64,000 bases of DNA, taken from positions 1 to 64,000 of the forward strand of contig QKFD01000109.1 in NCBI GenBank assembly GCA_003251535.1, given 5' to 3'. The position numbers and the translations under genes were made by a program. Shown here piece after piece: positions 1 to 64,000 of the stretch. Each line of letters begins with the position of its first letter. Positions within the stretch are counted from its first letter, which is position 1. Below the pieces are notes generated by a model, which had not been told where the DNA came from, did not search any database, and was given only the letters and a program-made list of their open reading frames with translations. Source of the stretch: Chromatiales bacterium (GTDB lineage: Bacteria > Pseudomonadota > Gammaproteobacteria > Thiohalomonadales > Thiohalomonadaceae).

Positions 1-118
1 GCGCCATCCAGCGCTCGCCCGCCACCTGCCGCGCCCCCCGGCTCGGGCTCATGTCCAGCCACGCCTCCACCCAGGCGTGCTCAAACCGCAGCGCCACCCC
101 CTGGCCCCCCGCCGTCAC
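1..118 (-). CDS. partial transglutaminase-like fragment, runs off the left edge
   Basis: One minus-strand frame reads as protein through the edge, with a core HAWVEAWLDMSP and then GERWMA. This resembles the catalytic His region of transglutaminase-like domains, in which a His-Ala/Val-Trp-Val-Glu-Ala run is followed by a Trp and Asp of the active site. The frame stays open upstream of the GTG at 118, so the true start is unknown. Only about 39 residues are visible and no family could be checked, so this is a weak call. It may be a gene remnant next to the chemotaxis operon. Confidence 0.25.
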   Translation of the reverse strand, partial: MTAGGQGVALRFEHAWVEAWLDMSPSRGARQVAGERWMA

Positions 119-170
119 CGTCGTCGTCGGGACCCCGCCGTCGGACCGAAGGGAGCTGGCAGATGTGACA

Positions 171-198
171 GGGTGGGGCAAAAAGTTTGACCCCACCC
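171..198. other. inverted repeat (8-bp arms)
   Basis: GGGTGGGG at 171-178 and CCCCACCC at 191-198 form a perfect stem around a 12-nt loop. There is no T-run on either side, so it is not a standard intrinsic terminator. It lies between the edge fragment and the terminator of the cheW operon. The rest of 199-364 shows nothing convincing. Confidence 0.4.
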
Positions 199-364
199 CT
201 CGCAAGGCGGGGGGCGGCCTACTCGGTCAGTCGGGGGGAACTGCTTAAGCTCGGCACCTCTCGATGCCGGTGCCCGGGGCACTCTTGCTGTTCAGCGAAC
301 GCTTCCTCTTACCGGGCGAGTAGGGGACCTTTACCTGTCAGTGAGTGCGCCCTGCCCGGCGCAC

Positions 365-398
365 AAAAAAAACCCGCCGCAGGTGGCCCCACGGCGGG
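365..398 (-). terminator. intrinsic terminator of the chemotaxis operon
   Basis: On the minus strand the stem CCCGCCG/CGGCGGG (plus positions 373-379 and 392-398) is followed directly by eight U residues (A-run at 365-372). It lies about 90 bp past the cheW stop codon, where the transcript of this operon would be expected to end. Confidence 0.85.
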
Positions 399-486
399 TG
401 TTCGTCCAATCCTATGGCGCGCGGCTCTGCTACCCACTGCCGGGAGGTAGCGGCCGGCGGCGCCTCGACGCAAAGCAGTTGCAGCG

Positions 487-1011
487 TTATTGCAGTGCAG
501 CGGAACCGTTGCTCAACAGTGCATCCAGGGCCAGCACCCGTTGCACATTCAACAGCATGATGAAGTGGCCGTTGACCCGCCCCATGCCGCTAATAAACTC
601 GGCCTTGATGTGGGTGCCAAAGGCCGGTGCCGGTTCGATATCGGCGGGGAGAAAATCCAACACGCCGCTGACGCTATCGACCACCACCCCCACATCCTGG
701 ATCTCATCCTCCTCCTGGGCCTCAACGATGATGATGCAGCTCCGGCCGGTGGGACGGGTGGGCTGGCCGCTAAAGCGGGCGGCCAGATCCACCACAGGCA
801 CCACCGAACCGCGCAGGTTGATCACCCCGCTAATGAACTCCGGCACCAGGGGTACCGTTGAGATCCCGCCATACTGGATGATCTCCTTGATGGCGAGGAT
901 GCCGATACCGTACATCTGACCGCCGGCGGAGAAGGTGAGGTACTGGCTCCCGCGGGCCTCCTCCTCACCGTGCCGCCCCTCCTCTACCCGTGCCAGTGTC
1001 AGCTGTTCCAT
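487..1011 (-). CDS. cheW: chemotaxis coupling protein CheW
   Basis: A 174-residue protein made of one CheW domain, which couples methyl-accepting receptors to the CheA kinase in the cytoplasmic array. After a charged leader of about 20 residues the domain opens with QYLTFSAGGQMYGIGILAIKEI and carries the typical GVINLRGSVVPVVDL segment near residue 70. The start has a good ribosome site (AAGGAG, 7 nt upstream of ATG). It is the last gene of the operon, 10 bp after the receptor gene and followed by a strong terminator. The length is normal for stand-alone CheW. Confidence 0.95.
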   Translation of the reverse strand: MEQLTLARVEEGRHGEEEARGSQYLTFSAGGQMYGIGILAIKEIIQYGGISTVPLVPEFISGVINLRGSVVPVVDLAARFSGQPTRPTGRSCIIIVEAQEEDEIQDVGVVVDSVSGVLDFLPADIEPAPAFGTHIKAEFISGMGRVNGHFIMLLNVQRVLALDALLSNGSAALQ

Positions 1012-1021
1012 CGCTCGCTCC

Positions 1022-3592
1022 TTAGAAGCTCACAAAGTCCGCCCCGAGGGCCGCGGAGGCCTTGGCCCGTACCGCGGGTGCCGCCGAAGCCACTGCCTTG
1101 ATGCGCGGCGTAGTGGAGGCCTGCGGCTTGATATAGGCCACTGGGGCTGCGGTGGGCTCGGCGCCGGTCTTGAAGAAACCTATCAGCTCCTGGAGTTGAT
1201 CGGCCTGGCTGCTCATCTCCTCTGCCGTTGCCGCCAGCTCTTCCGAGGCGGAGGCGTTCTGCTGCGTGGTCTGATTGAGCTGCTCCATCGCCTCGTTGAT
1301 CTGCCCGACCCCGGCCGCCTGTTCAGTGGAGGCGGCGGAGATCTCCTGCACCAGATCGGAGGTCTTGCTGATGGAGGGGACGATCTCATCCAACAGACCG
1401 CCGGCCCGCTCCGCCAAGGTCACGCTAGAGGCAGCCACCTCACTGATCTCCTGGGCCGCCACCTGACTACGCTCGGCCAGTTTGCGCACCTCGGCCGCCA
1501 CCACCGCAAAGCCTTTGCCGTGTTCGCCGGCGCGGGCCGCCTCGATGGCCGCGTTGAGTGCCAAGAGGTTGGTCTGGTAGGCGATGTCGTCGATGATGCC
1601 GATCTTCTCAGCGATCTGCTTCATGGCCGCCACCGTCTCCTTCACCGCACTGCCTCCTTCCGCTGCCTTGACCGAGGCGCTGGCGGCGATGTTATCGGTG
1701 GTGCGGGCGTTATCGGAGTTCTGCGACACCGAGGCCGACATCTGCTCCACCGAGGCGGAGGTCTGCTCCACACTGCCGGCCTGCTCCGTTGCCCCTTGGG
1801 CCAGTGACTGCGCGGTCATGCTCACCTGATCGGCCGCCGCCGCCAGGGCGTCGGCACCGGAGCGCACTTCACGCATGGTCTGGGCCAGGCGGGCGACGCT
1901 GTTGTTGACGATGTTACGCAGTTCCTGCAAGCGACCGTGGTACTCCGCATCGATCTTCTCGGTGAGGTTACCGGCCTCCACCAAGGAGAGGATGCGCATC
2001 ACCTCATTGACCGGCTCGATCACCGCATCCAAGGTGGCATTGACCCCCTCAACGATGCGACGGAAGTCACCCTGATGACGAGTGGCATCGGCCCGCACCT
2101 CTAACCGTCCATCGAGGGCCGCATCACTCAGCATATTGGCGTCGGAGATGAGCGCCTTCACCGTCGCCACACTGGTATTGACGGCATTGGCCAGGCTATC
2201 GAAGGTCTCCCGCACCCACTGGGTATCGGCATCGGCCGGAGCCGTTTCAATGTGGAAGTCGGTATCGCCGGCCGCTAGGCGATCTAGCCCCTCAACCAAC
2301 TTGCTGGTCTCCTCCTGCTGGTAGTCGGCCACCTTCTTCGCCAAGCGGGCGGCCTGGCTGACAGCGGTCTGGTCGATAATGAACTCCAGCGCCCCCACCA
2401 TCTCGCCCTCGGGATCCCGCACCGGCATCCCGGTGTAGGCGATCTCCAGATTCTGGCTACCCGGGTGGGCCGCCGCCTCGCTCTTGGCCAACTGGCCGGA
2501 CTGCATGGCGCGGGCACAGGCGCACTTCTCGGTCTGACAGTCAGAGGTCTGGAAGAAGTCGTAGCACTTGGAGCCGAGCAGCTCGGTCGGGCGCCGGCCG
2601 CCCAGACGGGCGCCGTGGGCGTTGATGAACTGGATATTGAACTCCCGATCCACCACCATCGCCGGGGTGGGCATCAGCTCAAAGAAGCCCACCAGTCGAT
2701 CCAAGGTGGCGTTGATCCCCTCGATGGTCTTACGGTAGGCGCCTTGATGCCGGGCCGCCTCGGCCCGTACCGTGAGCCGCCCCTTTACCGCGGCCTGTGC
2801 CAGCACCTCGGTATCGTCGATCAAGGCGGTGAGCCCCTCCCGCACACCGGCGATGGAGCGCAGCAGCTGGCCGGTCTCATCCCGCCCTTCGGTGTTGATG
2901 GTGAAGTCGAAGTTACCGACGGCAATCTTATCCGCTGCATCCACCGCACACTTCAAGGGACGGACAATAGAGCGACTAATGAGCAGCGCTATCAGCAGCA
3001 ACGCAAGCGTCACGGCCACGACGACGGCAAACAGCACACTAGCGGCATCCCAGAAGATCCGGCTGACATCATCGGTGTAGATGCCGGTCCCGACCACCCA
3101 CCCCCAAGGGGCGTAGAGCTGAGCAGTGGAGAGCTTATCCACCGGCCCGGCCACACCGGCCTTGGGCCACTGGTAGGCGAGGTAGTGCCAGCCATCTTTC
3201 TTGGCCATCTCCACCAACTCATAGAGCACCCGGACCCCGTTGGCATCCTTCACCTCTGAGACATCGTGCCCCTCTAGGTCAGGCTGCACCGGCTGCACCA
3301 ACATGCGGTAGTTGGTGTCCACCACAAACAGATAGTTGCTGCCCTGATAGCGCAGCGCGGAGATCTCCTCTTTGGCAGAGCGCTGCGCCGCCTCCAGGGA
3401 GATCTGGCCCTGCTCCACCTGCCGCTCATAGTGCTGTAGCACATTGAGGCCCGACTCGACGATGCCCTGGATCGCCTGCTGTTTGTCATTGGTGATCTGG
3501 GTGTGCAGCTCATAGAGCGAGATGCCAGTCACCGCAGCCACGCCCACCACCATGCCGGCGATGAGTAGATTGAGCTTGGTTCCAATACGCAT
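1022..3592 (-). CDS. methyl-accepting chemotaxis protein with Cache and PAS domains
   Basis: An inner-membrane chemoreceptor of 856 residues from this start. TM1 ([17 protein letters not shown]) is followed by a periplasmic single-Cache-type domain with the [15 protein letters not shown] segment, then TM2, HAMP, a PAS domain with a clustered Cys motif (DCQTEKCAC), further HAMP-like repeats and the signalling hairpin tip ([18 protein letters not shown]). It signals to CheA/CheW. I chose ATG 3592 because GGAGG lies 6 nt upstream and TM1 follows at once. The frame stays open to an ATG at 3724 (44 more Ala-rich residues, only 9 bp after cheA), a possible longer form with a weaker ribosome site. 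No C-terminal NWETF-type CheR-binding pentapeptide is present. Confidence 0.92.
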
Positions 3593-3733
3593 TGTGGGCC
3601 TCCAAAAATGGGATCCATTCGGTCGGTTGGCAGTTGCGGCGGCCTCTGCCGCCGGTGAGTCGATAGGGGCAGCGGGGCTGGCCGCTGGAGAGATGGAGTC
3701 ACGCATCGTTTTATCCTCGGCCATCTCGGCAGT

Positions 3734-5899
3734 TCATACGGTTTCTACGCACTCCGCCGCTATCTCGGCGGCGTGGCAGTGACGTTCGGTGGCGGTACGG
3801 ATGAGGTCCTGCACATCCAGGATCAGCGCCACCTCACCGCTACCTAAGATGGTGGAGCCAGCAAAACCACGCAGGTGGCGGAACATCCGCCCCAACGGCT
3901 TAATGACGGTCTGAAATTCACCCATCAGGCGATCCACCACGAGGCCAGCACTCTGCCCGGCGTAACGCACCACCACCACATTCTGGCGACGGGCCGGCTG
4001 GCCGCGGCTGTGGAATAGTTCGCGCAGGCGTAGGAACGGCAGTACCCGACCGCGCAGATTGAGATAGTTCTGCTGGCCAATGGCGCCGTGATCGAGTTCG
4101 ATACACTCCACCACGCTATCCAGCGGGATGATGTAAGCGGCCTCCCCCACCCCCACCAGGAAGCCTTCGATAATGGCCAGGGTGAGCGGCAGTCGAATGG
4201 AGACGGTGGTACCCACGCCGGGGCGGCTATCGAGTTCGATGGCGCCGCGCAGGGCGTCGATGTTGCGGCGCACCACATCCATGCCGACACCACGCCCCGA
4301 GAGGTTGGTCACCTGCTCGGCGGTGGAGAAGCCGGGTTGAAAGATGAGGCCATAGATCTCTTGATCGCTCAGCGTCTGGCCCGCCGCCACGAGACCGCGC
4401 TCCTGCGCCTTGGCCAAGATGCGCTCCTTATCGAGCCCGCGGCCGTCGTCGCTGATCTCGATGACGATGCTGCCGGAGTCGTGGTAAGCGTGGAGCTTGA
4501 GGGAACCGGCCGCCGGCTTTCCCTGTTGCACGCGCACCTCGGCGGTCTCGATGCCGTGGTCCATGGCGTTGCGCACCAGGTGCATGAGGGGATCGCCGAT
4601 CCGCTCCACCACCGACTTATCCAGCTCGGTCTCGGCGCCGGTAATGGTCAGTTCGATCTCCTTACCCAACTCCTGGGAGACATCGCGCACCACCCGCCGG
4701 AAGCGGTTGAAGGTCTCGCCGATCTCCACCATCCGCAGCCGCAGGGCGCTATCCCGGATGGCATCCACCAGCTGGCTGACGCTGGAGTTGGCCTCCATCA
4801 GATTGCGGTCCCGACTACGCCGCGCCATCACCTCGGCCGATGCGCCGGCGATTACCAGCTCCCCCACCAGGTCGATGAGCTGATCCAGTTTGCTGGCATC
4901 CACCCGGATGGCGCTTGAGCTGCGCTTGACGGTGGTCGCCTCACGGCCCTGGCGTGCGGCCGGCGCCGCCGCTGGGGCCACTGCTGGGGCCGGCGTGGCG
5001 GCCACCACCAACTCCGGGGTGGCATCGGCAGCGCTCAGGACCTGCGCCACCTCGGCCTCCGTCAGGGCGCCACAGCTGACCAGTAGCGCCCCCAACTGTT
5101 CGTCAGCCTCCGGCCGAGTGGCGATGAGCAGGGCGTAGTCGGTGAGAGGGGCGTGGGGCGGAAGGATCAACAGTGAGCAATCGTCCTGCACAAACTCGAA
5201 CGCCGCCTCGATATCGGCCTGCGCCGGCCCCGCAGCCAGGCGGATCTCAAACCCCAGGTAGCACTCCTCGGGATCCATCTCCTGCGCCGGCGGCAGGGCG
5301 TCGGTAACCGGCTCGACATGGAGGATCTCGCTCAGGGTGGCGAGATAGCGCACGAACGAAAGCGGGTCATAGCCGTTGCGCAGTAGGTTGCCGGCAAAGC
5401 GCACGGAGATGTGCCAGGCGTCGTTGCCCACCCCTTCGCCCGTGGTCGCATTCGCGCCGGCCTCTGGCTGGGGTGCTGCATTTTCGGTTGCCACCGCCAC
5501 GGTAGCGTTGCTCCCGCCACCGAGCAGCGCTTGCAGCGCCTGCACCAGTGCGGCACCTACGGCGGCGTGTTCGCCCTGCTGGCCGCTGGCCAGGTCATCA
5601 ATCAGGGTGACCAGGTGGTCCCGGCAGCGCAGCATCAGGGCGATGAGCGACTCATCCACCGCGATCTCGTCACTGCGCACCCGATCCATGACGCTCTCGG
5701 CGACATGGGTAAACTCGACAATGGCATCGAGACCAAACAGCCCTGCCGATCCCTTGATGGTGTGCATGGCCCGGAACACGGCGTTGATGGCATCGCCATC
5801 GCCCGGCGCGGACTCCAGCGCCAATAGGGCATCCTCCATCGCCGACAGCAGCTCACGGCTCTCTTCGATGAAGGTTTGCAGGGCGCGTTCCAGGTTCAT
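3734..5899 (-). CDS. cheA: chemotaxis histidine kinase CheA
   Basis: A 721-residue cytoplasmic kinase that autophosphorylates in response to receptors and passes phosphate to CheY. Domains in order: HPt (HTIKGSAG, phospho-His at about residue 46), a linker/P2-like region, a second small domain around WHISVRFAGNLLRNG, the dimerisation helix pair, the HATPase core (LVRNAMDHGIE N-box, DDGRGLD, GRGVGMDVVRR) and a C-terminal CheW-like domain. The ATG at 5899 has AAGGAG 6 nt upstream and starts MNLERALQTF; a TTG two codons earlier lies too close to that site. It follows the STAS gene by 10 bp, consistent with a single operon. Confidence 0.96.
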   Translation of the reverse strand: MNLERALQTFIEESRELLSAMEDALLALESAPGDGDAINAVFRAMHTIKGSAGLFGLDAIVEFTHVAESVMDRVRSDEIAVDESLIALMLRCRDHLVTLIDDLASGQQGEHAAVGAALVQALQALLGGGSNATVAVATENAAPQPEAGANATTGEGVGNDAWHISVRFAGNLLRNGYDPLSFVRYLATLSEILHVEPVTDALPPAQEMDPEECYLGFEIRLAAGPAQADIEAAFEFVQDDCSLLILPPHAPLTDYALLIATRPEADEQLGALLVSCGALTEAEVAQVLSAADATPELVVAATPAPAVAPAAAPAARQGREATTVKRSSSAIRVDASKLDQLIDLVGELVIAGASAEVMARRSRDRNLMEANSSVSQLVDAIRDSALRLRMVEIGETFNRFRRVVRDVSQELGKEIELTITGAETELDKSVVERIGDPLMHLVRNAMDHGIETAEVRVQQGKPAAGSLKLHAYHDSGSIVIEISDDGRGLDKERILAKAQERGLVAAGQTLSDQEIYGLIFQPGFSTAEQVTNLSGRGVGMDVVRRNIDALRGAIELDSRPGVGTTVSIRLPLTLAIIEGFLVGVGEAAYIIPLDSVVECIELDHGAIGQQNYLNLRGRVLPFLRLRELFHSRGQPARRQNVVVVRYAGQSAGLVVDRLMGEFQTVIKPLGRMFRHLRGFAGSTILGSGEVALILDVQDLIRTATERHCHAAEIAAECVETV

Positions 5900-5909
5900 G
5901 GTCAACTCC

Positions 5910-6215
5910 TTACGATGCGATAGGGTCAGCGAAGCGGTCGCTCAGGTGACAGAACTCCAGGATCTCGACGACCGCTGAGCTGTGGTTCAGGTAACGCACC
6001 TGCTTGCCCAGCCGCTGCGCCTCCTGTTTGGCCAGGATGAGCAGCTGAAGGCCGGCGGTATCCACCTCGCTCACCGCCTCCAGATCCACCGCAGGCTCTG
6101 CGGCGCTCTCCAGTACGGCGATCAACTGCGGCTTGATCTCTGCGGCGGTGTAGATGGTCAGCTCGCCGGCGAGATGCAGCACCTGGCTGTCGCCGCTCGC
6201 GGGAGTGCTGCTCAC
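5910..6215 (-). CDS. STAS-domain protein in the chemotaxis operon
   Basis: A small STAS (anti-sigma-factor antagonist type) protein of 101 residues: VLHLAGELTIYTAAEIKPQL, then the conserved loop VDLEAVSEVDTAGLQLLILAK with Asp-Thr at the position where SpoIIAA-like proteins carry the phosphorylated Ser/Thr. I chose the GTG at 6215 because it overlaps the cheY stop as GTGA; a longer frame to 6278 would lie inside cheY. In chemotaxis operons such proteins are thought to modulate kinase or receptor output, but the partner is not evident here. Confidence 0.85.
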   Translation of the reverse strand: MSSTPASGDSQVLHLAGELTIYTAAEIKPQLIAVLESAAEPAVDLEAVSEVDTAGLQLLILAKQEAQRLGKQVRYLNHSSAVVEILEFCHLSDRFADPIAS

Positions 6216-6580
6216 GGCAGCACCAGCTTGGCGACGGCATTCAGCATCTGCTGCGGCTGGAAGGGCTTCACCACCCACGCCTTGGCACCCGCCTCCTGCC
6301 CCTGCCGTTTCTTGGCATCCCCCGATTCTGTGGTCAGCATGATCACCGGGGTAAATTTGTAGGCCGGCACCGTCTTCATCTCCTGCACAAAGCCGATGCC
6401 ATCGAGCCGCGGCATATTGACGTCGCTGATGACGAGATGGATCTTGCGGCCATCCAACTTGGTCAAGGCGTCGCGGCCATCAAAGGCCTCTACCACGTCA
6501 TAGCCGGCACCCGTGAGGGCGATACTGACGACCTGGCGCAGACTGGCCGAGTCGTCCACGATCATGATGGTCTTGCTCAT
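6212..6580 (-). CDS. cheY: CheY-like single-domain response regulator
   Basis: A 122-residue receiver domain with no output domain. The acidic pair is in IMIVDDSAS, the phospho-acceptor Asp is D53 in ISDVNMPRLDG, and the conserved Thr and Lys are in MLTTESG and VVKPF. It would be phosphorylated by the CheA encoded downstream and act on the flagellar motor or another effector. GGAGAG lies 6 nt before the ATG. It sits between the first receptor gene and the STAS gene, with a 4-bp overlap to the latter. Confidence 0.93.
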   Translation of the reverse strand: MSKTIMIVDDSASLRQVVSIALTGAGYDVVEAFDGRDALTKLDGRKIHLVISDVNMPRLDGIGFVQEMKTVPAYKFTPVIMLTTESGDAKKRQGQEAGAKAWVVKPFQPQQMLNAVAKLVLP

Positions 6581-6595
6581 CGTCGTCTCTCCGCG

Positions 6596-7804
6596 TTAGA
6601 AGAAGGTGATACCTGCGTCGTCTTGCCGCTGCCCACCACTGCCGCCGTGATGGTTGTCCATCTGCTCGGCGGTGGTGTACGTGCGGCACAGCTCATCTAG
6701 CCATTGGGTGGCATCCAGTGCCTCGACCTGCACGCCTTCGCCATGCAGGCGCCGAGTCTCCTCTAGGTGGTCGGTCAGGCGTGCCATATCACCCGTGGCT
6801 TGCAGCAGGATCTGACTGACCCGGTCTTGGAATTGGAGGGCCACCAGCACCTCGGCGATCTCGCCCTGGATGACGGCCCCCTCTTGGCGTAGCGCCTCGG
6901 CCGAGTGACTCAGGTCATCGGCGCCCCGCTGGAATTTGTCCACGACATCGTGGATGGTCTGCTCTGCCCCGCTGATCAACTCGGCGTCCTGGACGGAGAA
7001 GCGCTTGGCGCTCTCCTGGGTCTCCAAGATGGCGCGGTTGATGGCCTGCACCCGGGCGCTGATCTGTTTGCCGGTCTCGCCGGAGCGGCCGGAGAGGGTA
7101 CGCACCTCATCGGCCACAATGGCAAAACCCCGTCCCGCCTCCCCGGCCCGCGCCGCCTCAATCGCCGCATTCAAGGCCAGCAGATTGGTCTTGTCGGCGA
7201 TATCGGCCACCGCCGCGGCCATCCCTTGCAGCTCGGTGGTGAAGGTGGTCAGCTGCTGGATCCGCGCCAAGGTCTCCTCTTTGGCAGCGAGGGTGGCGCG
7301 TAGCGCCTCCACCACCTGGTCCAGCTCGCGCCGGCTCTCCGCCAACAGTGCCGGCAGGCCGCTGTCTGCCCCGGGCCCCACGCCACCCGAGCGGTGGGCG
7401 GTGGTCACCGTGGTCGCCAGGCGGCCATTGATGACCGAGAAGCGTTGAGTCAGGCTGGTAATGCCCTCTTCGGTCTGCGAGCGGGCGGTATCCACTTGGC
7501 GCTGCCAGATGGGCAGCACCTGCTCGCAGAGATAGTCGAGCCCTTCGATGTAGTAGGGCGGCGGCGGTAGCTCCGCCAAGGTGGTGGCCCGGCTCTGGGC
7601 CTGGGCGGCACCCGTGGCCCGCCGCAGCAGCCGCACACTCCAGATCCCGCCACCGGCCCCCGCCAACACCACTACGGCGGCCCAGACAGCGGCCTCGGTC
7701 GGCGGCGCGACCACCGTCATTACGCCGCCCCCTAGCAAGCCGATGGCCATCGGGATGGCCATGGACCACCAGTTGGAGGTAGTTGCAGTGCCGCTGCGCA
7801 TCAC
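6596..7804 (-). CDS. methyl-accepting chemotaxis protein, short membrane type
   Basis: A 402-residue receptor. Two hydrophobic helices at about residues 14-33 and 38-56 form a membrane hairpin with almost no periplasmic loop, followed by the cytoplasmic signalling domain with its tip [24 protein letters not shown]. No HAMP or PAS domain is obvious, so it may sense membrane or cytoplasmic signals. GAGGAG lies 9 nt upstream of the ATG at 7804. It is the first gene of the operon; 7805-8041 holds the leader and presumably the promoter, with no other gene. Confidence 0.9.
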
Positions 7805-8041
7805 CCTGGCTCCTCGGTTGCTGGCGGGGCCGGACTGCCGGAGGGCCCCACGCGATGATTAGTTAGCGTGGAACCATGATGCCGTTACCGACGGAGTGAC
7901 ACAGCCCGGACGAACCACAGTGACGGCCTAGGTGTTTACCTGGTTTACGGCGCGGGGGGCAGCTGGTTCGGTGTTGCAGAGGGCCCCCACACCGGCAGGG
8001 CGGTGGGGGGAGGAGTCCAGACGGGGGGTTAGCAGCGGGGG

Positions 8042-11000
8042 TTAGACCTCAATGCCAAGGCGGGGCTCTGCCGCCTCCATGGCGTCCAAGGTGGTCAGCG
8101 CCTCCTCGAACTCAAAGTTATCGATCTGATCGGCCAGTTGCTGGGCCAGGCCACTGGCGATCTGCATCAGACGGGGCGCCAGCGCCTCATACTCTTTGGC
8201 CGCCACCAGCTCAGAGACCTCCAGGCGTGCCCGCAGGCGGGCGACGCCGGCCCGTAGGGCGCGCCAGTCGATGGGCTGGTCAGTGGCCGCCGCCGGCGCC
8301 TCACTGTGGAGATGCATCACCTCCGCCACGATGCTGGCGATGGCCGCCTGTAGCTCCCGCAGCGGCTCTTCGGAGGGTAGCGTCCCCTCCCGCAGGGCCA
8401 GCTCCAAGCCCGCAGCTAGGCGGTGGATCTCCACCAACCCCAGGGTGCCCGCCACCCCTTTGAGGGAGTGGGCCAACTGCTGGGCCGGCTTCCAGGCCCC
8501 GGCGGCCACCAAGCGCCCTAACTCATGGCCATCCTCGGCGTGGCCGCGACAGAAGCGCGCCAGATAGCCCATCAGCCGATCCACCCGTCCGCCCACGATG
8601 GAGAGGGCGCGGTTTAGATCCAGCCCCGGGAGATTGCTCAACGCTTGGCGCAGCGCCACCACCTCGCCAGTGGGCTCACCGCCACTACGGGGGTGGCCCT
8701 CCAGCGAGGGGTGCTCATGATGCAGGGGCGGTGGCAGCCAGCGCAGCAGGGTGGCGTAGAGGGTGTCGGGCTCCACCGGCTTGGGGATGTGATCGCGCAT
8801 CCCCGCCGCCAGACAGCGCTCCCGATCCTCCTCAAAGGCGCTGGCGGTCATCGCCAAGATGGGGGTAAAGCCGTTACGCACCTGTTGGCGGATGATGCGG
8901 GTCGCCTCCAGGCCATCCATCAGGGGCATCTGTACATCCATCAGGATGACGTCATAGTCCCGCTCTTCGGCCATCTGCACCGCCTCTTGGCCATCCTTCG
9001 CCAACTCCACCAGGAGCCCTAGCTGCCGCAACAGGGCGGAGGCCACCTCCTGATTGAGTGGGTTGTCCTCCACCAGCAGGATCCGCTGACCGGCGTGTTC
9101 CGCCAGCCGTGACTCGGCACTGGCGGCGGCAAAGGAGGCGTCCTCCTCGGTGCGATCCAGGGCCAGCAAGACCACCCCAGGCAGTAGCGGCCGCGGGATG
9201 AAGGCGGTAAAACCGGCGCTCGCCAACAGGGTGACCGGCGGCGCCTCCGCATCGCCCACCAAGAGCATCCGCGGGTGCACCGAGAGGGGCAACGAGCGTA
9301 GCCGCAGGCCTATCTCCAAGCCATCGACCAAGGGTGCCCGATGTTCGATCAACACCACATGGATCGGCTCCTCCTCTTGGTTGGCGCGCTCCAGTAGGAC
9401 AACCGCCTCCTCACCATTGGCACAGGCCTCCGCCTGTAGGCCCAGGGCGCTCAGGGTGTGGAGAAAGGACTCGCTCAACTTGGGTTGGGTGATCACCGCC
9501 AGCGCCCGAGCACCGCGGAATAGCGCCCGTGGCAGAGGCCGTTGCTCCTGCCCCGCCACTAGTCCGAATGGCAGCTCCAGCCAGAAGGTGCTCCCCTCGC
9601 CCGGTTCGCTCTCTACCCCCACTCGCCCCCCCATCAGCTCCGCCAAGCGACGGGAGATGACCAGGCCCAGACCGGTACCGCCAAACTGGCGGGTGGTGGA
9701 GGCATCGGCCTGTTCAAACGGTTTAAATAGCCGCTGGCGCTGCTCGGGCGAGATGCCGATGCCGGTATCACTCACCTCGAACCGCACCCAGATCTGCTTG
9801 CCATGGTGGCGGATGGGGTAGGCCTTCAACACCACACTCCCCTGCCCTGTAAACTTGACGGCATTGCCGACAAAGTTGAGCAGGATCTGCCCCAGACGCA
9901 TCCCGTCACCATGCAGGATAGGCGGTAGCTGCGCGATATCGATGACCAGCTCCAACGCCTTGCTCTGGGCCTGCTCCACCACCAACGCCCACAGATTGCC
10001 AACCACCCTGTCGATCTCAAAATCGATCCACTCTGGAGCCACCTTGCCCGCCTCAATCTTGGAGAAGTCTAGTATGTCGTTGATGATACCAAGCAGGTGG
10101 TGGGCGGCATGGTGAATCTTGTCTAACTGCTGACGCTGGCGTTCGTTCACCCCTTCGCGGCCGATCAGGTGGGCCAGGCCGATGATGGCGTTCATCGGCG
10201 TGCGGATCTCGTGGCTCATGTTGGCGAGAAACGCCCCCTTGGCCTGGTTGGCGGAGATCGCCTCCTCTTTGGCGGCATCCAGCTCCTTGGTGCGCACCGC
10301 CACCAGCTCTTCCAGGTGGGCCCGGTAGCGCTCCAGCTCCTCCGTCATGTGTTTCTTGTCGGTAATATCTTCCTTGATCGCCAGATAGTGGGTCACCTGC
10401 CCGTCGGGCTGACGCAGCGGCGCGATGATGGCGTATTCGAGATACTCGCTCCCATCTTTACGCCGATTGAGCAGTTCGCCCTTCCACACCTCACCCCGGG
10501 TGAGGACTGCCCACATCCCACTAAATACCTCAGGTGGGGTTCGGCCTGACTGGAGGATGCAGGGGTTCTCCCCCAGGATCTCCTCCCGGCTATAGCCGGT
10601 GGTGCGCAAAAAGGCGTCGTTCACATATTCGATACGTGCATTGAGATCGGTCACCACAATACTGGCGGGGTTCTGCTCCACTGCCAGCGAGAGTTTGCGC
10701 AGCTCCCCCTCCGCCTGCCGCCGTTCGGTCACATCCTCTTTGACCGCCACATAGCCGGTGATGGCACCATCGGCCTGCCGCAGCGGCACGATGAGGGCAA
10801 GCTCTATCAACTCCTGGCCCTGTTTACTGCGGTTGATGAACTCGCCGCACCAGCGCTCCCCGCGGGAGATGGTCTGCCACAGGTCTTCGTAGGTGGCCTG
10901 GGGTGTCTTGCCCGATTTGAGCAGCCTGGGGTTATGCCCCAACACCTCCTCGCGGCGGTAACCGGTGATGCGGGTGAAGGCGTCGTTTACATATTCGATC

Positions 11001-12382
11001 GATCCCTCTAGATCGGTCATCACCACCGCGTTGGGGCTCTGCTCCACCGCCAATGACAGACGCTGCGCCCGCGCCTCAATGGCGTTGCGCTCCGCCTCGG
11101 CATGACGACGCAGGAGGGTCCCCGAGAGGCGCCGGACCACGGTCTCCAGCAGCTCCTGCTCCTCCTGTAGAAAGGGTTCACCCGCCTCGCTGGGTAGCGC
11201 ATCGGCGTAGGTGACGGTGATGGCGCAGTAACCATTGGCCGACGCCTCGCCCGCCTCAACGTGGAGACGGTGGGGGGAGTAACCGGCCGCCGCCGAGGTC
11301 ACCCGCCCCTCGCGCCAGACAATGGCGGCCTGGGCGATATGAGGATAGCGCATGGCACTGGGCAGTCGGTTGACGACGGCGCCCATCAGGTCAAAGACGG
11401 AGAGGTTATCTTGCTCGCTGAGGCGAAAGATGTCGTAGAGGCAGGAGAGCTCCGACATGCGCTTGGCGAGGGCGTTCTGGGCACCGCGGGCGGAGGTGAT
11501 GTCGTGGGCGATCCCCAGTACCCCGATCAGCTGACCATCGGAGTCATACATCGGTGCCTTGGTGGTCTCAAACAGGCCGTGGTAACCATCGCTGGCGAAG
11601 GTGAGCCACTCTTCGTTGATCCGCACCTGACCGGAGTGGAGCGCCTCGCGGTCGTTGTGGCGGAAGAACTCTGCCGTCGCCTGATCAATAAAATCGAAAT
11701 CGGTCTTGCCCACAATCTCCGCCTCGCTGGCCCCATAGAGTGCTGAGAAACGCGGATTGCAGCAGAGAAACACCCCCTCTGGGTCCTTCAACCAGACGGC
11801 GTCTGGGATGGTCTCGATGAGGGTGCGCAGGCGTTGGCGCTCCACCGCCAGGGAGCTGCGCGCGGTATCTCTATCCTGCTGTAACTGGCGGGCGTAGGCC
11901 TCGTTGGTGGCACACAGAGAGATGGCGCGGGAGAGGTTGTCCAGCACCGGCGGGAACAGCTCGGACAGGGGGAGATCCGTGGCGTAGTTGGCCGGTCCCA
12001 ACAGGGCGATGGCGCCAAACCCGGCCACCGGCAGCCGCAGGAGGGTCCCGTAGCGCTCATCCAGCAGGCAGGCCGCCCCCGCCTCCTCGGCCGTTAGTAG
12101 TGCAATCGGCCCCTCCAACCAGTCGCCGGGCAGGGGGATGACACTCCCCTCACGGGCCATCAGACGCCGACTACCGATAGCCAACATCAGACGGGTACGT
12201 GTCGGTAAGGCGGGGTCACCCCGCAGGGCCAGTGCCACCGGCAGACCGGTATGGAACAGCAGCCGCTGTAGCACCCGGGTGAGGAGCGGGCGCACCTCCA
12301 CCTCCCCCCCGATGGCGCGCATCATGTCATAGAGGAGGGTTAGGAGCCGGACGCGGTGCACGACTCCCCCCAGGTGGCACAC
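8042..12382 (-). CDS. large multi-PAS hybrid sensor histidine kinase
   Basis: A 1446-residue hybrid kinase without a clear membrane segment. An N-terminal GAF-like region (about 10-170) precedes a PAS domain (185-300), a second GAF-like region (about 305-425), two near-duplicate PAS/PAC units (435-560 and 560-685, each opening LSLAVEQ) and a HisKA domain with phospho-His H724 ([16 protein letters not shown]). HATPase, a degenerate receiver-like segment, a full receiver ([23 protein letters not shown]) and an HPt domain ([12 protein letters not shown]) follow. It is thus a complete His-Asp-His relay. The called start overlaps the FIST gene by 43 bp; a GTG at 12361 is an alternative. The output may go to the HD-GYP regulator upstream. 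Confidence 0.92.
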
Positions 12383-13500
12383 ACCACGGCGGCGTTATGG
12401 AGCAGCGGGTAGGACCACGCCTCCAGCCCACCGATCTCCCCCAGCGATAGGGCACCGGCGAGGCGGGCCCCACTCTCGGCCATCAGCGCGGCCAACTCCT
12501 GGTGCGCCCCCGCCCCCATGTGCTGATAGCGCCCGGCACAATAGAAACAGAGCAGCCGCTCAACCCCCGTCCCGCCACTGAGCAGACGCTTGGCCAGGGT
12601 ACTCATAAAGGCGTGGGAGTCGCCCTGCGGCGGCTCCAGGATGGTCATCAGTGAGTTGCCCGGGATCTCGCCGATACAGGCGATCGCCTGGTTCTCCTCC
12701 AGCGCGACCGGAATCCGCACCAGGAACTGACCGTTGGCCAAGGCGATCCCAAAGGGGAAGTGGACCGCATATTGGTAGAAGTTTTGCTGATCGAGGGTGA
12801 TGGCGTAGCGCTTGCGCACCAACTCACTGTAGACCGTAAAGGCCGGTTGCCAGTCGATGGAGGTGATGAGATTACCGCTGGCGGTGGTCGCCGTGACCGG
12901 CAGCTCCGGCGCCTCATAACCGTGGCCGAGTGCGGTCTCTACCTCCGCCGGCAATAGTAGGCAGGCGACCCCCGCCGCCAATTGGCGGGAGGCGTCAAAT
13001 AGAGACGGTATCGGCTGAAAGCGCCCGCTCCCCACATTGGCGCCGATGTAGCGCACCCCATCCCCCAGGCGCAGATAGAGGGCGTCGAGGATGCTGGCGA
13101 TGTTGGGCAGCATGGCATCGAAGAGCAGCAGCAAGGTGGGGACCGAGCCATTCAGATGGGGACGCACCGCGCTGGCAATGGCCTCCGCGGCCGGCATGGT
13201 CTCCCCCAACGGGGCCACCAGGCTATGGTGGCAGGCGGCCCCCAGGCGCAACAGCCAGACCCCACCCGGAGCGATCTCGCCATCCTGTAGCAGGGCGGGG
13301 AAGACCCCACCCACCAGGGGCAGCGCCAACGCCTGACAGAGGGCCTGCAACTCCGTTATCCACCCCCTATCCCTCTCGCTCACTAATGCCAAAACCGAAC
13401 ACCCGGGATCCGCCGTCCGCCAGGTAGCGACGGTGGATCGGATCACCGTGTCGCTCTTTTGGGGCTCGGGCTCGAAGCACCAAAATGCATCGTTGCTCAT
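12340..13500 (-). CDS. FIST domain sensory protein
   Basis: A 386-residue protein fitting the FIST N plus FIST C layout, a soluble ligand-binding module usually linked to signalling proteins and thought to bind small molecules such as amino acids. Hallmarks are [10 protein letters not shown] in the N half, [24 protein letters not shown], and C-terminal LLCFYCAGR followed by [10 protein letters not shown]. No signal peptide or membrane helix is present, so it is cytoplasmic. A ribosome site GGGGAGAG lies 7 nt upstream. Its 3' end overlaps the hybrid kinase start, suggesting that the FIST protein feeds that kinase. Confidence 0.88.
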
Positions 13501-13565
13501 GCGGATACTCTCCCCGCTCGATTCCCCGCAGCAGATGATTCATTGTCATGCGCATCGGGCAGCAC

Positions 13566-14732
13566 TCACTCAGGGGCGTCGGAATAGCGCCGTGCGATAT
13601 CGGCAAACTGGTCGCGTTCGGCCAGATAGGCATCGACGATATCGGGATCAAAGTGGCTACCCCGCCCCTCGACGATCAACTCCGTCGCCCGCTCCAGGGA
13701 GAAGGCCGCCTTGTAGTGGCGACGACAGATGAGGGCATCGAATACGTCGGCCAGGGCCATCAACCGTGCGCTGAGCGGAATGGCATCGCCCGCTAAACCT
13801 TGAGGATAGCCGCTCCCATCCCACCGCTCATGGTGGTGGAGGGCGATCTGGCGCACCGTCTCCAGAAAGTCCAACGGCGACCCTTCATGATCGGAGCTGA
13901 TGAGACGGGAACTCTCCCCCAAGACCCGGTGGATCGCCTCATCGATGGCATCGGCCCCGATCTGGCTGTGGGTCTTCATGATCTCGAACTCTTCCGGCGT
14001 CAGCCGTCCCGGCTTCAAGAGGATCTGATCGGGGATCCCCACCTTGCCGATATCGTGGAGCGGCGAGGCCTTGGCGATGAGGCGGCGGGTACGGGTGTCC
14101 AGCAGGTGGGCAAAGCGCGGATGCTCCACCAGCCGCCCCATCAAGGCCTCGATATAGGCCTGGGTGCGCCGCAGGTGGTTGCCCGTCTCGCTATCGCGCT
14201 TCTCGGTCAACATGGCCAGGGCGTTGAGGGAGATATCTTTAATCAGATCGTTCTCCCACACCCGGCGGTTGACCTCCGCCTCCAAGTAGCCGTTCTGATC
14301 CTTGAGCCAGTCGCGCGCCTGCTTCAGCTCCAGCTGGGTGCGCGCCCGGGCCAGCAGAATGGCGGGGCGGATGGGCTTCGTCACATAGTCAACGGCCCCG
14401 AGTTGGAGGCCATGCTCCTCATCTTCGGTGGCATCCATGGCGGTGACGAAGATCACCGGGATCTCACGGGTGGCCGGCAGTTGGCGCAGCCGCTCCAACA
14501 CCTCATAGCCATCCATGCCGGGCATCATCACATCGAGCAGGATGAGATCGGGCCGTGGTTCACTCTGCGCCACCTTCAAGGCCCGCTCCCCCGAGAGGGC
14601 GAGGCGGACACGGTAGTGGGGCTCCAGTAGCTCGCCGATTACCGTCAAGTTGTCTTTGGTGTCGTCCACCACCAAGACCACCTTTTTGGGCCGGGCGGAT
14701 GCTGCCGCCTGACTCGCATCTTCTGTTGTCAT
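13566..14732 (-). CDS. response regulator with HD-GYP c-di-GMP phosphodiesterase domain
   Basis: A two-domain regulator of the RpfG type. The N-terminal receiver has VVDDTKDN, phospho-Asp in LILLDVMMPGMDG and Lys in YVTKP. The C-terminal HD-GYP domain has the intact HD (ASPLHDIGKVGIP), the metal-binding HHH and GSGYPQGL, so it is predicted to hydrolyse c-di-GMP. The start is ambiguous: ATG 14732, GTG 14735 and GTG 14750 are all in frame near GGGGGA. It lies 65 bp upstream of the FIST gene on the same strand and probably forms a unit with FIST and the hybrid kinase, which ends in an HPt domain able to pass on phosphate. Confidence 0.93.
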   Translation of the reverse strand: MTTEDASQAAASARPKKVVLVVDDTKDNLTVIGELLEPHYRVRLALSGERALKVAQSEPRPDLILLDVMMPGMDGYEVLERLRQLPATREIPVIFVTAMDATEDEEHGLQLGAVDYVTKPIRPAILLARARTQLELKQARDWLKDQNGYLEAEVNRRVWENDLIKDISLNALAMLTEKRDSETGNHLRRTQAYIEALMGRLVEHPRFAHLLDTRTRRLIAKASPLHDIGKVGIPDQILLKPGRLTPEEFEIMKTHSQIGADAIDEAIHRVLGESSRLISSDHEGSPLDFLETVRQIALHHHERWDGSGYPQGLAGDAIPLSARLMALADVFDALICRRHYKAAFSLERATELIVEGRGSHFDPDIVDAYLAERDQFADIARRYSDAPE

Positions 14733-15038
14733 CACGCTCAGGTCCCCCACAGCGGCTCTCCCCTGTCGATCCCATTGTGCGCCACCCCATCCCAGGCAAC
14801 CAGCCTGCCCGAGTACCTGGCACCGCCTCTCCGGTCAAGGGCTTAAAGCCCCTTCCGGCCACCCGCCCAAAGATGACTAGGGCGGTATGCAATGAGACGG
14901 CCGCAGTGCCATGGTGCCTCGGCGGAGGCGGGAATACAGCCGGGTCTGACCATGGCCCCCACCTGGGGGATCACCCGGTTTACGCTGGGCGAAGTGCGGA
15001 CCTATTCTGACCACCGAAACGATGGGAGGGCATGAGAG

Positions 15039-15410
15039 ATGGCGAGCAGTACCGTTAATGTCGGCCGCCAGAGCGATATGAACCATCTGCTGACGTCACT
15101 GGCAGGCAACCTGGCAATGGCCCGCAAGTTGGCCCGTCTCTTTTTAGAGATGCAGCCCAAGATGGTGAGCGATGTCGAAGAGGCGCTAGGGGATTGGGAT
15201 CTGGAGCGCTTACGGCGGGTGGTACACAACATCCGCGGCAGCTGCACCCTCTTCTCGGCCGAGCAGTGTCTCACCCTGACCCGCAAGCTGGAGGGGGATC
15301 TACCTGATCGCCCAGGGCCCCACCTAGTGGAGGAGTGCTCCCAGCTCTGTAGCGCCCTCGGCTACCTAGCCCAGGAGCTGGAGGAGTTTGTGACGGAGGA
15401 GGAGGCGTAA
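15039..15410 (+). CDS. stand-alone HPt phosphotransfer protein
   Basis: A 123-residue, mostly helical protein with an HPt-like core: LRRVVHNIRGSCTLFSA, where the His in VHNIRGS is the likely phospho-acceptor. Upstream helices (LLTSLAGNLAMARKLARLFLE) fit the four-helix bundle. It would shuttle phosphate between hybrid kinases and receivers in this signalling block. It is transcribed divergently from the HD-GYP gene; the 306-bp gap between them (14733-15038) shows no other gene. GGAGG lies 9 nt before the ATG. Confidence 0.75.
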   Translation: MASSTVNVGRQSDMNHLLTSLAGNLAMARKLARLFLEMQPKMVSDVEEALGDWDLERLRRVVHNIRGSCTLFSAEQCLTLTRKLEGDLPDRPGPHLVEECSQLCSALGYLAQELEEFVTEEEA

Positions 15411-15472
15411 GGCCATGCAGGGCATAGCCAGCGGCTGCGGGCCACCGTGAATCAAGCCCGCCACGGCCGGTG

Positions 15473-16108
15473 TCAGCAGATCAACCCCTGCTGCATGGCG
15501 TAGCGCGTGAGACCCGCGATGTCGTGGACACCCAGCTTATCCATCAGCTGGCCACGATGGAACTCAACCGTTTTGGGGCTGATACCCAGCTCCCGTGCCA
15601 CCTGTTTGGTGGTTTGGCCCGAGGCAACCCGCCGCAGGACTTCGGTCTGGCGCGGGGTGAGAGGGGTGCCGGTCTGGGGTTCGTTACTGATCACCCGATG
15701 GATGAGGACCTCCTGGATCTTGGGCGAGAGATAGCGCCCACCACCGAGCACCGTGGCCAGGGCCAACTGGAGTTCGGCCAGGATGAAATCTTTCAACAGG
15801 TAACCCACCGCCCCGGCACTTAGGGCCTGCTCCACCACCTCCTGCTGGTCCAGGCTGGAGAGGATGAGGAGCTTGATGTCGGGTTGGCTGGCATGGATCT
15901 GTTGAGCGGCTTCAATGCCGCTGACATGGGGCATGGCAATGTCGAGGATAGCCACATCGGGATGCAGATTACGGGCAGCGGAGACCGCCTCCGCCCCCTC
16001 AGCACACTCCGCGACGACCTCATATTGCGGCAGGGTCTCCAGTAGTGCCCGGATGCCGGCCCTCACCAGCAGTTGGTCATCCGCGAGTACAATGCGCACT
16101 GTCTTCAT
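15473..16108 (-). CDS. NarL/LuxR-family response regulator
   Basis: A 211-residue regulator: receiver domain with VLADDQLLVRAG, phospho-Asp D56 in AILDIAMPHVSG and YLLKDF, then a C-terminal LuxR-type helix-turn-helix (LTPRQTEVLRRVASGQTTKQVARELGIS, SPKTVEFHRGQLMDKLG). It is predicted to be a DNA-binding transcription factor. It converges with the HPt gene and is divergent from the PhnD-like gene and membrane hybrid kinase, which are candidate upstream partners. No target site could be assigned. The 352-bp divergent region to 16461 holds no other gene. Confidence 0.92.
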   Translation of the reverse strand: MKTVRIVLADDQLLVRAGIRALLETLPQYEVVAECAEGAEAVSAARNLHPDVAILDIAMPHVSGIEAAQQIHASQPDIKLLILSSLDQQEVVEQALSAGAVGYLLKDFILAELQLALATVLGGGRYLSPKIQEVLIHRVISNEPQTGTPLTPRQTEVLRRVASGQTTKQVARELGISPKTVEFHRGQLMDKLGVHDIAGLTRYAMQQGLIC

Positions 16109-16460
16109 GGTCTCTCATCATCCGACCTATCGAGCGGCGTTCTGCCCAACCCCCACCCCCCTCGCTCGGAGAGCCGGCGGTTCATCCCGGCTGGGGAGAG
16201 TATGCACAACGATCAGTGGGTTATCGTACCCCCGCCTTGGCGATTGTTCCAGGGTAGCACCTGAGTCCCATACCCCAGCAGCCGGTTATGCGCCCTCCAA
16301 CCTCGCCCCATCATCAGCAAGCGGCCGAATCGCACTCGTTTCATCCGCGACGGCCCTAATCCCCCTGCCAGGATGGCTCCACCGCCCCATGTCCGCCCGC
16401 CACGCACAACCACAGGAGCGACCTGCGGCGGCCATTGCCTCTCGTATAGGAGCCCCAACC

Positions 16461-17297
16461 ATGTCCCTGCACCGCGCTGTGCGCCACATAAGGTACCTCC
16501 TTGCCCTGCTGTTGAGCCTGCTGGTGCCATCCGCCTGGGCGGCCCCCTACACCGTTGCCCTGGTACCCCAGTTTAAGGCACGTCAACTCCAGGCGGAGTG
16601 GCGGCCGCTGTTGGATCGCATCAGCGCGGAGACAGGGCTGGAGTTCAAGCTCCGTTTTTACAGCTCCATCCCGGAGTTTGAGAGCGGCTTTTTGGCGGGC
16701 GAGCCCGACTTCGCCTTCATGAACCCCTACCACGCGGTGATGGCCCATAAGAAGCAAGGGTATATCCCGCTACTGAGCAACGCCCAGCCGCTCACCGGGA
16801 TCCTGGTGGTGGCGGCCAACAGCGCCATTCACAGCGTGGAGGACCTCAACGAGCGGCGGATCGCCTTCCCCGCCCCCAACGCCTTTGGCGCCTCCCTCTA
16901 TATGCGGGCGCTGCTCATCGAGAAAGAGCGCCTCATCATCCACCCCCAATACGTCAGTACCCACGCCAACGTCTATCGCCAGGTGCTGCTGGGGGATGTC
17001 GCGGCCGGTGGTGGGGTCAACCAGACCTTTGCCGACCTGCCAGATAGCCTGCGCGCCGGCCTCCGTATCCTCTATGAGACACCACCCAGCGCCTCCCACC
17101 CCATCGCCGTCCACCCGCGGGTGCCCGAGGCCGATCGCCGCCTCTTCAGCGAGGCGTTCCTCAAACTGGGCCAGGATGAGGCGGGACGGGCGCTGCTCAA
17201 AGACGCCCGCATCCCCAAGCCCGTGGCGGTGGACTACGAGCATGACTACCGGCCGCTGGAGAGTTTGAAACTGGAGCGGTATGTCGTTCTAGAGTAA
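16461..17297 (+). CDS. exported PhnD-like phosphate/phosphonate binding protein, probably sensory
   Basis: A 278-residue protein with a clear signal peptide (YLLALLLSLLVPSAWA, cleavage after AWA) and a PhnD-type periplasmic fold: ALVPQFKARQLQAEWRPLL, FAFMNPYHAVM, AFPAPNAFGASLYMRALL. I took ATG 16461 (AGGAG 9 nt upstream) rather than the long upstream open frame. PhnD proteins bind phosphonates or other small oxyanions for ABC uptake, but no ATPase or permease lies nearby. A membrane hybrid kinase starts 224 bp downstream on the same strand, so a role as a ligand-sensing subunit is more likely; this is inference. Confidence 0.88.
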   Translation: MSLHRAVRHIRYLLALLLSLLVPSAWAAPYTVALVPQFKARQLQAEWRPLLDRISAETGLEFKLRFYSSIPEFESGFLAGEPDFAFMNPYHAVMAHKKQGYIPLLSNAQPLTGILVVAANSAIHSVEDLNERRIAFPAPNAFGASLYMRALLIEKERLIIHPQYVSTHANVYRQVLLGDVAAGGGVNQTFADLPDSLRAGLRILYETPPSASHPIAVHPRVPEADRRLFSEAFLKLGQDEAGRALLKDARIPKPVAVDYEHDYRPLESLKLERYVVLE

Positions 17298-17521
17298 GAA
17301 GTACCGCTCGCACTAACCATGGTGGCGCGGGGAGGGCGGTTTTGGCAAAGTTGCTATCTCTGATAGAGGCCCTACCACCTGGGTAGCGGCCACCAACGCG
17401 GGAGGGAGCGGTTGAACCGGCAGGGTTGCGTCACCTCACCTCGCAAGGGAGCCGCCGGTGCCAACCGTACCGCCCTGCCCAGCCTCTGCGCGCCCTCTCG
17501 CCCAGCCGAGGGCCCCTACGG

Positions 17522-20134
<2,613 letters not shown>

Positions 20135-20147
20135 AGCGATTGCTTCC

Positions 20148-22364
20148 CTACGCCACCGCTGCCGCCAACTCCAACCGATTGCGGCCACTGTTCTTGGCGC
20201 GGTAGAGCGCCTGATCGGCCGCCCGGATCAGCGCCTCCGGGCTATCTGCATCGTCCGGCGCGCAGGCCAGGCCGATGGAGATGGTCAAGGGGCCCAACGC
20301 CACCCCCGCGTGGCTGAAGTGGTTCTCTGCCATCTGCTGCCGCAACGCCTCCAGGCGGCGCTGGGCATCGCCCACGCCGGTCCCCGGTAGCACCAGCACA
20401 AACTCCTCGCCGCCAAAGCGGCAGGCGATGTCGCTGCGCCGCAAGGTGCTGAGTAGCAGCTGTCCCACCGCCCGCAACACCGCATCGCCCGCCTCATGAC
20501 CAAAGCGGTCATTCACCTGCTTGAAGTGATCGAGATCCAGCATCGCCAAGGCCAACTCCCCCTCCTCGCGCGCATTGCGATGGAGATCCCGTGGCAGCGT
20601 CTCCTCCAGGTAGCGCCGGTTAAACAGGCCGGTGAGTGGATCCCGCAGCGCCTGCTGCCGCAGTGACTCCCGTAGCCGCAGGTTAGAGAGGCCGAGCTTG
20701 ACGGCATCGGCAAAGGACTCTGCCACCTGGCGCCAAGCGGTGCGCCGCTCGCTGGGGGCCGCCAAGTAGATGAGACCCAGCTGCTCGCCGCGCACCGTGA
20801 GCGGGATACAGAGATAGCCGTGGCCGGGTGGGGTGTGGAGGTGATCGCAGATGGGCGAGGTGCGCTCAGGGGTCACCTCATGGATCTGACCGCGCCGCAT
20901 CGCCCAACAGGCATCCAGCGGAAACTCCGCCTCGGTCTGCCGCTCGGCCCCATTCCAGTGGGCCACCACACTGAAGCCGCTGCCATCGGCCAGCGACACC
21001 GCCAGCGCGCCGGCGGCGGAGAATATCTGGCGGGCACTCTGGGCGATGATGGGGTAGGCCTCCGGCTCGGCCACACAACTGAGGATGAGATCGCTCAGCT
21101 GATTGATGGTGGTCACCTCCAGGTCGTGGCGCTTCAACTCGGTCACATAGCGCCCCAACTGCTGCTCGCTGGCGCGGCGGCCGGTGATGTCGTTGCCGCT
21201 GCCGATGAAACCGAGAAACTCGCCCTCTGGATCGAAACGCGGCACGCCATGCTCCACCAACCAGCGATAGTCACCATCTGCGTTGAGGAGGCGATACTCC
21301 ATCTCGAACGGCTCGCGCCGCTCAAACGCCACCCCATAGATAGCCAAACAGCGGGCGCGGTCATCGGGGTGGACCCCCTCCATCCGCCCCTCGCCCACCT
21401 CCTGTGCCTGGGTACGGCCGGTGAACTCCAGCCAGCGACGGTTGAACCAACTGAAGGATTGTTGGGTATCGGCGATCCAGAGCAGCACCGGGGCGGAGTC
21501 GGCCATGGTGCGAAAGCGCTCCTCACTCTCCCGCAGCGCCCGCTCCGTCGCCTCCAGACGGGCATAGGGGAGGACCACACCGTAGCTGAACACCGCCCGG
21601 TAGAGCAGCAGCACACCGATGGCCCGGTAGAGGTGGCCCACCAGGTTGTGGAGGTCATTCACCGTGGCGTAGAGCACAAAGTAGATCTCTGCCAGGGCCA
21701 ACACCCAGGCGGCCAGGGCCAGCCCCTTGAGATCGGCCTCGACATCGCCATGGTGACGCCAGAGGGCGAGGGCCGCGCCGCTGTGCAAGAGGATGATGAG
21801 CAACTCACCCACGCGCTTGGTGCCCGTCAGGCCATAGCCGGGGATGAAGGTGGCCGGTAGCAGATGGCTGTGGAAGAGTCCCACCCACCAGACCCCTGCC
21901 GCGATGCCAAGCACTGCCACCAGCAGCCATGGGGCGCGCTGGGGCCGCTGTAGCGGTTGCCACGGCAGTAGCGCCACCGCCAGTAACGTAGCGCCGGTCA
22001 CCGTCCGGCCGGCGAGCCAGAAGTTGATCGCCTTCTCCGGCGAGCTGGGGGTGATGAGATCGGGCATCCCCGCATAGGAGAGGGTGTGGCCGATATCGAT
22101 GAGCGCCGCCGCCAATAGGCCGCAACCGAGCACCAAGTAAGGGGCCACGGCGATGCGCTGGCGCACGTTCCACACCACCGCAAAGGCCATCACCGAGACC
22201 ATGATGGAGGTGAACTCCAACAGCGTGTGGAGCGGGAGATAGCCGGTGGGAGAGAAGATGCGCAGCGGCGGCAGCGCGGCCACCACTGGCACGAGTAGAG
22301 TCAATAGCAGCCCCAGCCGCTTACGCCGCAGACTCAAGGGGGCTGAGGTGGAAGATTGCTGCAT
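20148..22364 (-). CDS. membrane diguanylate cyclase with PAS and GAF domains
   Basis: A 738-residue c-di-GMP synthase. An N-terminal multi-helix sensor resembling MASE3 (LHTLLEFTSIMVSVMAFAVVW) is followed by a PAS/PAC domain, a GAF-like domain and a C-terminal GGDEF domain (RDPLTGLFNRRYLEETL, CRFGGEEFVLVLPGTG). The catalytic GGEEF is intact and the RRSD five residues before it matches the RxxD inhibitory site, so an active, product-inhibited cyclase is expected. ATG 22364 has GGAGG 8 nt upstream and is preferred to the GTG at 22406. It opposes the HD-GYP phosphodiesterase in this block. It converges with the hybrid kinase, leaving 13 bp between stops. Confidence 0.93.
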   Translation of the reverse strand: MQQSSTSAPLSLRRKRLGLLLTLLVPVVAALPPLRIFSPTGYLPLHTLLEFTSIMVSVMAFAVVWNVRQRIAVAPYLVLGCGLLAAALIDIGHTLSYAGMPDLITPSSPEKAINFWLAGRTVTGATLLAVALLPWQPLQRPQRAPWLLVAVLGIAAGVWWVGLFHSHLLPATFIPGYGLTGTKRVGELLIILLHSGAALALWRHHGDVEADLKGLALAAWVLALAEIYFVLYATVNDLHNLVGHLYRAIGVLLLYRAVFSYGVVLPYARLEATERALRESEERFRTMADSAPVLLWIADTQQSFSWFNRRWLEFTGRTQAQEVGEGRMEGVHPDDRARCLAIYGVAFERREPFEMEYRLLNADGDYRWLVEHGVPRFDPEGEFLGFIGSGNDITGRRASEQQLGRYVTELKRHDLEVTTINQLSDLILSCVAEPEAYPIIAQSARQIFSAAGALAVSLADGSGFSVVAHWNGAERQTEAEFPLDACWAMRRGQIHEVTPERTSPICDHLHTPPGHGYLCIPLTVRGEQLGLIYLAAPSERRTAWRQVAESFADAVKLGLSNLRLRESLRQQALRDPLTGLFNRRYLEETLPRDLHRNAREEGELALAMLDLDHFKQVNDRFGHEAGDAVLRAVGQLLLSTLRRSDIACRFGGEEFVLVLPGTGVGDAQRRLEALRQQMAENHFSHAGVALGPLTISIGLACAPDDADSPEALIRAADQALYRAKNSGRNRLELAAAVA

Positions 22365-22431
22365 GGGGGCTGCCTCCGCCCTTGCAGCATACCTCCCCGC
22401 ATCCACGCTGACGAGGGGCGCTCACACCGCG

Positions 22432-23793
22432 TCAGGAGAGTCCCAGCGCCTTCACCGAAGCACCACGCCAACCCCCCAAGACAATCCCCAGCCCTAGCAA
22501 CACCACCCACTCTAGGGGGTGGAGATAGCGCACCACGAGTACGGTGGAGAAGAGTAGATCGATGGCCACCACCAGGGCGCAGGTCAACGCCAACAGCAGC
22601 ACCCCTTGGCGCTGTTCCGTGGACAGCGGGAGCAGCGCCAGGGCGGCGAACAAGGGGGGCGAGAGGAGCAGCAGCCAATACCAGGGGATAGCCCACTGGT
22701 GGTAGTGCCCCACCGGCGTGGTGCGACCTATCTGGGCGTCAGCGGTGAGGGGACGCTGGTAGACCCGCTCCATGATGAGGCGCAGGTCCGGCGGGAGCGG
22801 CCGATCCTCGTTGCGATCAAACACCAACATCCGCCGCAGTTGCGCGAGGTCAAAATGGGCCCGCAGATTGCCCGCCATCAACCCCAAGACCCCCAGCGGG
22901 TCCCGCAGCATGACGTGGCGCGTGGCGGAGGTGGCGACCTGGTTGGCACTGGCAACGCTGCCGTAGTGCTTGATAAGCAGGAACACCACGCCATCGGTAA
23001 ACCAGCGCTGATGCTCCCGCAGGGCGAGGGTGCGCGGCGCACTACTGGCCAACACCTCGCCCCCCACCTGGGGATCGGGGAAGTCGTCCGCGCGCAGCAG
23101 CGGCGAGAGGGCGGAGATAAGGAAAAAGCCCCCCTCATATTGGTAGGCCGCTGGTTGCTGGGTGAGCTGGCCCTGGAACTGGCGAAAGGCGCCATGACTC
23201 ACCAACAGCACCGCCAAGGCCAGTAGCAGGTGGGCGGCACTGCCCCGTCCCGGCCGCTGCCGCCAGGCCACCAGGGCCAGCGCCAGGCTCACCCCCAGGA
23301 CCACGGGCAGATAGCTGCCGCGCAGGGCGATGGCCCAGATCCCGCCGAGCTGCGCCGCCACCAGCCAGAGTGGCTGGCGCTGGCGTAGATAGATGAGGGA
23401 GCCGGCGAGAAACAGACTGAAGCCGAGTAGCGCCAGCGACTCGGCCATCAGATAGCGCTCATAGAGCAGCTGGAGGGGGGCCAGCGCCAAGAGCAGGGCC
23501 GCCCCCCAGGCCACCGCGCGCCGGCTGCCAAAGCCGGCGCGCAGGGTGAGCGCCAGGAGAAAGGCGCTGAGCCCCCCCGCCAACGCCTGGAGCGCGACCA
23601 GCCAGTTGGCCCCCACCAGGCGGATGAGATAGCTGTAGAGGTAGGAGCGGTGGGTGTTGGCGACATCGGTCACGGCGGTCAGCAGAAACGCCTCCGAGTC
23701 ACCGAGGAAGAAACGTAGCTCACCATCCAGCCCCAACAGGAGGGCCTCTAGGGTGAGTAGCAGGGGTAGTAGTAGGAGATCGCGGCGGTCCAT
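22432..23793 (-). CDS. polytopic membrane protein, GT-C glycosyltransferase-like
   Basis: A protein of about 453 residues with roughly ten hydrophobic helices. Between the first helices there is an acidic soluble loop (FFLGDSEAFLLTAVTDVANTHRS), and a hydrophilic stretch near the middle contains REHQRWFTDGVVF. This layout resembles lipid-linked-sugar GT-C transferases (ArnT/PMT-like), in which an early periplasmic loop carries catalytic acids, but I cannot place it in a family. ATG 23793 is preferred; the ribosome site is weak. It is transcribed divergently from the DUF255 gene. Confidence 0.6.
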   Translation of the reverse strand: MDRRDLLLLPLLLTLEALLLGLDGELRFFLGDSEAFLLTAVTDVANTHRSYLYSYLIRLVGANWLVALQALAGGLSAFLLALTLRAGFGSRRAVAWGAALLLALAPLQLLYERYLMAESLALLGFSLFLAGSLIYLRQRQPLWLVAAQLGGIWAIALRGSYLPVVLGVSLALALVAWRQRPGRGSAAHLLLALAVLLVSHGAFRQFQGQLTQQPAAYQYEGGFFLISALSPLLRADDFPDPQVGGEVLASSAPRTLALREHQRWFTDGVVFLLIKHYGSVASANQVATSATRHVMLRDPLGVLGLMAGNLRAHFDLAQLRRMLVFDRNEDRPLPPDLRLIMERVYQRPLTADAQIGRTTPVGHYHQWAIPWYWLLLLSPPLFAALALLPLSTEQRQGVLLLALTCALVVAIDLLFSTVLVVRYLHPLEWVVLLGLGIVLGGWRGASVKALGLS

Positions 23794-23901
23794 GGCGGTG
23801 TACTGTCTCGCTCTTGCCGGCCCCGCCAAGGGGGCCCTTTATCATTTCGCCCCGCAGGGGCGGCGGGTATGCTACCACCTCACTCCATTGCCGCCGCTGC
23901 C

Positions 23902-26043
<2,142 letters not shown>

Positions 26044-26047
26044 ACCA

Positions 26048-26923
26048 CTACGCCGAGCCACGCAGCGGCAGCGCCCGACAGACGCCCCGCTCCGCCACCC
26101 CCCGCTGCCCAAACGGCGGCGACACGTAGCGCTCCTGGACGATCGCCTCCATCCAGCGGCGGACCCGATCCACATCGGGGTCCACCGCCGGGATGAAGGC
26201 CGCGGCCCGATAGACGGCGAGGGCAGCGGGCTCCCGCAACTCCATGAAGGCGCTGCGTAGCGCCTCTCGCAGGGGTGGGGCGAGCCCCGCCCGGAAGGTC
26301 CACATGTACTCCGGAATGGGGGGCGAGAGCGCCAAGATCCGCAGCGCCTCACCGGCGATCCGCCCCTCGCTACAGAGCCGATGGAAGATCGGCAGGGAGA
26401 TGGCACCGGCGGTGAAGCGTCGCGCCGCCACGGCCGCCGCCACCGCATCGTGGGCCCCCAAAAAGCGGCGGCTGTAGTCACGCTCCGCCACCAAGCCCGC
26501 CTCTAGCAGCATGAAACGGGGGACCCAAGAGCCGGAGGTGGAGGCCATGTCCCCCATGGCGATCTCACCGCCACACAGCTGCGGCAGGCTCTGCAATGGG
26601 CTATCGGCGGGGACGATGATGGCCGCCTGAAAGGTGGGGCCGGTAGTACCGCCATGGGAGGGGCGGGCAAACGGCTCCAGCGCGGTGGCGCGGCTTTGCA
26701 GGATATAGGTCACCGGCCCGAGGTAGGCGAGATCCAACTCGCCTTTGCGCAGCGCCTCGCCAGTGGCCACATAGTTGCTACCGATGACCAGCTCCACCGG
26801 CATCGCCAAACGCTGCGCCAAATAGTCGCGCAGCGGGGCGTTGAGGCGCTCGACCACCGGCCGGGACTCCCCCGGCAGGAGTCCACAGCGCAGAGGGGAC
26901 TGGGATTGCTTGATTCGTGCCAC
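26048..26923 (-). CDS. PhnD-family binding protein without a signal peptide
   Basis: A 291-residue protein with the PhnD fold: LRCGLLPGESRPVVERLNAPLRDYL, VELVIGSNYVATGEALRKGELDLAYLGP, then AIIVPADSPLQSL and a SWVPRFMLLEAG helix. The called start is GTG 26923; the frame reaches a stop 22 codons further upstream with no other start and no hydrophobic segment, so no signal peptide is possible without a frameshift. Either the protein is cytoplasmic or the 5' end is lost. No ABC ATPase or permease is adjacent. The ribosome site is weak. Confidence 0.78.
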   Translation of the reverse strand: MARIKQSQSPLRCGLLPGESRPVVERLNAPLRDYLAQRLAMPVELVIGSNYVATGEALRKGELDLAYLGPVTYILQSRATALEPFARPSHGGTTGPTFQAAIIVPADSPLQSLPQLCGGEIAMGDMASTSGSWVPRFMLLEAGLVAERDYSRRFLGAHDAVAAAVAARRFTAGAISLPIFHRLCSEGRIAGEALRILALSPPIPEYMWTFRAGLAPPLREALRSAFMELREPAALAVYRAAAFIPAVDPDVDRVRRWMEAIVQERYVSPPFGQRGVAERGVCRALPLRGSA

Positions 26924-27224
26924 GATGAAAACATCCCGCTTGGTCGATTGCTCTGGAAGGCAACCCCGCTGGGCCGGCCAACGGGGTCAAGGGTTGTAGA
27001 GCAAACCCCGTTCCACCCACCCGCCCTCCCCAACCGCCGTAGGCCCACCCCCTTATCCCCTTGGCCTGTCCCCGTCATCCCCGTCGCTAAGTCGTCCCGC
27101 CGGCGGACCAAAACGTCAAATCCGCGCCAACGCCGCACCTGGAGGAACAGCCGCCCAACCAGCGGCCACACCCCTGGCCGACATCAAGGAACGCCCCACC
27201 CCATTCGTACCGGACGGTCACCGC

Positions 27225-27252
27225 TTGGGCAGCAGAGGCGCCATGGTATATA
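27225..27252 (+). promoter_or_regulatory. possible sigma-70 promoter for the TonB receptor
   Basis: TTGGGC (27225-27230) and TATATA (27247-27252) are spaced by 16 bp and end about 40 bp before the GTG start of the receptor gene. The -35 is a partial match only. The rest of 26924-27293 contains no gene; I looked for a known riboswitch and saw none. Confidence 0.35.
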
Positions 27253-27293
27253 GGTTGCTGATAGGCGCTGTCCCCACTGTCTGAGGTGTTACC

Positions 27294-29408
27294 GTGAAGA
27301 TCCAGCGCCATTCCCCCTTTGCCTTCGCCCTGTTTCTCCTACCCGCCGTGGCCCTGGCCAGCGAAGGGGAGGAGAGCACCGACCTGGGATCGATCCAGGT
27401 CAACCAAGGCGAATCCCCCAGCGGCAGCGCGGCCGCCGGCTACCGCAGCGACAGCGTGCAGCTCGGCCCCTTAGGGAGCGGCAGCCCCCAGGAGATCCCC
27501 TTCACCATTGCCACCGTCCCCGGTGAGCTGATCCGCAATACCCAGGCAAATAACAGCGCCGAGGCGCTGCGCTATCTGCCCACCGTCTACGTCAGTACCG
27601 GCGCCAGCCAGATCACCCCCTACTTCACCCTGCGGGGGATCTCCGCCTCCACCTGGAGTTACAACATGGCGGTGGACCAGATGCGCAGCTTCGATATCTA
27701 TCAACCCCTGGAGGATAAGGAGGGGATAGAGGTACTCAGCGGCGCCGCCGGCTTCCTCTACGGCATCACCTCCCCCGCCGGCATGATCGACTACGTGAGC
27801 AAGGCGCCCAGCCCCACACCGCTACGGGAGTTGACCCTCGGCAGCTACGACCAGCAGCTCCACGCCCACCTCGACCTCGGGGGACCACTCAGCGAGACGG
27901 GTGAGCTGAGCTACCGACTCAATCTGGCCTACGCCGATGCGGGCGACACCGGCGTGGAGCAGCAGGGAGAGGAGCGCTATCTCCTCTCGGGCGCCCTGGC
28001 GTGGCAGATAGATGCTGCCCATCGGTTGCAGTGGGAGGCGAGCCGCTCCCACCGCCAACTGCGGTATGCCCAGTCGCTCTTCATGACCAATAGCAGCATC
28101 GGCATCCCGACGCCCCCCAGCACCGACCACAACTGGGGCGCCCCCTACAGCGGCGCCGACGACACCACCACCCGCCTAGGCGTGGCACTGACGAGCGAGT
28201 TGGCACCCCAGACCGCGCTGCGGGCCCGCTATCGCTATAGCGACATCGAGCGCAGCTATCTCCTCACCCGCCAGGTGTGGCAGAACAGCGACCTAGACTA
28301 CCGCTGGCGGATCGATGCCCAGGAGGCGTTCCACACCTACGTCCACCAGTACCAGCTCTTCCTCGACCACACCCTGGCCAGCGGCCCGCTGCTCCACCGC
28401 CTCACCGTTGGTGTCAGCGGCGACCGCTACGAGGCGGGCAACAACGGCTATCACGGCACCACCTACACCACCCTCTACCCTGGCAACCTCTACAGCAGCC
28501 CCAGCTATCCAGAGTGGAGCGCCCCCCCGGCCGGCACCGCCACCGCGCAACAGACCCAATACAGCACCCTGCTGTTGGCCGATCGCATCGAACTCGGCGA
28601 GCGCTGGTCGCTCCTGCTGGCGGGCACCCAGGCCCGGGTGGATGACACCAGCGTCGCCCTGCGCGACACCTCCCGCTCCGTGACCCACTACGCCGACGAC
28701 GCCTTCACCCCCGCCCTCTCCCTCAGCTTCACCCCTATCCCGGCCATCACCGGCTACCTCTCCTACGCCGAGGCGCTGCAACAGGGGTTCACCGCCGGCG
28801 CCACCGCCAGTAACGCCGGCGAGAGCTTCGCCCCCTTTGTCAGTCGGCAGCAGGAGCTGGGGATCAAGGCGAGCGTGGGCGACATGGCCCTCGCCCTCGC
28901 CTGGTTCCAGCTGACCCAGGCCAACCAGTATGTTGACCCACAGACGCTGCGGGCCTCCCAGGATGGCCGGGTCAGCTATCGCGGCTGGGAGCTATCCGCC
29001 AGCGGCCGGCTCACCCCGCGGCTCAGCATCACCGGCGGCGCCAGCCTGCTGTCGGCCCGCATCGATAGCGCCACCGCCAACATCGGCCGCACCCCACAAG
29101 GGGTAGCCGAGCGGAGCGCCCGCCTCTATGCGGAGTACGACCTACCGGCGGTGACCGGCCTCACCCTCACCGGCGGCCTCTCCTACACCGGCAAGGTGCC
29201 GTGGGATGCCGCCAACAGCCACTACGTCGATGCGGTGACGCTATTTGATGCCGGCCTGCGCTATCGCACCCGTGTAGGCCGCACCGACACCACTTGGCGA
29301 CTAGGGCTCGCCAATGTCACCGGAGAGGAGTACTGGACCACCCGCTCCGGCATCCTCTACCTTGGCGCCCCGCGCACCTTGACCCTCTCGGTCAGCGCGG
29401 CCTTCTGA
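27294..29408 (+). CDS. TonB-dependent outer-membrane receptor
   Basis: A 704-residue receptor: signal peptide (FALFLLPAVALA), a plug domain with a siderophore-receptor-like sequence (ITPYFTLRGISASTWSYNMAVDQM, LEDKEGIEVLSGAAGFLYG, SPAGMIDYVSKAP) and a 22-strand-type barrel ending in the C-terminal Phe (TLTLSVSAAF). It is predicted to import an iron chelate or another large ligand, energised by TonB. GTG 27294 has GAGG 7 nt upstream. It is followed after 1 bp by a periplasmic binding protein gene, so the two form a transport pair lacking its own ABC permease here; the substrate cannot be read from the sequence. Confidence 0.93.
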   Translation: MKIQRHSPFAFALFLLPAVALASEGEESTDLGSIQVNQGESPSGSAAAGYRSDSVQLGPLGSGSPQEIPFTIATVPGELIRNTQANNSAEALRYLPTVYVSTGASQITPYFTLRGISASTWSYNMAVDQMRSFDIYQPLEDKEGIEVLSGAAGFLYGITSPAGMIDYVSKAPSPTPLRELTLGSYDQQLHAHLDLGGPLSETGELSYRLNLAYADAGDTGVEQQGEERYLLSGALAWQIDAAHRLQWEASRSHRQLRYAQSLFMTNSSIGIPTPPSTDHNWGAPYSGADDTTTRLGVALTSELAPQTALRARYRYSDIERSYLLTRQVWQNSDLDYRWRIDAQEAFHTYVHQYQLFLDHTLASGPLLHRLTVGVSGDRYEAGNNGYHGTTYTTLYPGNLYSSPSYPEWSAPPAGTATAQQTQYSTLLLADRIELGERWSLLLAGTQARVDDTSVALRDTSRSVTHYADDAFTPALSLSFTPIPAITGYLSYAEALQQGFTAGATASNAGESFAPFVSRQQELGIKASVGDMALALAWFQLTQANQYVDPQTLRASQDGRVSYRGWELSASGRLTPRLSITGGASLLSARIDSATANIGRTPQGVAERSARLYAEYDLPAVTGLTLTGGLSYTGKVPWDAANSHYVDAVTLFDAGLRYRTRVGRTDTTWRLGLANVTGEEYWTTRSGILYLGAPRTLTLSVSAAF

Positions 29409-29409
29409 G

Positions 29410-30435
29410 ATGCAACGCCGCCACTTCGCGCTGCTGGCGCTCCAGCTCCTGCTCGGTCCTCCCCGCCCCCTACAGGCGGCCGCCCCAGCGCTACGCCTCG
29501 TCGATCAAGCGGGCGCACGGCTCCAGCTGGCCAGACCAGCAGAGCGGATCGCCACGCCGGGGATCTCACTAGCGGCGCTGATCCTCGCCCTGGGCGGCGA
29601 ACAGCGGCTCGGCGCGGTGGCGGCGGAGGTGCGCAACAACCCCTGGCTGCGCCACATCTTTCCAAGGCTGGCACACCTGCCCATCGCCTTTCGCCGCCCC
29701 CTCGGCCTCGACGCCGAGCAGCTCCTGCTCCACCGCCCCGACCTAGTAACCCTCTGGCTCGGCAGCGATCTCCTAGCACAACGCCTAAGGTCACTGGCCC
29801 TCCCGGTGCTCACCCTGGGCTACACCACCCCCGAGGGGCTGATGACGGCCGCCCGCCTCTTGGGCCAGGCCCTGGGGGTGGCGGCGCGGGCCGAGCGCTT
29901 CATCCACTACTACCGCAATAATCTGCAACGGGTCGCCACCGCCCTTGCCGGCCTAGCACCCAGCGAGCGGCCAAGGATCTACTACGCCTCCATCACCCCG
30001 CTCCACACGGAGGGTGCCGACTCCATGGTGGACGCCTGGATCCGCGCCGCCGGCGGCGTCAATCTCGCGGCCCAGCACGGCCTGCACGGTGACGGCAGCA
30101 TCGCCCTAGAGAGGCTGCTCGCCTGGGATCCAGAGATCATCATCACCCTCGGCGAGCGCCAACGGCAGGCCATCCTGACGGACCCCCGCTGGCGCCCCAT
30201 CAGCGCCGTGCGCACTCGTCGGGTCATCACCAACCCCAAGGGGATCAACGCCTGGTGTACCCGTGCGGCAGAGGCGGCACTCCAGGTGGTGTGGGCCGCC
30301 AAGACCTTCCACCCACAGCGTCTCCCTGAGATAGAGCTGCCAGAGGAGACGCGCACGTTCTATCGCCAGTTTTATGGCTACGCCCTCAGCGACGCGGAGG
30401 TGGTGCGGGTGTTAAGCGGACTGCCACCCGGCTGA
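29410..30435 (+). CDS. periplasmic metal-chelate binding protein (FecB/BtuF type)
   Basis: A 341-residue protein of the helical-backbone binding-protein class: LRLVDQAGARLQLARPAERI opening, LGLDAEQLLLHRPDLVTLW, an oxyanion/chelate-binding lobe and WDPEIIITLGER near residue 240. The N-terminus MQRRHFALLALQLLL carries a twin-arginine pattern before a hydrophobic stretch, so Tat export is possible. It starts 1 bp after the TonB receptor stop, implying translational coupling. It would deliver substrate from the outer-membrane receptor to an FecCD-type permease; the only such permease in the window is at the far right edge. Confidence 0.9.
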   Translation: MQRRHFALLALQLLLGPPRPLQAAAPALRLVDQAGARLQLARPAERIATPGISLAALILALGGEQRLGAVAAEVRNNPWLRHIFPRLAHLPIAFRRPLGLDAEQLLLHRPDLVTLWLGSDLLAQRLRSLALPVLTLGYTTPEGLMTAARLLGQALGVAARAERFIHYYRNNLQRVATALAGLAPSERPRIYYASITPLHTEGADSMVDAWIRAAGGVNLAAQHGLHGDGSIALERLLAWDPEIIITLGERQRQAILTDPRWRPISAVRTRRVITNPKGINAWCTRAAEAALQVVWAAKTFHPQRLPEIELPEETRTFYRQFYGYALSDAEVVRVLSGLPPG

Positions 30436-30503
30436 GCGGTACAACAAGGGGCCACGGCCACCACGCAAGGCGAGCGCGGGGTGACTCAAACATCCCGCGT
30501 GTT

Positions 30504-30629
30504 TAGGGGCCGTTGCGTGAGGCCCCGGCGCCGGGCCTGGCCCCCCTGCATATGACCCTGTCAAAAGTGACAACTTTTGCCCCCCGGCCCACTAGCGTAC
30601 CCTGCGGACGCCCCAAACCTGGGGGCGTC
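30504..30629. other. intergenic structured region: hairpins and a small palindrome
   Basis: Three dyads lie in the 276-bp gap between the binding protein and the next gene. GGGGCC/GGCCCC falls around 30505-30525. CAAAAGT/ACTTTTG falls at 30562-30568 and 30573-30579 with a 4-nt spacer. GACGCCCC/GGGGCGTC falls at 30607-30614 and 30622-30629. None is followed by a T-run. The first may end the receptor transcript; the second looks operator-like. Function unknown. Confidence 0.35.
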
Positions 30630-30711
30630 ATGCGGTTTGTGGCGCCCCCTTAGTAACCCCCGGAAGAGAGATCAGCGGCCATCAATCCTTCCCCAGCTCG
30701 GTGGTGAGCCC

Positions 30712-31179
30712 ATGCCCCACATTGTGGTGCTGCTCTGTGCCCTCAGCCTCCTGCTGCCCGCGCAACCTGTGCGGGCAGACGGGGAGAGATCCGCGCCACC
30801 CAAGGCATTCCGTGTCGTTGAACTCCAGTGGTTAGGCAAACAGGGAGCCCATCTCCAACTGCGCCTACTGCTCCAGCTACAACGCCCCACACCGGCGCCC
30901 CCCAGCCGGCTCCGCTTTCACCTGGAGGTGGCCGGGCGCCTATGGGCCGATGAGGCGATCACGCTGGAAGCGGCGCAGTGGCGGGTGGGGGCCGGGGGCG
31001 AACTCTGGCTCATGCCCACCTTTACCTTCACCCCCGCCCAGGCAGGTGGCGATCCGGTCACCACCTTGGCGCGTGACCACGGCCCCTTCCGCTTCACGGG
31101 AGAGCTATGTCTGGCCGGTGAACGGGGTGGCTGCTACCCCCTGCACGACGCCGGTGAGCGGCTCCACATCCTCAAGTGA
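30712..31179 (+). CDS. small exported protein of unknown function
   Basis: A 155-residue protein with a signal peptide (IVVLLCALSLLLPAQPVRA, cleavage after VRA) followed by a short beta-rich domain (FRVVELQWLGKQGAHLQLRL, FHLEVAGRLW, FTFTPAQAGGD). It has two Cys near the C-terminus (LCLAGERGGCYPL). No membrane helix beyond the leader, so periplasmic. ATG 30712 was chosen because the leader starts there. It precedes the palindrome cluster and the YjfI operon, but its own link to that operon is unclear. I do not recognise the family. Confidence 0.6.
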   Translation: MPHIVVLLCALSLLLPAQPVRADGERSAPPKAFRVVELQWLGKQGAHLQLRLLLQLQRPTPAPPSRLRFHLEVAGRLWADEAITLEAAQWRVGAGGELWLMPTFTFTPAQAGGDPVTTLARDHGPFRFTGELCLAGERGGCYPLHDAGERLHILK

Positions 31180-31203
31180 AGAGCAGAGGTGACACATCGT
31201 GCT

Positions 31204-31266
31204 GATAGGGTATCGCCTATCCGTCACACAATTACTAGTAATGATGTTGCTTGATTACTAGTAATC
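31204..31266. promoter_or_regulatory. three evenly spaced palindromes upstream of the YjfI/PspA operon
   Basis: GATAGG-N6-CCTATC (31204-31221), ATTACTAGTAAT (31231-31242) and GATTACTAGTAATC (31253-31266) are dyads centred 24 and 23 bp apart, about 45-100 bp upstream of the first gene. The last two share a perfect 12-bp palindrome. The layout fits an operator array for a dimeric regulator. The regulator is unknown; no PspF-type sigma-54 promoter was seen here. Confidence 0.6.
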
Positions 31267-31311
31267 GGATACCGTGAGCGCCAACGCTGAGAGCCGAGAG
31301 CCTGCAAAGCC

Positions 31312-31935
31312 ATGTCCGAAAGCAAATCAGCCAAGTTGCAAAGGGCCTTTCGGGAGCGGATGAGGCAACAGGGTTTGGTCTCGAAGCTGGTGTACATCCG
31401 CCCGGAACACGCCGGCCTGCTGACCCGAGTTGAGCGGGCCCTGCGACAACCGAAGGCGATGGTCTGGGTTGCCAACCACACAGGAGAAACGCGCAGCATG
31501 AGCCATACCCCCCACTGGACAACCAGCTCACTATTTGAGGCGCTGAAACAGGTGGAGCTGGTCACGCAGGGCCAAGCGACCGTCGAGCTGATCGAAGGCC
31601 TGGAGCCGGCGATCAACCTCACCATGCACGACTACGGCGATCTCCCCATTCAGATCACCGCCTCCGGCGAGCAGCTCTTCTGTGCCACCACCATGTGGGA
31701 GGCGAGCAAGGTCAAAGATCCCGTGGCCTTCAATGAGCTGCTGCTACTGGTCAACCCCGTCAACCCGCTCTCCAACTTCGGCCTCAGCCAGCTCCCCGAT
31801 GGCCAGCGGGTCTACATCGTCTTTGGTGAGTTGAGTGCCGCCTCGGATCTCGGCTGTGTCATCGAAGAGTTTGAGACCTTGGCCCGCAACGCCATCGAAG
31901 CCGCCGAAGGCTTCGCCGACCAACTGATCGCCTAA
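31312..31935 (+). CDS. yjfI: YjfI-like DUF2170 protein
   Basis: A 207-residue cytoplasmic protein. The N-terminal 40 residues are basic and resemble a small helical, possibly DNA- or membrane-binding head (LQRAFRERMRQQGLVSKLVYIRPEH). The rest matches the DUF2170 layout (LPIQITASGEQLFCATTMWEASKVKDPVAFNELLL, GLSQLPDGQRVYIVFGELS). In E. coli this is the first gene of the yjfI-yjfJ-yjfK-yjfL-yjfM-yjfC locus, and the same order follows here. Function unknown; the link to PspA-type membrane stress is from gene context. Confidence 0.85.
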   Translation: MSESKSAKLQRAFRERMRQQGLVSKLVYIRPEHAGLLTRVERALRQPKAMVWVANHTGETRSMSHTPHWTTSSLFEALKQVELVTQGQATVELIEGLEPAINLTMHDYGDLPIQITASGEQLFCATTMWEASKVKDPVAFNELLLLVNPVNPLSNFGLSQLPDGQRVYIVFGELSAASDLGCVIEEFETLARNAIEAAEGFADQLIA

Positions 31936-31954
31936 CTCTCTGCGAGGAACCACG

Positions 31955-32653
31955 ATGGGTATCCTATCCAAGCTCTTCACCGCCGTCCGCGGTGGTGCCA
32001 CCGAGGTCGGCCAGGCCATTGTCGATAGCCAGGCGCTGCGCATCCTGGATCAAGAGATCCGCGACTCTAGTGCGGCACTGAGTTCAACGCGGGAGGAGTT
32101 GGCCAAGGTGATGGCGCAGCGCAAGCTGGCGGCCGACAAGCTAAAGCCGCTGCTCGCTAAACAGGAGGAGTATGAAGGCTACGCCGAGCAGGCCCTGGCC
32201 AAGGGCGATGAGGCGCTGGCCCTGGAGGTGGCCACCAAGATCGCCGAGATCGAGAACGAGATGGTGGAGCACCAGATGCAGGTGGACAACTACGACAGCA
32301 GCATCGCCACCATGCGCAAGAGCATCCAAGAGGGTGAGAAGACCGTCGCCCGGCTCCGCGTACAGGTGGATCAGGTCAAGGCCACTGCCAGCGTACAGCG
32401 CGCCCAGGCGGTGATTGCCGAGCGCCACAGTGGCGCCAACCGCACCATCAGCAGCGCAGTTGACTCCCTGGAGCGGATCAAACAGCGGCAGGCCGAGACG
32501 GCGGCGCGCTTTGAAGCGGCGCAAGAGCTGGCACAGGACGGACAGGATATCGACCTGAAGGCCCGGCTGCGGCAGGCGGGCATCGTAGCGGAAGGCAATC
32601 AGGCCAACGACGTGCTGGCACGTATTAGAAAAAAGAGCGGCGGCGGGGCGTAA
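31955..32653 (+). CDS. yjfJ: PspA/IM30-family membrane stress protein (YjfJ)
   Basis: A 232-residue, almost wholly helical coiled-coil protein of the PspA/Vipp1 (IM30) family. The N-terminal amphipathic segment MGILSKLFTAVRGGATE would bind membranes; long helices with heptad character (LAKVMAQRKLAADKLKPLLAKQEE, EIENEMVEHQMQVD) build the ESCRT-III-like fold. It probably assembles on stressed inner membrane. GAGGA lies close upstream of the ATG. It follows yjfI by 19 bp and precedes the channel gene; it is YjfJ by position rather than classical PspA with a pspF operon. Confidence 0.92.
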   Translation: MGILSKLFTAVRGGATEVGQAIVDSQALRILDQEIRDSSAALSSTREELAKVMAQRKLAADKLKPLLAKQEEYEGYAEQALAKGDEALALEVATKIAEIENEMVEHQMQVDNYDSSIATMRKSIQEGEKTVARLRVQVDQVKATASVQRAQAVIAERHSGANRTISSAVDSLERIKQRQAETAARFEAAQELAQDGQDIDLKARLRQAGIVAEGNQANDVLARIRKKSGGGA

Positions 32654-32686
32654 CCACTCGCTGGGCCATGGGGGGAGTTTTCGAGG

Positions 32687-33712
32687 ATGCCGATTTTACT
32701 GCGGGCCCTCGCCGTGCTGCGGGGCCACATTGCACGGGTGGGCTGGGTCCTCCTGCTACTGATCACCAGCCTCCATCTACTGCTCTCCTGGGGGCTGATG
32801 TGGCTGGCGGGCGAGCAGGAGCTGGTGACCCCCGAGGTGTGGCCCTACTTCTACTTTGTCACTGCCACCACCATCGGCTATGGCGACTACTCCCCCCACA
32901 CCTTGCTGGGGCGCTGGGTGGGGATCCTCTTCCTCATCCCCGGCAGCATCGGGCTGTTTGCCGCCCTTATCGGCAAAATGACCTCGCTCTTCATCGAATT
33001 CTGGAGGAAAGGAATGCAGGGCAAACGGGACTACTCGGGGCTCAGTAGCCATACCGTCATCGTTGGTTGGCACGGCGAGACCACCGAACGCATGGTGCAA
33101 CTACTGATGGAGGATCGCATCACGCGCACCGATGACATCGTGCTGTGCGTGACCGACGACATCGAAAACCCCCTGCCCGACAAGGTGCTGTTCGTCCGCG
33201 GTGAATCCTTCGCCCAACCTTCGCTATTGAAGCGGGCTGGGGTTGCCAGCGCCGAACGGATCCTGGTTTTCGGCAGCTCCGACGAGCAGACCCTGGCCAC
33301 CGCCTTCGCCATCCTCTCCCACCAGCCTGTGGGCCACATGGTGGTCCACTTCCATGCCGAGGAGTCGGCCCAGCTCCTGCGCAGCCACTACCCCCGCGTC
33401 GAGTGTACCCGCAACCTGGCGGTGGATGTGTTGGTACGCGCCGCGCAGGACCCTGGGATCTCGCGGATGACCGAAGAGATGCTCTCCATCTCCACCGGTC
33501 CCACGGAGTACAGCCTACGTCTGCCGCAAGGGCGGAGCACGGCCCCATTTGGCGAACTACTGGTGCAGTTCAAAGAGCGCCACAACGCCATCTTGCTGGG
33601 GTTTGCCCGCGCGGGAGAGGGCGAGACCATCAAGCTAAACCCGCGCTGGGAGGAGAGCATCCACGGCGGCGATACCCTCTACTACATGGCCGACGCCCGC
33701 ATTGAGCTGTAG
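32687..33712 (+). CDS. potassium-channel-like protein with RCK/TrkA-N domain
   Basis: A 341-residue membrane protein. Two N-terminal helices flank a pore loop with the selectivity-filter motif TIGYGDYSPHT. The C-terminal part is a Rossmann-type TrkA-N/RCK domain (TVIVGWHGETTERMVQLLM, ADPGIS-like turns) that would gate the pore by nucleotide or ion binding. It is inserted between yjfJ and yjfK; the E. coli locus lacks it. The role is likely ion flux control during membrane stress, by inference from context. Confidence 0.9.
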   Translation: MPILLRALAVLRGHIARVGWVLLLLITSLHLLLSWGLMWLAGEQELVTPEVWPYFYFVTATTIGYGDYSPHTLLGRWVGILFLIPGSIGLFAALIGKMTSLFIEFWRKGMQGKRDYSGLSSHTVIVGWHGETTERMVQLLMEDRITRTDDIVLCVTDDIENPLPDKVLFVRGESFAQPSLLKRAGVASAERILVFGSSDEQTLATAFAILSHQPVGHMVVHFHAEESAQLLRSHYPRVECTRNLAVDVLVRAAQDPGISRMTEEMLSISTGPTEYSLRLPQGRSTAPFGELLVQFKERHNAILLGFARAGEGETIKLNPRWEESIHGGDTLYYMADARIEL

Positions 33713-33748
33713 GCCGCCCCGTTGTCTCGATAGCAGGAGCCCCATGTC

Positions 33749-34405
33749 ATGTTCGACTTTCTCAAAAAGGCGCTGCGTGCGGCGCAAAACGAGCAGCAAC
33801 CCGTTGGCCCCCAGTCCGCGCTGGAGGAGTTGGGGTTGCGCCTGGATGGGTTTGCCGAACTGGATCCACTACCGTTTCGTCTGCGCGGCGAGGGACTACT
33901 CTTCGCACCGCCCACCGATGCGCAGAAGATCGAGGCATATGGCCTGGTCGATCTAGGGGCCGATACCCAGCTCCACCGCTACTACTTCACCGATGACGCC
34001 TGGCTCCAGGTGAAGACGACAGATGAGCGGATCGACGAACTCAAATATTGGGTCTTCCACCGCACGCGCCACCCGGCCCAACAGGAGGCGTTTGAGCGCT
34101 GGCTGCAACCTGGCAGCGAACTCGGGCTCCCCACCTTGGAGTATGAAGGCAAGCAGTTCACCCGTGTCTGGGGCGATGGGCCAGAGTGGTCACCCCCGAT
34201 CCGCTTCAGCGAGGCAGTGGCCAGCGAGCGCGCCGGAGAGATCAAATACCGCACCACACACCACACCATGCTATTTGAGCGGGAGGTCCCACAGGCCGAT
34301 CGCATGGAGTATCTGCTGATCTCAGCCGAGCTGACCGAGGGGGAGTTCTGCGTTGTCTTTAGTGTGGGTGTCGACATTACCACCGCCGATCTCAAAATTG
34401 CCTAG
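33749..34405 (+). CDS. yjfK: YjfK-like DUF2491 protein
   Basis: A 218-residue soluble protein matching the DUF2491/YjfK layout: an N-terminal MFDFLKKALRAAQ segment, YYFTDDAWLQVKTTDERIDELKYW, FTRVWGDG and a C-terminal VDITTADLKIA. Rich in Trp and aromatic residues, no signal peptide. Function unknown. AGGAG lies 9 nt before the ATG; it follows the channel gene by 36 bp and precedes the DUF350 gene by 15 bp, in the order of the E. coli yjf locus. Confidence 0.88.
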   Translation: MFDFLKKALRAAQNEQQPVGPQSALEELGLRLDGFAELDPLPFRLRGEGLLFAPPTDAQKIEAYGLVDLGADTQLHRYYFTDDAWLQVKTTDERIDELKYWVFHRTRHPAQQEAFERWLQPGSELGLPTLEYEGKQFTRVWGDGPEWSPPIRFSEAVASERAGEIKYRTTHHTMLFEREVPQADRMEYLLISAELTEGEFCVVFSVGVDITTADLKIA

Positions 34406-34420
34406 AGGAGTTGAAACAAG

Positions 34421-34831
34421 ATGAATGAAGCCGCCACCTATCTGGTCGGTCTCCCCGCTTTTCTGGCCTATTTCGGCGTAGGAGTCGCGCTGCTGGCGCT
34501 CTTCGCGTTTATCTATATCCTCGTCACCCCCCACGATGAGTGGCAGCTCATCAAGAGTAACCAACCCTCTGCCGCCATCGCCTTCAGTGGCAGCCTGCTC
34601 GGCTTCGTCCTACCGCTCTATAGCGCCATCTCACACTCGGTGGATCTCATCGACTGCGCGATGTGGGGTGGGATAGCCCTGCTGATCCAGGTCCTCACCT
34701 TCCTCTTCATCCGGCTCATCCTGCGCGACGTCTCCACCCGCATCAGCAATGGTGAGTTGGCCTCCGCCATCCTGGTGGCGGCACTCTCGGTGGCCGTGGG
34801 CGTGATCAACGCCGCCAGCATGACCTACTGA
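34421..34831 (+). CDS. yjfL: YjfL-like DUF350 inner-membrane protein
   Basis: A 136-residue protein with four transmembrane helices (LPAFLAYFGVGVALLALFAFIYI; AIAFSGSLLGFVLPLYSAI; MWGGIALLIQVLTFLFI; ASAILVAALSVAVGVINAAS), the DUF350 pattern of two duplicated helix pairs. The conserved polar motif around YSAISHSVDLIDC follows the second helix. Function unknown; DUF350 genes commonly neighbour PspA and ATP-grasp genes. Strong ribosome site (AGAGGAG). It is encoded 15 bp after yjfK. Confidence 0.9.
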   Translation: MNEAATYLVGLPAFLAYFGVGVALLALFAFIYILVTPHDEWQLIKSNQPSAAIAFSGSLLGFVLPLYSAISHSVDLIDCAMWGGIALLIQVLTFLFIRLILRDVSTRISNGELASAILVAALSVAVGVINAASMTY

Positions 34832-34845
34832 GCGGAGGGCCCGCG

Positions 34846-35559
34846 ATGAAGCGTAGTAAATTTGCCGGCCTCGCCCTCATGGGGGCGGCCCCCTTTCTAC
34901 TCACCGCCTGCGGCGGGAGTCCTGATCCAACACCGCGCACCAGCGTTGCCAACCATGCCGCCGCAGCGCGGGCCGACTGCCCACCGGCGGCCGTGCCGCA
35001 GCCGACGGCCGCGCCACAACCAGTGGCCTCACTCAATGCCGACTACAGCAGCGTGGAGCAGTGCATTGCCGGCAAGATGTTCACCCCGGAGTACTGCCGC
35101 GCAGAATATGACAAGGCGCTGGTGACCCACCAGCAGAGTGCGCCCCGCTTCAACGATATGGGCAGTTGCGAAGCGCAATTTGGTGCCCACAACTGTCAGT
35201 CGGTGCGTCAGAGCAAAGGCAATAGCTGGTTCGTGCCCGCCATGGCCGGCTTTGTCCTTGGCCAAGTGGTGGCGGAGCATCGGGAGAAGAATCGCTACTA
35301 CAACAACGGCGGCGGCTACTACAACTACGTTCGACGTGAACCCGAAAGCTCACCCCTCACCACAGGTAGCCACCTCTCCACTGGCGCCTTCCAGTCCACC
35401 AAGCGGCCCGCCACCCCACCGCCGCCGCCAACCACTAGCAAGCCGGTAACCGCCAAGAAACCTGCCACCCCGCCACCACCGCCACCCGCCAAGGTGGCAA
35501 CCCGCTCCACCGGCGGCTTTGGCTCGCAGGCCGCGGCCCGTAGCAGCTGGGGTAGCTGA
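34846..35559 (+). CDS. yjfM: YjfM-like DUF1190 lipoprotein
   Basis: A 237-residue predicted lipoprotein: the signal peptide ends in the lipobox LTAC, so it would be anchored in an envelope membrane. The mature part has a Cys-containing DUF1190 region (SVEQCIAGKMFTPEYCRAEYDKAL, GSCEAQFGAHNCQSV) and a long low-complexity tail with two proline runs and TKRPATPP-type repeats. It follows the DUF350 gene by 14 bp. Function unknown; the Pro/Ser-rich tail suggests an extended envelope spacer. Confidence 0.88.
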   Translation: MKRSKFAGLALMGAAPFLLTACGGSPDPTPRTSVANHAAAARADCPPAAVPQPTAAPQPVASLNADYSSVEQCIAGKMFTPEYCRAEYDKALVTHQQSAPRFNDMGSCEAQFGAHNCQSVRQSKGNSWFVPAMAGFVLGQVVAEHREKNRYYNNGGGYYNYVRREPESSPLTTGSHLSTGAFQSTKRPATPPPPPTTSKPVTAKKPATPPPPPPAKVATRSTGGFGSQAAARSSWGS

Positions 35560-35620
35560 AAAATCGCGGCGGCAGCGGGGAACCTCCCCTGCCGCTGCCC
35601 CAATCGTGCGAGGAGACTCC

Positions 35621-36784
35621 GTGCAACGTGTGGTGACTCAGGAACGGCCCCATTGGCGACAGCTGGCAGAGCAGCTGGGCTTCCACTTCCATACCCTTCA
35701 CGGCGAACCGTACTGGGACGAGAGCGTCTACTACCGGTTCACCCTGCCCCAAATCGAACAGGATCTGGAGGCACCCACGGAGGAGCTACATGCCATGTGC
35801 ATGGACCTGGTGGAGCGGGTGGTGCGCGATGAGGAGTACCTGATCCAACTCGCCATCCCGCCCGCCTACTGGGACTATATCCGCCGCAGCTGGTACACCG
35901 GCCAGCAGCACCTCTACGGCCGCATGGATTTCGCCTACGACGGCAGCGCCCCCGCCAAACTCTACGAACTCAACTACGACACCCCCACCTCCCTCTACGA
36001 GAGCGCCTTCTTCCAATGGGTCTGGCTGGAGCAGGGCCTGGAGCTGGGGTTACTACCGGCCGGGGCCGATCAGTTCAACTCCATCCAGGAGGGGCTAATC
36101 GCCGCCTTTGCACAGCTACGCCCCCACCTCCCTGGACCGCTCTACTTCTCCTGCGTGCGTGACTCCATCGAGGACCGCGGTACCATCCAGTACCTGCGCG
36201 ACTGCGCTGCCCAGGCCGATATCGCCACCGCCCTCATCGCCATCGAAGAGATCGGCGCCAGCGCTGACGGTCGCTTTACCGATCCCGAAGACACCGTGAT
36301 CCGCGCCCTGTTCAAACTCTACCCGTGGGAGTTCATGTTTCAGGAGCGCTACGGTCCGCTCCTACCACAGGCCGACACCCTCTTTTTTGAACCGCCGTGG
36401 AAGGCGCTCCTCAGCAACAAAGGGATCCTGCCACTGCTCTGGTCACTCCACCGCGGCCACCCCAACCTGCTACCGGCCCACTTCGACCCCGATCCCAGCG
36501 CCCCCCTCAACCCAGGTTGGGTACGCAAACCACTCTTCTCCCGCGAGGGGGCCAACGTCACCCTCTGCACCCCAACCGGAGAGACCCTCACCGAAGAGGG
36601 TCCCTACCACGACGCCCCCTTTATCCAACAGGCCTACCACCCCCTCCCTCGCTTCGCCGGTCACTACACCCTAATAGGGAGCTGGCTCGTGGGAGATCGC
36701 GCCGTAGGCATCGGCGTGCGCGAAGACCACTCCCTCATCACCAAAGACACCTCCCGCTTCGTGCCCCATGTCATCCTCGACTAA
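35621..36784 (+). CDS. yjfC: glutathionylspermidine synthase-like ATP-grasp protein YjfC
   Basis: A 387-residue protein of the GSP_synth ATP-grasp family, the same length as E. coli YjfC. Motifs include YTGQQHLYGRMDFAYDG, KLYELNYDTPTSLYES (ATP-grasp substrate/metal site), WKALLSNKGILPLLW and PGWVRKPLFSREGANV. It probably ligates an amine or peptide using ATP; the true substrate is unknown. I chose GTG 35621 because AGGAG lies 6 nt upstream; a longer frame to 35519 overlaps yjfM. It ends the operon; a weak CAAGCC/GGCTTG hairpin at 36800-36820 follows without a T-run. No gene is evident in 36785-37021. Confidence 0.9.
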   Translation: MQRVVTQERPHWRQLAEQLGFHFHTLHGEPYWDESVYYRFTLPQIEQDLEAPTEELHAMCMDLVERVVRDEEYLIQLAIPPAYWDYIRRSWYTGQQHLYGRMDFAYDGSAPAKLYELNYDTPTSLYESAFFQWVWLEQGLELGLLPAGADQFNSIQEGLIAAFAQLRPHLPGPLYFSCVRDSIEDRGTIQYLRDCAAQADIATALIAIEEIGASADGRFTDPEDTVIRALFKLYPWEFMFQERYGPLLPQADTLFFEPPWKALLSNKGILPLLWSLHRGHPNLLPAHFDPDPSAPLNPGWVRKPLFSREGANVTLCTPTGETLTEEGPYHDAPFIQQAYHPLPRFAGHYTLIGSWLVGDRAVGIGVREDHSLITKDTSRFVPHVILD

Positions 36785-37021
36785 CGAGAGGGGCGCGTCG
36801 CAAGCCGAGGTGTCAGGCTTGGGGTAGAGATCCGCCCAATCTCACCCAGGACGGCACGGACGCCATTTTTCCAGAGGGCAGCCAAGACGGTATCTACGTG
36901 GGTGGATCTTGCATCCAGCAGAGACCGTTCCCAACGCCCGCCAGTGGCTTTCCGATGGTTCAATCCCCTGCGGAAAATAGGTGAAACCACTGCGGGTCCA
37001 CCGGATATGTGAGAGGCGCAG

Positions 37022-37498
37022 ATGAACAGCCCTGGTGACAAAGACCCTGAGAGCCGCATCAGGTGTATCTCATTGGCAGAAAATGTTGTGCGCCACCCAG
37101 AGAGGTACTGGGGGATGCGAGCACCCGACTGTGACGTTGTCATAGAGGCAATCGTTGATCAGATCAAAACCACGACTCAGGGAGAGATCAGGGTATTTAA
37201 AGAACGTGATGGATGGTGTTATGTCGGGTCAGATAAGGATTGGATAGCGGCGGGATTATTGAAGGCTGGATCTATTGAGAACTTATTCAAAAAAGCGATG
37301 GGGCTCTCAGAGGTGGGGCAAAACTCTTTGAGAATTGAGTTTTTTCTTTCTACTTTTGCCGAAACTATTGTGCTTTGGAGAGGGCATGAGATCTTTGCTA
37401 TTCAGGGAAGCGTCTTGGAGGGGCAAAAGATCTTTTTTGAGGAGCGCTACACACACTGTGTGGCAGTGGGCTTTCATGGAAATGTGTATTCATCATAG
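37022..37498 (+). CDS. orphan protein of unknown function
   Basis: A 158-residue soluble protein with lower GC than its neighbours. ENVVRHPERYWGMRAPDCDVVIEAIVDQI near the N-terminus faintly recalls the GyrB-type ATPase lead-in, but the rest (FKERDGWCYVGSDKDWI, FFLSTFAETIVLWRGHEIFA) does not fit that fold and the protein is too short for it. It converges with an ankyrin-repeat gene, 10 bp between stops, beside an IS remnant. Small, atypical pairs of this kind are often toxin-immunity or defence genes; this is a guess. Confidence 0.5.
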   Translation: MNSPGDKDPESRIRCISLAENVVRHPERYWGMRAPDCDVVIEAIVDQIKTTTQGEIRVFKERDGWCYVGSDKDWIAAGLLKAGSIENLFKKAMGLSEVGQNSLRIEFFLSTFAETIVLWRGHEIFAIQGSVLEGQKIFFEERYTHCVAVGFHGNVYSS

Positions 37499-37508
37499 AC
37501 CTGCGCCT

Positions 37509-37949
37509 TCATCCGAAGACCTTCTGGTACATCGCATACATTTTCTTACCATAGGCAGACGCCGTACTTTCCATGCTTTCGCCATCATCGGTCTCCATCG
37601 TCTTATCTGCCCCCAAGGCAATTAATCTCTGTGAATGGACAAAACTGACCTCCCTCCCCCCTTGAACCGCCCCATCGACATCTGAATTGAACGCGAGCAA
37701 CAAAGGCGTACTCCCCTGCCGATCCCGAGCATTGATGTCAGCCCCATGCGCCACCAGCCACGCCACCACCTCATCCAAACCATTTAACGCCGCTATATGA
37801 ATCAGCTGCCACCCGTTACGCTCAGTGGGCGCAGTGATGTCTCCACCACACTGAAAATAGGCCTGGATATGAGACAACCAAATTGCCTCAAGAGCCGGAC
37901 CCTGGTTTTCTATATCAAACAAACGATCTACCCCCTCATTCACATTCAT
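37509..37949 (-). CDS. ankyrin-repeat protein
   Basis: A 146-residue protein with about three ankyrin units: ERNGWQLIHIAALNGLDEVVAWLVAHGADINARD, then RQGSTPLLLAFNSDVDG and a diverged repeat RLIALGADKTMETDDG. It is cytoplasmic with no other domain. I preferred ATG 37949 (preceded by a GGGGG-rich site) to an ATG 11 codons upstream. Single ankyrin proteins commonly act as binding or immunity partners. It is convergent with the orphan gene and lies 260 bp from the transposase remnant. Confidence 0.72.
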   Translation of the reverse strand: MNVNEGVDRLFDIENQGPALEAIWLSHIQAYFQCGGDITAPTERNGWQLIHIAALNGLDEVVAWLVAHGADINARDRQGSTPLLLAFNSDVDGAVQGGREVSFVHSQRLIALGADKTMETDDGESMESTASAYGKKMYAMYQKVFG

Positions 37950-38021
37950 GCCACCCCCAGATGATATTGAAAGTAAAGTCAAGTTCGCCCCCTGCGAGAT
38001 CGATCCGAATTTAAGCGCCTG

Positions 38022-38760
38022 TCAGAACGAAGCCTGTCCCTCCAGGTCCTCCCAAATGGCCCCCCATTCATCTCGCAGTCCGAGAAAGAGGCAAGAGAGC
38101 ACGTCGGTGTTGGCCTGATAGTCCCGCTGAAGCCCGCGTAAGTGTGCTACTTTGCCGACCGGCCAGATGGCGAACAGCGCCAGTGCGACCAGCAGGAGCA
38201 GTACGCCAAAGCGCTTCCCACATCGAGTGCCCGAGCGTTCCAGGCCAAGGCCGTAGTAGCTGCTCTTGGTATCGCGGAACCCAGCTTCAATTTGCATCCG
38301 TTTCTTGTAGGTGGCGATGACCCGTCGCACGATAGCCTTTCCGTCCGACATAGAGGTCACCAGGACCCACGACTCCCGGGCGCTGGCCGCGTGCTTCCGA
38401 CTACTCGAAGACCGGGCGCGCGCTCCACGAACGGTCTTGTGGACGCGGCCCTTCGGAGGATTGCGCAGTCCGAAGGCGTGGCACCTCAGCAGCGAGAACT
38501 TGGCCAGTAGAAATTTGCCTAGATAGACCGGTTGATTGGCCTCCAGCAGCCGGCCCAGTGACCTGCACCCCAACCAGACCGTTTCGCCTTCCCGAGTCAG
38601 CTGCACCTGTCCACGCAAGCGCCCAATCCAGTCCCAACCTTGCGCCTCCACCGCTCGAAACCAAGGGGTTCTTGAATCCCGCATCCGTGACGCAGTGGGG
38701 GCAGAGGAGCCGTACTACTACTGCGAGGCCAGCGGCTCCATCACTGGTGACCACGGTGAC
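38022..38760 (-). pseudogene. IS4-type transposase remnant, truncated and frameshifted
   Basis: The C-terminal part of a DDE transposase is intact for about 220 residues: TPWFRAVEAQGWDWIGRLRG, WVLVTSMSD and the Y-R-E-K signature YKKRMQIEAGFRDTK with the catalytic Glu. The first catalytic Asp (CVTDAGF) lies in another frame; TTCAAGAACC reads as TTCAGAACC with one extra A, so a 1-nt insertion breaks the gene near 38690. The first roughly 150-200 residues are missing. Inactive as it stands. Terminal inverted repeats were not identified. Confidence 0.8.
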
Positions 38761-38844
38761 CTCAACGTCGCCTCGTCCACTGCGTCATTGAGAGGGCACC
38801 GGTCGAATCCGGCGTGATGGGTCGTTGTATTTCCACTTGATTGG

Positions 38845-39148
38845 CTTGGGATCATACCAGCGCCAGCATTGCCCAGGCCCGTTCCGGGGCGCGCCAAGCT
38901 GAGCTGCAATTTGCCATGGAGCAGAAACGGATCGCCGCCGCCGAACGGCAAGTGAGCGATCACCTGGAGCCGCTCCGCTGCGAGTTGGCGGAGAGCCGCA
39001 GCCGGATCGCACGCAGTTCGATAATGCTAGAATTTCGGAACTCGCTTGGTTGCGCCTGGAGGCGGAGGTGCAAAGCCTGGCGGACGAGCGGGCACAGCTA
39101 GAGTTGGACTTTGAATTGGCGGAATTGGAGTTGCTACTGGTCGAGTGA
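38845..39148 (+). pseudogene. broken coiled-coil protein gene, 5' end lost at the IS remnant
   Basis: One frame reads IAQARSGARQAELQFAMEQK and on through LRCELAESRSRIARSS. Near 39024 the coding sense moves to a second frame (ARISELAWLRLEAEVQSLADE, then LELDFELAELELLLVE) ending at TGA 39146-39148. Both parts are Glu/Leu/Ala-rich coiled coil, so one protein was probably interrupted by a 1-nt deletion. Its start is gone where IS4-like sequence begins. The stop overlaps the next gene as GTGA, a relic of translational coupling. Family unknown. Confidence 0.6.
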
Positions 39149-39882
39149 CCAATATCGCGGCAGGGAGAACGGGCGGTCAGGGTATGGCCGTGGGATGGGC
39201 GGAAGGTGCGGGTGAGCGAGCTGCCCCGCGGCGAACTCCGCTGTGGCCGTTTCTGCTACTAGCACTGCTGGTTAACGGCAGCGCCCTCATGCTACCGTGC
39301 CCGCGCTGGGGGGAACCCTCAGTTGCTATGCCGCAACTGCGCATTTCGCTGCAACTGGTGCAGAGAAGCGCTGCCCAACCCGCCGAATCCATTCCGGAAT
39401 CACATATCGAGCCCATCGTCCCGGCGGTGGATATCCCCGAGGCAATAGAGCCTCCTCCCCCTCCCATCCGCGCACCGGTCAAGGAATCCGCTACCACACC
39501 GGCCAAGAAGCCAACCGTCGCCCGACCCTCGCCAACGCGCAAACCCGCTGAACATTCCAAACAGGCACCAACGCCGGTCACCTCGGCGGCCGGCTCCCCA
39601 CACCCGCCAGCAGGTGCCGAGCTGGCTGAAAGGGCACTGGCGTCTATTCGAACTGGTGCCATTGAGTTGGCGCCGCCGCCTGCCGATCTCTCCACAGAGT
39701 TGGAAGCGCGAATTGCACCGCCGACGTCAGGGTCACCCTATAGTGAACGCTATACAGATCCCTATGGTAAGACACAGGTCACCGTGCGGGCGTCGGACGG
39801 TTCTGTGACTTGCTTCGAGATCACGGAGGTGGAGGGGCTCGGTGATGATACTTTTCCTCTCTGGGTGCGCAAGAAGTGCTGA
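39145..39882 (+). CDS. TonB-like membrane-anchored proline-rich protein
   Basis: A 245-residue protein with one N-terminal transmembrane helix (LWPFLLLALLVNGSALML) after a basic segment, then a Pro/Ala/Lys-rich stretch (PEAIEPPPPPIRAPVKESAT and on to KPAEHSKQAPTPV) and a short C-terminal domain with two Cys (VTVRASDGSVTCFEITE and the final KKC). This is the layout of TonB-type energy transducers, but the C-terminal domain does not show the usual TonB YP motif, so it may span the periplasm for another purpose. It is coupled by a 4-bp overlap to the broken coiled-coil gene. Confidence 0.6.
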   Translation: MTNIAAGRTGGQGMAVGWAEGAGERAAPRRTPLWPFLLLALLVNGSALMLPCPRWGEPSVAMPQLRISLQLVQRSAAQPAESIPESHIEPIVPAVDIPEAIEPPPPPIRAPVKESATTPAKKPTVARPSPTRKPAEHSKQAPTPVTSAAGSPHPPAGAELAERALASIRTGAIELAPPPADLSTELEARIAPPTSGSPYSERYTDPYGKTQVTVRASDGSVTCFEITEVEGLGDDTFPLWVRKKC

Positions 39883-40238
39883 GTGGGGCCCGTCCCTGGT
39901 GTAGAGGCTTCTCCCAAGCTCTATCTCAAGGGCGCTGGCTGGAGCAGGCCAGCTTTACCCTCCATGCACAGGTGCGGATCGTCATCTCTTGGGGACGCTT
40001 GGTGATCGAGGTGCAGGGCGCCGCCGAGCTGATAGATACGAATATTGGAGTAGCCTGTCAATCCCAGAGGCATCCAGCCCGGTATGCTGCGGTACTGGCC
40101 GGAGTGGATACGGCGCTCGAAGGGAAGTGCGTGACAGTCACAGCGCTGGGGTGTGTAGTCACCGGTCCGGCAAAGGAGAAAAGCCGCATCCGGCAGATGG
40201 ACGCACTGATAGGCAACGAGGCGCTGTGGGCTGAGTGA
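39876..40238 (+). CDS. doubtful small protein downstream of the TonB-like gene
   Basis: A 120-residue frame starting at a GTG that overlaps the previous stop (GTGCTGA). It contains hydrophobic stretches such as VRIVISWGRLVIEVQGAAELI but no recognised domain. The overlap favours a real coupled gene; the composition and the damaged neighbourhood do not. The region 40239-40468 that follows shows no gene. Confidence 0.3.
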   Translation: MLSGARPWCRGFSQALSQGRWLEQASFTLHAQVRIVISWGRLVIEVQGAAELIDTNIGVACQSQRHPARYAAVLAGVDTALEGKCVTVTALGCVVTGPAKEKSRIRQMDALIGNEALWAE

Positions 40239-40468
40239 CCGCTGTTCTACGCGCAGATGACGCAGTAGCTAATTGGGCGGCTGCCAAGGCCCCTGATCCT
40301 CGTCAGCTGGTCAGCATTGAGCGCGGATGAGAAGTGGCATGTGCCGCGAGCCTCTCTGGGCGCATGGGCGGTCGGTCACTGACGCTCTATGAGGAGAACC
40401 ATCCGCAAGAGAAGCGGCGATGGGCTGGGAGAGATGACTAAGAGATCGGACCCATACGACGGCGAGCC

Positions 40469-40816
40469 TTAGCCATCACCCCGGTTTTGCGCTAGCTTTT
40501 GCAGGTACTGCCTCCCCCACTGCTCCAGCTCACGCATCACCGGCTGTAGGGTTTTGCCGAACTCGGTGATGTCGTACTCGACCCGAGGGGGCACTTCAGC
40601 GTAGACCGTGCGCCGCACGATGCCGTCACGCTCCAGCTCGCGTAGCTGCTTGGTCAGCATCCGTTGGGTGATACCAGGGAGCAGGCGGTGCAGCTCATTG
40701 AAGCGTCGGGTCGCAGCAAGATGGTAGAGGATGACCCCCTTCCACTTGCCGCCGATCGCCTCAATCGCCGCCTCCACAGCACAGTTGAAGAGACAGCCTG
40801 GGTCTTTCTGACTCAC
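40469..40816 (-). CDS. HxlR-family transcriptional regulator
   Basis: A 115-residue winged-helix regulator. The N-terminus CLFNCAVEAAIEAIGGKWKGVILYHL carries the family's conserved Cys and GGKW, followed by the recognition part FNELHRLLPGITQRMLTKQLRELERDGIV and the wing VPPRVEYDITEFGKTL. HxlR proteins often respond to electrophiles or oxidants through Cys. It is divergent from a nitroreductase gene with a 118-bp shared promoter region and very likely controls it. Confidence 0.93.
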   Translation of the reverse strand: MSQKDPGCLFNCAVEAAIEAIGGKWKGVILYHLAATRRFNELHRLLPGITQRMLTKQLRELERDGIVRRTVYAEVPPRVEYDITEFGKTLQPVMRELEQWGRQYLQKLAQNRGDG

Positions 40817-40844
40817 TCATGGGCTCCATTAGTATCATTGGTGT

Positions 40845-40871
40845 AAGTATGTCACACCGCTGTATGTACTT
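40845..40871. promoter_or_regulatory. candidate HxlR operator in the divergent promoter region
   Basis: AAGTA at 40845-40849 and TACTT at 40867-40871 form a dyad of 5-bp arms around a 17-bp spacer, between the divergent HxlR and nitroreductase starts. HxlR-type dimers bind such sites next to their target genes. Only the dyad is seen; binding is inferred. Confidence 0.35.
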
Positions 40872-40934
40872 GTTTTGAGATCTGTTACCACCATAATCCT
40901 GCACTCCACATCCTGATAACGCATAGGGGTCATC

Positions 40935-41594
40935 GTGAACCACCCAATCCTTGAAGATTTGCAGTGGCGCTATACCACCAAGCGGTACGACAAGACGCAG
41001 AAGGTGGCACCGGAGGCGTTGGCCGTGTTGCTGGAGGCGCTCCGCCTCTCGGCCTCCTCCATCAACTCACAGCCATGGCGCTTTATCGTATTGGAGAGCG
41101 ATGAGGCGAAGGCGCGGATGCTATGCGCCGTCGCCGAGAAGTACCCCTTCAACCAGCCAGCCGTGCTCGATAGCTCGCACGTCATCCTATTTGCCTATCA
41201 CCCACACTATCATCGGGAGGCCTATGCCGAGGTGGTTGATGGTGGTATCGCCGATGGGCGCATCCTCGCCGCCAAGCGAGAGGAGGCATTCGGGGCCTTC
41301 AGGTTCGCCGAGATGAATATGGATGAGACGGGTGATAACAGCGCCTGGACTCGGGCGCAGACCTATCTTGCCCTCGGGAACGCCCTACACACCTTGGCCC
41401 GCCTGCGTATCGACTCAACGACCATGGAGGGGATTGATATCGAGGCGATACAGGTGGAGTTTGCCAAGGAGCTGGGGGATTACCGCTGCGCGGTCGCCTT
41501 GGCCATCGGCTATCGCCACCCGCAGGAGGACTGGAATGCGACCCTGCCCAAGTCGCGCCGTCGCCCTGAGGATATCTTCGTTCATCTGGTGTAA
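40935..41594 (+). CDS. nfsB: NfsB-like oxygen-insensitive NAD(P)H nitroreductase
   Basis: A 219-residue FMN-dependent reductase: WRYTTKRYDKTQKV, SASSINSQPWRFIVLES (FMN-phosphate site), FAYHPHYHREAYAEV, AWTRAQTYLALGNALHTLARL and the C-terminal GYRHPQEDW. It reduces nitroaromatics and quinones in the cytoplasm as a dimer. GTG start at 40935 with AGGGG 6 nt upstream. Divergent from the HxlR regulator. The 459-bp stretch 41595-42053 after it contains no gene I can support, only a short CCCGCTC/GAGCGGG hairpin near 42007-42024. Confidence 0.92.
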   Translation: MNHPILEDLQWRYTTKRYDKTQKVAPEALAVLLEALRLSASSINSQPWRFIVLESDEAKARMLCAVAEKYPFNQPAVLDSSHVILFAYHPHYHREAYAEVVDGGIADGRILAAKREEAFGAFRFAEMNMDETGDNSAWTRAQTYLALGNALHTLARLRIDSTTMEGIDIEAIQVEFAKELGDYRCAVALAIGYRHPQEDWNATLPKSRRRPEDIFVHLV

Positions 41595-42053
41595 TGGTCC
41601 GCACCACAAGGAGGTGGGGAAGGGGCGTTGGGAGCGTGGCTGGAGAGACAGGCACTCCACGCCAAAGAGACACCCAGCAGTCTCCCCTCCTCACCAAGAG
41701 AGTGGATGGCAGAGGCAAGAACCGCCAGATGACGCGGCGTTACCACCTTAGCGAGCAGAAGAGGGCGGACGGCGGCCGTACTAAATAGCCGGTTGCTGAG
41801 AGAGCGAAATGTCAAACCACTGCGATGGCGGTTTGGGGATTACCCAACAGGGGGCGCGGTGACGGCCTAAAACGGGGAATCGGCGGACAACGTTCTCAGC
41901 TGTGGGGTTGCACCAACCATCGATGCGTTACCGCGTGCGGGCGGCATCAGCAAGTCGCTTGGCGAGAGGTCCGTCCTTACTTGACTACCATACCTTTGAC
42001 GGTACCCGCTCCAGAGAGCGGGCACCGCCACATACGGCATGGACAGGTGAGGC

Positions 42054-45000
42054 TCAAGTGCTGCTAGTCAGTGCCCACCAGTTCAGTTCCAACGAACGGA
42101 GTGCGGCGGCAATGGCCGCACGTAGTTCGCTATGAAGCAGGGGATCCAGTGTGTCGGAGGCCTCCACTAAGGCGAAGATGGCGCCCTCTAGATCCCCCTT
42201 CGCCACCCTACCCTCTGCCTTATCTAGCCACTGGATAGCCTGCTGTACCGCCTTGTCGCTTGCCGAAGCGGCGGCAATGGTCAGGGCGTCATCGATCCCA
42301 GCAGTAGCGGCAACCCACCAGTGGAGTTCAATCGGCTCGCCATAGGTGACCCACGTCCCTTCGCTACCGGTACGCAGATGGGCCGTCAGGGTGATCTCAC
42401 CCTCAGGGAGCCGCAGCCAGCTCTCCAACAGTCGCTGTTCACCTTCGGCTAGGTCGAGGATCCAGGTTAGCGTTCCCGCTGTCGATACCGCCTCGGGGGC
42501 GTCTACCACAGTGACGCCGGTTGGTAGCTCAAGAGTGACCTCGACGGAGGTGGCGATACCCTCATTCTCAAGCTGGATGGTGACAGGAGTTACCCCCCCG
42601 GCAACAACGGGCAACTCGGCTGGATGCACCTCAGACACGCTGTAGTCGAGCAGCATGTCCAGCGCCGAGATGGGATTTGAGGTGGCCTCGGCCAACCAGT
42701 CGAAACCGACATAGAGGGCTGCGCCAGTACCAAAGGCGTGGCGGGTAATAGCCGGTCCGCCGCTATCATAACGGGCCAACACTTCAGCCCCGGCGCTCTC
42801 GATGACGGCACCACTACCGGTCACTGTCAGCGGTAGTGTACCCACCGCCTCACCGGAGACCGACCCGACCTGCTGGGTACCACGGAAATTGATACCCAGG
42901 GCGTCGTCGAGTAGTGCGTTGCGCTGATCGTGATCGCCCGCCACCACCAGACCCTCGCCGCGGAAGACCGCCTCGCGTAGCTCTTTTTGCACCGTGTTGG
43001 GCAGCTTCACCTGTTCGTTGAACAGGAGGTAACCGGCGTACCCGCCGCTACGCAGCTCCAGGGCAAAGTCATCGGCACTGGTAACGATGGTGTATGACCA
43101 TCCCGCTGTGGTCAGCAGCGTCTCCAGATGGTCACGCTGTGCCGCTAACGATGCCGCCCCACTTGGACCATGGGGCTCCGGGGTAACACCGCTCTCATCT
43201 GCGTCCAGCAGGATCAGCAGCCGACCATGACTCCCCACGTCGAGACTGGACTGGATGATGATAGGCGGCTGTTCCACCGTGAACTGATCGAAGCCCAGCG
43301 CTACCTCTTGACCATCGATGGTGGCATGAAGCGCGCATGCGTGGACACCGGGGGTCAGGTCAGCGGTTGACTCTGAACGCACCGTCAAGGAGGTCTGTCC
43401 GGGCTCCAGGGTGATGGTATCGCTCTCCCGACGTACCAGCGTGCCCTCGCTCATATCCAGCAACGAACGGTACACCGGCAGATCCACCAAGGTCACCGTG
43501 CCATCGTTGTTGACGGTGTAACGGCAGATCTGGGTCTCGCCGCGGTAGAGCTGCGGTTTATCCGCCTGCACGGCACCGGTAATCGCCCGGCTAAGGTCGT
43601 TAGCCACCGAGAAGCTAGTCGTGTCGCTGGCGATCACGTTGCCATCGGCTGCCAATAGGGAGGCCGTCACCTGATAGGCCCCCAGCGCCGCCCCATTCAG
43701 GGTCAGCTGACTGAGCACTTTGAGCAATTGGCTAGAGGTCAGGCTGTCGATGGCGCGGATCTCAGCAAACACCACGCTACTATCCGGGGCCGTAATGGTG
43801 AGCTGGAAGGTGGTATTACTGAGCAGCTGATTGAGCGTTGTATTACGCAGTGCGGTATCGAGATTAACGATATCAAACGGGTGATAGGTGGGTTTATCTA
43901 CCAGCACCTGAATCGCCGCCGCCGGCCCACCCGCGAGATCTGCCCGGATCTCAAAGGGGGCCACTGCTTCGTCGATCTGTACCCCATCGACATCCCGCAG
44001 CACACCGCGCAAACGATAACTACCCGTGAGGTAGCGCCCACTATTCCAGTCGGCAGTGAGGGCCACGCTGGTGTTACTCGCCACACTCCCCAACGCCTGC
44101 TCAGGGAAGGCATGGATGCCGTTACCGGCCGCATCTTCGATAAACAGCTGGGCCCGCAGCTCATAGGCGAAGGCCCCTGTGTTCGTCACGCTGCCAGTCA
44201 GTTGTACAGCGCTATCTGGGCCGTAGGCAGGCTGATCAGTCCCCACACTGATATCCCCCTGCGCCGTGCTAGAGGCGACAGGGGTATCGTGACGATTATT
44301 ACTCTCCCGGCACTCCCGCACCTCATCCAATGGATCGACCCAGGCATAGATCTGCTGGGTCGGCGTAGGGCTGACCGCCGGCAGGGCCACCTCGGTAAAG
44401 CTACCGGGGGCAAGGCTGCTCAGGGTACGCGAACCGAGCAGTGTGCCACTGGAGGTGGGATCGCCGGCATAGAAGTTGACCACCACCCCCTCCACCGTAC
44501 CAGAATCAGGATGACCCGCATTGCCGACGCGGGCGGTCAGGCCGATGGGTTGGCCGGCGCCATTGTCGATAATCCGCAACCCACCCAAGGTGAGATCAGG
44601 TAACACCGGCACGATGGGACGCCCACCGACACCACCAAACCCAAAGATATAGGTGTTGGGGGTGCCATCCGGCTGCACCTGCGAGTGAGAGGGGTTGGGC
44701 TTGCCGAGAGAGTAGACCTCCGCCCCGACCATGGAGAGGGCATTGAGCGCCTCAAACTCATTTTTGGCAGCACCGTAGTAGATAACAAACTCTTTGCTTT
44801 TATGGCTGGCGAGATCCCCAAAGTCAAAATCGAACAGGGCACCGTGGTCGGCGGGCCCGTTATCGACCGCCTCCCCTTCAAAGCGGATCTTGCCCACGTT
44901 AACCAGGGGGTTACCGTCACCAAAGCCGTTATCATTGGTGTAGATGACATCCCGTGCCCCATTCACCGCGATGGTGACCATCTCGCTGAAGGTAGTAGGA

Positions 45001-45491
45001 GGAACATCCCAATCCATTGTGCGGCGATAGCGCAGGTGGATAGGGTTGTCAGTGAGATTTTCCACCGTCACCGTCATCTGGTAGAGATTGTTGGAGAGGG
45101 AGGGCGCCACCGCGTGGGTGACCCGCATCACGCCCGCTGCCTGCACTACGGAGATGGCGCCGTCGGTGGTTTGGGTGAAGGACTCCAGCACCAAATTGGC
45201 GTCACCGAACGCCTCCCCCGCCTTAGCGTACTTCCGGGTGTAGAGGTCCGCTACACCCCACCCCTCACAGTAACAACCGGGAGCAAGCGCCTCCCCACCC
45301 GTGGGGATATAGCGCAGACCGACACCGTGATAGATCAGATTCCCTTGGTCGTTCACCCCGAGGGCCACAGTACCGTTGGAGAGGAGCGAGCCGGCGAAGA
45401 CGGCAGACGGGCTCAGGGCCGCGGCCACCGCCAGCGCCACCAGCGGGCGTCGCCGTGGGGCTGTCACTCCGTTGGAGGCGCGTTTTGCCAT
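42054..45491 (-). CDS. large exported CARDB-type surface protein with a GATase-like domain
   Basis: A 1145-residue exported protein: signal peptide (PLVALAVAAALSPSAVFA) and an N-terminal beta domain (TVALGVNDQGNLIYHGVGLRY). Repeated Ig-like CARDB/APHP domains follow (PDLTLGGLRIIDNGAGQPIG; WVDPLDEVRECRESNNRHD). A Rossmann-like segment resembling ThuA/class-I glutamine amidotransferase folds comes next (GRLLILLDADESG, GYAGYLLFNEQVKLP, GEGLVVAGDHDQRN), then a C-terminal helical tail with TPR-like spacing. I chose ATG 45491 (GGAG 9 nt upstream, leader follows). No LPxTG, PEP-CTERM or autotransporter end was seen. It follows the second large protein by 44 bp as one operon. Confidence 0.8.
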   Translation of the reverse strand: MAKRASNGVTAPRRRPLVALAVAAALSPSAVFAGSLLSNGTVALGVNDQGNLIYHGVGLRYIPTGGEALAPGCYCEGWGVADLYTRKYAKAGEAFGDANLVLESFTQTTDGAISVVQAAGVMRVTHAVAPSLSNNLYQMTVTVENLTDNPIHLRYRRTMDWDVPPTTFSEMVTIAVNGARDVIYTNDNGFGDGNPLVNVGKIRFEGEAVDNGPADHGALFDFDFGDLASHKSKEFVIYYGAAKNEFEALNALSMVGAEVYSLGKPNPSHSQVQPDGTPNTYIFGFGGVGGRPIVPVLPDLTLGGLRIIDNGAGQPIGLTARVGNAGHPDSGTVEGVVVNFYAGDPTSSGTLLGSRTLSSLAPGSFTEVALPAVSPTPTQQIYAWVDPLDEVRECRESNNRHDTPVASSTAQGDISVGTDQPAYGPDSAVQLTGSVTNTGAFAYELRAQLFIEDAAGNGIHAFPEQALGSVASNTSVALTADWNSGRYLTGSYRLRGVLRDVDGVQIDEAVAPFEIRADLAGGPAAAIQVLVDKPTYHPFDIVNLDTALRNTTLNQLLSNTTFQLTITAPDSSVVFAEIRAIDSLTSSQLLKVLSQLTLNGAALGAYQVTASLLAADGNVIASDTTSFSVANDLSRAITGAVQADKPQLYRGETQICRYTVNNDGTVTLVDLPVYRSLLDMSEGTLVRRESDTITLEPGQTSLTVRSESTADLTPGVHACALHATIDGQEVALGFDQFTVEQPPIIIQSSLDVGSHGRLLILLDADESGVTPEPHGPSGAASLAAQRDHLETLLTTAGWSYTIVTSADDFALELRSGGYAGYLLFNEQVKLPNTVQKELREAVFRGEGLVVAGDHDQRNALLDDALGINFRGTQQVGSVSGEAVGTLPLTVTGSGAVIESAGAEVLARYDSGGPAITRHAFGTGAALYVGFDWLAEATSNPISALDMLLDYSVSEVHPAELPVVAGGVTPVTIQLENEGIATSVEVTLELPTGVTVVDAPEAVSTAGTLTWILDLAEGEQRLLESWLRLPEGEITLTAHLRTGSEGTWVTYGEPIELHWWVAATAGIDDALTIAAASASDKAVQQAIQWLDKAEGRVAKGDLEGAIFALVEASDTLDPLLHSELRAAIAAALRSLELNWWALTSST

Positions 45492-45535
45492 GACAGATAC
45501 TCCAGGATGGTTCCAGGTGAAGGGGGTTGTGCGCA

Positions 45536-48076
45536 TCATGGACCACACCCCGTCAACTCGGAGGTGGGTGCTTGATTGTTCTCTTCCACCAACTCAGGGA
45601 TCTCACCACCACTATCCAACCACACCATCAGCGGGGCGTCCCGGAAGGGTAGTTCGGTGTCTACGGCGAGTGTCGCGCGCAGTATCGCCTCGGGCTCCAG
45701 GGTCTCGTCTACCCGGGTAGTGGCCACCAGCCGATCACCATCGGCCTGATAGATGCCGTCACCATTGCTATCTAGGTAGAGATCCACGTTGAAGCCACGC
45801 TGGGTGGCCGCCTCACCGAGGTTGGCTATCGTAATGTTGAGGGTGCCACTAAAGCGGAAGGTCGCCGGATCACTGGTGGCACCAGAGCGGTCCACGCCGT
45901 AAGGGACGAGATCCGGGAAGCGACCCACCGCCTCCATGGTGATGTCACCGAGCAGCACCGGCGGCAGGGCGTAGGGCACGACAAACTCTGTAGTAAAGGC
46001 GATGAAGCCGGAGCGGCGCACATCGAGCCGCCACACCCCGCCAGTCACCCCCTCCAGGGTAAAGTTGCCGTCGAGGTCAGCAATGGCACTTACCACGACC
46101 TCTCCCTGAATGGCCTCCACCACGGCACCGGGCACGGGCATCGCGCTGCCACTCTGCACCACCCGGCCACTCACCTCGGTGGTAGGCAGCACATCCCCCT
46201 CGGCCAAGAGCGTGATGGGAAGATAGTTTTCACGCCCGTCGAGTAGGGTGGCTGTGAGCAGCACCTCGCCGTATCCATCGGCCACTACGCTGATGGTGGT
46301 CTCGCCTGCGACAAGCCCCTCGAAGCGGTAGTGACCCGCCAGATCGGTCTGGACCGTAGCGTCGTTAACCCCTCCGAGTACGATGGCGGCACCGTTGATG
46401 GGATCACCCGTGGCCGCATCGACCACTGTTCCCTGGAGCACAACGCCGCTGGCTGTGATGGGCGTTAGAACTGGCGAGAAGGTGTAGCTCTGGCCGGCAA
46501 CCATCTCCAGCGTGACCTGTAGTTCCAAATAGCCCGCGTACGTCACCGTGATGGTGGTAGCACCTTCGTTCAGACTACTGAGGCTATACGCGCCGCTACT
46601 GCTAGTGGTCGCGGTTTTACTATTGGCACCGGAGAGTGCTACCTGAACCCCAGCGATGGGATCCCCCGTAATGGCATCGGTAATAGTGCCGTGCAGTGAA
46701 GGCCAACCGGCGTAGGTGAGCTGGGGTGAGAAGACCACGATCCCACCGGCGGTCACCTCTGCCGTGGCGCTGACGGTGGTATATCCGCTGCGACTGGCGC
46801 TCAGTGTCACCGTGCCGGGCGGCACATCGTTAATCTGATACTCACCGTTACTGTTGGTGGTGGTTGTCAGGCCGTTGGCCTTGATGGTGACTGAAGCCAA
46901 CGCGGCCCCGGTGCTCGCCTGGGTAACGCGCCCACGAATGGTGCCAGTGGTATGGGTGATCGCCTGTGCCAAGGCAATATCTCCCAGATCCACCTGCGCC
47001 CCACTAGTCAATCCCACTGGGCTGCTGAAACTGCCGTATCCCTCCACGGTTAAAGAGAGGAGGTAAGCGCCCGCATCCAAGCCCGAGAAGAAGAACTGAC
47101 CATTGGTATCGGTGGTCACCGTAGCGGCGGCAGTACCACTGAGTACCACCGCGACACCAGAGAGCGGGGCCCCACTATCGGCATCTACCACTCGCCCTCG
47201 GATGACGCCAAGGTCAGGGTTGGGAATGATGCTGCCAGGATCGGTAGGATTAGACTCGATTTTGGAGTCATGGATGGCGCGCAGCGCCAGCGCGGTGGCA
47301 TAGACATCACCACCCCAGCTACCGTCCGCCTGCTGCGCCGCCTGGAGTGCCTCGATGCCGTCAACCACTGGCGCCAAGGTGGGCAACAGTGGCAACACCG
47401 CCTCCAATGCCAAGGCAGTTAACGGCACCTCCTGCCACTGACCATCGGCCTGGCGCTGCGCCAATAGCAGTGTCTTGGCCCGCTCCAACGGCTCGGTGAT
47501 GGCATAACGGTGACGGAAATACCAGAGGGCGTGCAGGGCGCGAGCTGTGGTGTAAGGGTGATCCACCTGCACCCCAAGCGGCCAACCACCGGCGGCACTC
47601 TGCTGGGCCAGCAGATACTGCATGGCGGCAACCGCCTCCGGCTCTCCTGTCAGATCCGCCATCCCCAAGGCATTGAGGGCAATCGCCGTATCCCAGGAGG
47701 TACTCCCAAATCCCGGCAGAGCCCCGAAACCCCCATCGCGGTTCTGGTGGGCCAGCAACGCATCTGCATCGCCGGCCAGTGCTATACCGTGGAGCGCGCT
47801 GACGGTGACACGCCGCGCTAGGGACTCTGTAGTCTCTGGCGCGGTCTCAGCCAACCAGGCGAGTCCCGAGTCCACCGCTGCCGGCGTCTCACCCAGCACG
47901 GCCAAGGTATGCAGCGCCTCGGTGGTGGCTTGATAGGCCGTAGCAGTATCGCCCGCCGAGAGAATTGTTCCGGCAGGTTGGGCGCTGTCCGCCAGATAGC
48001 GAGAGTCCACCGCTTGGGCGGAACCCCACACCAGCAGCGCCAGCAATGTGGTAGTCAGGATGCGAAACAGCGACAT
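45536..48076 (-). CDS. large exported protein: prenyltransferase-like toroid, carboxypeptidase-regulatory-like repeats and CARDB end
   Basis: An 846-residue exported protein. Signal peptide (ILTTTLLALLVWGSAQA), then an alpha/alpha-toroid with squalene-cyclase/prenyltransferase-like repeats (HQNRDGGFGALPGFGSTSWDTAIALNAL, QQSAAGGWPLG, QQADGSWGGDVYATALAL). About five carboxypeptidase-regulatory-like beta-sandwich repeats follow (GVIRGRVVDADSGAPLSGVAV; GTITDAITGDPIAGVQVALS; GTVVDAATGDPINGAAIVL), and a CARDB-like domain ends ELVEENNQAPTSELTGCGP. ATG 48076 has AGAGGG about 6 nt upstream; the longer frame to 48298 lacks a leader. First gene of a two-gene operon; function unknown, perhaps glycan or adhesion related. 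Confidence 0.82.
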   Translation of the reverse strand: MSLFRILTTTLLALLVWGSAQAVDSRYLADSAQPAGTILSAGDTATAYQATTEALHTLAVLGETPAAVDSGLAWLAETAPETTESLARRVTVSALHGIALAGDADALLAHQNRDGGFGALPGFGSTSWDTAIALNALGMADLTGEPEAVAAMQYLLAQQSAAGGWPLGVQVDHPYTTARALHALWYFRHRYAITEPLERAKTLLLAQRQADGQWQEVPLTALALEAVLPLLPTLAPVVDGIEALQAAQQADGSWGGDVYATALALRAIHDSKIESNPTDPGSIIPNPDLGVIRGRVVDADSGAPLSGVAVVLSGTAAATVTTDTNGQFFFSGLDAGAYLLSLTVEGYGSFSSPVGLTSGAQVDLGDIALAQAITHTTGTIRGRVTQASTGAALASVTIKANGLTTTTNSNGEYQINDVPPGTVTLSASRSGYTTVSATAEVTAGGIVVFSPQLTYAGWPSLHGTITDAITGDPIAGVQVALSGANSKTATTSSSGAYSLSSLNEGATTITVTYAGYLELQVTLEMVAGQSYTFSPVLTPITASGVVLQGTVVDAATGDPINGAAIVLGGVNDATVQTDLAGHYRFEGLVAGETTISVVADGYGEVLLTATLLDGRENYLPITLLAEGDVLPTTEVSGRVVQSGSAMPVPGAVVEAIQGEVVVSAIADLDGNFTLEGVTGGVWRLDVRRSGFIAFTTEFVVPYALPPVLLGDITMEAVGRFPDLVPYGVDRSGATSDPATFRFSGTLNITIANLGEAATQRGFNVDLYLDSNGDGIYQADGDRLVATTRVDETLEPEAILRATLAVDTELPFRDAPLMVWLDSGGEIPELVEENNQAPTSELTGCGP

Positions 48077-48339
48077 GACAAGCCCTCTGAGGCGCGTTGG
48101 ATTGAGATCTGCAACCGACAGCAGTGTCGGCCTCGGATCCCATCGTTCGCGAGGATCCCGGTGGTAATCAAATAGAGACGGTAAGAGGAGAGGGGGGACT
48201 GCAAAAGACCCAGAAGCAGAGGCCGCATGACGACGCATACGACACCGACGATGTCGGTTGCAACCGTATCCATCTATTCCACTCAAGGGGTTCGGCAAGC
48301 TTCGGGCGACCCGCCCATTCCATCTTCACCGCGGTCGCA

Positions 48340-48369
48340 TTTATACCCTTAAGGAGATTAAGCATTCAA
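48340..48369 (-). promoter_or_regulatory. sigma-70-type promoter of the CARDB operon
   Basis: Read on the minus strand, TTGAAT (plus 48364-48369) and TATAAA (48340-48345) are 18 bp apart. Transcription would start near 48332 and leave a leader of about 255 nt before ATG 48076, which contains an ACCGAC/GTCGGT hairpin (48244-48258). I saw no match to a known riboswitch. Confidence 0.5.
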
Positions 48370-48371
48370 TC

Positions 48372-48399
48372 TGGCCCCAATTATTAAAAAATGGGGCCA
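48372..48399. other. hairpin TGGCCCCA/TGGGGCCA
   Basis: A perfect 8-bp stem (48372-48379 and 48392-48399) around a 12-nt AT-rich loop, just upstream of the promoter for the CARDB operon. It could be an operator or a structured element; no T-run follows. The stretch 48400-49020 is AT-richer than its surroundings and holds no gene I can support, only a small palindrome GCGCTATAGCGC at 48879-48890. Confidence 0.4.
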
Positions 48400-49020
48400 C
48401 AACAACCGTATGCGGTACCGTCTCACTCAGAAGCAGATCATAGTTTTACTCTCCCCTTCAGCGGCCCCCCCAGGGCCCACCCATCACCGGGCCAATAACA
48501 CCTATATAATCAATGCCTCCTCTTGCCCTTCAAAATCCTATGCCACCCCCTCTCACGCACGCCTGACGCCCCCTCGTGGAGCTCACGCCGCAGCCCAATG
48601 CGTGGGCGGGGAGAGATCCTCAGCAGATCGCATCACAGAATGCACACCCCGATAGGGACCCTGAATCCTGGGAGCAAGAGGGAGAATGAAACCTCAGTCA
48701 CTCAATATGGACACCACAAAATAGCCAAACCAATAAATCCCCTCACGGGCAGCTGTAGCACCACCACACCACCGCACCATTTCATTTTGAAAGGCATCCC
48801 CTTTACTTCCTCCAACGCGCTCATGACATGATCCCTCCACCACGCGCCAGCCTCCATGGGCACGCCCGTATGGGCCAAGCGCTATAGCGCGTTGACGCCG
48901 CTTGTCCCCCCGCGCCTGCCCCGGCATGGCTCGCTCGGTGCGCAATATCTGTGGCGAGACCGTCGCGTAGAGGCTCGATGCCCATCCCTCTCGCCATAGT
49001 GGTCTCCTAGGTACACTCAC

Positions 49021-49056
49021 CCCCGCTAACTGTTCCCACAGGAACAGTTAGCGGGG
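49021..49056. promoter_or_regulatory. NifA-type upstream activating sequence in a perfect palindrome
   Basis: CCCCGCTAACTGTTCC (49021-49036) and its exact complement (49041-49056) enclose CACA. Inside the palindrome TGT (49031-49033) and ACA (49044-49046) are exactly 10 nt apart, matching the NifA upstream activating sequence TGT-N10-ACA. It lies about 100 bp upstream of the start site predicted from the sigma-54 promoter at 49112-49126, in the usual range for NifA sites. A NifA-family gene is in the window. Binding is inferred. Confidence 0.7.
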
Positions 49057-49111
49057 CCAACGCCCCCTCTCCCGCAGGCCCAAGCGAGTCCCCACCGGCA
49101 TCACAGCAAGC

Positions 49112-49126
49112 TGGCCCACTGCTTGC
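49112..49126 (+). promoter_or_regulatory. sigma-54 (-24/-12) promoter of the five-gene operon
   Basis: TGGC at 49112-49115 and TTGC at 49123-49126 give the invariant GG-N10-GC spacing of sigma-54 promoters (consensus TGGCAC-N5-TTGC). Transcription would start near 49137, 37 nt before the ATG at 49174. Sigma-54 promoters need an AAA+ activator bound upstream; the palindrome at 49021-49056 provides a NifA-type site. Confidence 0.7.
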
Positions 49127-49173
49127 GTAATCTCCTTGCCGCTATAACGCCCATGCCGGCTAGGAGTAGATCC

Positions 49174-50241
49174 ATGACCGACCCCCGTATCCATCTCAGC
49201 GCCGTGAGCCAACTCAGCCCAGCGCAGGCGCCGCCCCCGGCCGATCTCGGCCGACTCGATCTGCTGGGCCGAATGCCGATCCCTCTGCGGCGGCCATTCA
49301 AGGTAGGACTCGATCGGGTGGTGGAGCAGCAGCGGGCAACCCAGGGCCAAGAGCTGGCGTGCTGTTTTCTCAGCGGTGGTGAGTGGTATCGACCATTTGA
49401 CGGGCTGCTGCGCGCCGACCGTTGCCGTGAGTTGCCCGGGATGGTGGTGACCCCGTTCTACCACGACATCCTCGCCCCCTCGCTACTGCGCCACTACACC
49501 CCTGAGAGGCGGCGGCCCACGCCGCCGCTCCCCATGGCGTGTGCCGCTGCGGGGTTGATCGATCCGTTGGGGGCGTTTCAGACCTTTGCGGTGATCCCGT
49601 TCCTCTTCTTGGTGGATGAGAGCCGGCTAGGGGGCCGACCGGCGCCACGGACCTGGGCCGATCTACTGGAGCCACAGTGGGCCGACGATATCGTCTTTGG
49701 CGGCTGGCGCCCCAACGAACAGGTGCCCTACCAGGACTACAACGACTTCCTGCTGCTGTCGCTGTACCACGAGTTTGGCGCGGCGGGGCTCGCCGCCTTC
49801 GCCCGGAATGTCCGCCATCTGCAACACAACATCCGCACCGCCACCCAGGCCGGATCCAACAGCCGCAGTGTCGGCGCCATCGCCGTACTGCCGTGGCTCC
49901 AGGCCGAGCTGGCGCCCCGTCGCCACCGGCTGCGGGTGGTCTGGCCGGCGGATGGTGCCCTCGCCATGCCCATCGGCTATCTGCTCCAGCCGGCGGCGGA
50001 GGAGCGCCTGGCCCCCCTGGTCGATTACCTCACCGGCAGCGCCCTGGGCGGCATCCTCGCCCGTAACTGCTACCCGCCCATCAACCCCGCGGTGAGCGGT
50101 GCCTTCCCCAGCGGGGTCCGTCTCAAATGGCCCGGTTGGGAGTACGCCCGCAGCCACGACCTCAAGGCGGAGGGGGCCCGCGCCGCGCAGATATTTTTCC
50201 GCCACTGGTATGGCGAACAGGAGGCTCGGGTATGCAGCTGA
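49174..50241 (+). CDS. solute-binding-protein-like protein lacking a signal peptide
   Basis: A 355-residue protein resembling type-2 binding proteins of the iron/spermidine class: FQTFAVIPFLFLVDESRLGG, TWADLLEPQWADDIVFGGW, YNDFLLLSLYHEFGAAGL, and a C-terminal LAMPIGYLLQP then NPAVSGAFPSGVRL. The chosen ATG 49174 has AGGAG 9 nt upstream; neither it nor an upstream extension to 49123 supplies a hydrophobic leader, so the protein is predicted to stay in the cytoplasm. First gene of a five-gene operon with no permease. It may bind a metal or anionic ligand for the neighbouring NTPase. The family is inferred by pattern and needs a structure search. Confidence 0.75.
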   Translation: MTDPRIHLSAVSQLSPAQAPPPADLGRLDLLGRMPIPLRRPFKVGLDRVVEQQRATQGQELACCFLSGGEWYRPFDGLLRADRCRELPGMVVTPFYHDILAPSLLRHYTPERRRPTPPLPMACAAAGLIDPLGAFQTFAVIPFLFLVDESRLGGRPAPRTWADLLEPQWADDIVFGGWRPNEQVPYQDYNDFLLLSLYHEFGAAGLAAFARNVRHLQHNIRTATQAGSNSRSVGAIAVLPWLQAELAPRRHRLRVVWPADGALAMPIGYLLQPAAEERLAPLVDYLTGSALGGILARNCYPPINPAVSGAFPSGVRLKWPGWEYARSHDLKAEGARAAQIFFRHWYGEQEARVCS

Positions 50242-50942
50242 TCACGGTTGCCGGTTCGCCCTCGGTGGGCAAGACCTCCGTCATCCTGCGTAGCTGCGAA
50301 CAGCTAATGCGATCAGGACTCCGAGTGGGGATTGCCAAGTTCGACTCCCTCTCCACCAGTGATGACCAGCTCTACCGCCAACGGGGGATCCCTGTGGTCA
50401 CCGGACTGGCGGGCTCGCTCTGTCCCGATCACTACTTCGTCTCTAACGTCGAGGAGTGCCTGGCCTGGGGGCGCCGTCAGGGGTTGGATCTCTTGATCAG
50501 CGAGAGCGCCGGCCTGTGCAACCGCTGCTCACCCCACATCGAAGGGGTCCTGGCGGTCTGTGTGGTGGATGCCCTTGCCGGGGTCCATACGCCCAAAAAG
50601 ATCGGCCCGATGCTGCGGTTGGCCGATCTGGTGGTCATCACCAAAGGCGATATCGTCTCCCAGGTGGAGCGGGAGGTGTTTGCCTACCACGTGCGGCTGG
50701 CCAATCCGGCGGCGCGGGCGCTGTTCTGTAACGGCATCACCGGCCAGGGGGCACTGGAGCTGGCGGCGACCCTACGGGCGGCACCGGCCACGCCGCAGCT
50801 GGAGGGGGTACGGCTCCGCTTTCCCATGCCCGCCGCGGTCTGCCCTTACTGCGTGGGCGAGACCGCCATTGGTGAGACCCACCAGCGGGGCAATGTGAAG
50901 AAGATGCGCTTTGCCGATCTGGCGACGGCGGAGGCGCCATGA
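50232..50942 (+). CDS. HypB/UreG-like P-loop NTPase with two CxxC motifs
   Basis: A 236-residue cytoplasmic NTPase of the SIMIBI class. Walker A is GSPSVGKT (residues 8-15), followed by KFDSLSTSDDQ and a TKGD base-specificity motif at 137-140 (in place of NKxD). CNRC (96-99) and CPYC (204-207) are candidate metal or Fe-S ligands. HypB, UreG and CooC relatives deliver or insert Ni and other metals using GTP or ATP, so a metallochaperone role is likely; the metal is unknown. It overlaps the first gene by 10 bp and the ABC ATPase gene by 4 bp (ATGA). Confidence 0.82.
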   Translation: MQLITVAGSPSVGKTSVILRSCEQLMRSGLRVGIAKFDSLSTSDDQLYRQRGIPVVTGLAGSLCPDHYFVSNVEECLAWGRRQGLDLLISESAGLCNRCSPHIEGVLAVCVVDALAGVHTPKKIGPMLRLADLVVITKGDIVSQVEREVFAYHVRLANPAARALFCNGITGQGALELAATLRAAPATPQLEGVRLRFPMPAAVCPYCVGETAIGETHQRGNVKKMRFADLATAEAP

Positions 50943-51949
50943 GCCGCTTCGCTACCACCCCTATCCAGCAGCTGCTGCATAGCTACCCCTGTGTGGAGGA
51001 GTTCATCGCGGCCATCGGTCTGGCCACCCCGAGCGACGGCCGCCCGTTGCAGGAGTGGCTGACCCGCCTCTCGGATGAGGAGCTACTGGACGCCGGCATG
51101 GAGCGGGGCCAGATCCTCAACCATGTCGAGCGCCTCATCGCCGAAGTGGAGGCGATGGCGGATGGCGCCGCGGAGAAGGTGACCCACATCACTCTACTGG
51201 GCGGCCACGACAAGAGTGGTCGGCCGGAGGCGCTGGAGTTGACACTGCGGGCCGGTGAAGTGGTCTGCGTGGTCGGCCCCACCGGCTCCGGTAAGAGCCG
51301 GCTGCTGGCCGATATCGAGTGCCTGGCCCAAGGTGATACACCAACCGGCCGCCGGGTCCTCATCAATGGCGAGGTACCCAGTGATGAGCGCCGCTACGGC
51401 CTGGATCGCAAATTGGTGGCACAGCTATCGCAGAACATGAACTTTGTCGTGGATCTCTCGGTGCGGGAGTTCATCACCATGCACGCCCACTGCCGTCAGG
51501 TGGGAGATGCCGAGACCACGGCGGAGCAGGTGATCGCCTACGCCAACCGCCTCACCGGAGAGCAGTTCTCCCCCGAGGTCTCCGTCACCCAGCTCTCCGG
51601 CGGCCAGACCCGCGCCCTGATGATCGCCGACGCCGCCCTGCTCTCGGCCTCGCCGGTGGTACTCATCGATGAGATCGAGAACGCCGGGGTGGATCGCAAG
51701 CGGGCACTAGAGCTACTGGTGGGGGGCGAAAAGGTGGTGATCATCTCCACCCACGACCCCCTACTGGCACTGCGGGGTGATCGACGCATCGTGATCCGCA
51801 ACGGCGGGATCGCCGCCGTGCTGGAGACCAGCGCCGCCGAGCGATACAACTTGGCGCAGTTGGAGGCGGTGGATGCCGCGGTGATGACCATCCGCGATCA
51901 ACTACGGCGGGGCCTGCGCATCGAGGAGGCGATCCGGTGGCCCACGTAA
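50939..51949 (+). CDS. ABC ATPase with an N-terminal DUF1858-like domain, no permease
   Basis: A 336-residue protein. Residues 1-75 form a small helical domain (PIQQLLHSYPCVEEFIAAIGL) of DUF1858/ScdA-like appearance. The rest is a complete ABC ATPase: Walker A GPTGSGKS (113-120), signature LSGGQ (219-223), Walker B VVLIDE (240-245) and His switch STHDP. There is no transmembrane segment and no permease gene in the operon, which is unusual. It may drive a soluble machine or pair with a distant permease. ATGA overlap with the NTPase gene; 13-bp overlap with the nitroreductase. Confidence 0.85.
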   Translation: MSRFATTPIQQLLHSYPCVEEFIAAIGLATPSDGRPLQEWLTRLSDEELLDAGMERGQILNHVERLIAEVEAMADGAAEKVTHITLLGGHDKSGRPEALELTLRAGEVVCVVGPTGSGKSRLLADIECLAQGDTPTGRRVLINGEVPSDERRYGLDRKLVAQLSQNMNFVVDLSVREFITMHAHCRQVGDAETTAEQVIAYANRLTGEQFSPEVSVTQLSGGQTRALMIADAALLSASPVVLIDEIENAGVDRKRALELLVGGEKVVIISTHDPLLALRGDRRIVIRNGGIAAVLETSAAERYNLAQLEAVDAAVMTIRDQLRRGLRIEEAIRWPT

Positions 51950-52503
51950 ACCAAGAGGCGTTGGCACTGCTACTCGGGCGCCGCTCTCACCACCGCCTGG
52001 GGCCACCCGCGCCGGATGATCAGCAGTTGCGGCAGATCTTCGCCGCCGCCCTGCGCGTACCTGACTTCGGCCACCTGCGCCCCTACCGCTTTCTGGTGGC
52101 GCGCGGCAGTGGTCTGGATCGACTGGGCGCGGCGATGCAGCGGGCGGCCATCGCCGCCGGCAAGGGCGAGGAGGTGATCGCCCGGGCAGCGCGGATGCCC
52201 CTACGGGCGCCGCTGGTGATCGTGGCGGTGGCGAGCCCCAAGGCCGATGCGGTGGTACCGCAGTTTGACCAACAGCTCTGCGCCGGCGCCACCGTACTGA
52301 CGATGCAGCTGGCAGCGCGGGCGCTAGGTTATAGCGGGATCTGGCGCTCGGGCTGGCTGATGTATGACCCAGGCTTTCAGCGAGAGCTGGGGCTGGCAGC
52401 GGAGGAGTCACTGGTGGGTCTGCTCTATCTGGGGACCCCTGACGAAAGCGATCAGGCGGCACCACCCACCGTGGACCCAAGCCCCCTCCTGACCTGGCTC
52501 TGA
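51937..52503 (+). CDS. nitroreductase-family FMN protein (YdjA-like)
   Basis: A 188-residue flavoprotein-like reductase: RRSHHRLGPPAPDDQQLRQIF, VPDFGHLRPYRFLV (FMN contact region), MPLRAPLVIVAVASPK, ATVLTMQLAARALGYSGIWRSGW. Short nitroreductases of this type are often dimeric and act on quinones, tetrapyrrole-like cofactors or small sulfur compounds; the substrate is open. GTG 51937 overlaps the ATPase stop and has GAGGAGG 7 nt upstream. Its place between the ATPase and the glutamate-cysteine ligase-like enzyme suggests a redox step in the same pathway. Confidence 0.88.
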   Translation: MAHVNQEALALLLGRRSHHRLGPPAPDDQQLRQIFAAALRVPDFGHLRPYRFLVARGSGLDRLGAAMQRAAIAAGKGEEVIARAARMPLRAPLVIVAVASPKADAVVPQFDQQLCAGATVLTMQLAARALGYSGIWRSGWLMYDPGFQRELGLAAEESLVGLLYLGTPDESDQAAPPTVDPSPLLTWL

Positions 52504-52515
52504 GCGAGGTTGACC

Positions 52516-53703
52516 ATGCACTGTGGGATCGAGTTTGAGTACCTGCTGATCGACCGCACCGGCCCGACCGCCGGACGGATCCGCGACTTTAGTAATCTCC
52601 CCTTCACCACTATCCAGCCCCTCCTGGAGCGGCGCCCGGGGCGCGGCGATCCGGGGCTCGCCAGTGGCGATCTCGGGATCCGCAGCGGCTACTGGTATCT
52701 CGAAGGGGACGAACGCTTCCTACCCGATGGCCGCTTCCATACCCTGGCGGTGAAGGGGGTGGAGATCCGTACCCCGCCGGCCGAAGACGTGGCCCAAGCG
52801 GTGGCCCGGCTGCTGGCCATAGAGCAGCAGCTAAGCGACCAGCTCGCCCCCCACGGCCTGGGGTTGGGGATTGTCGGCTTCAATCCACTGCGCGCCATCT
52901 ACCCCTTTGATCCCCCCTTGAACCCCTGGCAGCAGGCACTGCGGCAGGCCGATCGCGGCTACGATGGCAGCCACATCTCGACCCTCAGCTATGGGCCGGA
53001 TATCAATCTCTCCCTGCCCGGTTGGACGGCGACCCACGCCCTGGCGGCGGCCCGCCGCCTCAACCGATACGCCCCCTACATCGTGCCCTTCAGCTTCCAC
53101 AGCCCCTTTGCCGCCGGTGCCCTCTGGCCCGGCTACTCCCGCCGCAGCTATGAGCGGCCACGCTATCGGCCAGCGGTCAAACTCTATCTAGGGGCGGCGG
53201 AGCTGACGACGTGGGGCCCCCGCTCACAGCTGCTCTACCCCGCCCGGCTACCACGGGAGGAGGGGCGCATCGAGTTCAAGGCGTTTGATGCCCTCCCCTC
53301 CCCCCGTCTGCTGACCGCCCTCTGTCACCTGCTGGAGGGGATCTGTCTGGCCGACGAGCTAGCCGCCGCGGATGAGGCGTGCGATCTGCCGCTCTACCGA
53401 CGCGCCGCCCTCACCGGCTTCGATGACCCGCATATCCACACAGGCGCCCGCGAGGTGCTGGCCTGCGCCAAGGGGGCGCTGCTGCGCCAGGGCGCCACCA
53501 CCGCCGTGCGCGCCCTGGCCCCGCTGGAGCAGCTACTGGCGGAACGCCGCACACCGGCCCACAGCCTGCGCGAGCAGTATTGTGCCGGTGGCGCGATGTA
53601 TCACGAGGGAGGCTTGGTGGCCGCCTATGAGCAGGAGCTGACCACCACGCGGCTACCACCCAGCAGTAGCACACCGACTAGCCCCCTCCCCGCTCCGCCG
53701 TAA
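52516..53703 (+). CDS. glutamate-cysteine ligase-like enzyme (GCS2 type)
   Basis: A 395-residue protein of the type-2 glutamate-cysteine ligase superfamily: CGIEFEYLLID at the N-terminus (metal-binding Glu pair), VKGVEIRTPP, SHISTLSYGPDINLSLPGW (ligand loop), VPFSFHSPFAAG and GRIEFKAFDALPS. These enzymes join Glu to Cys or to a related amine using ATP; the exact substrate cannot be read from the sequence. ATG 52516 follows GCGAGG by 6 nt; it starts 12 bp after the nitroreductase stop. Last gene of the operon. It may make a thiol ligand for metal handling; that is inference. Confidence 0.82.
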   Translation: MHCGIEFEYLLIDRTGPTAGRIRDFSNLPFTTIQPLLERRPGRGDPGLASGDLGIRSGYWYLEGDERFLPDGRFHTLAVKGVEIRTPPAEDVAQAVARLLAIEQQLSDQLAPHGLGLGIVGFNPLRAIYPFDPPLNPWQQALRQADRGYDGSHISTLSYGPDINLSLPGWTATHALAAARRLNRYAPYIVPFSFHSPFAAGALWPGYSRRSYERPRYRPAVKLYLGAAELTTWGPRSQLLYPARLPREEGRIEFKAFDALPSPRLLTALCHLLEGICLADELAAADEACDLPLYRRAALTGFDDPHIHTGAREVLACAKGALLRQGATTAVRALAPLEQLLAERRTPAHSLREQYCAGGAMYHEGGLVAAYEQELTTTRLPPSSSTPTSPLPAPP

Positions 53704-53875
53704 CCCCCTCTTGCCTTCCTCCTCCCCCCTGCCGATGGTGAGGGATCACCCGCGCAGCGACTCCCAAGGTGCGGTATCAGAGGGTAAGATGGCGCCCTGA
53801 CCCAATCCACCGCCACCCCCTGGAGCGGCACTGCGATCCCCGGACAGCACCATGCCCCAGGTGAGGAGAGACGTG

Positions 53876-55075
53876 ATGACCCCCTATAGCGATGCTGCGC
53901 TCGAAACCATGCTGGGTGAGCTGGAGTCGGATCGGGTGGAGCGCAAGGAGTCCTTCAAAGGTAAGGCGCCCACGACTGTACGGGAAGCGGTCTGCGCCTT
54001 CGCCAACGACCTCGCCGGACACGACAAACCTGGGGTGGTATTCATCGGCGTTCGGGATGATGGCACCCCTATGGGGCTGGAGATCACCGATGAGTTGCTA
54101 CGCCAGCTGGCGGATATCAAAACAGACGGCAACATCGCCCCACCCCCCACCCTCCTGGTGCAGAAGAGACGGCTCTCAGATCACGACCTGGCGGTCATTA
54201 CCGTGTGGCCGTGTGACACCCCACCAGTGCGCTACAACGGGCGTATCCATGTGCGTTGGGGACCACGCCGAGGGCTCGCCAGCGCCCAAGATGAACGCAT
54301 CCTAAATGAGCGGCGTCGCTATCGTGATCGCCCTTACGACATACAGCCTGTGGCTGGTGCAGGCGTGGAGGATCTCGATCAACTCCGCTTCGAGCTGGAG
54401 TACCTGCCATCGGTAGTCGCGCGTGATGTACTGCTGGCCAATGAGCGCAGCCAGGCGCAGCGACTCGCCGCCACCAAAATGGTCACTAACGACCAACAGC
54501 CGCTCCCCACCGTGCTCGGACTACTCATCATCGGCAAGTTGCCATCCAGTTGGTTACCCGGTGCCTACACCCAATTCTTGCGCCTTGCCGGTACCGATCT
54601 CACCGCCCCTATTTTGGATGAGGAGAGTATCTACGGCACGATCACCGATCAGATTCGGCGCATCGAGGAGAAGCTCCAGCTCCACAACCTGCGTAGTGTG
54701 CAGTTTGTCCAGCAGTCGCTAGAGTCAACGAGTGAGATCTACCCCCTGGAGGCGTTGCGCCAGCTGGTGCGCAACGCCTATATGCACCGGAGCTACGAGA
54801 CCACCCACGCCCCGGTACGGATCTATTGGTTTGATGATCGGATCGAGATCCACAATCCTGGTGGCCCCTACGGTTGCGTCACCCTGGAGAACTTCGGGCA
54901 GCCGGGCATCACCGATTACCGCAATCCCAACCTGGCGGAGGCACTGCGCGCCCTCGGCTTCGTGCAACGCTTTGGGGCGGGCCTTGCCATCGCCCGCAAG
55001 GTGTTGGGAGGACGCCTACAGTTTGATGTTCAACCCGGATTTATTGTCGCCATGGTTGCCGGGGAGGCCACATGA
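53876..55075 (+). CDS. AlbA_2/RecG-like ATP-binding protein
   Basis: A 399-residue protein of the AlbA_2 plus HATPase_c_4 type. The N-terminus has ESDRVERKESFKGKAPTTVREAVCAFAND with GVVFIGVRDDGTPMGLEI (AlbA_2 DNA/RNA-binding fold). The C-terminal GHKL-like ATPase part has LRQLVRNAYMHRSY, YWFDDRIEIHNPGGP and QRFGAGLAIARKVL. Relatives are transcriptional regulators or parts of mobile and defence modules. ATG 53876 has GAGGAG 8 nt upstream and is preferred to ATG 53852. It overlaps the ParA gene by 4 bp (ATGA), a tight two-gene unit. Confidence 0.85.
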   Translation: MTPYSDAALETMLGELESDRVERKESFKGKAPTTVREAVCAFANDLAGHDKPGVVFIGVRDDGTPMGLEITDELLRQLADIKTDGNIAPPPTLLVQKRRLSDHDLAVITVWPCDTPPVRYNGRIHVRWGPRRGLASAQDERILNERRRYRDRPYDIQPVAGAGVEDLDQLRFELEYLPSVVARDVLLANERSQAQRLAATKMVTNDQQPLPTVLGLLIIGKLPSSWLPGAYTQFLRLAGTDLTAPILDEESIYGTITDQIRRIEEKLQLHNLRSVQFVQQSLESTSEIYPLEALRQLVRNAYMHRSYETTHAPVRIYWFDDRIEIHNPGGPYGCVTLENFGQPGITDYRNPNLAEALRALGFVQRFGAGLAIARKVLGGRLQFDVQPGFIVAMVAGEAT

Positions 55076-56052
55076 TCAGCTTGGCCTTTTTCAACAATAA
55101 GGGGGGAGTCGGCAAGACCTCGCTCGTTTATCACACCGCTTGGATGTTTGCCGCCCTGGGGTATCGCCCCCTCATGGTTGATCTCGATCCCCAATCCAAC
55201 CTCTCCATCATGTCACTGGATGAGGGACAACTAGAGGCGCTATGGCCCGAAGAGGGCCATCCACAGACCTTATATGGGGCGCTACAACCGCTGTTTGACG
55301 GTACAGGAGATGTGCAACCGGCCCACATCGAATCCCTCTCTGAGGGGTTAGGGCTATTGGTGGGTGATCTAGCGCTATCGCGCACCGAGGATGATCTCTC
55401 CACCGAGTGGCCACGTTGCCTAGAGGGACGGGAGCGGGCGTTTCGCGTCACCACTGCCTTCTGGCGCGTCATTCAGGCAGCGGCCCAGCAGCACCAGGCC
55501 GACCTCGCCTTAATCGACGTCGGCCCCAACCTGGGGGCCATCAACCGCGCCGCGCTAGTGGCGGCCGAGTACGTAGTCGTACCCGTAGCACCGGATCTCT
55601 TCTCCCTCCAGGGGTTGAAAAATCTCGGCCCTACCCTGGGCCACTGGCGCACCACTTGGCAGCAGGCACGGGAGAGGGCACCGCGTACCATGAAGGAACT
55701 ACCGGCGGGCCAGATGCAGCCCATCGGCTACGTCCTAATGCAGCACGCTGAACGGCTAGGCCGACCGACCCAGGCCTATGCCAAGTGGCAGGCACGCCTC
55801 CCCAACATCTACCGCCAAAGTGTGCTCAACGAGGCGGACAGTATCGGCACAATAGAATCCGATCCCAATCAGATTCAGCGCATCAAACACTATCGCAGCC
55901 TCATGCCGTTGGCGATGGAGGCGCGCAAACCGATGTTCGCCCTCAAACCCGCGGAGGGTGCTATCGGCGCCCATCAGGCCAATGTGCAACACTGCTACGA
56001 CGACTTTCACGCCCTAGTCCAACAGATCAAGGTACGCATTGGTCTGGATTAA
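55072..56052 (+). CDS. ParA-family ATPase
   Basis: A 326-residue P-loop protein of the ParA/MinD class: deviant Walker A FFNNKGGVGKTSLVYH, Walker A' MVDLDPQSNLS, and Walker B-like LALIDVGPNLGAINRAAL. It lacks a ParB neighbour and centromere-like repeats. The pairing with an AlbA_2/ATPase gene suggests a non-segregation role such as signalling or defence. Longer than typical ParA, with an extra helical tail (HQANVQHCYDDFHALVQQIK). The ATG overlaps the upstream stop by 4 bp; GGGGAGG precedes it. Confidence 0.88.
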   Translation: MISLAFFNNKGGVGKTSLVYHTAWMFAALGYRPLMVDLDPQSNLSIMSLDEGQLEALWPEEGHPQTLYGALQPLFDGTGDVQPAHIESLSEGLGLLVGDLALSRTEDDLSTEWPRCLEGRERAFRVTTAFWRVIQAAAQQHQADLALIDVGPNLGAINRAALVAAEYVVVPVAPDLFSLQGLKNLGPTLGHWRTTWQQARERAPRTMKELPAGQMQPIGYVLMQHAERLGRPTQAYAKWQARLPNIYRQSVLNEADSIGTIESDPNQIQRIKHYRSLMPLAMEARKPMFALKPAEGAIGAHQANVQHCYDDFHALVQQIKVRIGLD

Positions 56053-56094
56053 ACAGCGGATGGGGCGCCTGCGCCGTGAAGCGGCGGCGCGGCC

Positions 56095-56499
56095 TCAATC
56101 ACTGGCAAAGAGTGATCGAAAATCGGCCAGGTACCCCAGCAGCGCCGCCTCTGCCACGTTGAATCCACCCGTCAGCCGATGCTCGAAGGTGGGCTCGCCG
56201 CAGTAGGTATCGCCCAAGGTGTATTGCACCACCACGGCCCGCCCCACGGCGGTGAAGGTAATGGAGCTATCGTAGGTGGCCTCAAGCCGCGGGGAGAGGC
56301 TGCGCTGCCAGATAAACTCATCCAGCGCGCAGACAAATGGCTGCGGATTGAGAAAATAGAGATCCGCGTTATAGCCGCTGAAACGGCCGTGGCCGATATC
56401 CACCTCGACCGCTAAGCAGAAAGTGTCTACGGCCAAGAACGGATCACCTGCCCGTTCCAAGCGAATGGTGCTGGTCCCATCGACGGCGGCGATGATCAT
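56095..56499 (-). CDS. small cytosolic protein of unknown function
   Basis: A 134-residue soluble protein: an acidic beta-rich N-half (VDTFCLAVEVDIGHGRFSGYNADLYF) followed by FVCALDEFIWQRSLSPRLEAT. The layout loosely recalls DUF6228/WapI-like small proteins, but I cannot confirm this. ATG 56499. It converges with the ParA gene (42-bp gap) and follows the 56518-57000 gene by 18 bp on the same strand. Function unknown. Confidence 0.55.
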   Translation of the reverse strand: MIIAAVDGTSTIRLERAGDPFLAVDTFCLAVEVDIGHGRFSGYNADLYFLNPQPFVCALDEFIWQRSLSPRLEATYDSSITFTAVGRAVVVQYTLGDTYCGEPTFEHRLTGGFNVAEAALLGYLADFRSLFASD

Positions 56500-56517
56500 G
56501 GCCCCTCAACCCAGGCG

Positions 56518-57000
56518 CTACAGATACTCTGCCCCCTCCTTGAGCATGGTCTCTGCGTAGGTCATCGCCTTGGTGCTGCCGTTGAGGCTGAAACGAACCA
56601 CCTTGAATTTCCCGGATGCCATCGGCACCGCGATGCCGACCACATGGGACTTGAGCAGGATCTCGTGGATCAGATCGAACTCGGTCAGCACCAACTCATA
56701 GCGGCCGTCGTTCTCGCTACAGAGGGTGTTCATGGAGAGGGCCGAATACTCGGCATTGACCAACACCGGATAGACGCTGCCATCCTCGCACTGCACATCG
56801 GCAATGAGGACATGGAGGCAGCGGTCCAACTCCTTCAGGCAGCGATAGGCCAGGACCTTGCTGAAGTCGTCCTGTCCGGTCAAGGCCACCAGATCGCCGT
56901 TGTCCGCCCGCACCACCGTCCAATCGCCAAAGGTCACCTCCTCGGCCTGCGCCAGGGAGGTGAAGAGCGCTAGTGCAAACCCTAGCCATAGACGCCGCAT
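56518..57000 (-). CDS. small exported protein, possibly IalB-like
   Basis: A 160-residue protein with a signal peptide (LWLGFALALFTSLAQA) and a mature part opening VTFGDWTVVRADNG, similar to the GDW start of invasion-associated protein B relatives, which is a weak resemblance. Three Cys lie in the mature region (YRCLKELDRC, DVQC). ATG 57000 has AGGAG about 7 nt upstream. It follows nifQ by 88 bp on the same strand, so it could be cotranscribed; its role is unknown. Confidence 0.6.
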   Translation of the reverse strand: MRRLWLGFALALFTSLAQAEEVTFGDWTVVRADNGDLVALTGQDDFSKVLAYRCLKELDRCLHVLIADVQCEDGSVYPVLVNAEYSALSMNTLCSENDGRYELVLTEFDLIHEILLKSHVVGIAVPMASGKFKVVRFSLNGSTKAMTYAETMLKEGAEYL

Positions 57001-57088
57001 ACGGCTCTCCTTCAGATCGCCCACCATAGTCAAACGCTATTGGCGGGGTGTGGTCGCAGATACCACCCTGACGAATCAAGCAGAGCGG

Positions 57089-57700
57089 CTACGAGGGTCT
57101 ATTGGTGGGGGCAAATTGGATGGGCTCGGCCTTATCTTCAGAGCCAAAGCACTCTAGGTAGTCGGCACACTCACCGCAAGTGGGTGATTGGCAGATGAGC
57201 ACCTCAGCCTGTTCACAGAGCTGACGATAGAAGAACTTCTTCCACTTCATGTCGCCCACATTTTTGGCGTGGAGCGCCGGGAAGTTGTCTAGTAGCACGC
57301 GATTGAGTACGCCGCGATTGGGTAGTCCCATATCCTGCCAGAGGTGGTTACCGGCCATGCTGGCGGTAGCCACCGCCAGTGCCAACCACTCCACGGCCTC
57401 GTCGTCGGAGCCGCGGTGCGCCAATAGCAGTTGCAGCAGGTCGTCAAACTCCCCTTCGCGGTCAGACAGGAGGGGCTCGGCCGGCGTCGCCGCCACTAAC
57501 CCGGCCGCCTCTAGGGCAGGGAAAAAACGCTCGGCAAGCTGCGCCATGGTCGCACGCGAGAGGCCGGCGATGGGGATATCGTAGGGCGCGCTACGCAGAG
57601 GGGCGTTGCCGATCACACCGGCGAGGGCCAGCACCAATGGTGAGTCGGGCACAGCAGCGCCGGCGAGCAGTTCCGGATAGGTCGGCAACGCCATAGACAT
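57089..57700 (-). CDS. nifQ: NifQ, molybdenum donor for FeMo-cofactor assembly
   Basis: A 203-residue protein. The C-terminal cysteine signature CQSPTCGECADYLEC matches the C-X4-C-X2-C-X5-C motif of NifQ, which binds a Mo-Fe-S cluster and supplies Mo to NifEN/NifH during FeMo-co synthesis. The conserved WQDMGLPNRGVLNRVLLDNFP and MKWKKFFYRQLCEQAEVLIC also fit the family. Its ATG overlaps the mop stop (TAATG), so the two are translationally coupled. Strong evidence that the organism fixes nitrogen with a Mo nitrogenase. Confidence 0.95.
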   Translation of the reverse strand: MSMALPTYPELLAGAAVPDSPLVLALAGVIGNAPLRSAPYDIPIAGLSRATMAQLAERFFPALEAAGLVAATPAEPLLSDREGEFDDLLQLLLAHRGSDDEAVEWLALAVATASMAGNHLWQDMGLPNRGVLNRVLLDNFPALHAKNVGDMKWKKFFYRQLCEQAEVLICQSPTCGECADYLECFGSEDKAEPIQFAPTNRPS

Positions 57701-57906
57701 TACGCCTTTTCTACAAATACTGCGGTGGCCTTCACCGCGGCGGTCACCTTATCACCCACCTTCAGCCCCATCTCTTCCATAGAGCGGGTGGTAATGATGG
57801 AACTCATGATGCCTGCGGCGGTTTCAACATCGATCTCCGAGACCGCTTCGCCACGCACGATGGCCTTAATGGTCCCCTCGAACTGATTGCGAACAGAGCT
57901 TTTCAT
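57700..57906 (-). CDS. Mop-type molybdate-binding protein (molbindin)
   Basis: A 68-residue single TOBE/Mop domain: SVRNQFEGTIKAIVRGEAVSEIDVET, GIMSSIITTRSMEEMGLKVGDKVTAAVKATAVFVEKA. Such proteins assemble as hexamers storing molybdate in the cytoplasm. ATG 57906 has AGGAG 7 nt upstream; the open frame to 57930 adds 8 residues without a site. Directly coupled to nifQ, it likely buffers Mo for cofactor synthesis. A stem followed by a T-run lies in its upstream region at 57943-58003. Confidence 0.93.
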   Translation of the reverse strand: MKSSVRNQFEGTIKAIVRGEAVSEIDVETAAGIMSSIITTRSMEEMGLKVGDKVTAAVKATAVFVEKA

Positions 57907-57942
57907 GGCGTTTCTCCTGAATAGTTCCAAAAGGTCTTTGCC

Positions 57943-58003
57943 AAAAAAACGTGCAGCGCCCCCGTTCGACGCTTAAGAATCGAGCGAGCAATGGCGCTGC
58001 ACG
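57943..58003 (-). terminator. stem with T-tract between the nifA-like gene and mop
   Basis: On the minus strand CGTGCAGCGCC (plus 57993-58003) pairs exactly with GGCGCTGCACG (57950-57960) over 11 bp, with a 32-nt loop, followed by seven Ts (A-run 57943-57949). It lies 85 bp past the activator stop and 36 bp before the mop ATG. It can end the activator transcript, or act as an attenuator in the mop leader if the promoter lies further upstream. Confidence 0.65.
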
Positions 58004-58087
58004 GCAGTAGTTTATGACATTTTCGCGCTGACCTTGGGCGTGCCACAAAATTTTTTTTATGCCCATCGAACCTTTTTGGGGGGCTAC

Positions 58088-59680
58088 CTATGGCTTACGC
58101 CCTTGAACGCCGCGAAAGGCCTTGTGGTCGAGCTGGTATTTGGCCATGCGTAGCCCCAGGATGCGTCGCGTCAAACCGAGATCGGTGGCCGCCTCGGTCA
58201 TGTTGCCGCGCCGGAGTTTCAGCGCCTCAACAATCATCTCGTACTCAATGGCGTTGAGCCGCGTCTCTAGGGTGCCACTCTCACCGGTGGCCACCTTGGA
58301 GACCACCGGGGTCTGGAGCGAGGGGGGGAGATGGTAGCCGTGGATCACCCCCTCCTCCGCCAGCAGCATCGCCCGCTCAATGACATTCTCCAGCTCTCGC
58401 ACATTGCCGGGCCAGTGGTAGCAGAGCAGCATATTGAGGGCCGGGGTGGAGAGCCGATTCACCTCGATTCCCATATCGCGGGCAAATTTGGCGACGAAGT
58501 AGTCGGCCAGGGCGATGATGTCATTGCCGCGATCCCGCAGCGGCGGAATGGTAATGGGGAAGACATTGAGCCGATAGTAGAGATCCTCCCGAAACTCCCC
58601 CTCGCCCACCATGCTCAAGAGGTGGCGGTTGGTGGCGGCAAGCACCCGCAGATTGACCTTGATGGGGGTGTTCCCCCCCACCCGCTCAAAGGTCTTCTCC
58701 TGGAGTACCCGCAGCAGTTTGGCCTGCATCGGTAGCGACAACTCCCCCACTTCATCGAGGAAGATGGTGCCACCATCCGCCTCTTCAAAGCGGCCGCGCC
58801 GTTGATTGGTGGCGCCGGTGAAGGAGCCGCGTTCGTGGCCGAACAGTTCGCTCTCGATGACACTCTCCGGCAGGGCCGCGCAGTTGAAGATGACAAAGGG
58901 GCCGGTGCGGGTGGGGCCGTTGTAGTGGATGGCGTGGGCCACCCGCTCTTTACCTACCCCGCTTTCACCGAGGATCAGCACCGTGGTGCGCGAGCGACAC
59001 ACCTTCTCGATGAGGCGGTAGACCTCGCGCATCGGTTTGGAGTTGCCGATGATATTGTCTGGTTTGAACTTCTCCTCCAGTGCCTGCCGCAGGCGCAGAT
59101 TCTCCGCCTCCAGCTCCGCCTTGTGGACATTCTCCAGGAGATAAAGCTCCACCGCCTGGGCGGTGGTGGCGGCGAGGATGGAGAGGATCTCTACATCCAG
59201 CTTCAGCAGTTGACTGTTGTCGTAGATCCGCTCGGCACTGATGGCCCCCATCACCTTGCCACCGCGGGTGATGGGCACACAGAGAAACGAGAGTTTTGAT
59301 ACCGCTAGGTCTTCGCGGCTGCCGGTGCGATTGAGAAACTCCGGCTCATCGCTGATGCAGGGGACAACAATGGTCTGCCCGGTCTCCACCACTTTGCCGG
59401 TGATCCCTTCGCCCAGTAGATAGATCCCGCGCGCCGCCTCCTCTTCCGTCAGGCCGAGGCTCTCGTGGATAAAGATACTGCCGGAGTCGGGGTTGTAGAG
59501 GGTCACCATGCCGCGCACCACCTTCATGTGGCGCCGCATCAGTTGCAGCAGGATCTGCAAGGTGGTGGCGAGGTTGCCGCTCTCGGTGACGATCCGGCTC
59601 ATCTCATAGAGCAGTGGCAACAGATTGGTGCGGCACTCACCGAGGTTGCACTCGCAAAACTGGGGCGCTGGCGTACTCAT
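58088..59680 (-). CDS. nifA: NifA/VnfA/AnfA-type sigma-54 activator with N-terminal CxCx4C
   Basis: A 530-residue enhancer-binding protein. C9, C11 and C16 (FCECNLGEC) form the C-X-C-X4-C motif reported before the GAF domain of VnfA as an Fe-S site. A GAF domain (about 35-180) and the AAA+ core follow (Walker A GESGVGKE, loop GSFTGA in place of GAFTGA, Walker B GGTIFLDEVGEL), then a Fis-type HTH (RGNMTEAATDLGLTRRILGLRM). It would activate sigma-54 promoters of nitrogen fixation genes. ATG 59680 has AGGAG 10 nt upstream. Nif versus Vnf/Anf assignment is not settled; mop, nifQ and the TGT-N10-ACA site favour Nif. Confidence 0.9.
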   Translation of the reverse strand: MSTPAPQFCECNLGECRTNLLPLLYEMSRIVTESGNLATTLQILLQLMRRHMKVVRGMVTLYNPDSGSIFIHESLGLTEEEAARGIYLLGEGITGKVVETGQTIVVPCISDEPEFLNRTGSREDLAVSKLSFLCVPITRGGKVMGAISAERIYDNSQLLKLDVEILSILAATTAQAVELYLLENVHKAELEAENLRLRQALEEKFKPDNIIGNSKPMREVYRLIEKVCRSRTTVLILGESGVGKERVAHAIHYNGPTRTGPFVIFNCAALPESVIESELFGHERGSFTGATNQRRGRFEEADGGTIFLDEVGELSLPMQAKLLRVLQEKTFERVGGNTPIKVNLRVLAATNRHLLSMVGEGEFREDLYYRLNVFPITIPPLRDRGNDIIALADYFVAKFARDMGIEVNRLSTPALNMLLCYHWPGNVRELENVIERAMLLAEEGVIHGYHLPPSLQTPVVSKVATGESGTLETRLNAIEYEMIVEALKLRRGNMTEAATDLGLTRRILGLRMAKYQLDHKAFRGVQGRKP

Positions 59681-59826
59681 GTCACTCAAGCTCCTAGTAC
59701 TCTTCGGACTCCTGCGGGTCGTTGTGCGCCCACTCCCTTGCCGCCACCGATCCACCCTCGCCCGGGCCACCCGTTGCAACGAGATCGATGGGGGGAGGTC
59801 CCCCCACCGACCTACCCTCCGCCGGC

Positions 59827-62103
59827 TCAGAAGCTGACGGAGACGGTACCCAGGAGGGTACGCGGGGCGCCGGGGTAGTAGTTGTAGGCGCCGGTGCTCT
59901 GGACCTCACTGGCGTTGATCTGACCGATATACTCCCGATCCAGCAGATTGATGGCCGCCAGTTTTAGCTCCAGCGCACCAAATGAGAGTTGGCGCTGGTA
60001 GCCGAGGGTGAGATCGACCGTGGTGTAACTGGGCACCTCTTCGCGGTGGGCCGAATCGGCATAGCGACTGCCGACAAAGCGCACCACCGGCGCCACGCTG
60101 TAGTTTTCAGTGGGCTGCCACTTCAGCCCCAGGTTGGCCATCCACTCCGGCACATCGGGCAGCTGCTCCCCCTCCACCTTGAGGAGGGCGCCACCGGCGG
60201 TCACCACATCCTTGTCGAACACCGCCCGGTTGTAGGAGAGGGCGCCAAAGAGATCGACCCGCCGATCCCACGACCAACCCGCCGCCAGCTGCGCCCCCAC
60301 ATGGTGGCCCTCGCCGACGTTCTGGGAGTAGGCGGTCCCCACCACTGGGTCGTAGAAGGAGACCCCCTTGTCGCGGAATTTGGCGTAATAGAGGGTGGGC
60401 TCCAGGTAGCCGTGGGCAAACTCCATGCGCAGCCCCAGATCAACGCCATCGGCGATCTCCGGCTTGATCTTGTCCAGCACATCTTGGGCGCTGACGCCGG
60501 CGGCGGCGAACAGGGCGTACTGCCCTTGGAAGGAGTTCCAAGCGTTGAAGGCGGCGGCCCCCATGGTGCGACCGGCAGAGAACTTCAGCTCCAGCCCCGG
60601 CCGGAGCCGATAGTTGGCGGCCAGATAGGGGAGCCACAGCTCCTCCTCCTGGCCATCGGCGCTGCGGTCCGCCACCACACCGGAGGATTGGGCCAGGGCG
60701 GCGTCGTAGGAGAGATCGCCCACACCGCTGGTGTTGTAGAAGTCGATACTGGCCAGAGTCTCCTGCACATAACGCACGCCCCCCTCCAGGCTCAAGGCAT
60801 CGAAGTCGTGGCGTGCGGTGAAGTAGAGGCTGTCGAAGGTGTGGTCTTCGGTCACCTTGGCCAGCATGGTCCAGTTGCTGAAGGTGAGGTGGCCGGCGCT
60901 GTCGGCGCTATACATCTTCCAGGCGGTGGGCGGCCCGGGTGGCTCCATGGTGTAGTGCCAGTAGCCGGCCACGAGATCGGTCTCGGCCAGACGGGTACGC
61001 AGCTCGGTCACCACCCCGCTGGAGTCGTGGTCGATGAGCCACTTGCGCACCTTGCCGGTGGCCACGGCGGAGAGGTAGTAGCCCTCCTCCTGGGAGTAGT
61101 AGGGCTTCACCACCACACTGGTCTGCGGGCTCACCTGGTACTCGAACTCGGCGATGATGGCGCTATTCTCGAACGCCTGGCGGTTGTGGTCGTAGTAGTT
61201 CTCCCGCGCCGCCGGATCGGCCGAGTAGTCGTAGTCGCGGTAGGTGGAGAGATCGGAGGCCTGTTCGTAGTTCAGGGGGCGGTAGTTGTGCTGCGCCATG
61301 TCAGAGCGGGTGAAGTAGAGCCGCGCCGTCAGATCCCCAAATGGCCGCTCGGCCGCCAAGGTGAGGTTATCGGCATGGTCCGGCGCCTCGCCGGGGCCGC
61401 GCCACTTATCGGCCGAGGCGCTGGAGCCGGAGAAGAACAGGCGGGTACCACCGGCAAACTCACCGCTATCGAGGCGGGCGTAGCCGCGCCAAAACTGCTC
61501 ACTGCCGGCGCTCATCACCACCCGCCGCTCGGCGTCTGCGCTGGGCCAACGCAGCCGGGAGTCGAGGGTGCCGTAGGTGTTGAAGAGATCGATGGCATCG
61601 GGCGGCACGGGCCCCTGATGCAGCGTCACCCCGGCGATATTCTCCTGGTCAAACAGCCATAGGTAGCCGGGACCCGGCCCCATGCCCGTCAGCGGCAGGC
61701 CATCCACTGTGCCGTTGGCGCCGTGGGTGGCGTTCTCGCCCCGTACCCGCAGCCCCTTATTGCCGCCAGCGATGTTGGCGTAGCCGTAGGCATCCACGGT
61801 CTGCGCCTCGACCGAGGGTAGACCGGAGACCGCGCTATAGGCGCTCCCCCCCCCTGGGGCGGCGAACAGCGCCATCCCTTCTGGGGTCACTTCAAATTGG
61901 GTGCCACTGCCCCCACCGGGTGCCACCAACTCCCCCTCTTCTGCCGGCGGCTGACCCTCTACGCTCACCGTGCCGAGCGGGGTCGCCTCCTCGGCCCCCA
62001 CCGGCAGCGCCACCCAGAGGGCGAGGGCCGGGAGTGCCAAGCGGCGATAGGGTGGCCGGCGGGGGGCCACGGGATGGGGGGATGCGAAAACTCTGGATAC
62101 CAC
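59827..62103 (-). CDS. TonB-dependent outer-membrane receptor
   Basis: A 758-residue receptor. N-terminal signal (RLALPALALWVALPVGAEE), a plug with LRVRGENATHGANGTVDGLPLTG and LFDQENIAGVTLHQGPVPPDA, and a barrel ending in the C-terminal Phe (RTLLGTVSVSF). GTG start at 62103 with AGGAG 9 nt upstream. It follows the ATPase gene by 23 bp, so receptor, ATPase and permease form one transport operon. The position next to nifA, mop and nifQ suggests iron or molybdenum chelate uptake, but the plug does not identify the ligand. Confidence 0.92.
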   Translation of the reverse strand: MVSRVFASPHPVAPRRPPYRRLALPALALWVALPVGAEEATPLGTVSVEGQPPAEEGELVAPGGGSGTQFEVTPEGMALFAAPGGGSAYSAVSGLPSVEAQTVDAYGYANIAGGNKGLRVRGENATHGANGTVDGLPLTGMGPGPGYLWLFDQENIAGVTLHQGPVPPDAIDLFNTYGTLDSRLRWPSADAERRVVMSAGSEQFWRGYARLDSGEFAGGTRLFFSGSSASADKWRGPGEAPDHADNLTLAAERPFGDLTARLYFTRSDMAQHNYRPLNYEQASDLSTYRDYDYSADPAARENYYDHNRQAFENSAIIAEFEYQVSPQTSVVVKPYYSQEEGYYLSAVATGKVRKWLIDHDSSGVVTELRTRLAETDLVAGYWHYTMEPPGPPTAWKMYSADSAGHLTFSNWTMLAKVTEDHTFDSLYFTARHDFDALSLEGGVRYVQETLASIDFYNTSGVGDLSYDAALAQSSGVVADRSADGQEEELWLPYLAANYRLRPGLELKFSAGRTMGAAAFNAWNSFQGQYALFAAAGVSAQDVLDKIKPEIADGVDLGLRMEFAHGYLEPTLYYAKFRDKGVSFYDPVVGTAYSQNVGEGHHVGAQLAAGWSWDRRVDLFGALSYNRAVFDKDVVTAGGALLKVEGEQLPDVPEWMANLGLKWQPTENYSVAPVVRFVGSRYADSAHREEVPSYTTVDLTLGYQRQLSFGALELKLAAINLLDREYIGQINASEVQSTGAYNYYPGAPRTLLGTVSVSF

Positions 62104-62126
62104 TGCGCTGTTCTCCTCTTACAGGT

Positions 62127-62954
62127 TCAACTGGGTCGATGCGGGCTCCCAGCCCCCTGCGGGCGACCCGCCAGGGAGGGGGTGAGCGCCAAGGCGCCGC
62201 TGGGGGTGGGGTGGAGCGAGACGGTGAGGCCGTAGAGCCGTTCGATGTTGGCGGGGGTCACCACGGCGGCCGGCGGCCCCTCTGCCACCACCTGCCCCTG
62301 GTGCAGCAGCAGGGCGCGGCTGGCCGCCCCCAGGGCGTGGTCGGGGTAGTGGGTCGATTTGATGAAGGCGCGCCCCTCGGCGGCCAGCGCCTGGACCAGC
62401 GCCAACAGCCGCCACTGGTTGCCGTAGTCGAGGCCGGTGACCGGCTCATCCATGATGATGAGCGACGCCTCTTGGGCCAGGGCGCGGGCGATGAGGCAGA
62501 GCTGCCGCTGGCCGCCGGAGAGTTCGGTATAGATACGGTCGGCCAGTGACTCGATACCGAGCCGGGCCAGCGCCTCGGCCACCGCCCGATGGTCGGTGGC
62601 GCGCAATCCGCCATAGAGGCCCCGCTGCGGGATCCGCCCCAGGGCGACCAGATCACGCACCCGATAGGGGAAGGGCACCGCCTGGATCTGCGGTACGTAG
62701 GCCACCTGACGGGCGATGTCGCGCCGCCGCCAGCGACTGAGCAGTTGCCCCCCCAGCCGCACCTCTCCAGCGAGGGGGGTCAGCAGACCCAGGAGCAGCT
62801 TGAGCAGGGTGCTCTTGCCGCAGCCATTGGCCCCCAGCAGGGCCAACACCTCGCCGGCGCGGATATCGAGATCGACCCCCGCCAGCACCGGCTGCCCCCT
62901 GCCACTGGGATAGGCGTAGCGCAGACCGCGGGCGGAGAGCAGGGGCGCACTCAT
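62127..62954 (-). CDS. FecE/BtuD-type ABC transporter ATPase
   Basis: A 275-residue ATPase of the FecCDE class: Walker A LGANGCGKS, Q-loop AYVPQIQAVPFPY, signature LSGGQRQLCLIARAL, Walker B SLIIMDEPVTGLDYG and His switch KSTHYPDHAL. ATG 62954 overlaps the permease stop (ATGA). The longer frame to 63179 lies inside the permease gene and is not used. With the FecCD permease and TonB receptor it powers uptake of a metal chelate; members of this class also carry molybdate or tungstate in some bacteria. Confidence 0.93.
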   Translation of the reverse strand: MSAPLLSARGLRYAYPSGRGQPVLAGVDLDIRAGEVLALLGANGCGKSTLLKLLLGLLTPLAGEVRLGGQLLSRWRRRDIARQVAYVPQIQAVPFPYRVRDLVALGRIPQRGLYGGLRATDHRAVAEALARLGIESLADRIYTELSGGQRQLCLIARALAQEASLIIMDEPVTGLDYGNQWRLLALVQALAAEGRAFIKSTHYPDHALGAASRALLLHQGQVVAEGPPAAVVTPANIERLYGLTVSLHPTPSGALALTPSLAGRPQGAGSPHRPS

Positions 62955-64000
62955 GTCGCCCACCCCTGCCGCACCCGACGCAACATCAGCAGGAAGAGCG
63001 GCAGCCCCACCAGCTCGGTCACCACCCCGATGGGTAGCTCCGCATCGGTCAGCCCCCGCGCCACGCCGTCGGCGGCGAGCAGAAACAGCCCGCCGAGCAG
63101 GGCACTGGCCGGTATCAAGTAGCGGTTTAGCGGCCCCACCAGCAGGCGGGCGATGTGGGGGGCGAGTAGCCCCACCCAACCGATCATCCCCGCCAGCGCC
63201 ACGGTGAGGGCGGAGGCGATGGTGGCGCAGAGGATCACCCCACCCCGCACCGCCGCCACCGGTACCCCCAGCGTGGCCGCCTCATCGTCCCCCATGGCGA
63301 GGGCGTCGAGCGCCCGCCCCAACAGCGCCAAGCCGGCCACCCCCAGCAACATGAAGGGGGCGTAACGGCCCAGCTCCGCCAGGTCTACCTGACCCAGAGA
63401 GCCCATCAGCCAGTAGACGATGGCCGGCAGCTGTTCGTAGGGATCCGCCAGATACTTGACCAGCGCCAGCAGCCCGGAGAAGAGGGCGCCGGAGAAGATC
63501 CCCCCCAACACCAGCATCACCGCCGCCCGCACCCCAAACAGCCGGCCGATGCCGACCCCGATGGCCACCGCCGCCAAACCACCCACCACGGCGCTCAGCT
63601 GCACCAGGCTCCAGCTATCGAACGCCACCAGCCCGAGGGCCGCCCCGAACGACGCCCCGGCCAGCACGCCGAGGATGCCCGGCGAGACCAGCGGATTGGC
63701 AAACACCGCCTGGTAGGCGGCGCCGGAGCTGGCCAAGGAGGCGCCAATCAACACCGCCGCCACCACCCGCGGCAGACGGATCTCCCACACCAGGGAGTGG
63801 AGCAGCTGGTACTGCTCCGACGGCATCGACTGCCACCCCAGCAGGGCGAGGAGAAAGTCCAGCAGTTCGCCCCAGGCCACGGGGTAACGCCCCAGCTGCA
63901 ACGCCAGCAGCATCGCCAGCGGCAACACCAGCAGCAGCGCCCATAGGGCGAGACGGGCCGGCGGCTGGCGCCCCCTCGCGGGGGCCGCGGCGGGGGTCAA
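62951..64000 (-). CDS. FecCD-family ABC permease, reaches the right edge
   Basis: At least 349 residues with about nine transmembrane helices: ALWALLLVLPLAMLLALQLG at the N-end, WEIRLPRVVAAVLIGASLASSG, QAVFANPLVSPGILGVLAGAS, and the conserved IGWVGLLAPHIARLLVG near the C-end. It forms a dimeric channel for the FecE-type ATPase. The frame is open to the edge; a TTG at 64000 could be the start, and the length is already normal, but the true start may lie beyond the window. A binding protein gene is not seen here and may lie beyond the edge. Confidence 0.9.
   Translation of the reverse strand: MTPAAAPARGRQPPARLALWALLLVLPLAMLLALQLGRYPVAWGELLDFLLALLGWQSMPSEQYQLLHSLVWEIRLPRVVAAVLIGASLASSGAAYQAVFANPLVSPGILGVLAGASFGAALGLVAFDSWSLVQLSAVVGGLAAVAIGVGIGRLFGVRAAVMLVLGGIFSGALFSGLLALVKYLADPYEQLPAIVYWLMGSLGQVDLAELGRYAPFMLLGVAGLALLGRALDALAMGDDEAATLGVPVAAVRGGVILCATIASALTVALAGMIGWVGLLAPHIARLLVGPLNRYLIPASALLGGLFLLAADGVARGLTDAELPIGVVTELVGLPLFLLMLRRVRQGWAT

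What the first reader, a model, noticed from the sequence alone, without database searches (positions are those of the whole stretch)
49174..53703. Five-gene operon: cytosolic binding protein, SIMIBI NTPase, permease-less ABC ATPase, nitroreductase and glutamate-cysteine ligase-like enzyme
The genes overlap or nearly touch (10 bp overlap, ATGA overlap, 13 bp overlap, 12 bp gap), so they form a single unit. A solute-binding-type protein without a signal peptide and an ABC ATPase without a permease make a classical importer unlikely. The NTPase has two CxxC motifs, and the end enzyme could make a thiol ligand. Together they look like a cytosolic metal or thiol trafficking pathway, tied to nitrogen fixation by its promoter. 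I know of no described system with this set. The function is inference.
Basis: partly seen in the sequence, partly recalled or inferred. Interest (0 to 1): 0.85.

Follow-up and report, generated by a model that had tools for sequence, protein, structure and literature searches.

The report
Vanadium-nitrogenase helper operon, function unproven
These five genes are a helper operon of bacteria that have a vanadium-using nitrogenase, most likely there to prepare vanadium inside the cell; a matching operon is already known to be switched on with the vanadium nitrogenase in Azotobacter, but nobody has shown what it does.

Summary
The same genome carries vnfDGK. Genomes with close relatives of this operon have VnfG in 25 of 26 cases; among 368 other genomes of the class, none has VnfG/AnfG. 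The NTPase falls in a well-supported clade spanning Pseudomonadota, Myxococcota and one Bacillota, nearly all VnfG-positive. Upstream lie a sigma54 site and a VnfA-type palindrome; that palindrome type precedes 17 of 27 clade operons and 0 of 49 outside it. The set is not undescribed: Azotobacter vinelandii Avin_02430-02390 has the same five genes and is VnfA1-dependent (PMC9542535), function unknown. New here: (1) in alphaproteobacteria an ATP-grasp ligase takes the place of the glutamate-cysteine ligase-like enzyme (10 versus 14 genomes, never both); (2) the NTPase keeps the Cys/His metal site of HypB/UreG; (3) the first three genes form a conserved cytosolic trio reaching far beyond vanadium, also into genomes without nitrogenase, with a fast-diverging binding protein. 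Best reading: cytosolic vanadium handling for the FeV-cofactor. The biochemistry is inference.

The parts
49021..49056 (.). perfect inverted repeat (16-bp arms, CACA loop) that contains the VnfA-type site
   Evidence: sequence
49032..49045 (+). VnfA-type enhancer site GTTC-CCACAG-GAAC (published motif GT(T/A)C-N6-GTAC, allowing the T/A choice in both halves)
   Evidence: motif from PMC9542535
49112..49126 (+). sigma54 -24/-12 promoter TGGCCCACTGCTTGC, 62 bp before the first start codon
49174..50241 (+). cytosolic type-2 substrate-binding-like protein (SBP_bac_6); fold closest to ferric-binding FutA/FbpA; no signal peptide
50232..50942 (+). G3E-type NTPase related to HypB/UreG, with conserved C64-P-D-H67, C96xxC99, C110, C204xxC207
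50939..51949 (+). permease-less ABC ATPase (Walker A, LSGGQ, Walker B LIDEIENAG) with an N-terminal extension of about 85 residues
51937..52503 (+). nitroreductase-family flavoprotein (nearest model PRK10828, just under its cut-off)
52516..53703 (+). GCS2/YbdK-fold carboxylate-amine ligase (glutamate-cysteine ligase-like); replaced by an ATP-grasp ligase in alphaproteobacterial relatives

Best explanation
The operon is an accessory unit of the vanadium nitrogenase, switched on by a VnfA-type activator with sigma54, that most likely prepares and passes on vanadium inside the cell for FeV-cofactor assembly. Shown here or in the literature: same genome as vnfDGK, VnfA-type promoter, orthologues tied to vnf across three phyla, VnfA1-dependent counterpart in A. 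vinelandii. Inferred: after import (probably by the PhnCDE-like VodABC), the signal-less binding protein takes up vanadium or a vanadium complex in the cytosol; the flavin reductase reduces it or its ligand; the amide ligase (GCS2-type, or ATP-grasp in alphaproteobacteria) makes a small ligand; the soluble ABC ATPase drives loading or release of the binding protein; and the Cys/His-bearing NTPase hands the metal towards VnfEN/VnfX in a nucleotide-gated step, as HypB and UreG do with nickel.
For: Own genome encodes VnfD/G/K above curated cut-offs. VnfG in 25 of 26 genomes with close orthologues (24 over the curated cut-off), AnfG/VnfG in 0 of 368 others of the class; NTPase orthologue in own plus one remote 39% homologue of 369 (Fisher p 1e-38 before any correction for shared ancestry). 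Clade with 100/97 support, 27 of 28 VnfG-positive. VnfA-type sites 17 of 27 against 0 of 49 outside the clade; null mean 1.7, maximum 7 in 500 draws. A. vinelandii counterpart has a VnfA1 ChIP peak and VnfA1-dependent expression. NTPase keeps the HypB/UreG Cys-His metal positions. In the binding protein R249 and R250 are invariant in the vanadium clade but not outside it. Two unrelated ATP-dependent ligase types exclude each other.
Against: No biochemical or mutant evidence that any of these proteins touches vanadium. The three-gene core also occurs in genomes without vnf and without any nitrogenase match, so its basic function is not vanadium-specific. Nostoc plasmids carry vnfDG while no Nostoc plasmid matched with the NTPase (their chromosomes were not tested), so the operon may not be required for every V-nitrogenase. 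The ligase exclusion follows the alpha versus beta/gamma split and could be shared ancestry. R249/R250 were not mapped onto a pocket. No functional study was found in the paper library.
Confidence: 0.6

Rival explanations
1. The operon processes a metallophore: the reductase and ligase release vanadium or iron from imported catecholate complexes, or build or modify such a ligand, and the trio handles the complex.
For: FecCD/FepB/TonB-type uptake genes are frequent neighbours of the trio; VnfA1 also controls TonB receptors in A. vinelandii; a TonB receptor and a Peripla_BP_2 protein lie in this window.
Against: No siderophore-synthesis genes in the operon; uptake genes are absent next to many clade members; does not explain the HypB/UreG-type NTPase.
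Confidence: 0.15
2. The unit senses vanadium, as the signal-less VodA paralogue VnfZ is thought to do, and adjusts nitrogenase choice rather than delivering metal.
For: VnfZ is a precedent for a cytosolic binding protein in this regulon; the trio lacks a permease.
Against: No DNA-binding or activator gene belongs to the unit; two enzymes and two NTPases are more than a sensor needs; the trio is kept in genomes without vnf.
Confidence: 0.1
3. The trio handles iron (or another metal) needed for nitrogenase cluster building, and the vanadium link is indirect.
For: Closest folds of the binding protein are ferric-binding FutA/FbpA; iron-type uptake genes and, in Fusobacterium, genes I read as a ZnuABC-like importer lie nearby.
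Against: The Tyr-Tyr pair typical of FbpA iron sites is absent in the window protein and the whole vanadium clade; the orthologue clade follows vnf, not nif in general.
Confidence: 0.12
4. It is a classical ABC importer whose permease and signal peptide were missed.
For: Binding protein plus ABC ATPase.
Against: No signal peptide in 75 orthologues, no permease in the unit, tight overlap with an NTPase, same order across phyla.
Confidence: 0.03

Closest known systems
Avin_02430-02390 operon of Azotobacter vinelandii (VnfA1 regulon; PMC9542535)
   Same: Same five protein types in the same order; sigma54/VnfA-type promoter; in a vnf genome. The A. chroococcum copy (L033) has an NTPase 80% identical.
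HypB and UreG (G3E metallochaperone GTPases)
   Same: P-loop fold, G3 glutamate, Cys/His metal positions.
   Different: Scores far below the HypB and UreG cut-offs (37.9 vs 121.2; 22.8 vs 204.2 bits); TKGD instead of NKxD; additional C96xxC99, C110 and C204xxC207.
VodABC / VnfZ (predicted vanadate importer and its cytosolic paralogue)
   Same: Same regulon and metal in A. vinelandii; VnfZ is also a signal-less binding protein.
   Different: PhnD-type family, not SBP_bac_6; VnfZ pairs with VnfA3, not with an NTPase and ABC ATPase.
FutA/FbpA ferric-binding proteins
   Same: Same class of fold (Foldseek best hits).
   Different: About 14% identity, no signal peptide, no Tyr-Tyr iron motif.
YbdK / plant glutamate-cysteine ligase
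   Same: Carboxylate-amine ligase fold, GxEFE motif near the N-terminus.
   Different: 17% identity or less; below the YbdK-family and EgtA cut-offs; substrate unknown.
NifQ (molybdenum donor for FeMo-co)
   Same: Conceptual counterpart: heterometal supply for the cofactor.
   Different: Unrelated protein; most tested vanadium-clade genomes have both.

Membership tests
VnfA-regulated V-nitrogenase accessory operon (Avin_02430-02390 type) | five genes SBP, GTPase, ABC ATPase, nitroreductase, glutamate-cysteine ligase in this order | tested here: met
   published order
VnfA-regulated V-nitrogenase accessory operon (Avin_02430-02390 type) | V-nitrogenase genes in the same genome | tested here: met
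   VnfD 984.7, VnfG 166.3, VnfK 887.1 bits, all over cut-off
VnfA-regulated V-nitrogenase accessory operon (Avin_02430-02390 type) | sigma54 promoter with VnfA-type site | tested here: met
   49112 and 49032, 80 bp apart; enriched across the clade
VnfA-regulated V-nitrogenase accessory operon (Avin_02430-02390 type) | actual VnfA dependence of expression | not testable with these tools
   shown only in A. vinelandii
G3E metallochaperone NTPase | G1 P-loop and G3 glutamate | tested here: met
   GSPSVGKT and E91-S-A-G conserved; PF02492 over cut-off
G3E metallochaperone NTPase | NKxD guanine motif | tested here: inconclusive
   TKGD conserved in at least 95% of 81 sequences
G3E metallochaperone NTPase | Cys/His metal site | tested here: met
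   C64/H67 and C96/C99 lie at or next to the HypB/UreG positions (alignments) and are conserved; metal binding itself not tested
HypB or UreG equivalog | curated score cut-off | tested here: not met
classical ABC importer | signal peptide on the binding protein | tested here: not met
classical ABC importer | permease in the unit | tested here: not met
ferric-binding protein FbpA/FutA | Tyr-Tyr iron ligands | tested here: not met
   no YY in window or vanadium-clade SBPs
GCS2 carboxylate-amine ligase | family profile and fold | tested here: met
   PF04107 24.6 vs 21 bits; Foldseek YbdK/GCL
glutamate-cysteine ligase (substrate) | joins glutamate and cysteine | not testable with these tools
   below the EgtA and YbdK-family cut-offs

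The most novel reading that the evidence does not exclude
The SBP-NTPase-ABC trio is a so far unnamed, general cytosolic metal-loading machine of anaerobes and diazotrophs: conserved NTPase and ATPase engines, an exchangeable binding protein that sets the metal (vanadium in this clade, probably molybdenum or others elsewhere), and optional ligand-making enzymes, here a reductase plus one of two unrelated amide ligases.
Probability: 0.35. Interest if true: 0.85.

Novelty: new member of a known kind. Interest (0 to 1): 0.55.

Why it matters
To my knowledge, how vanadium reaches the FeV-cofactor inside the cell is not worked out, and no vanadium counterpart of NifQ has been named. The A. vinelandii counterpart is a tested regulon member, and the evolutionary evidence here makes this operon a leading candidate, with clear genes to delete. 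If the trio is a general metal-loading machine, its reach over many phyla, including non-diazotrophs, would make it relevant well beyond nitrogen fixation.

Tried and rejected
NifA control: the TGT-N10-ACA at 49031 first looked like a NifA site, but the clade-wide pattern fits VnfA half-sites GT(T/A)C-N6-G(T/A)AC; the only other TGTTCC-N4-GGAACA in the genome lies inside a gene of a cluster I read as CRISPR-associated, so it is chance. My first sigma54 pattern had the wrong spacing and was useless, corrected. Iron-binding protein: fold fits, ligands do not. PDB sequence searches with the SBP and the ligase gave nothing useful. The N-terminal part of the ABC ATPase resembles the DUF1858 domain seen on distant SBPs only weakly (hhalign probability 48%): left open. 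Trio as a stand-in for NifQ: 12 of 13 nitrogenase-bearing genomes with the trio outside the proteobacterial/myxococcal vanadium set (R. hungatei counted here) lack NifQ, but this follows taxonomy and the vanadium set mostly has both, so it was not used.

Full report
OBSERVATION. The five genes are present as described, on the + strand, with overlaps of 10, 4 and 13 bp and one 12-bp gap. Pfam assigns SBP_bac_6, CobW/HypB/UreG, ABC_tran, Nitroreductase and GCS2. No NCBIfam model reaches its cut-off for any of them.

CONSERVATION. A genome scan with the NTPase returned 80 loci, 59-84% identical. In nearly all of them binding protein, NTPase and ABC ATPase stand together; the nitroreductase is limited to a subset (within L021-L047), and the ligase to beta/gammaproteobacteria and one myxococcal genome. 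At the same loci the binding protein falls to 20-30% identity in distant phyla while the NTPase stays near 60% and the ATPase near 50%: the binding protein behaves like an exchangeable specificity part (inference).

VANADIUM LINK. The window's genome has vnfD, vnfG and vnfK over curated cut-offs, followed by a NifX-like gene and a PhnCDE-like transporter, and what I read as nifDK on another contig. VnfG was found in 25 of the 26 genomes holding close orthologues (24 over the curated cut-off, the myxococcal one below it); the exception is an incomplete 1.7-Mb assembly. Among 368 other genomes of the class none had AnfG/VnfG and one had a remote 39% NTPase homologue. A maximum-likelihood tree gives a clade of 28 NTPases, support 100/97, of which 27 come from VnfG genomes, spanning Pseudomonadota, Myxococcota and Ruminiclostridium hungatei, whose VnfG-type match is below the curated cut-off. 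Shared ancestry makes the nominal p-values too strong; the presence of three phyla in the clade is the better argument.

PROMOTER. Upstream of the first gene lie a sigma54 site at 49112 and GTTC-N6-GAAC at 49032, 80 bp apart. The published VnfA1 motif is GT(T/A)C-N6-GTAC (PMC9542535). With the T/A choice allowed in both halves, the motif precedes 17 of 27 clade operons, several with two copies about 30 bp apart, against 0 of 49 orthologues outside the clade and a null mean of 1.7. The own-genome nifH-type gene at the end of contig C10 has GTACCGCTAGGTAC 98 bp before a sigma54 site. No such motif was found in the stretch of contig C85 that holds vnfDGK.

PRIOR ART. PMC9542535 describes Avin_02430-02390 with the same five products, a VnfA1 ChIP-seq peak and VnfA1-dependent expression, and says that all but the last gene are conserved in representatives of the V-nitrogenase Proteobacteria. 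No later study of its function was found in the library. The window operon is therefore a new member of a described kind.

WHAT IS ADDED. (a) A D-Ala-D-Ala-ligase-like ATP-grasp enzyme is found in 10 genomes, all alphaproteobacterial, near the operon at eight of the loci examined, and the GCS2-like enzyme in 14 others (one cut by a contig end); no genome has both, three have neither. Two unrelated ATP-dependent carboxylate-amine ligases in the same slot suggest that a small amide ligand is made (inference). (b) The NTPase has a conserved C64-P-D-H67 and C96xxC99 at or next to the positions of the HypB/UreG metal ligands, plus C110 and C204xxC207. (c) Seventy-five binding-protein orthologues lack a signal peptide. 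The predicted model (pLDDT 91.8) is closest to ferric-binding FutA/FbpA but lacks their Tyr-Tyr pair; R249 and R250 are invariant in the vanadium clade and not outside it. (d) The GCS2-like model (pLDDT 83) is closest to YbdK and plant glutamate-cysteine ligase. (e) The trio occurs in genomes without a nitrogenase match and in Fusobacterium vincentii beside genes that I read as a metal-ion importer; elsewhere it often lies near ModAB, FecCD and nif genes.

MECHANISM. Shown: gene content, promoter type, co-occurrence. Inferred: cytosolic capture of vanadium by the binding protein, reduction by the flavoprotein, ligand synthesis by the ligase, ATPase-driven loading or release, and nucleotide-gated hand-over by the NTPase to VnfEN/VnfX. 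Confidence 0.6 that vanadium handling is the role in this clade.

Noticed in passing
window 57089-57700 (-): A NifQ gene (169 bits over 57143-57574, C-x4-C-x2-C-x5-C motif) lies 3.4 kb past the operon; the genome has a second NifQ on contig C2.
   Followed up: partly
window 26048-26923 (-): A PhnD-type binding protein without signal peptide, 64% identical to the genome's own VodA-like protein: VnfZ-like, but with no activator gene beside it.
   Followed up: partly
window 27294-30435 (+): TonB-dependent receptor and Peripla_BP_2 protein with a sigma54-like site TGGTATATAGGTTGC at 27244, possibly another member of the vanadium regulon.
   Followed up: partly
L110:2376-5032: PhnCDE-like transporter after vnfDGK and a NifX-like gene in the own genome, corresponding to the predicted vanadate importer VodABC.
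   Followed up: partly
L035:338-1612, also L038, L039, L040, L043, L047: Fusion of DUF2478 with DUF4213/DUF364 ('putative heavy-metal chelation') near alphaproteobacterial operons (domains read only in L035); DUF364 also stands beside the trio in Clostridium ljungdahlii, L059.
   Followed up: no
L059, L074: Clostridial loci carry two or more copies of the cytosolic binding protein per cluster, in line with an exchangeable specificity part.
   Followed up: no
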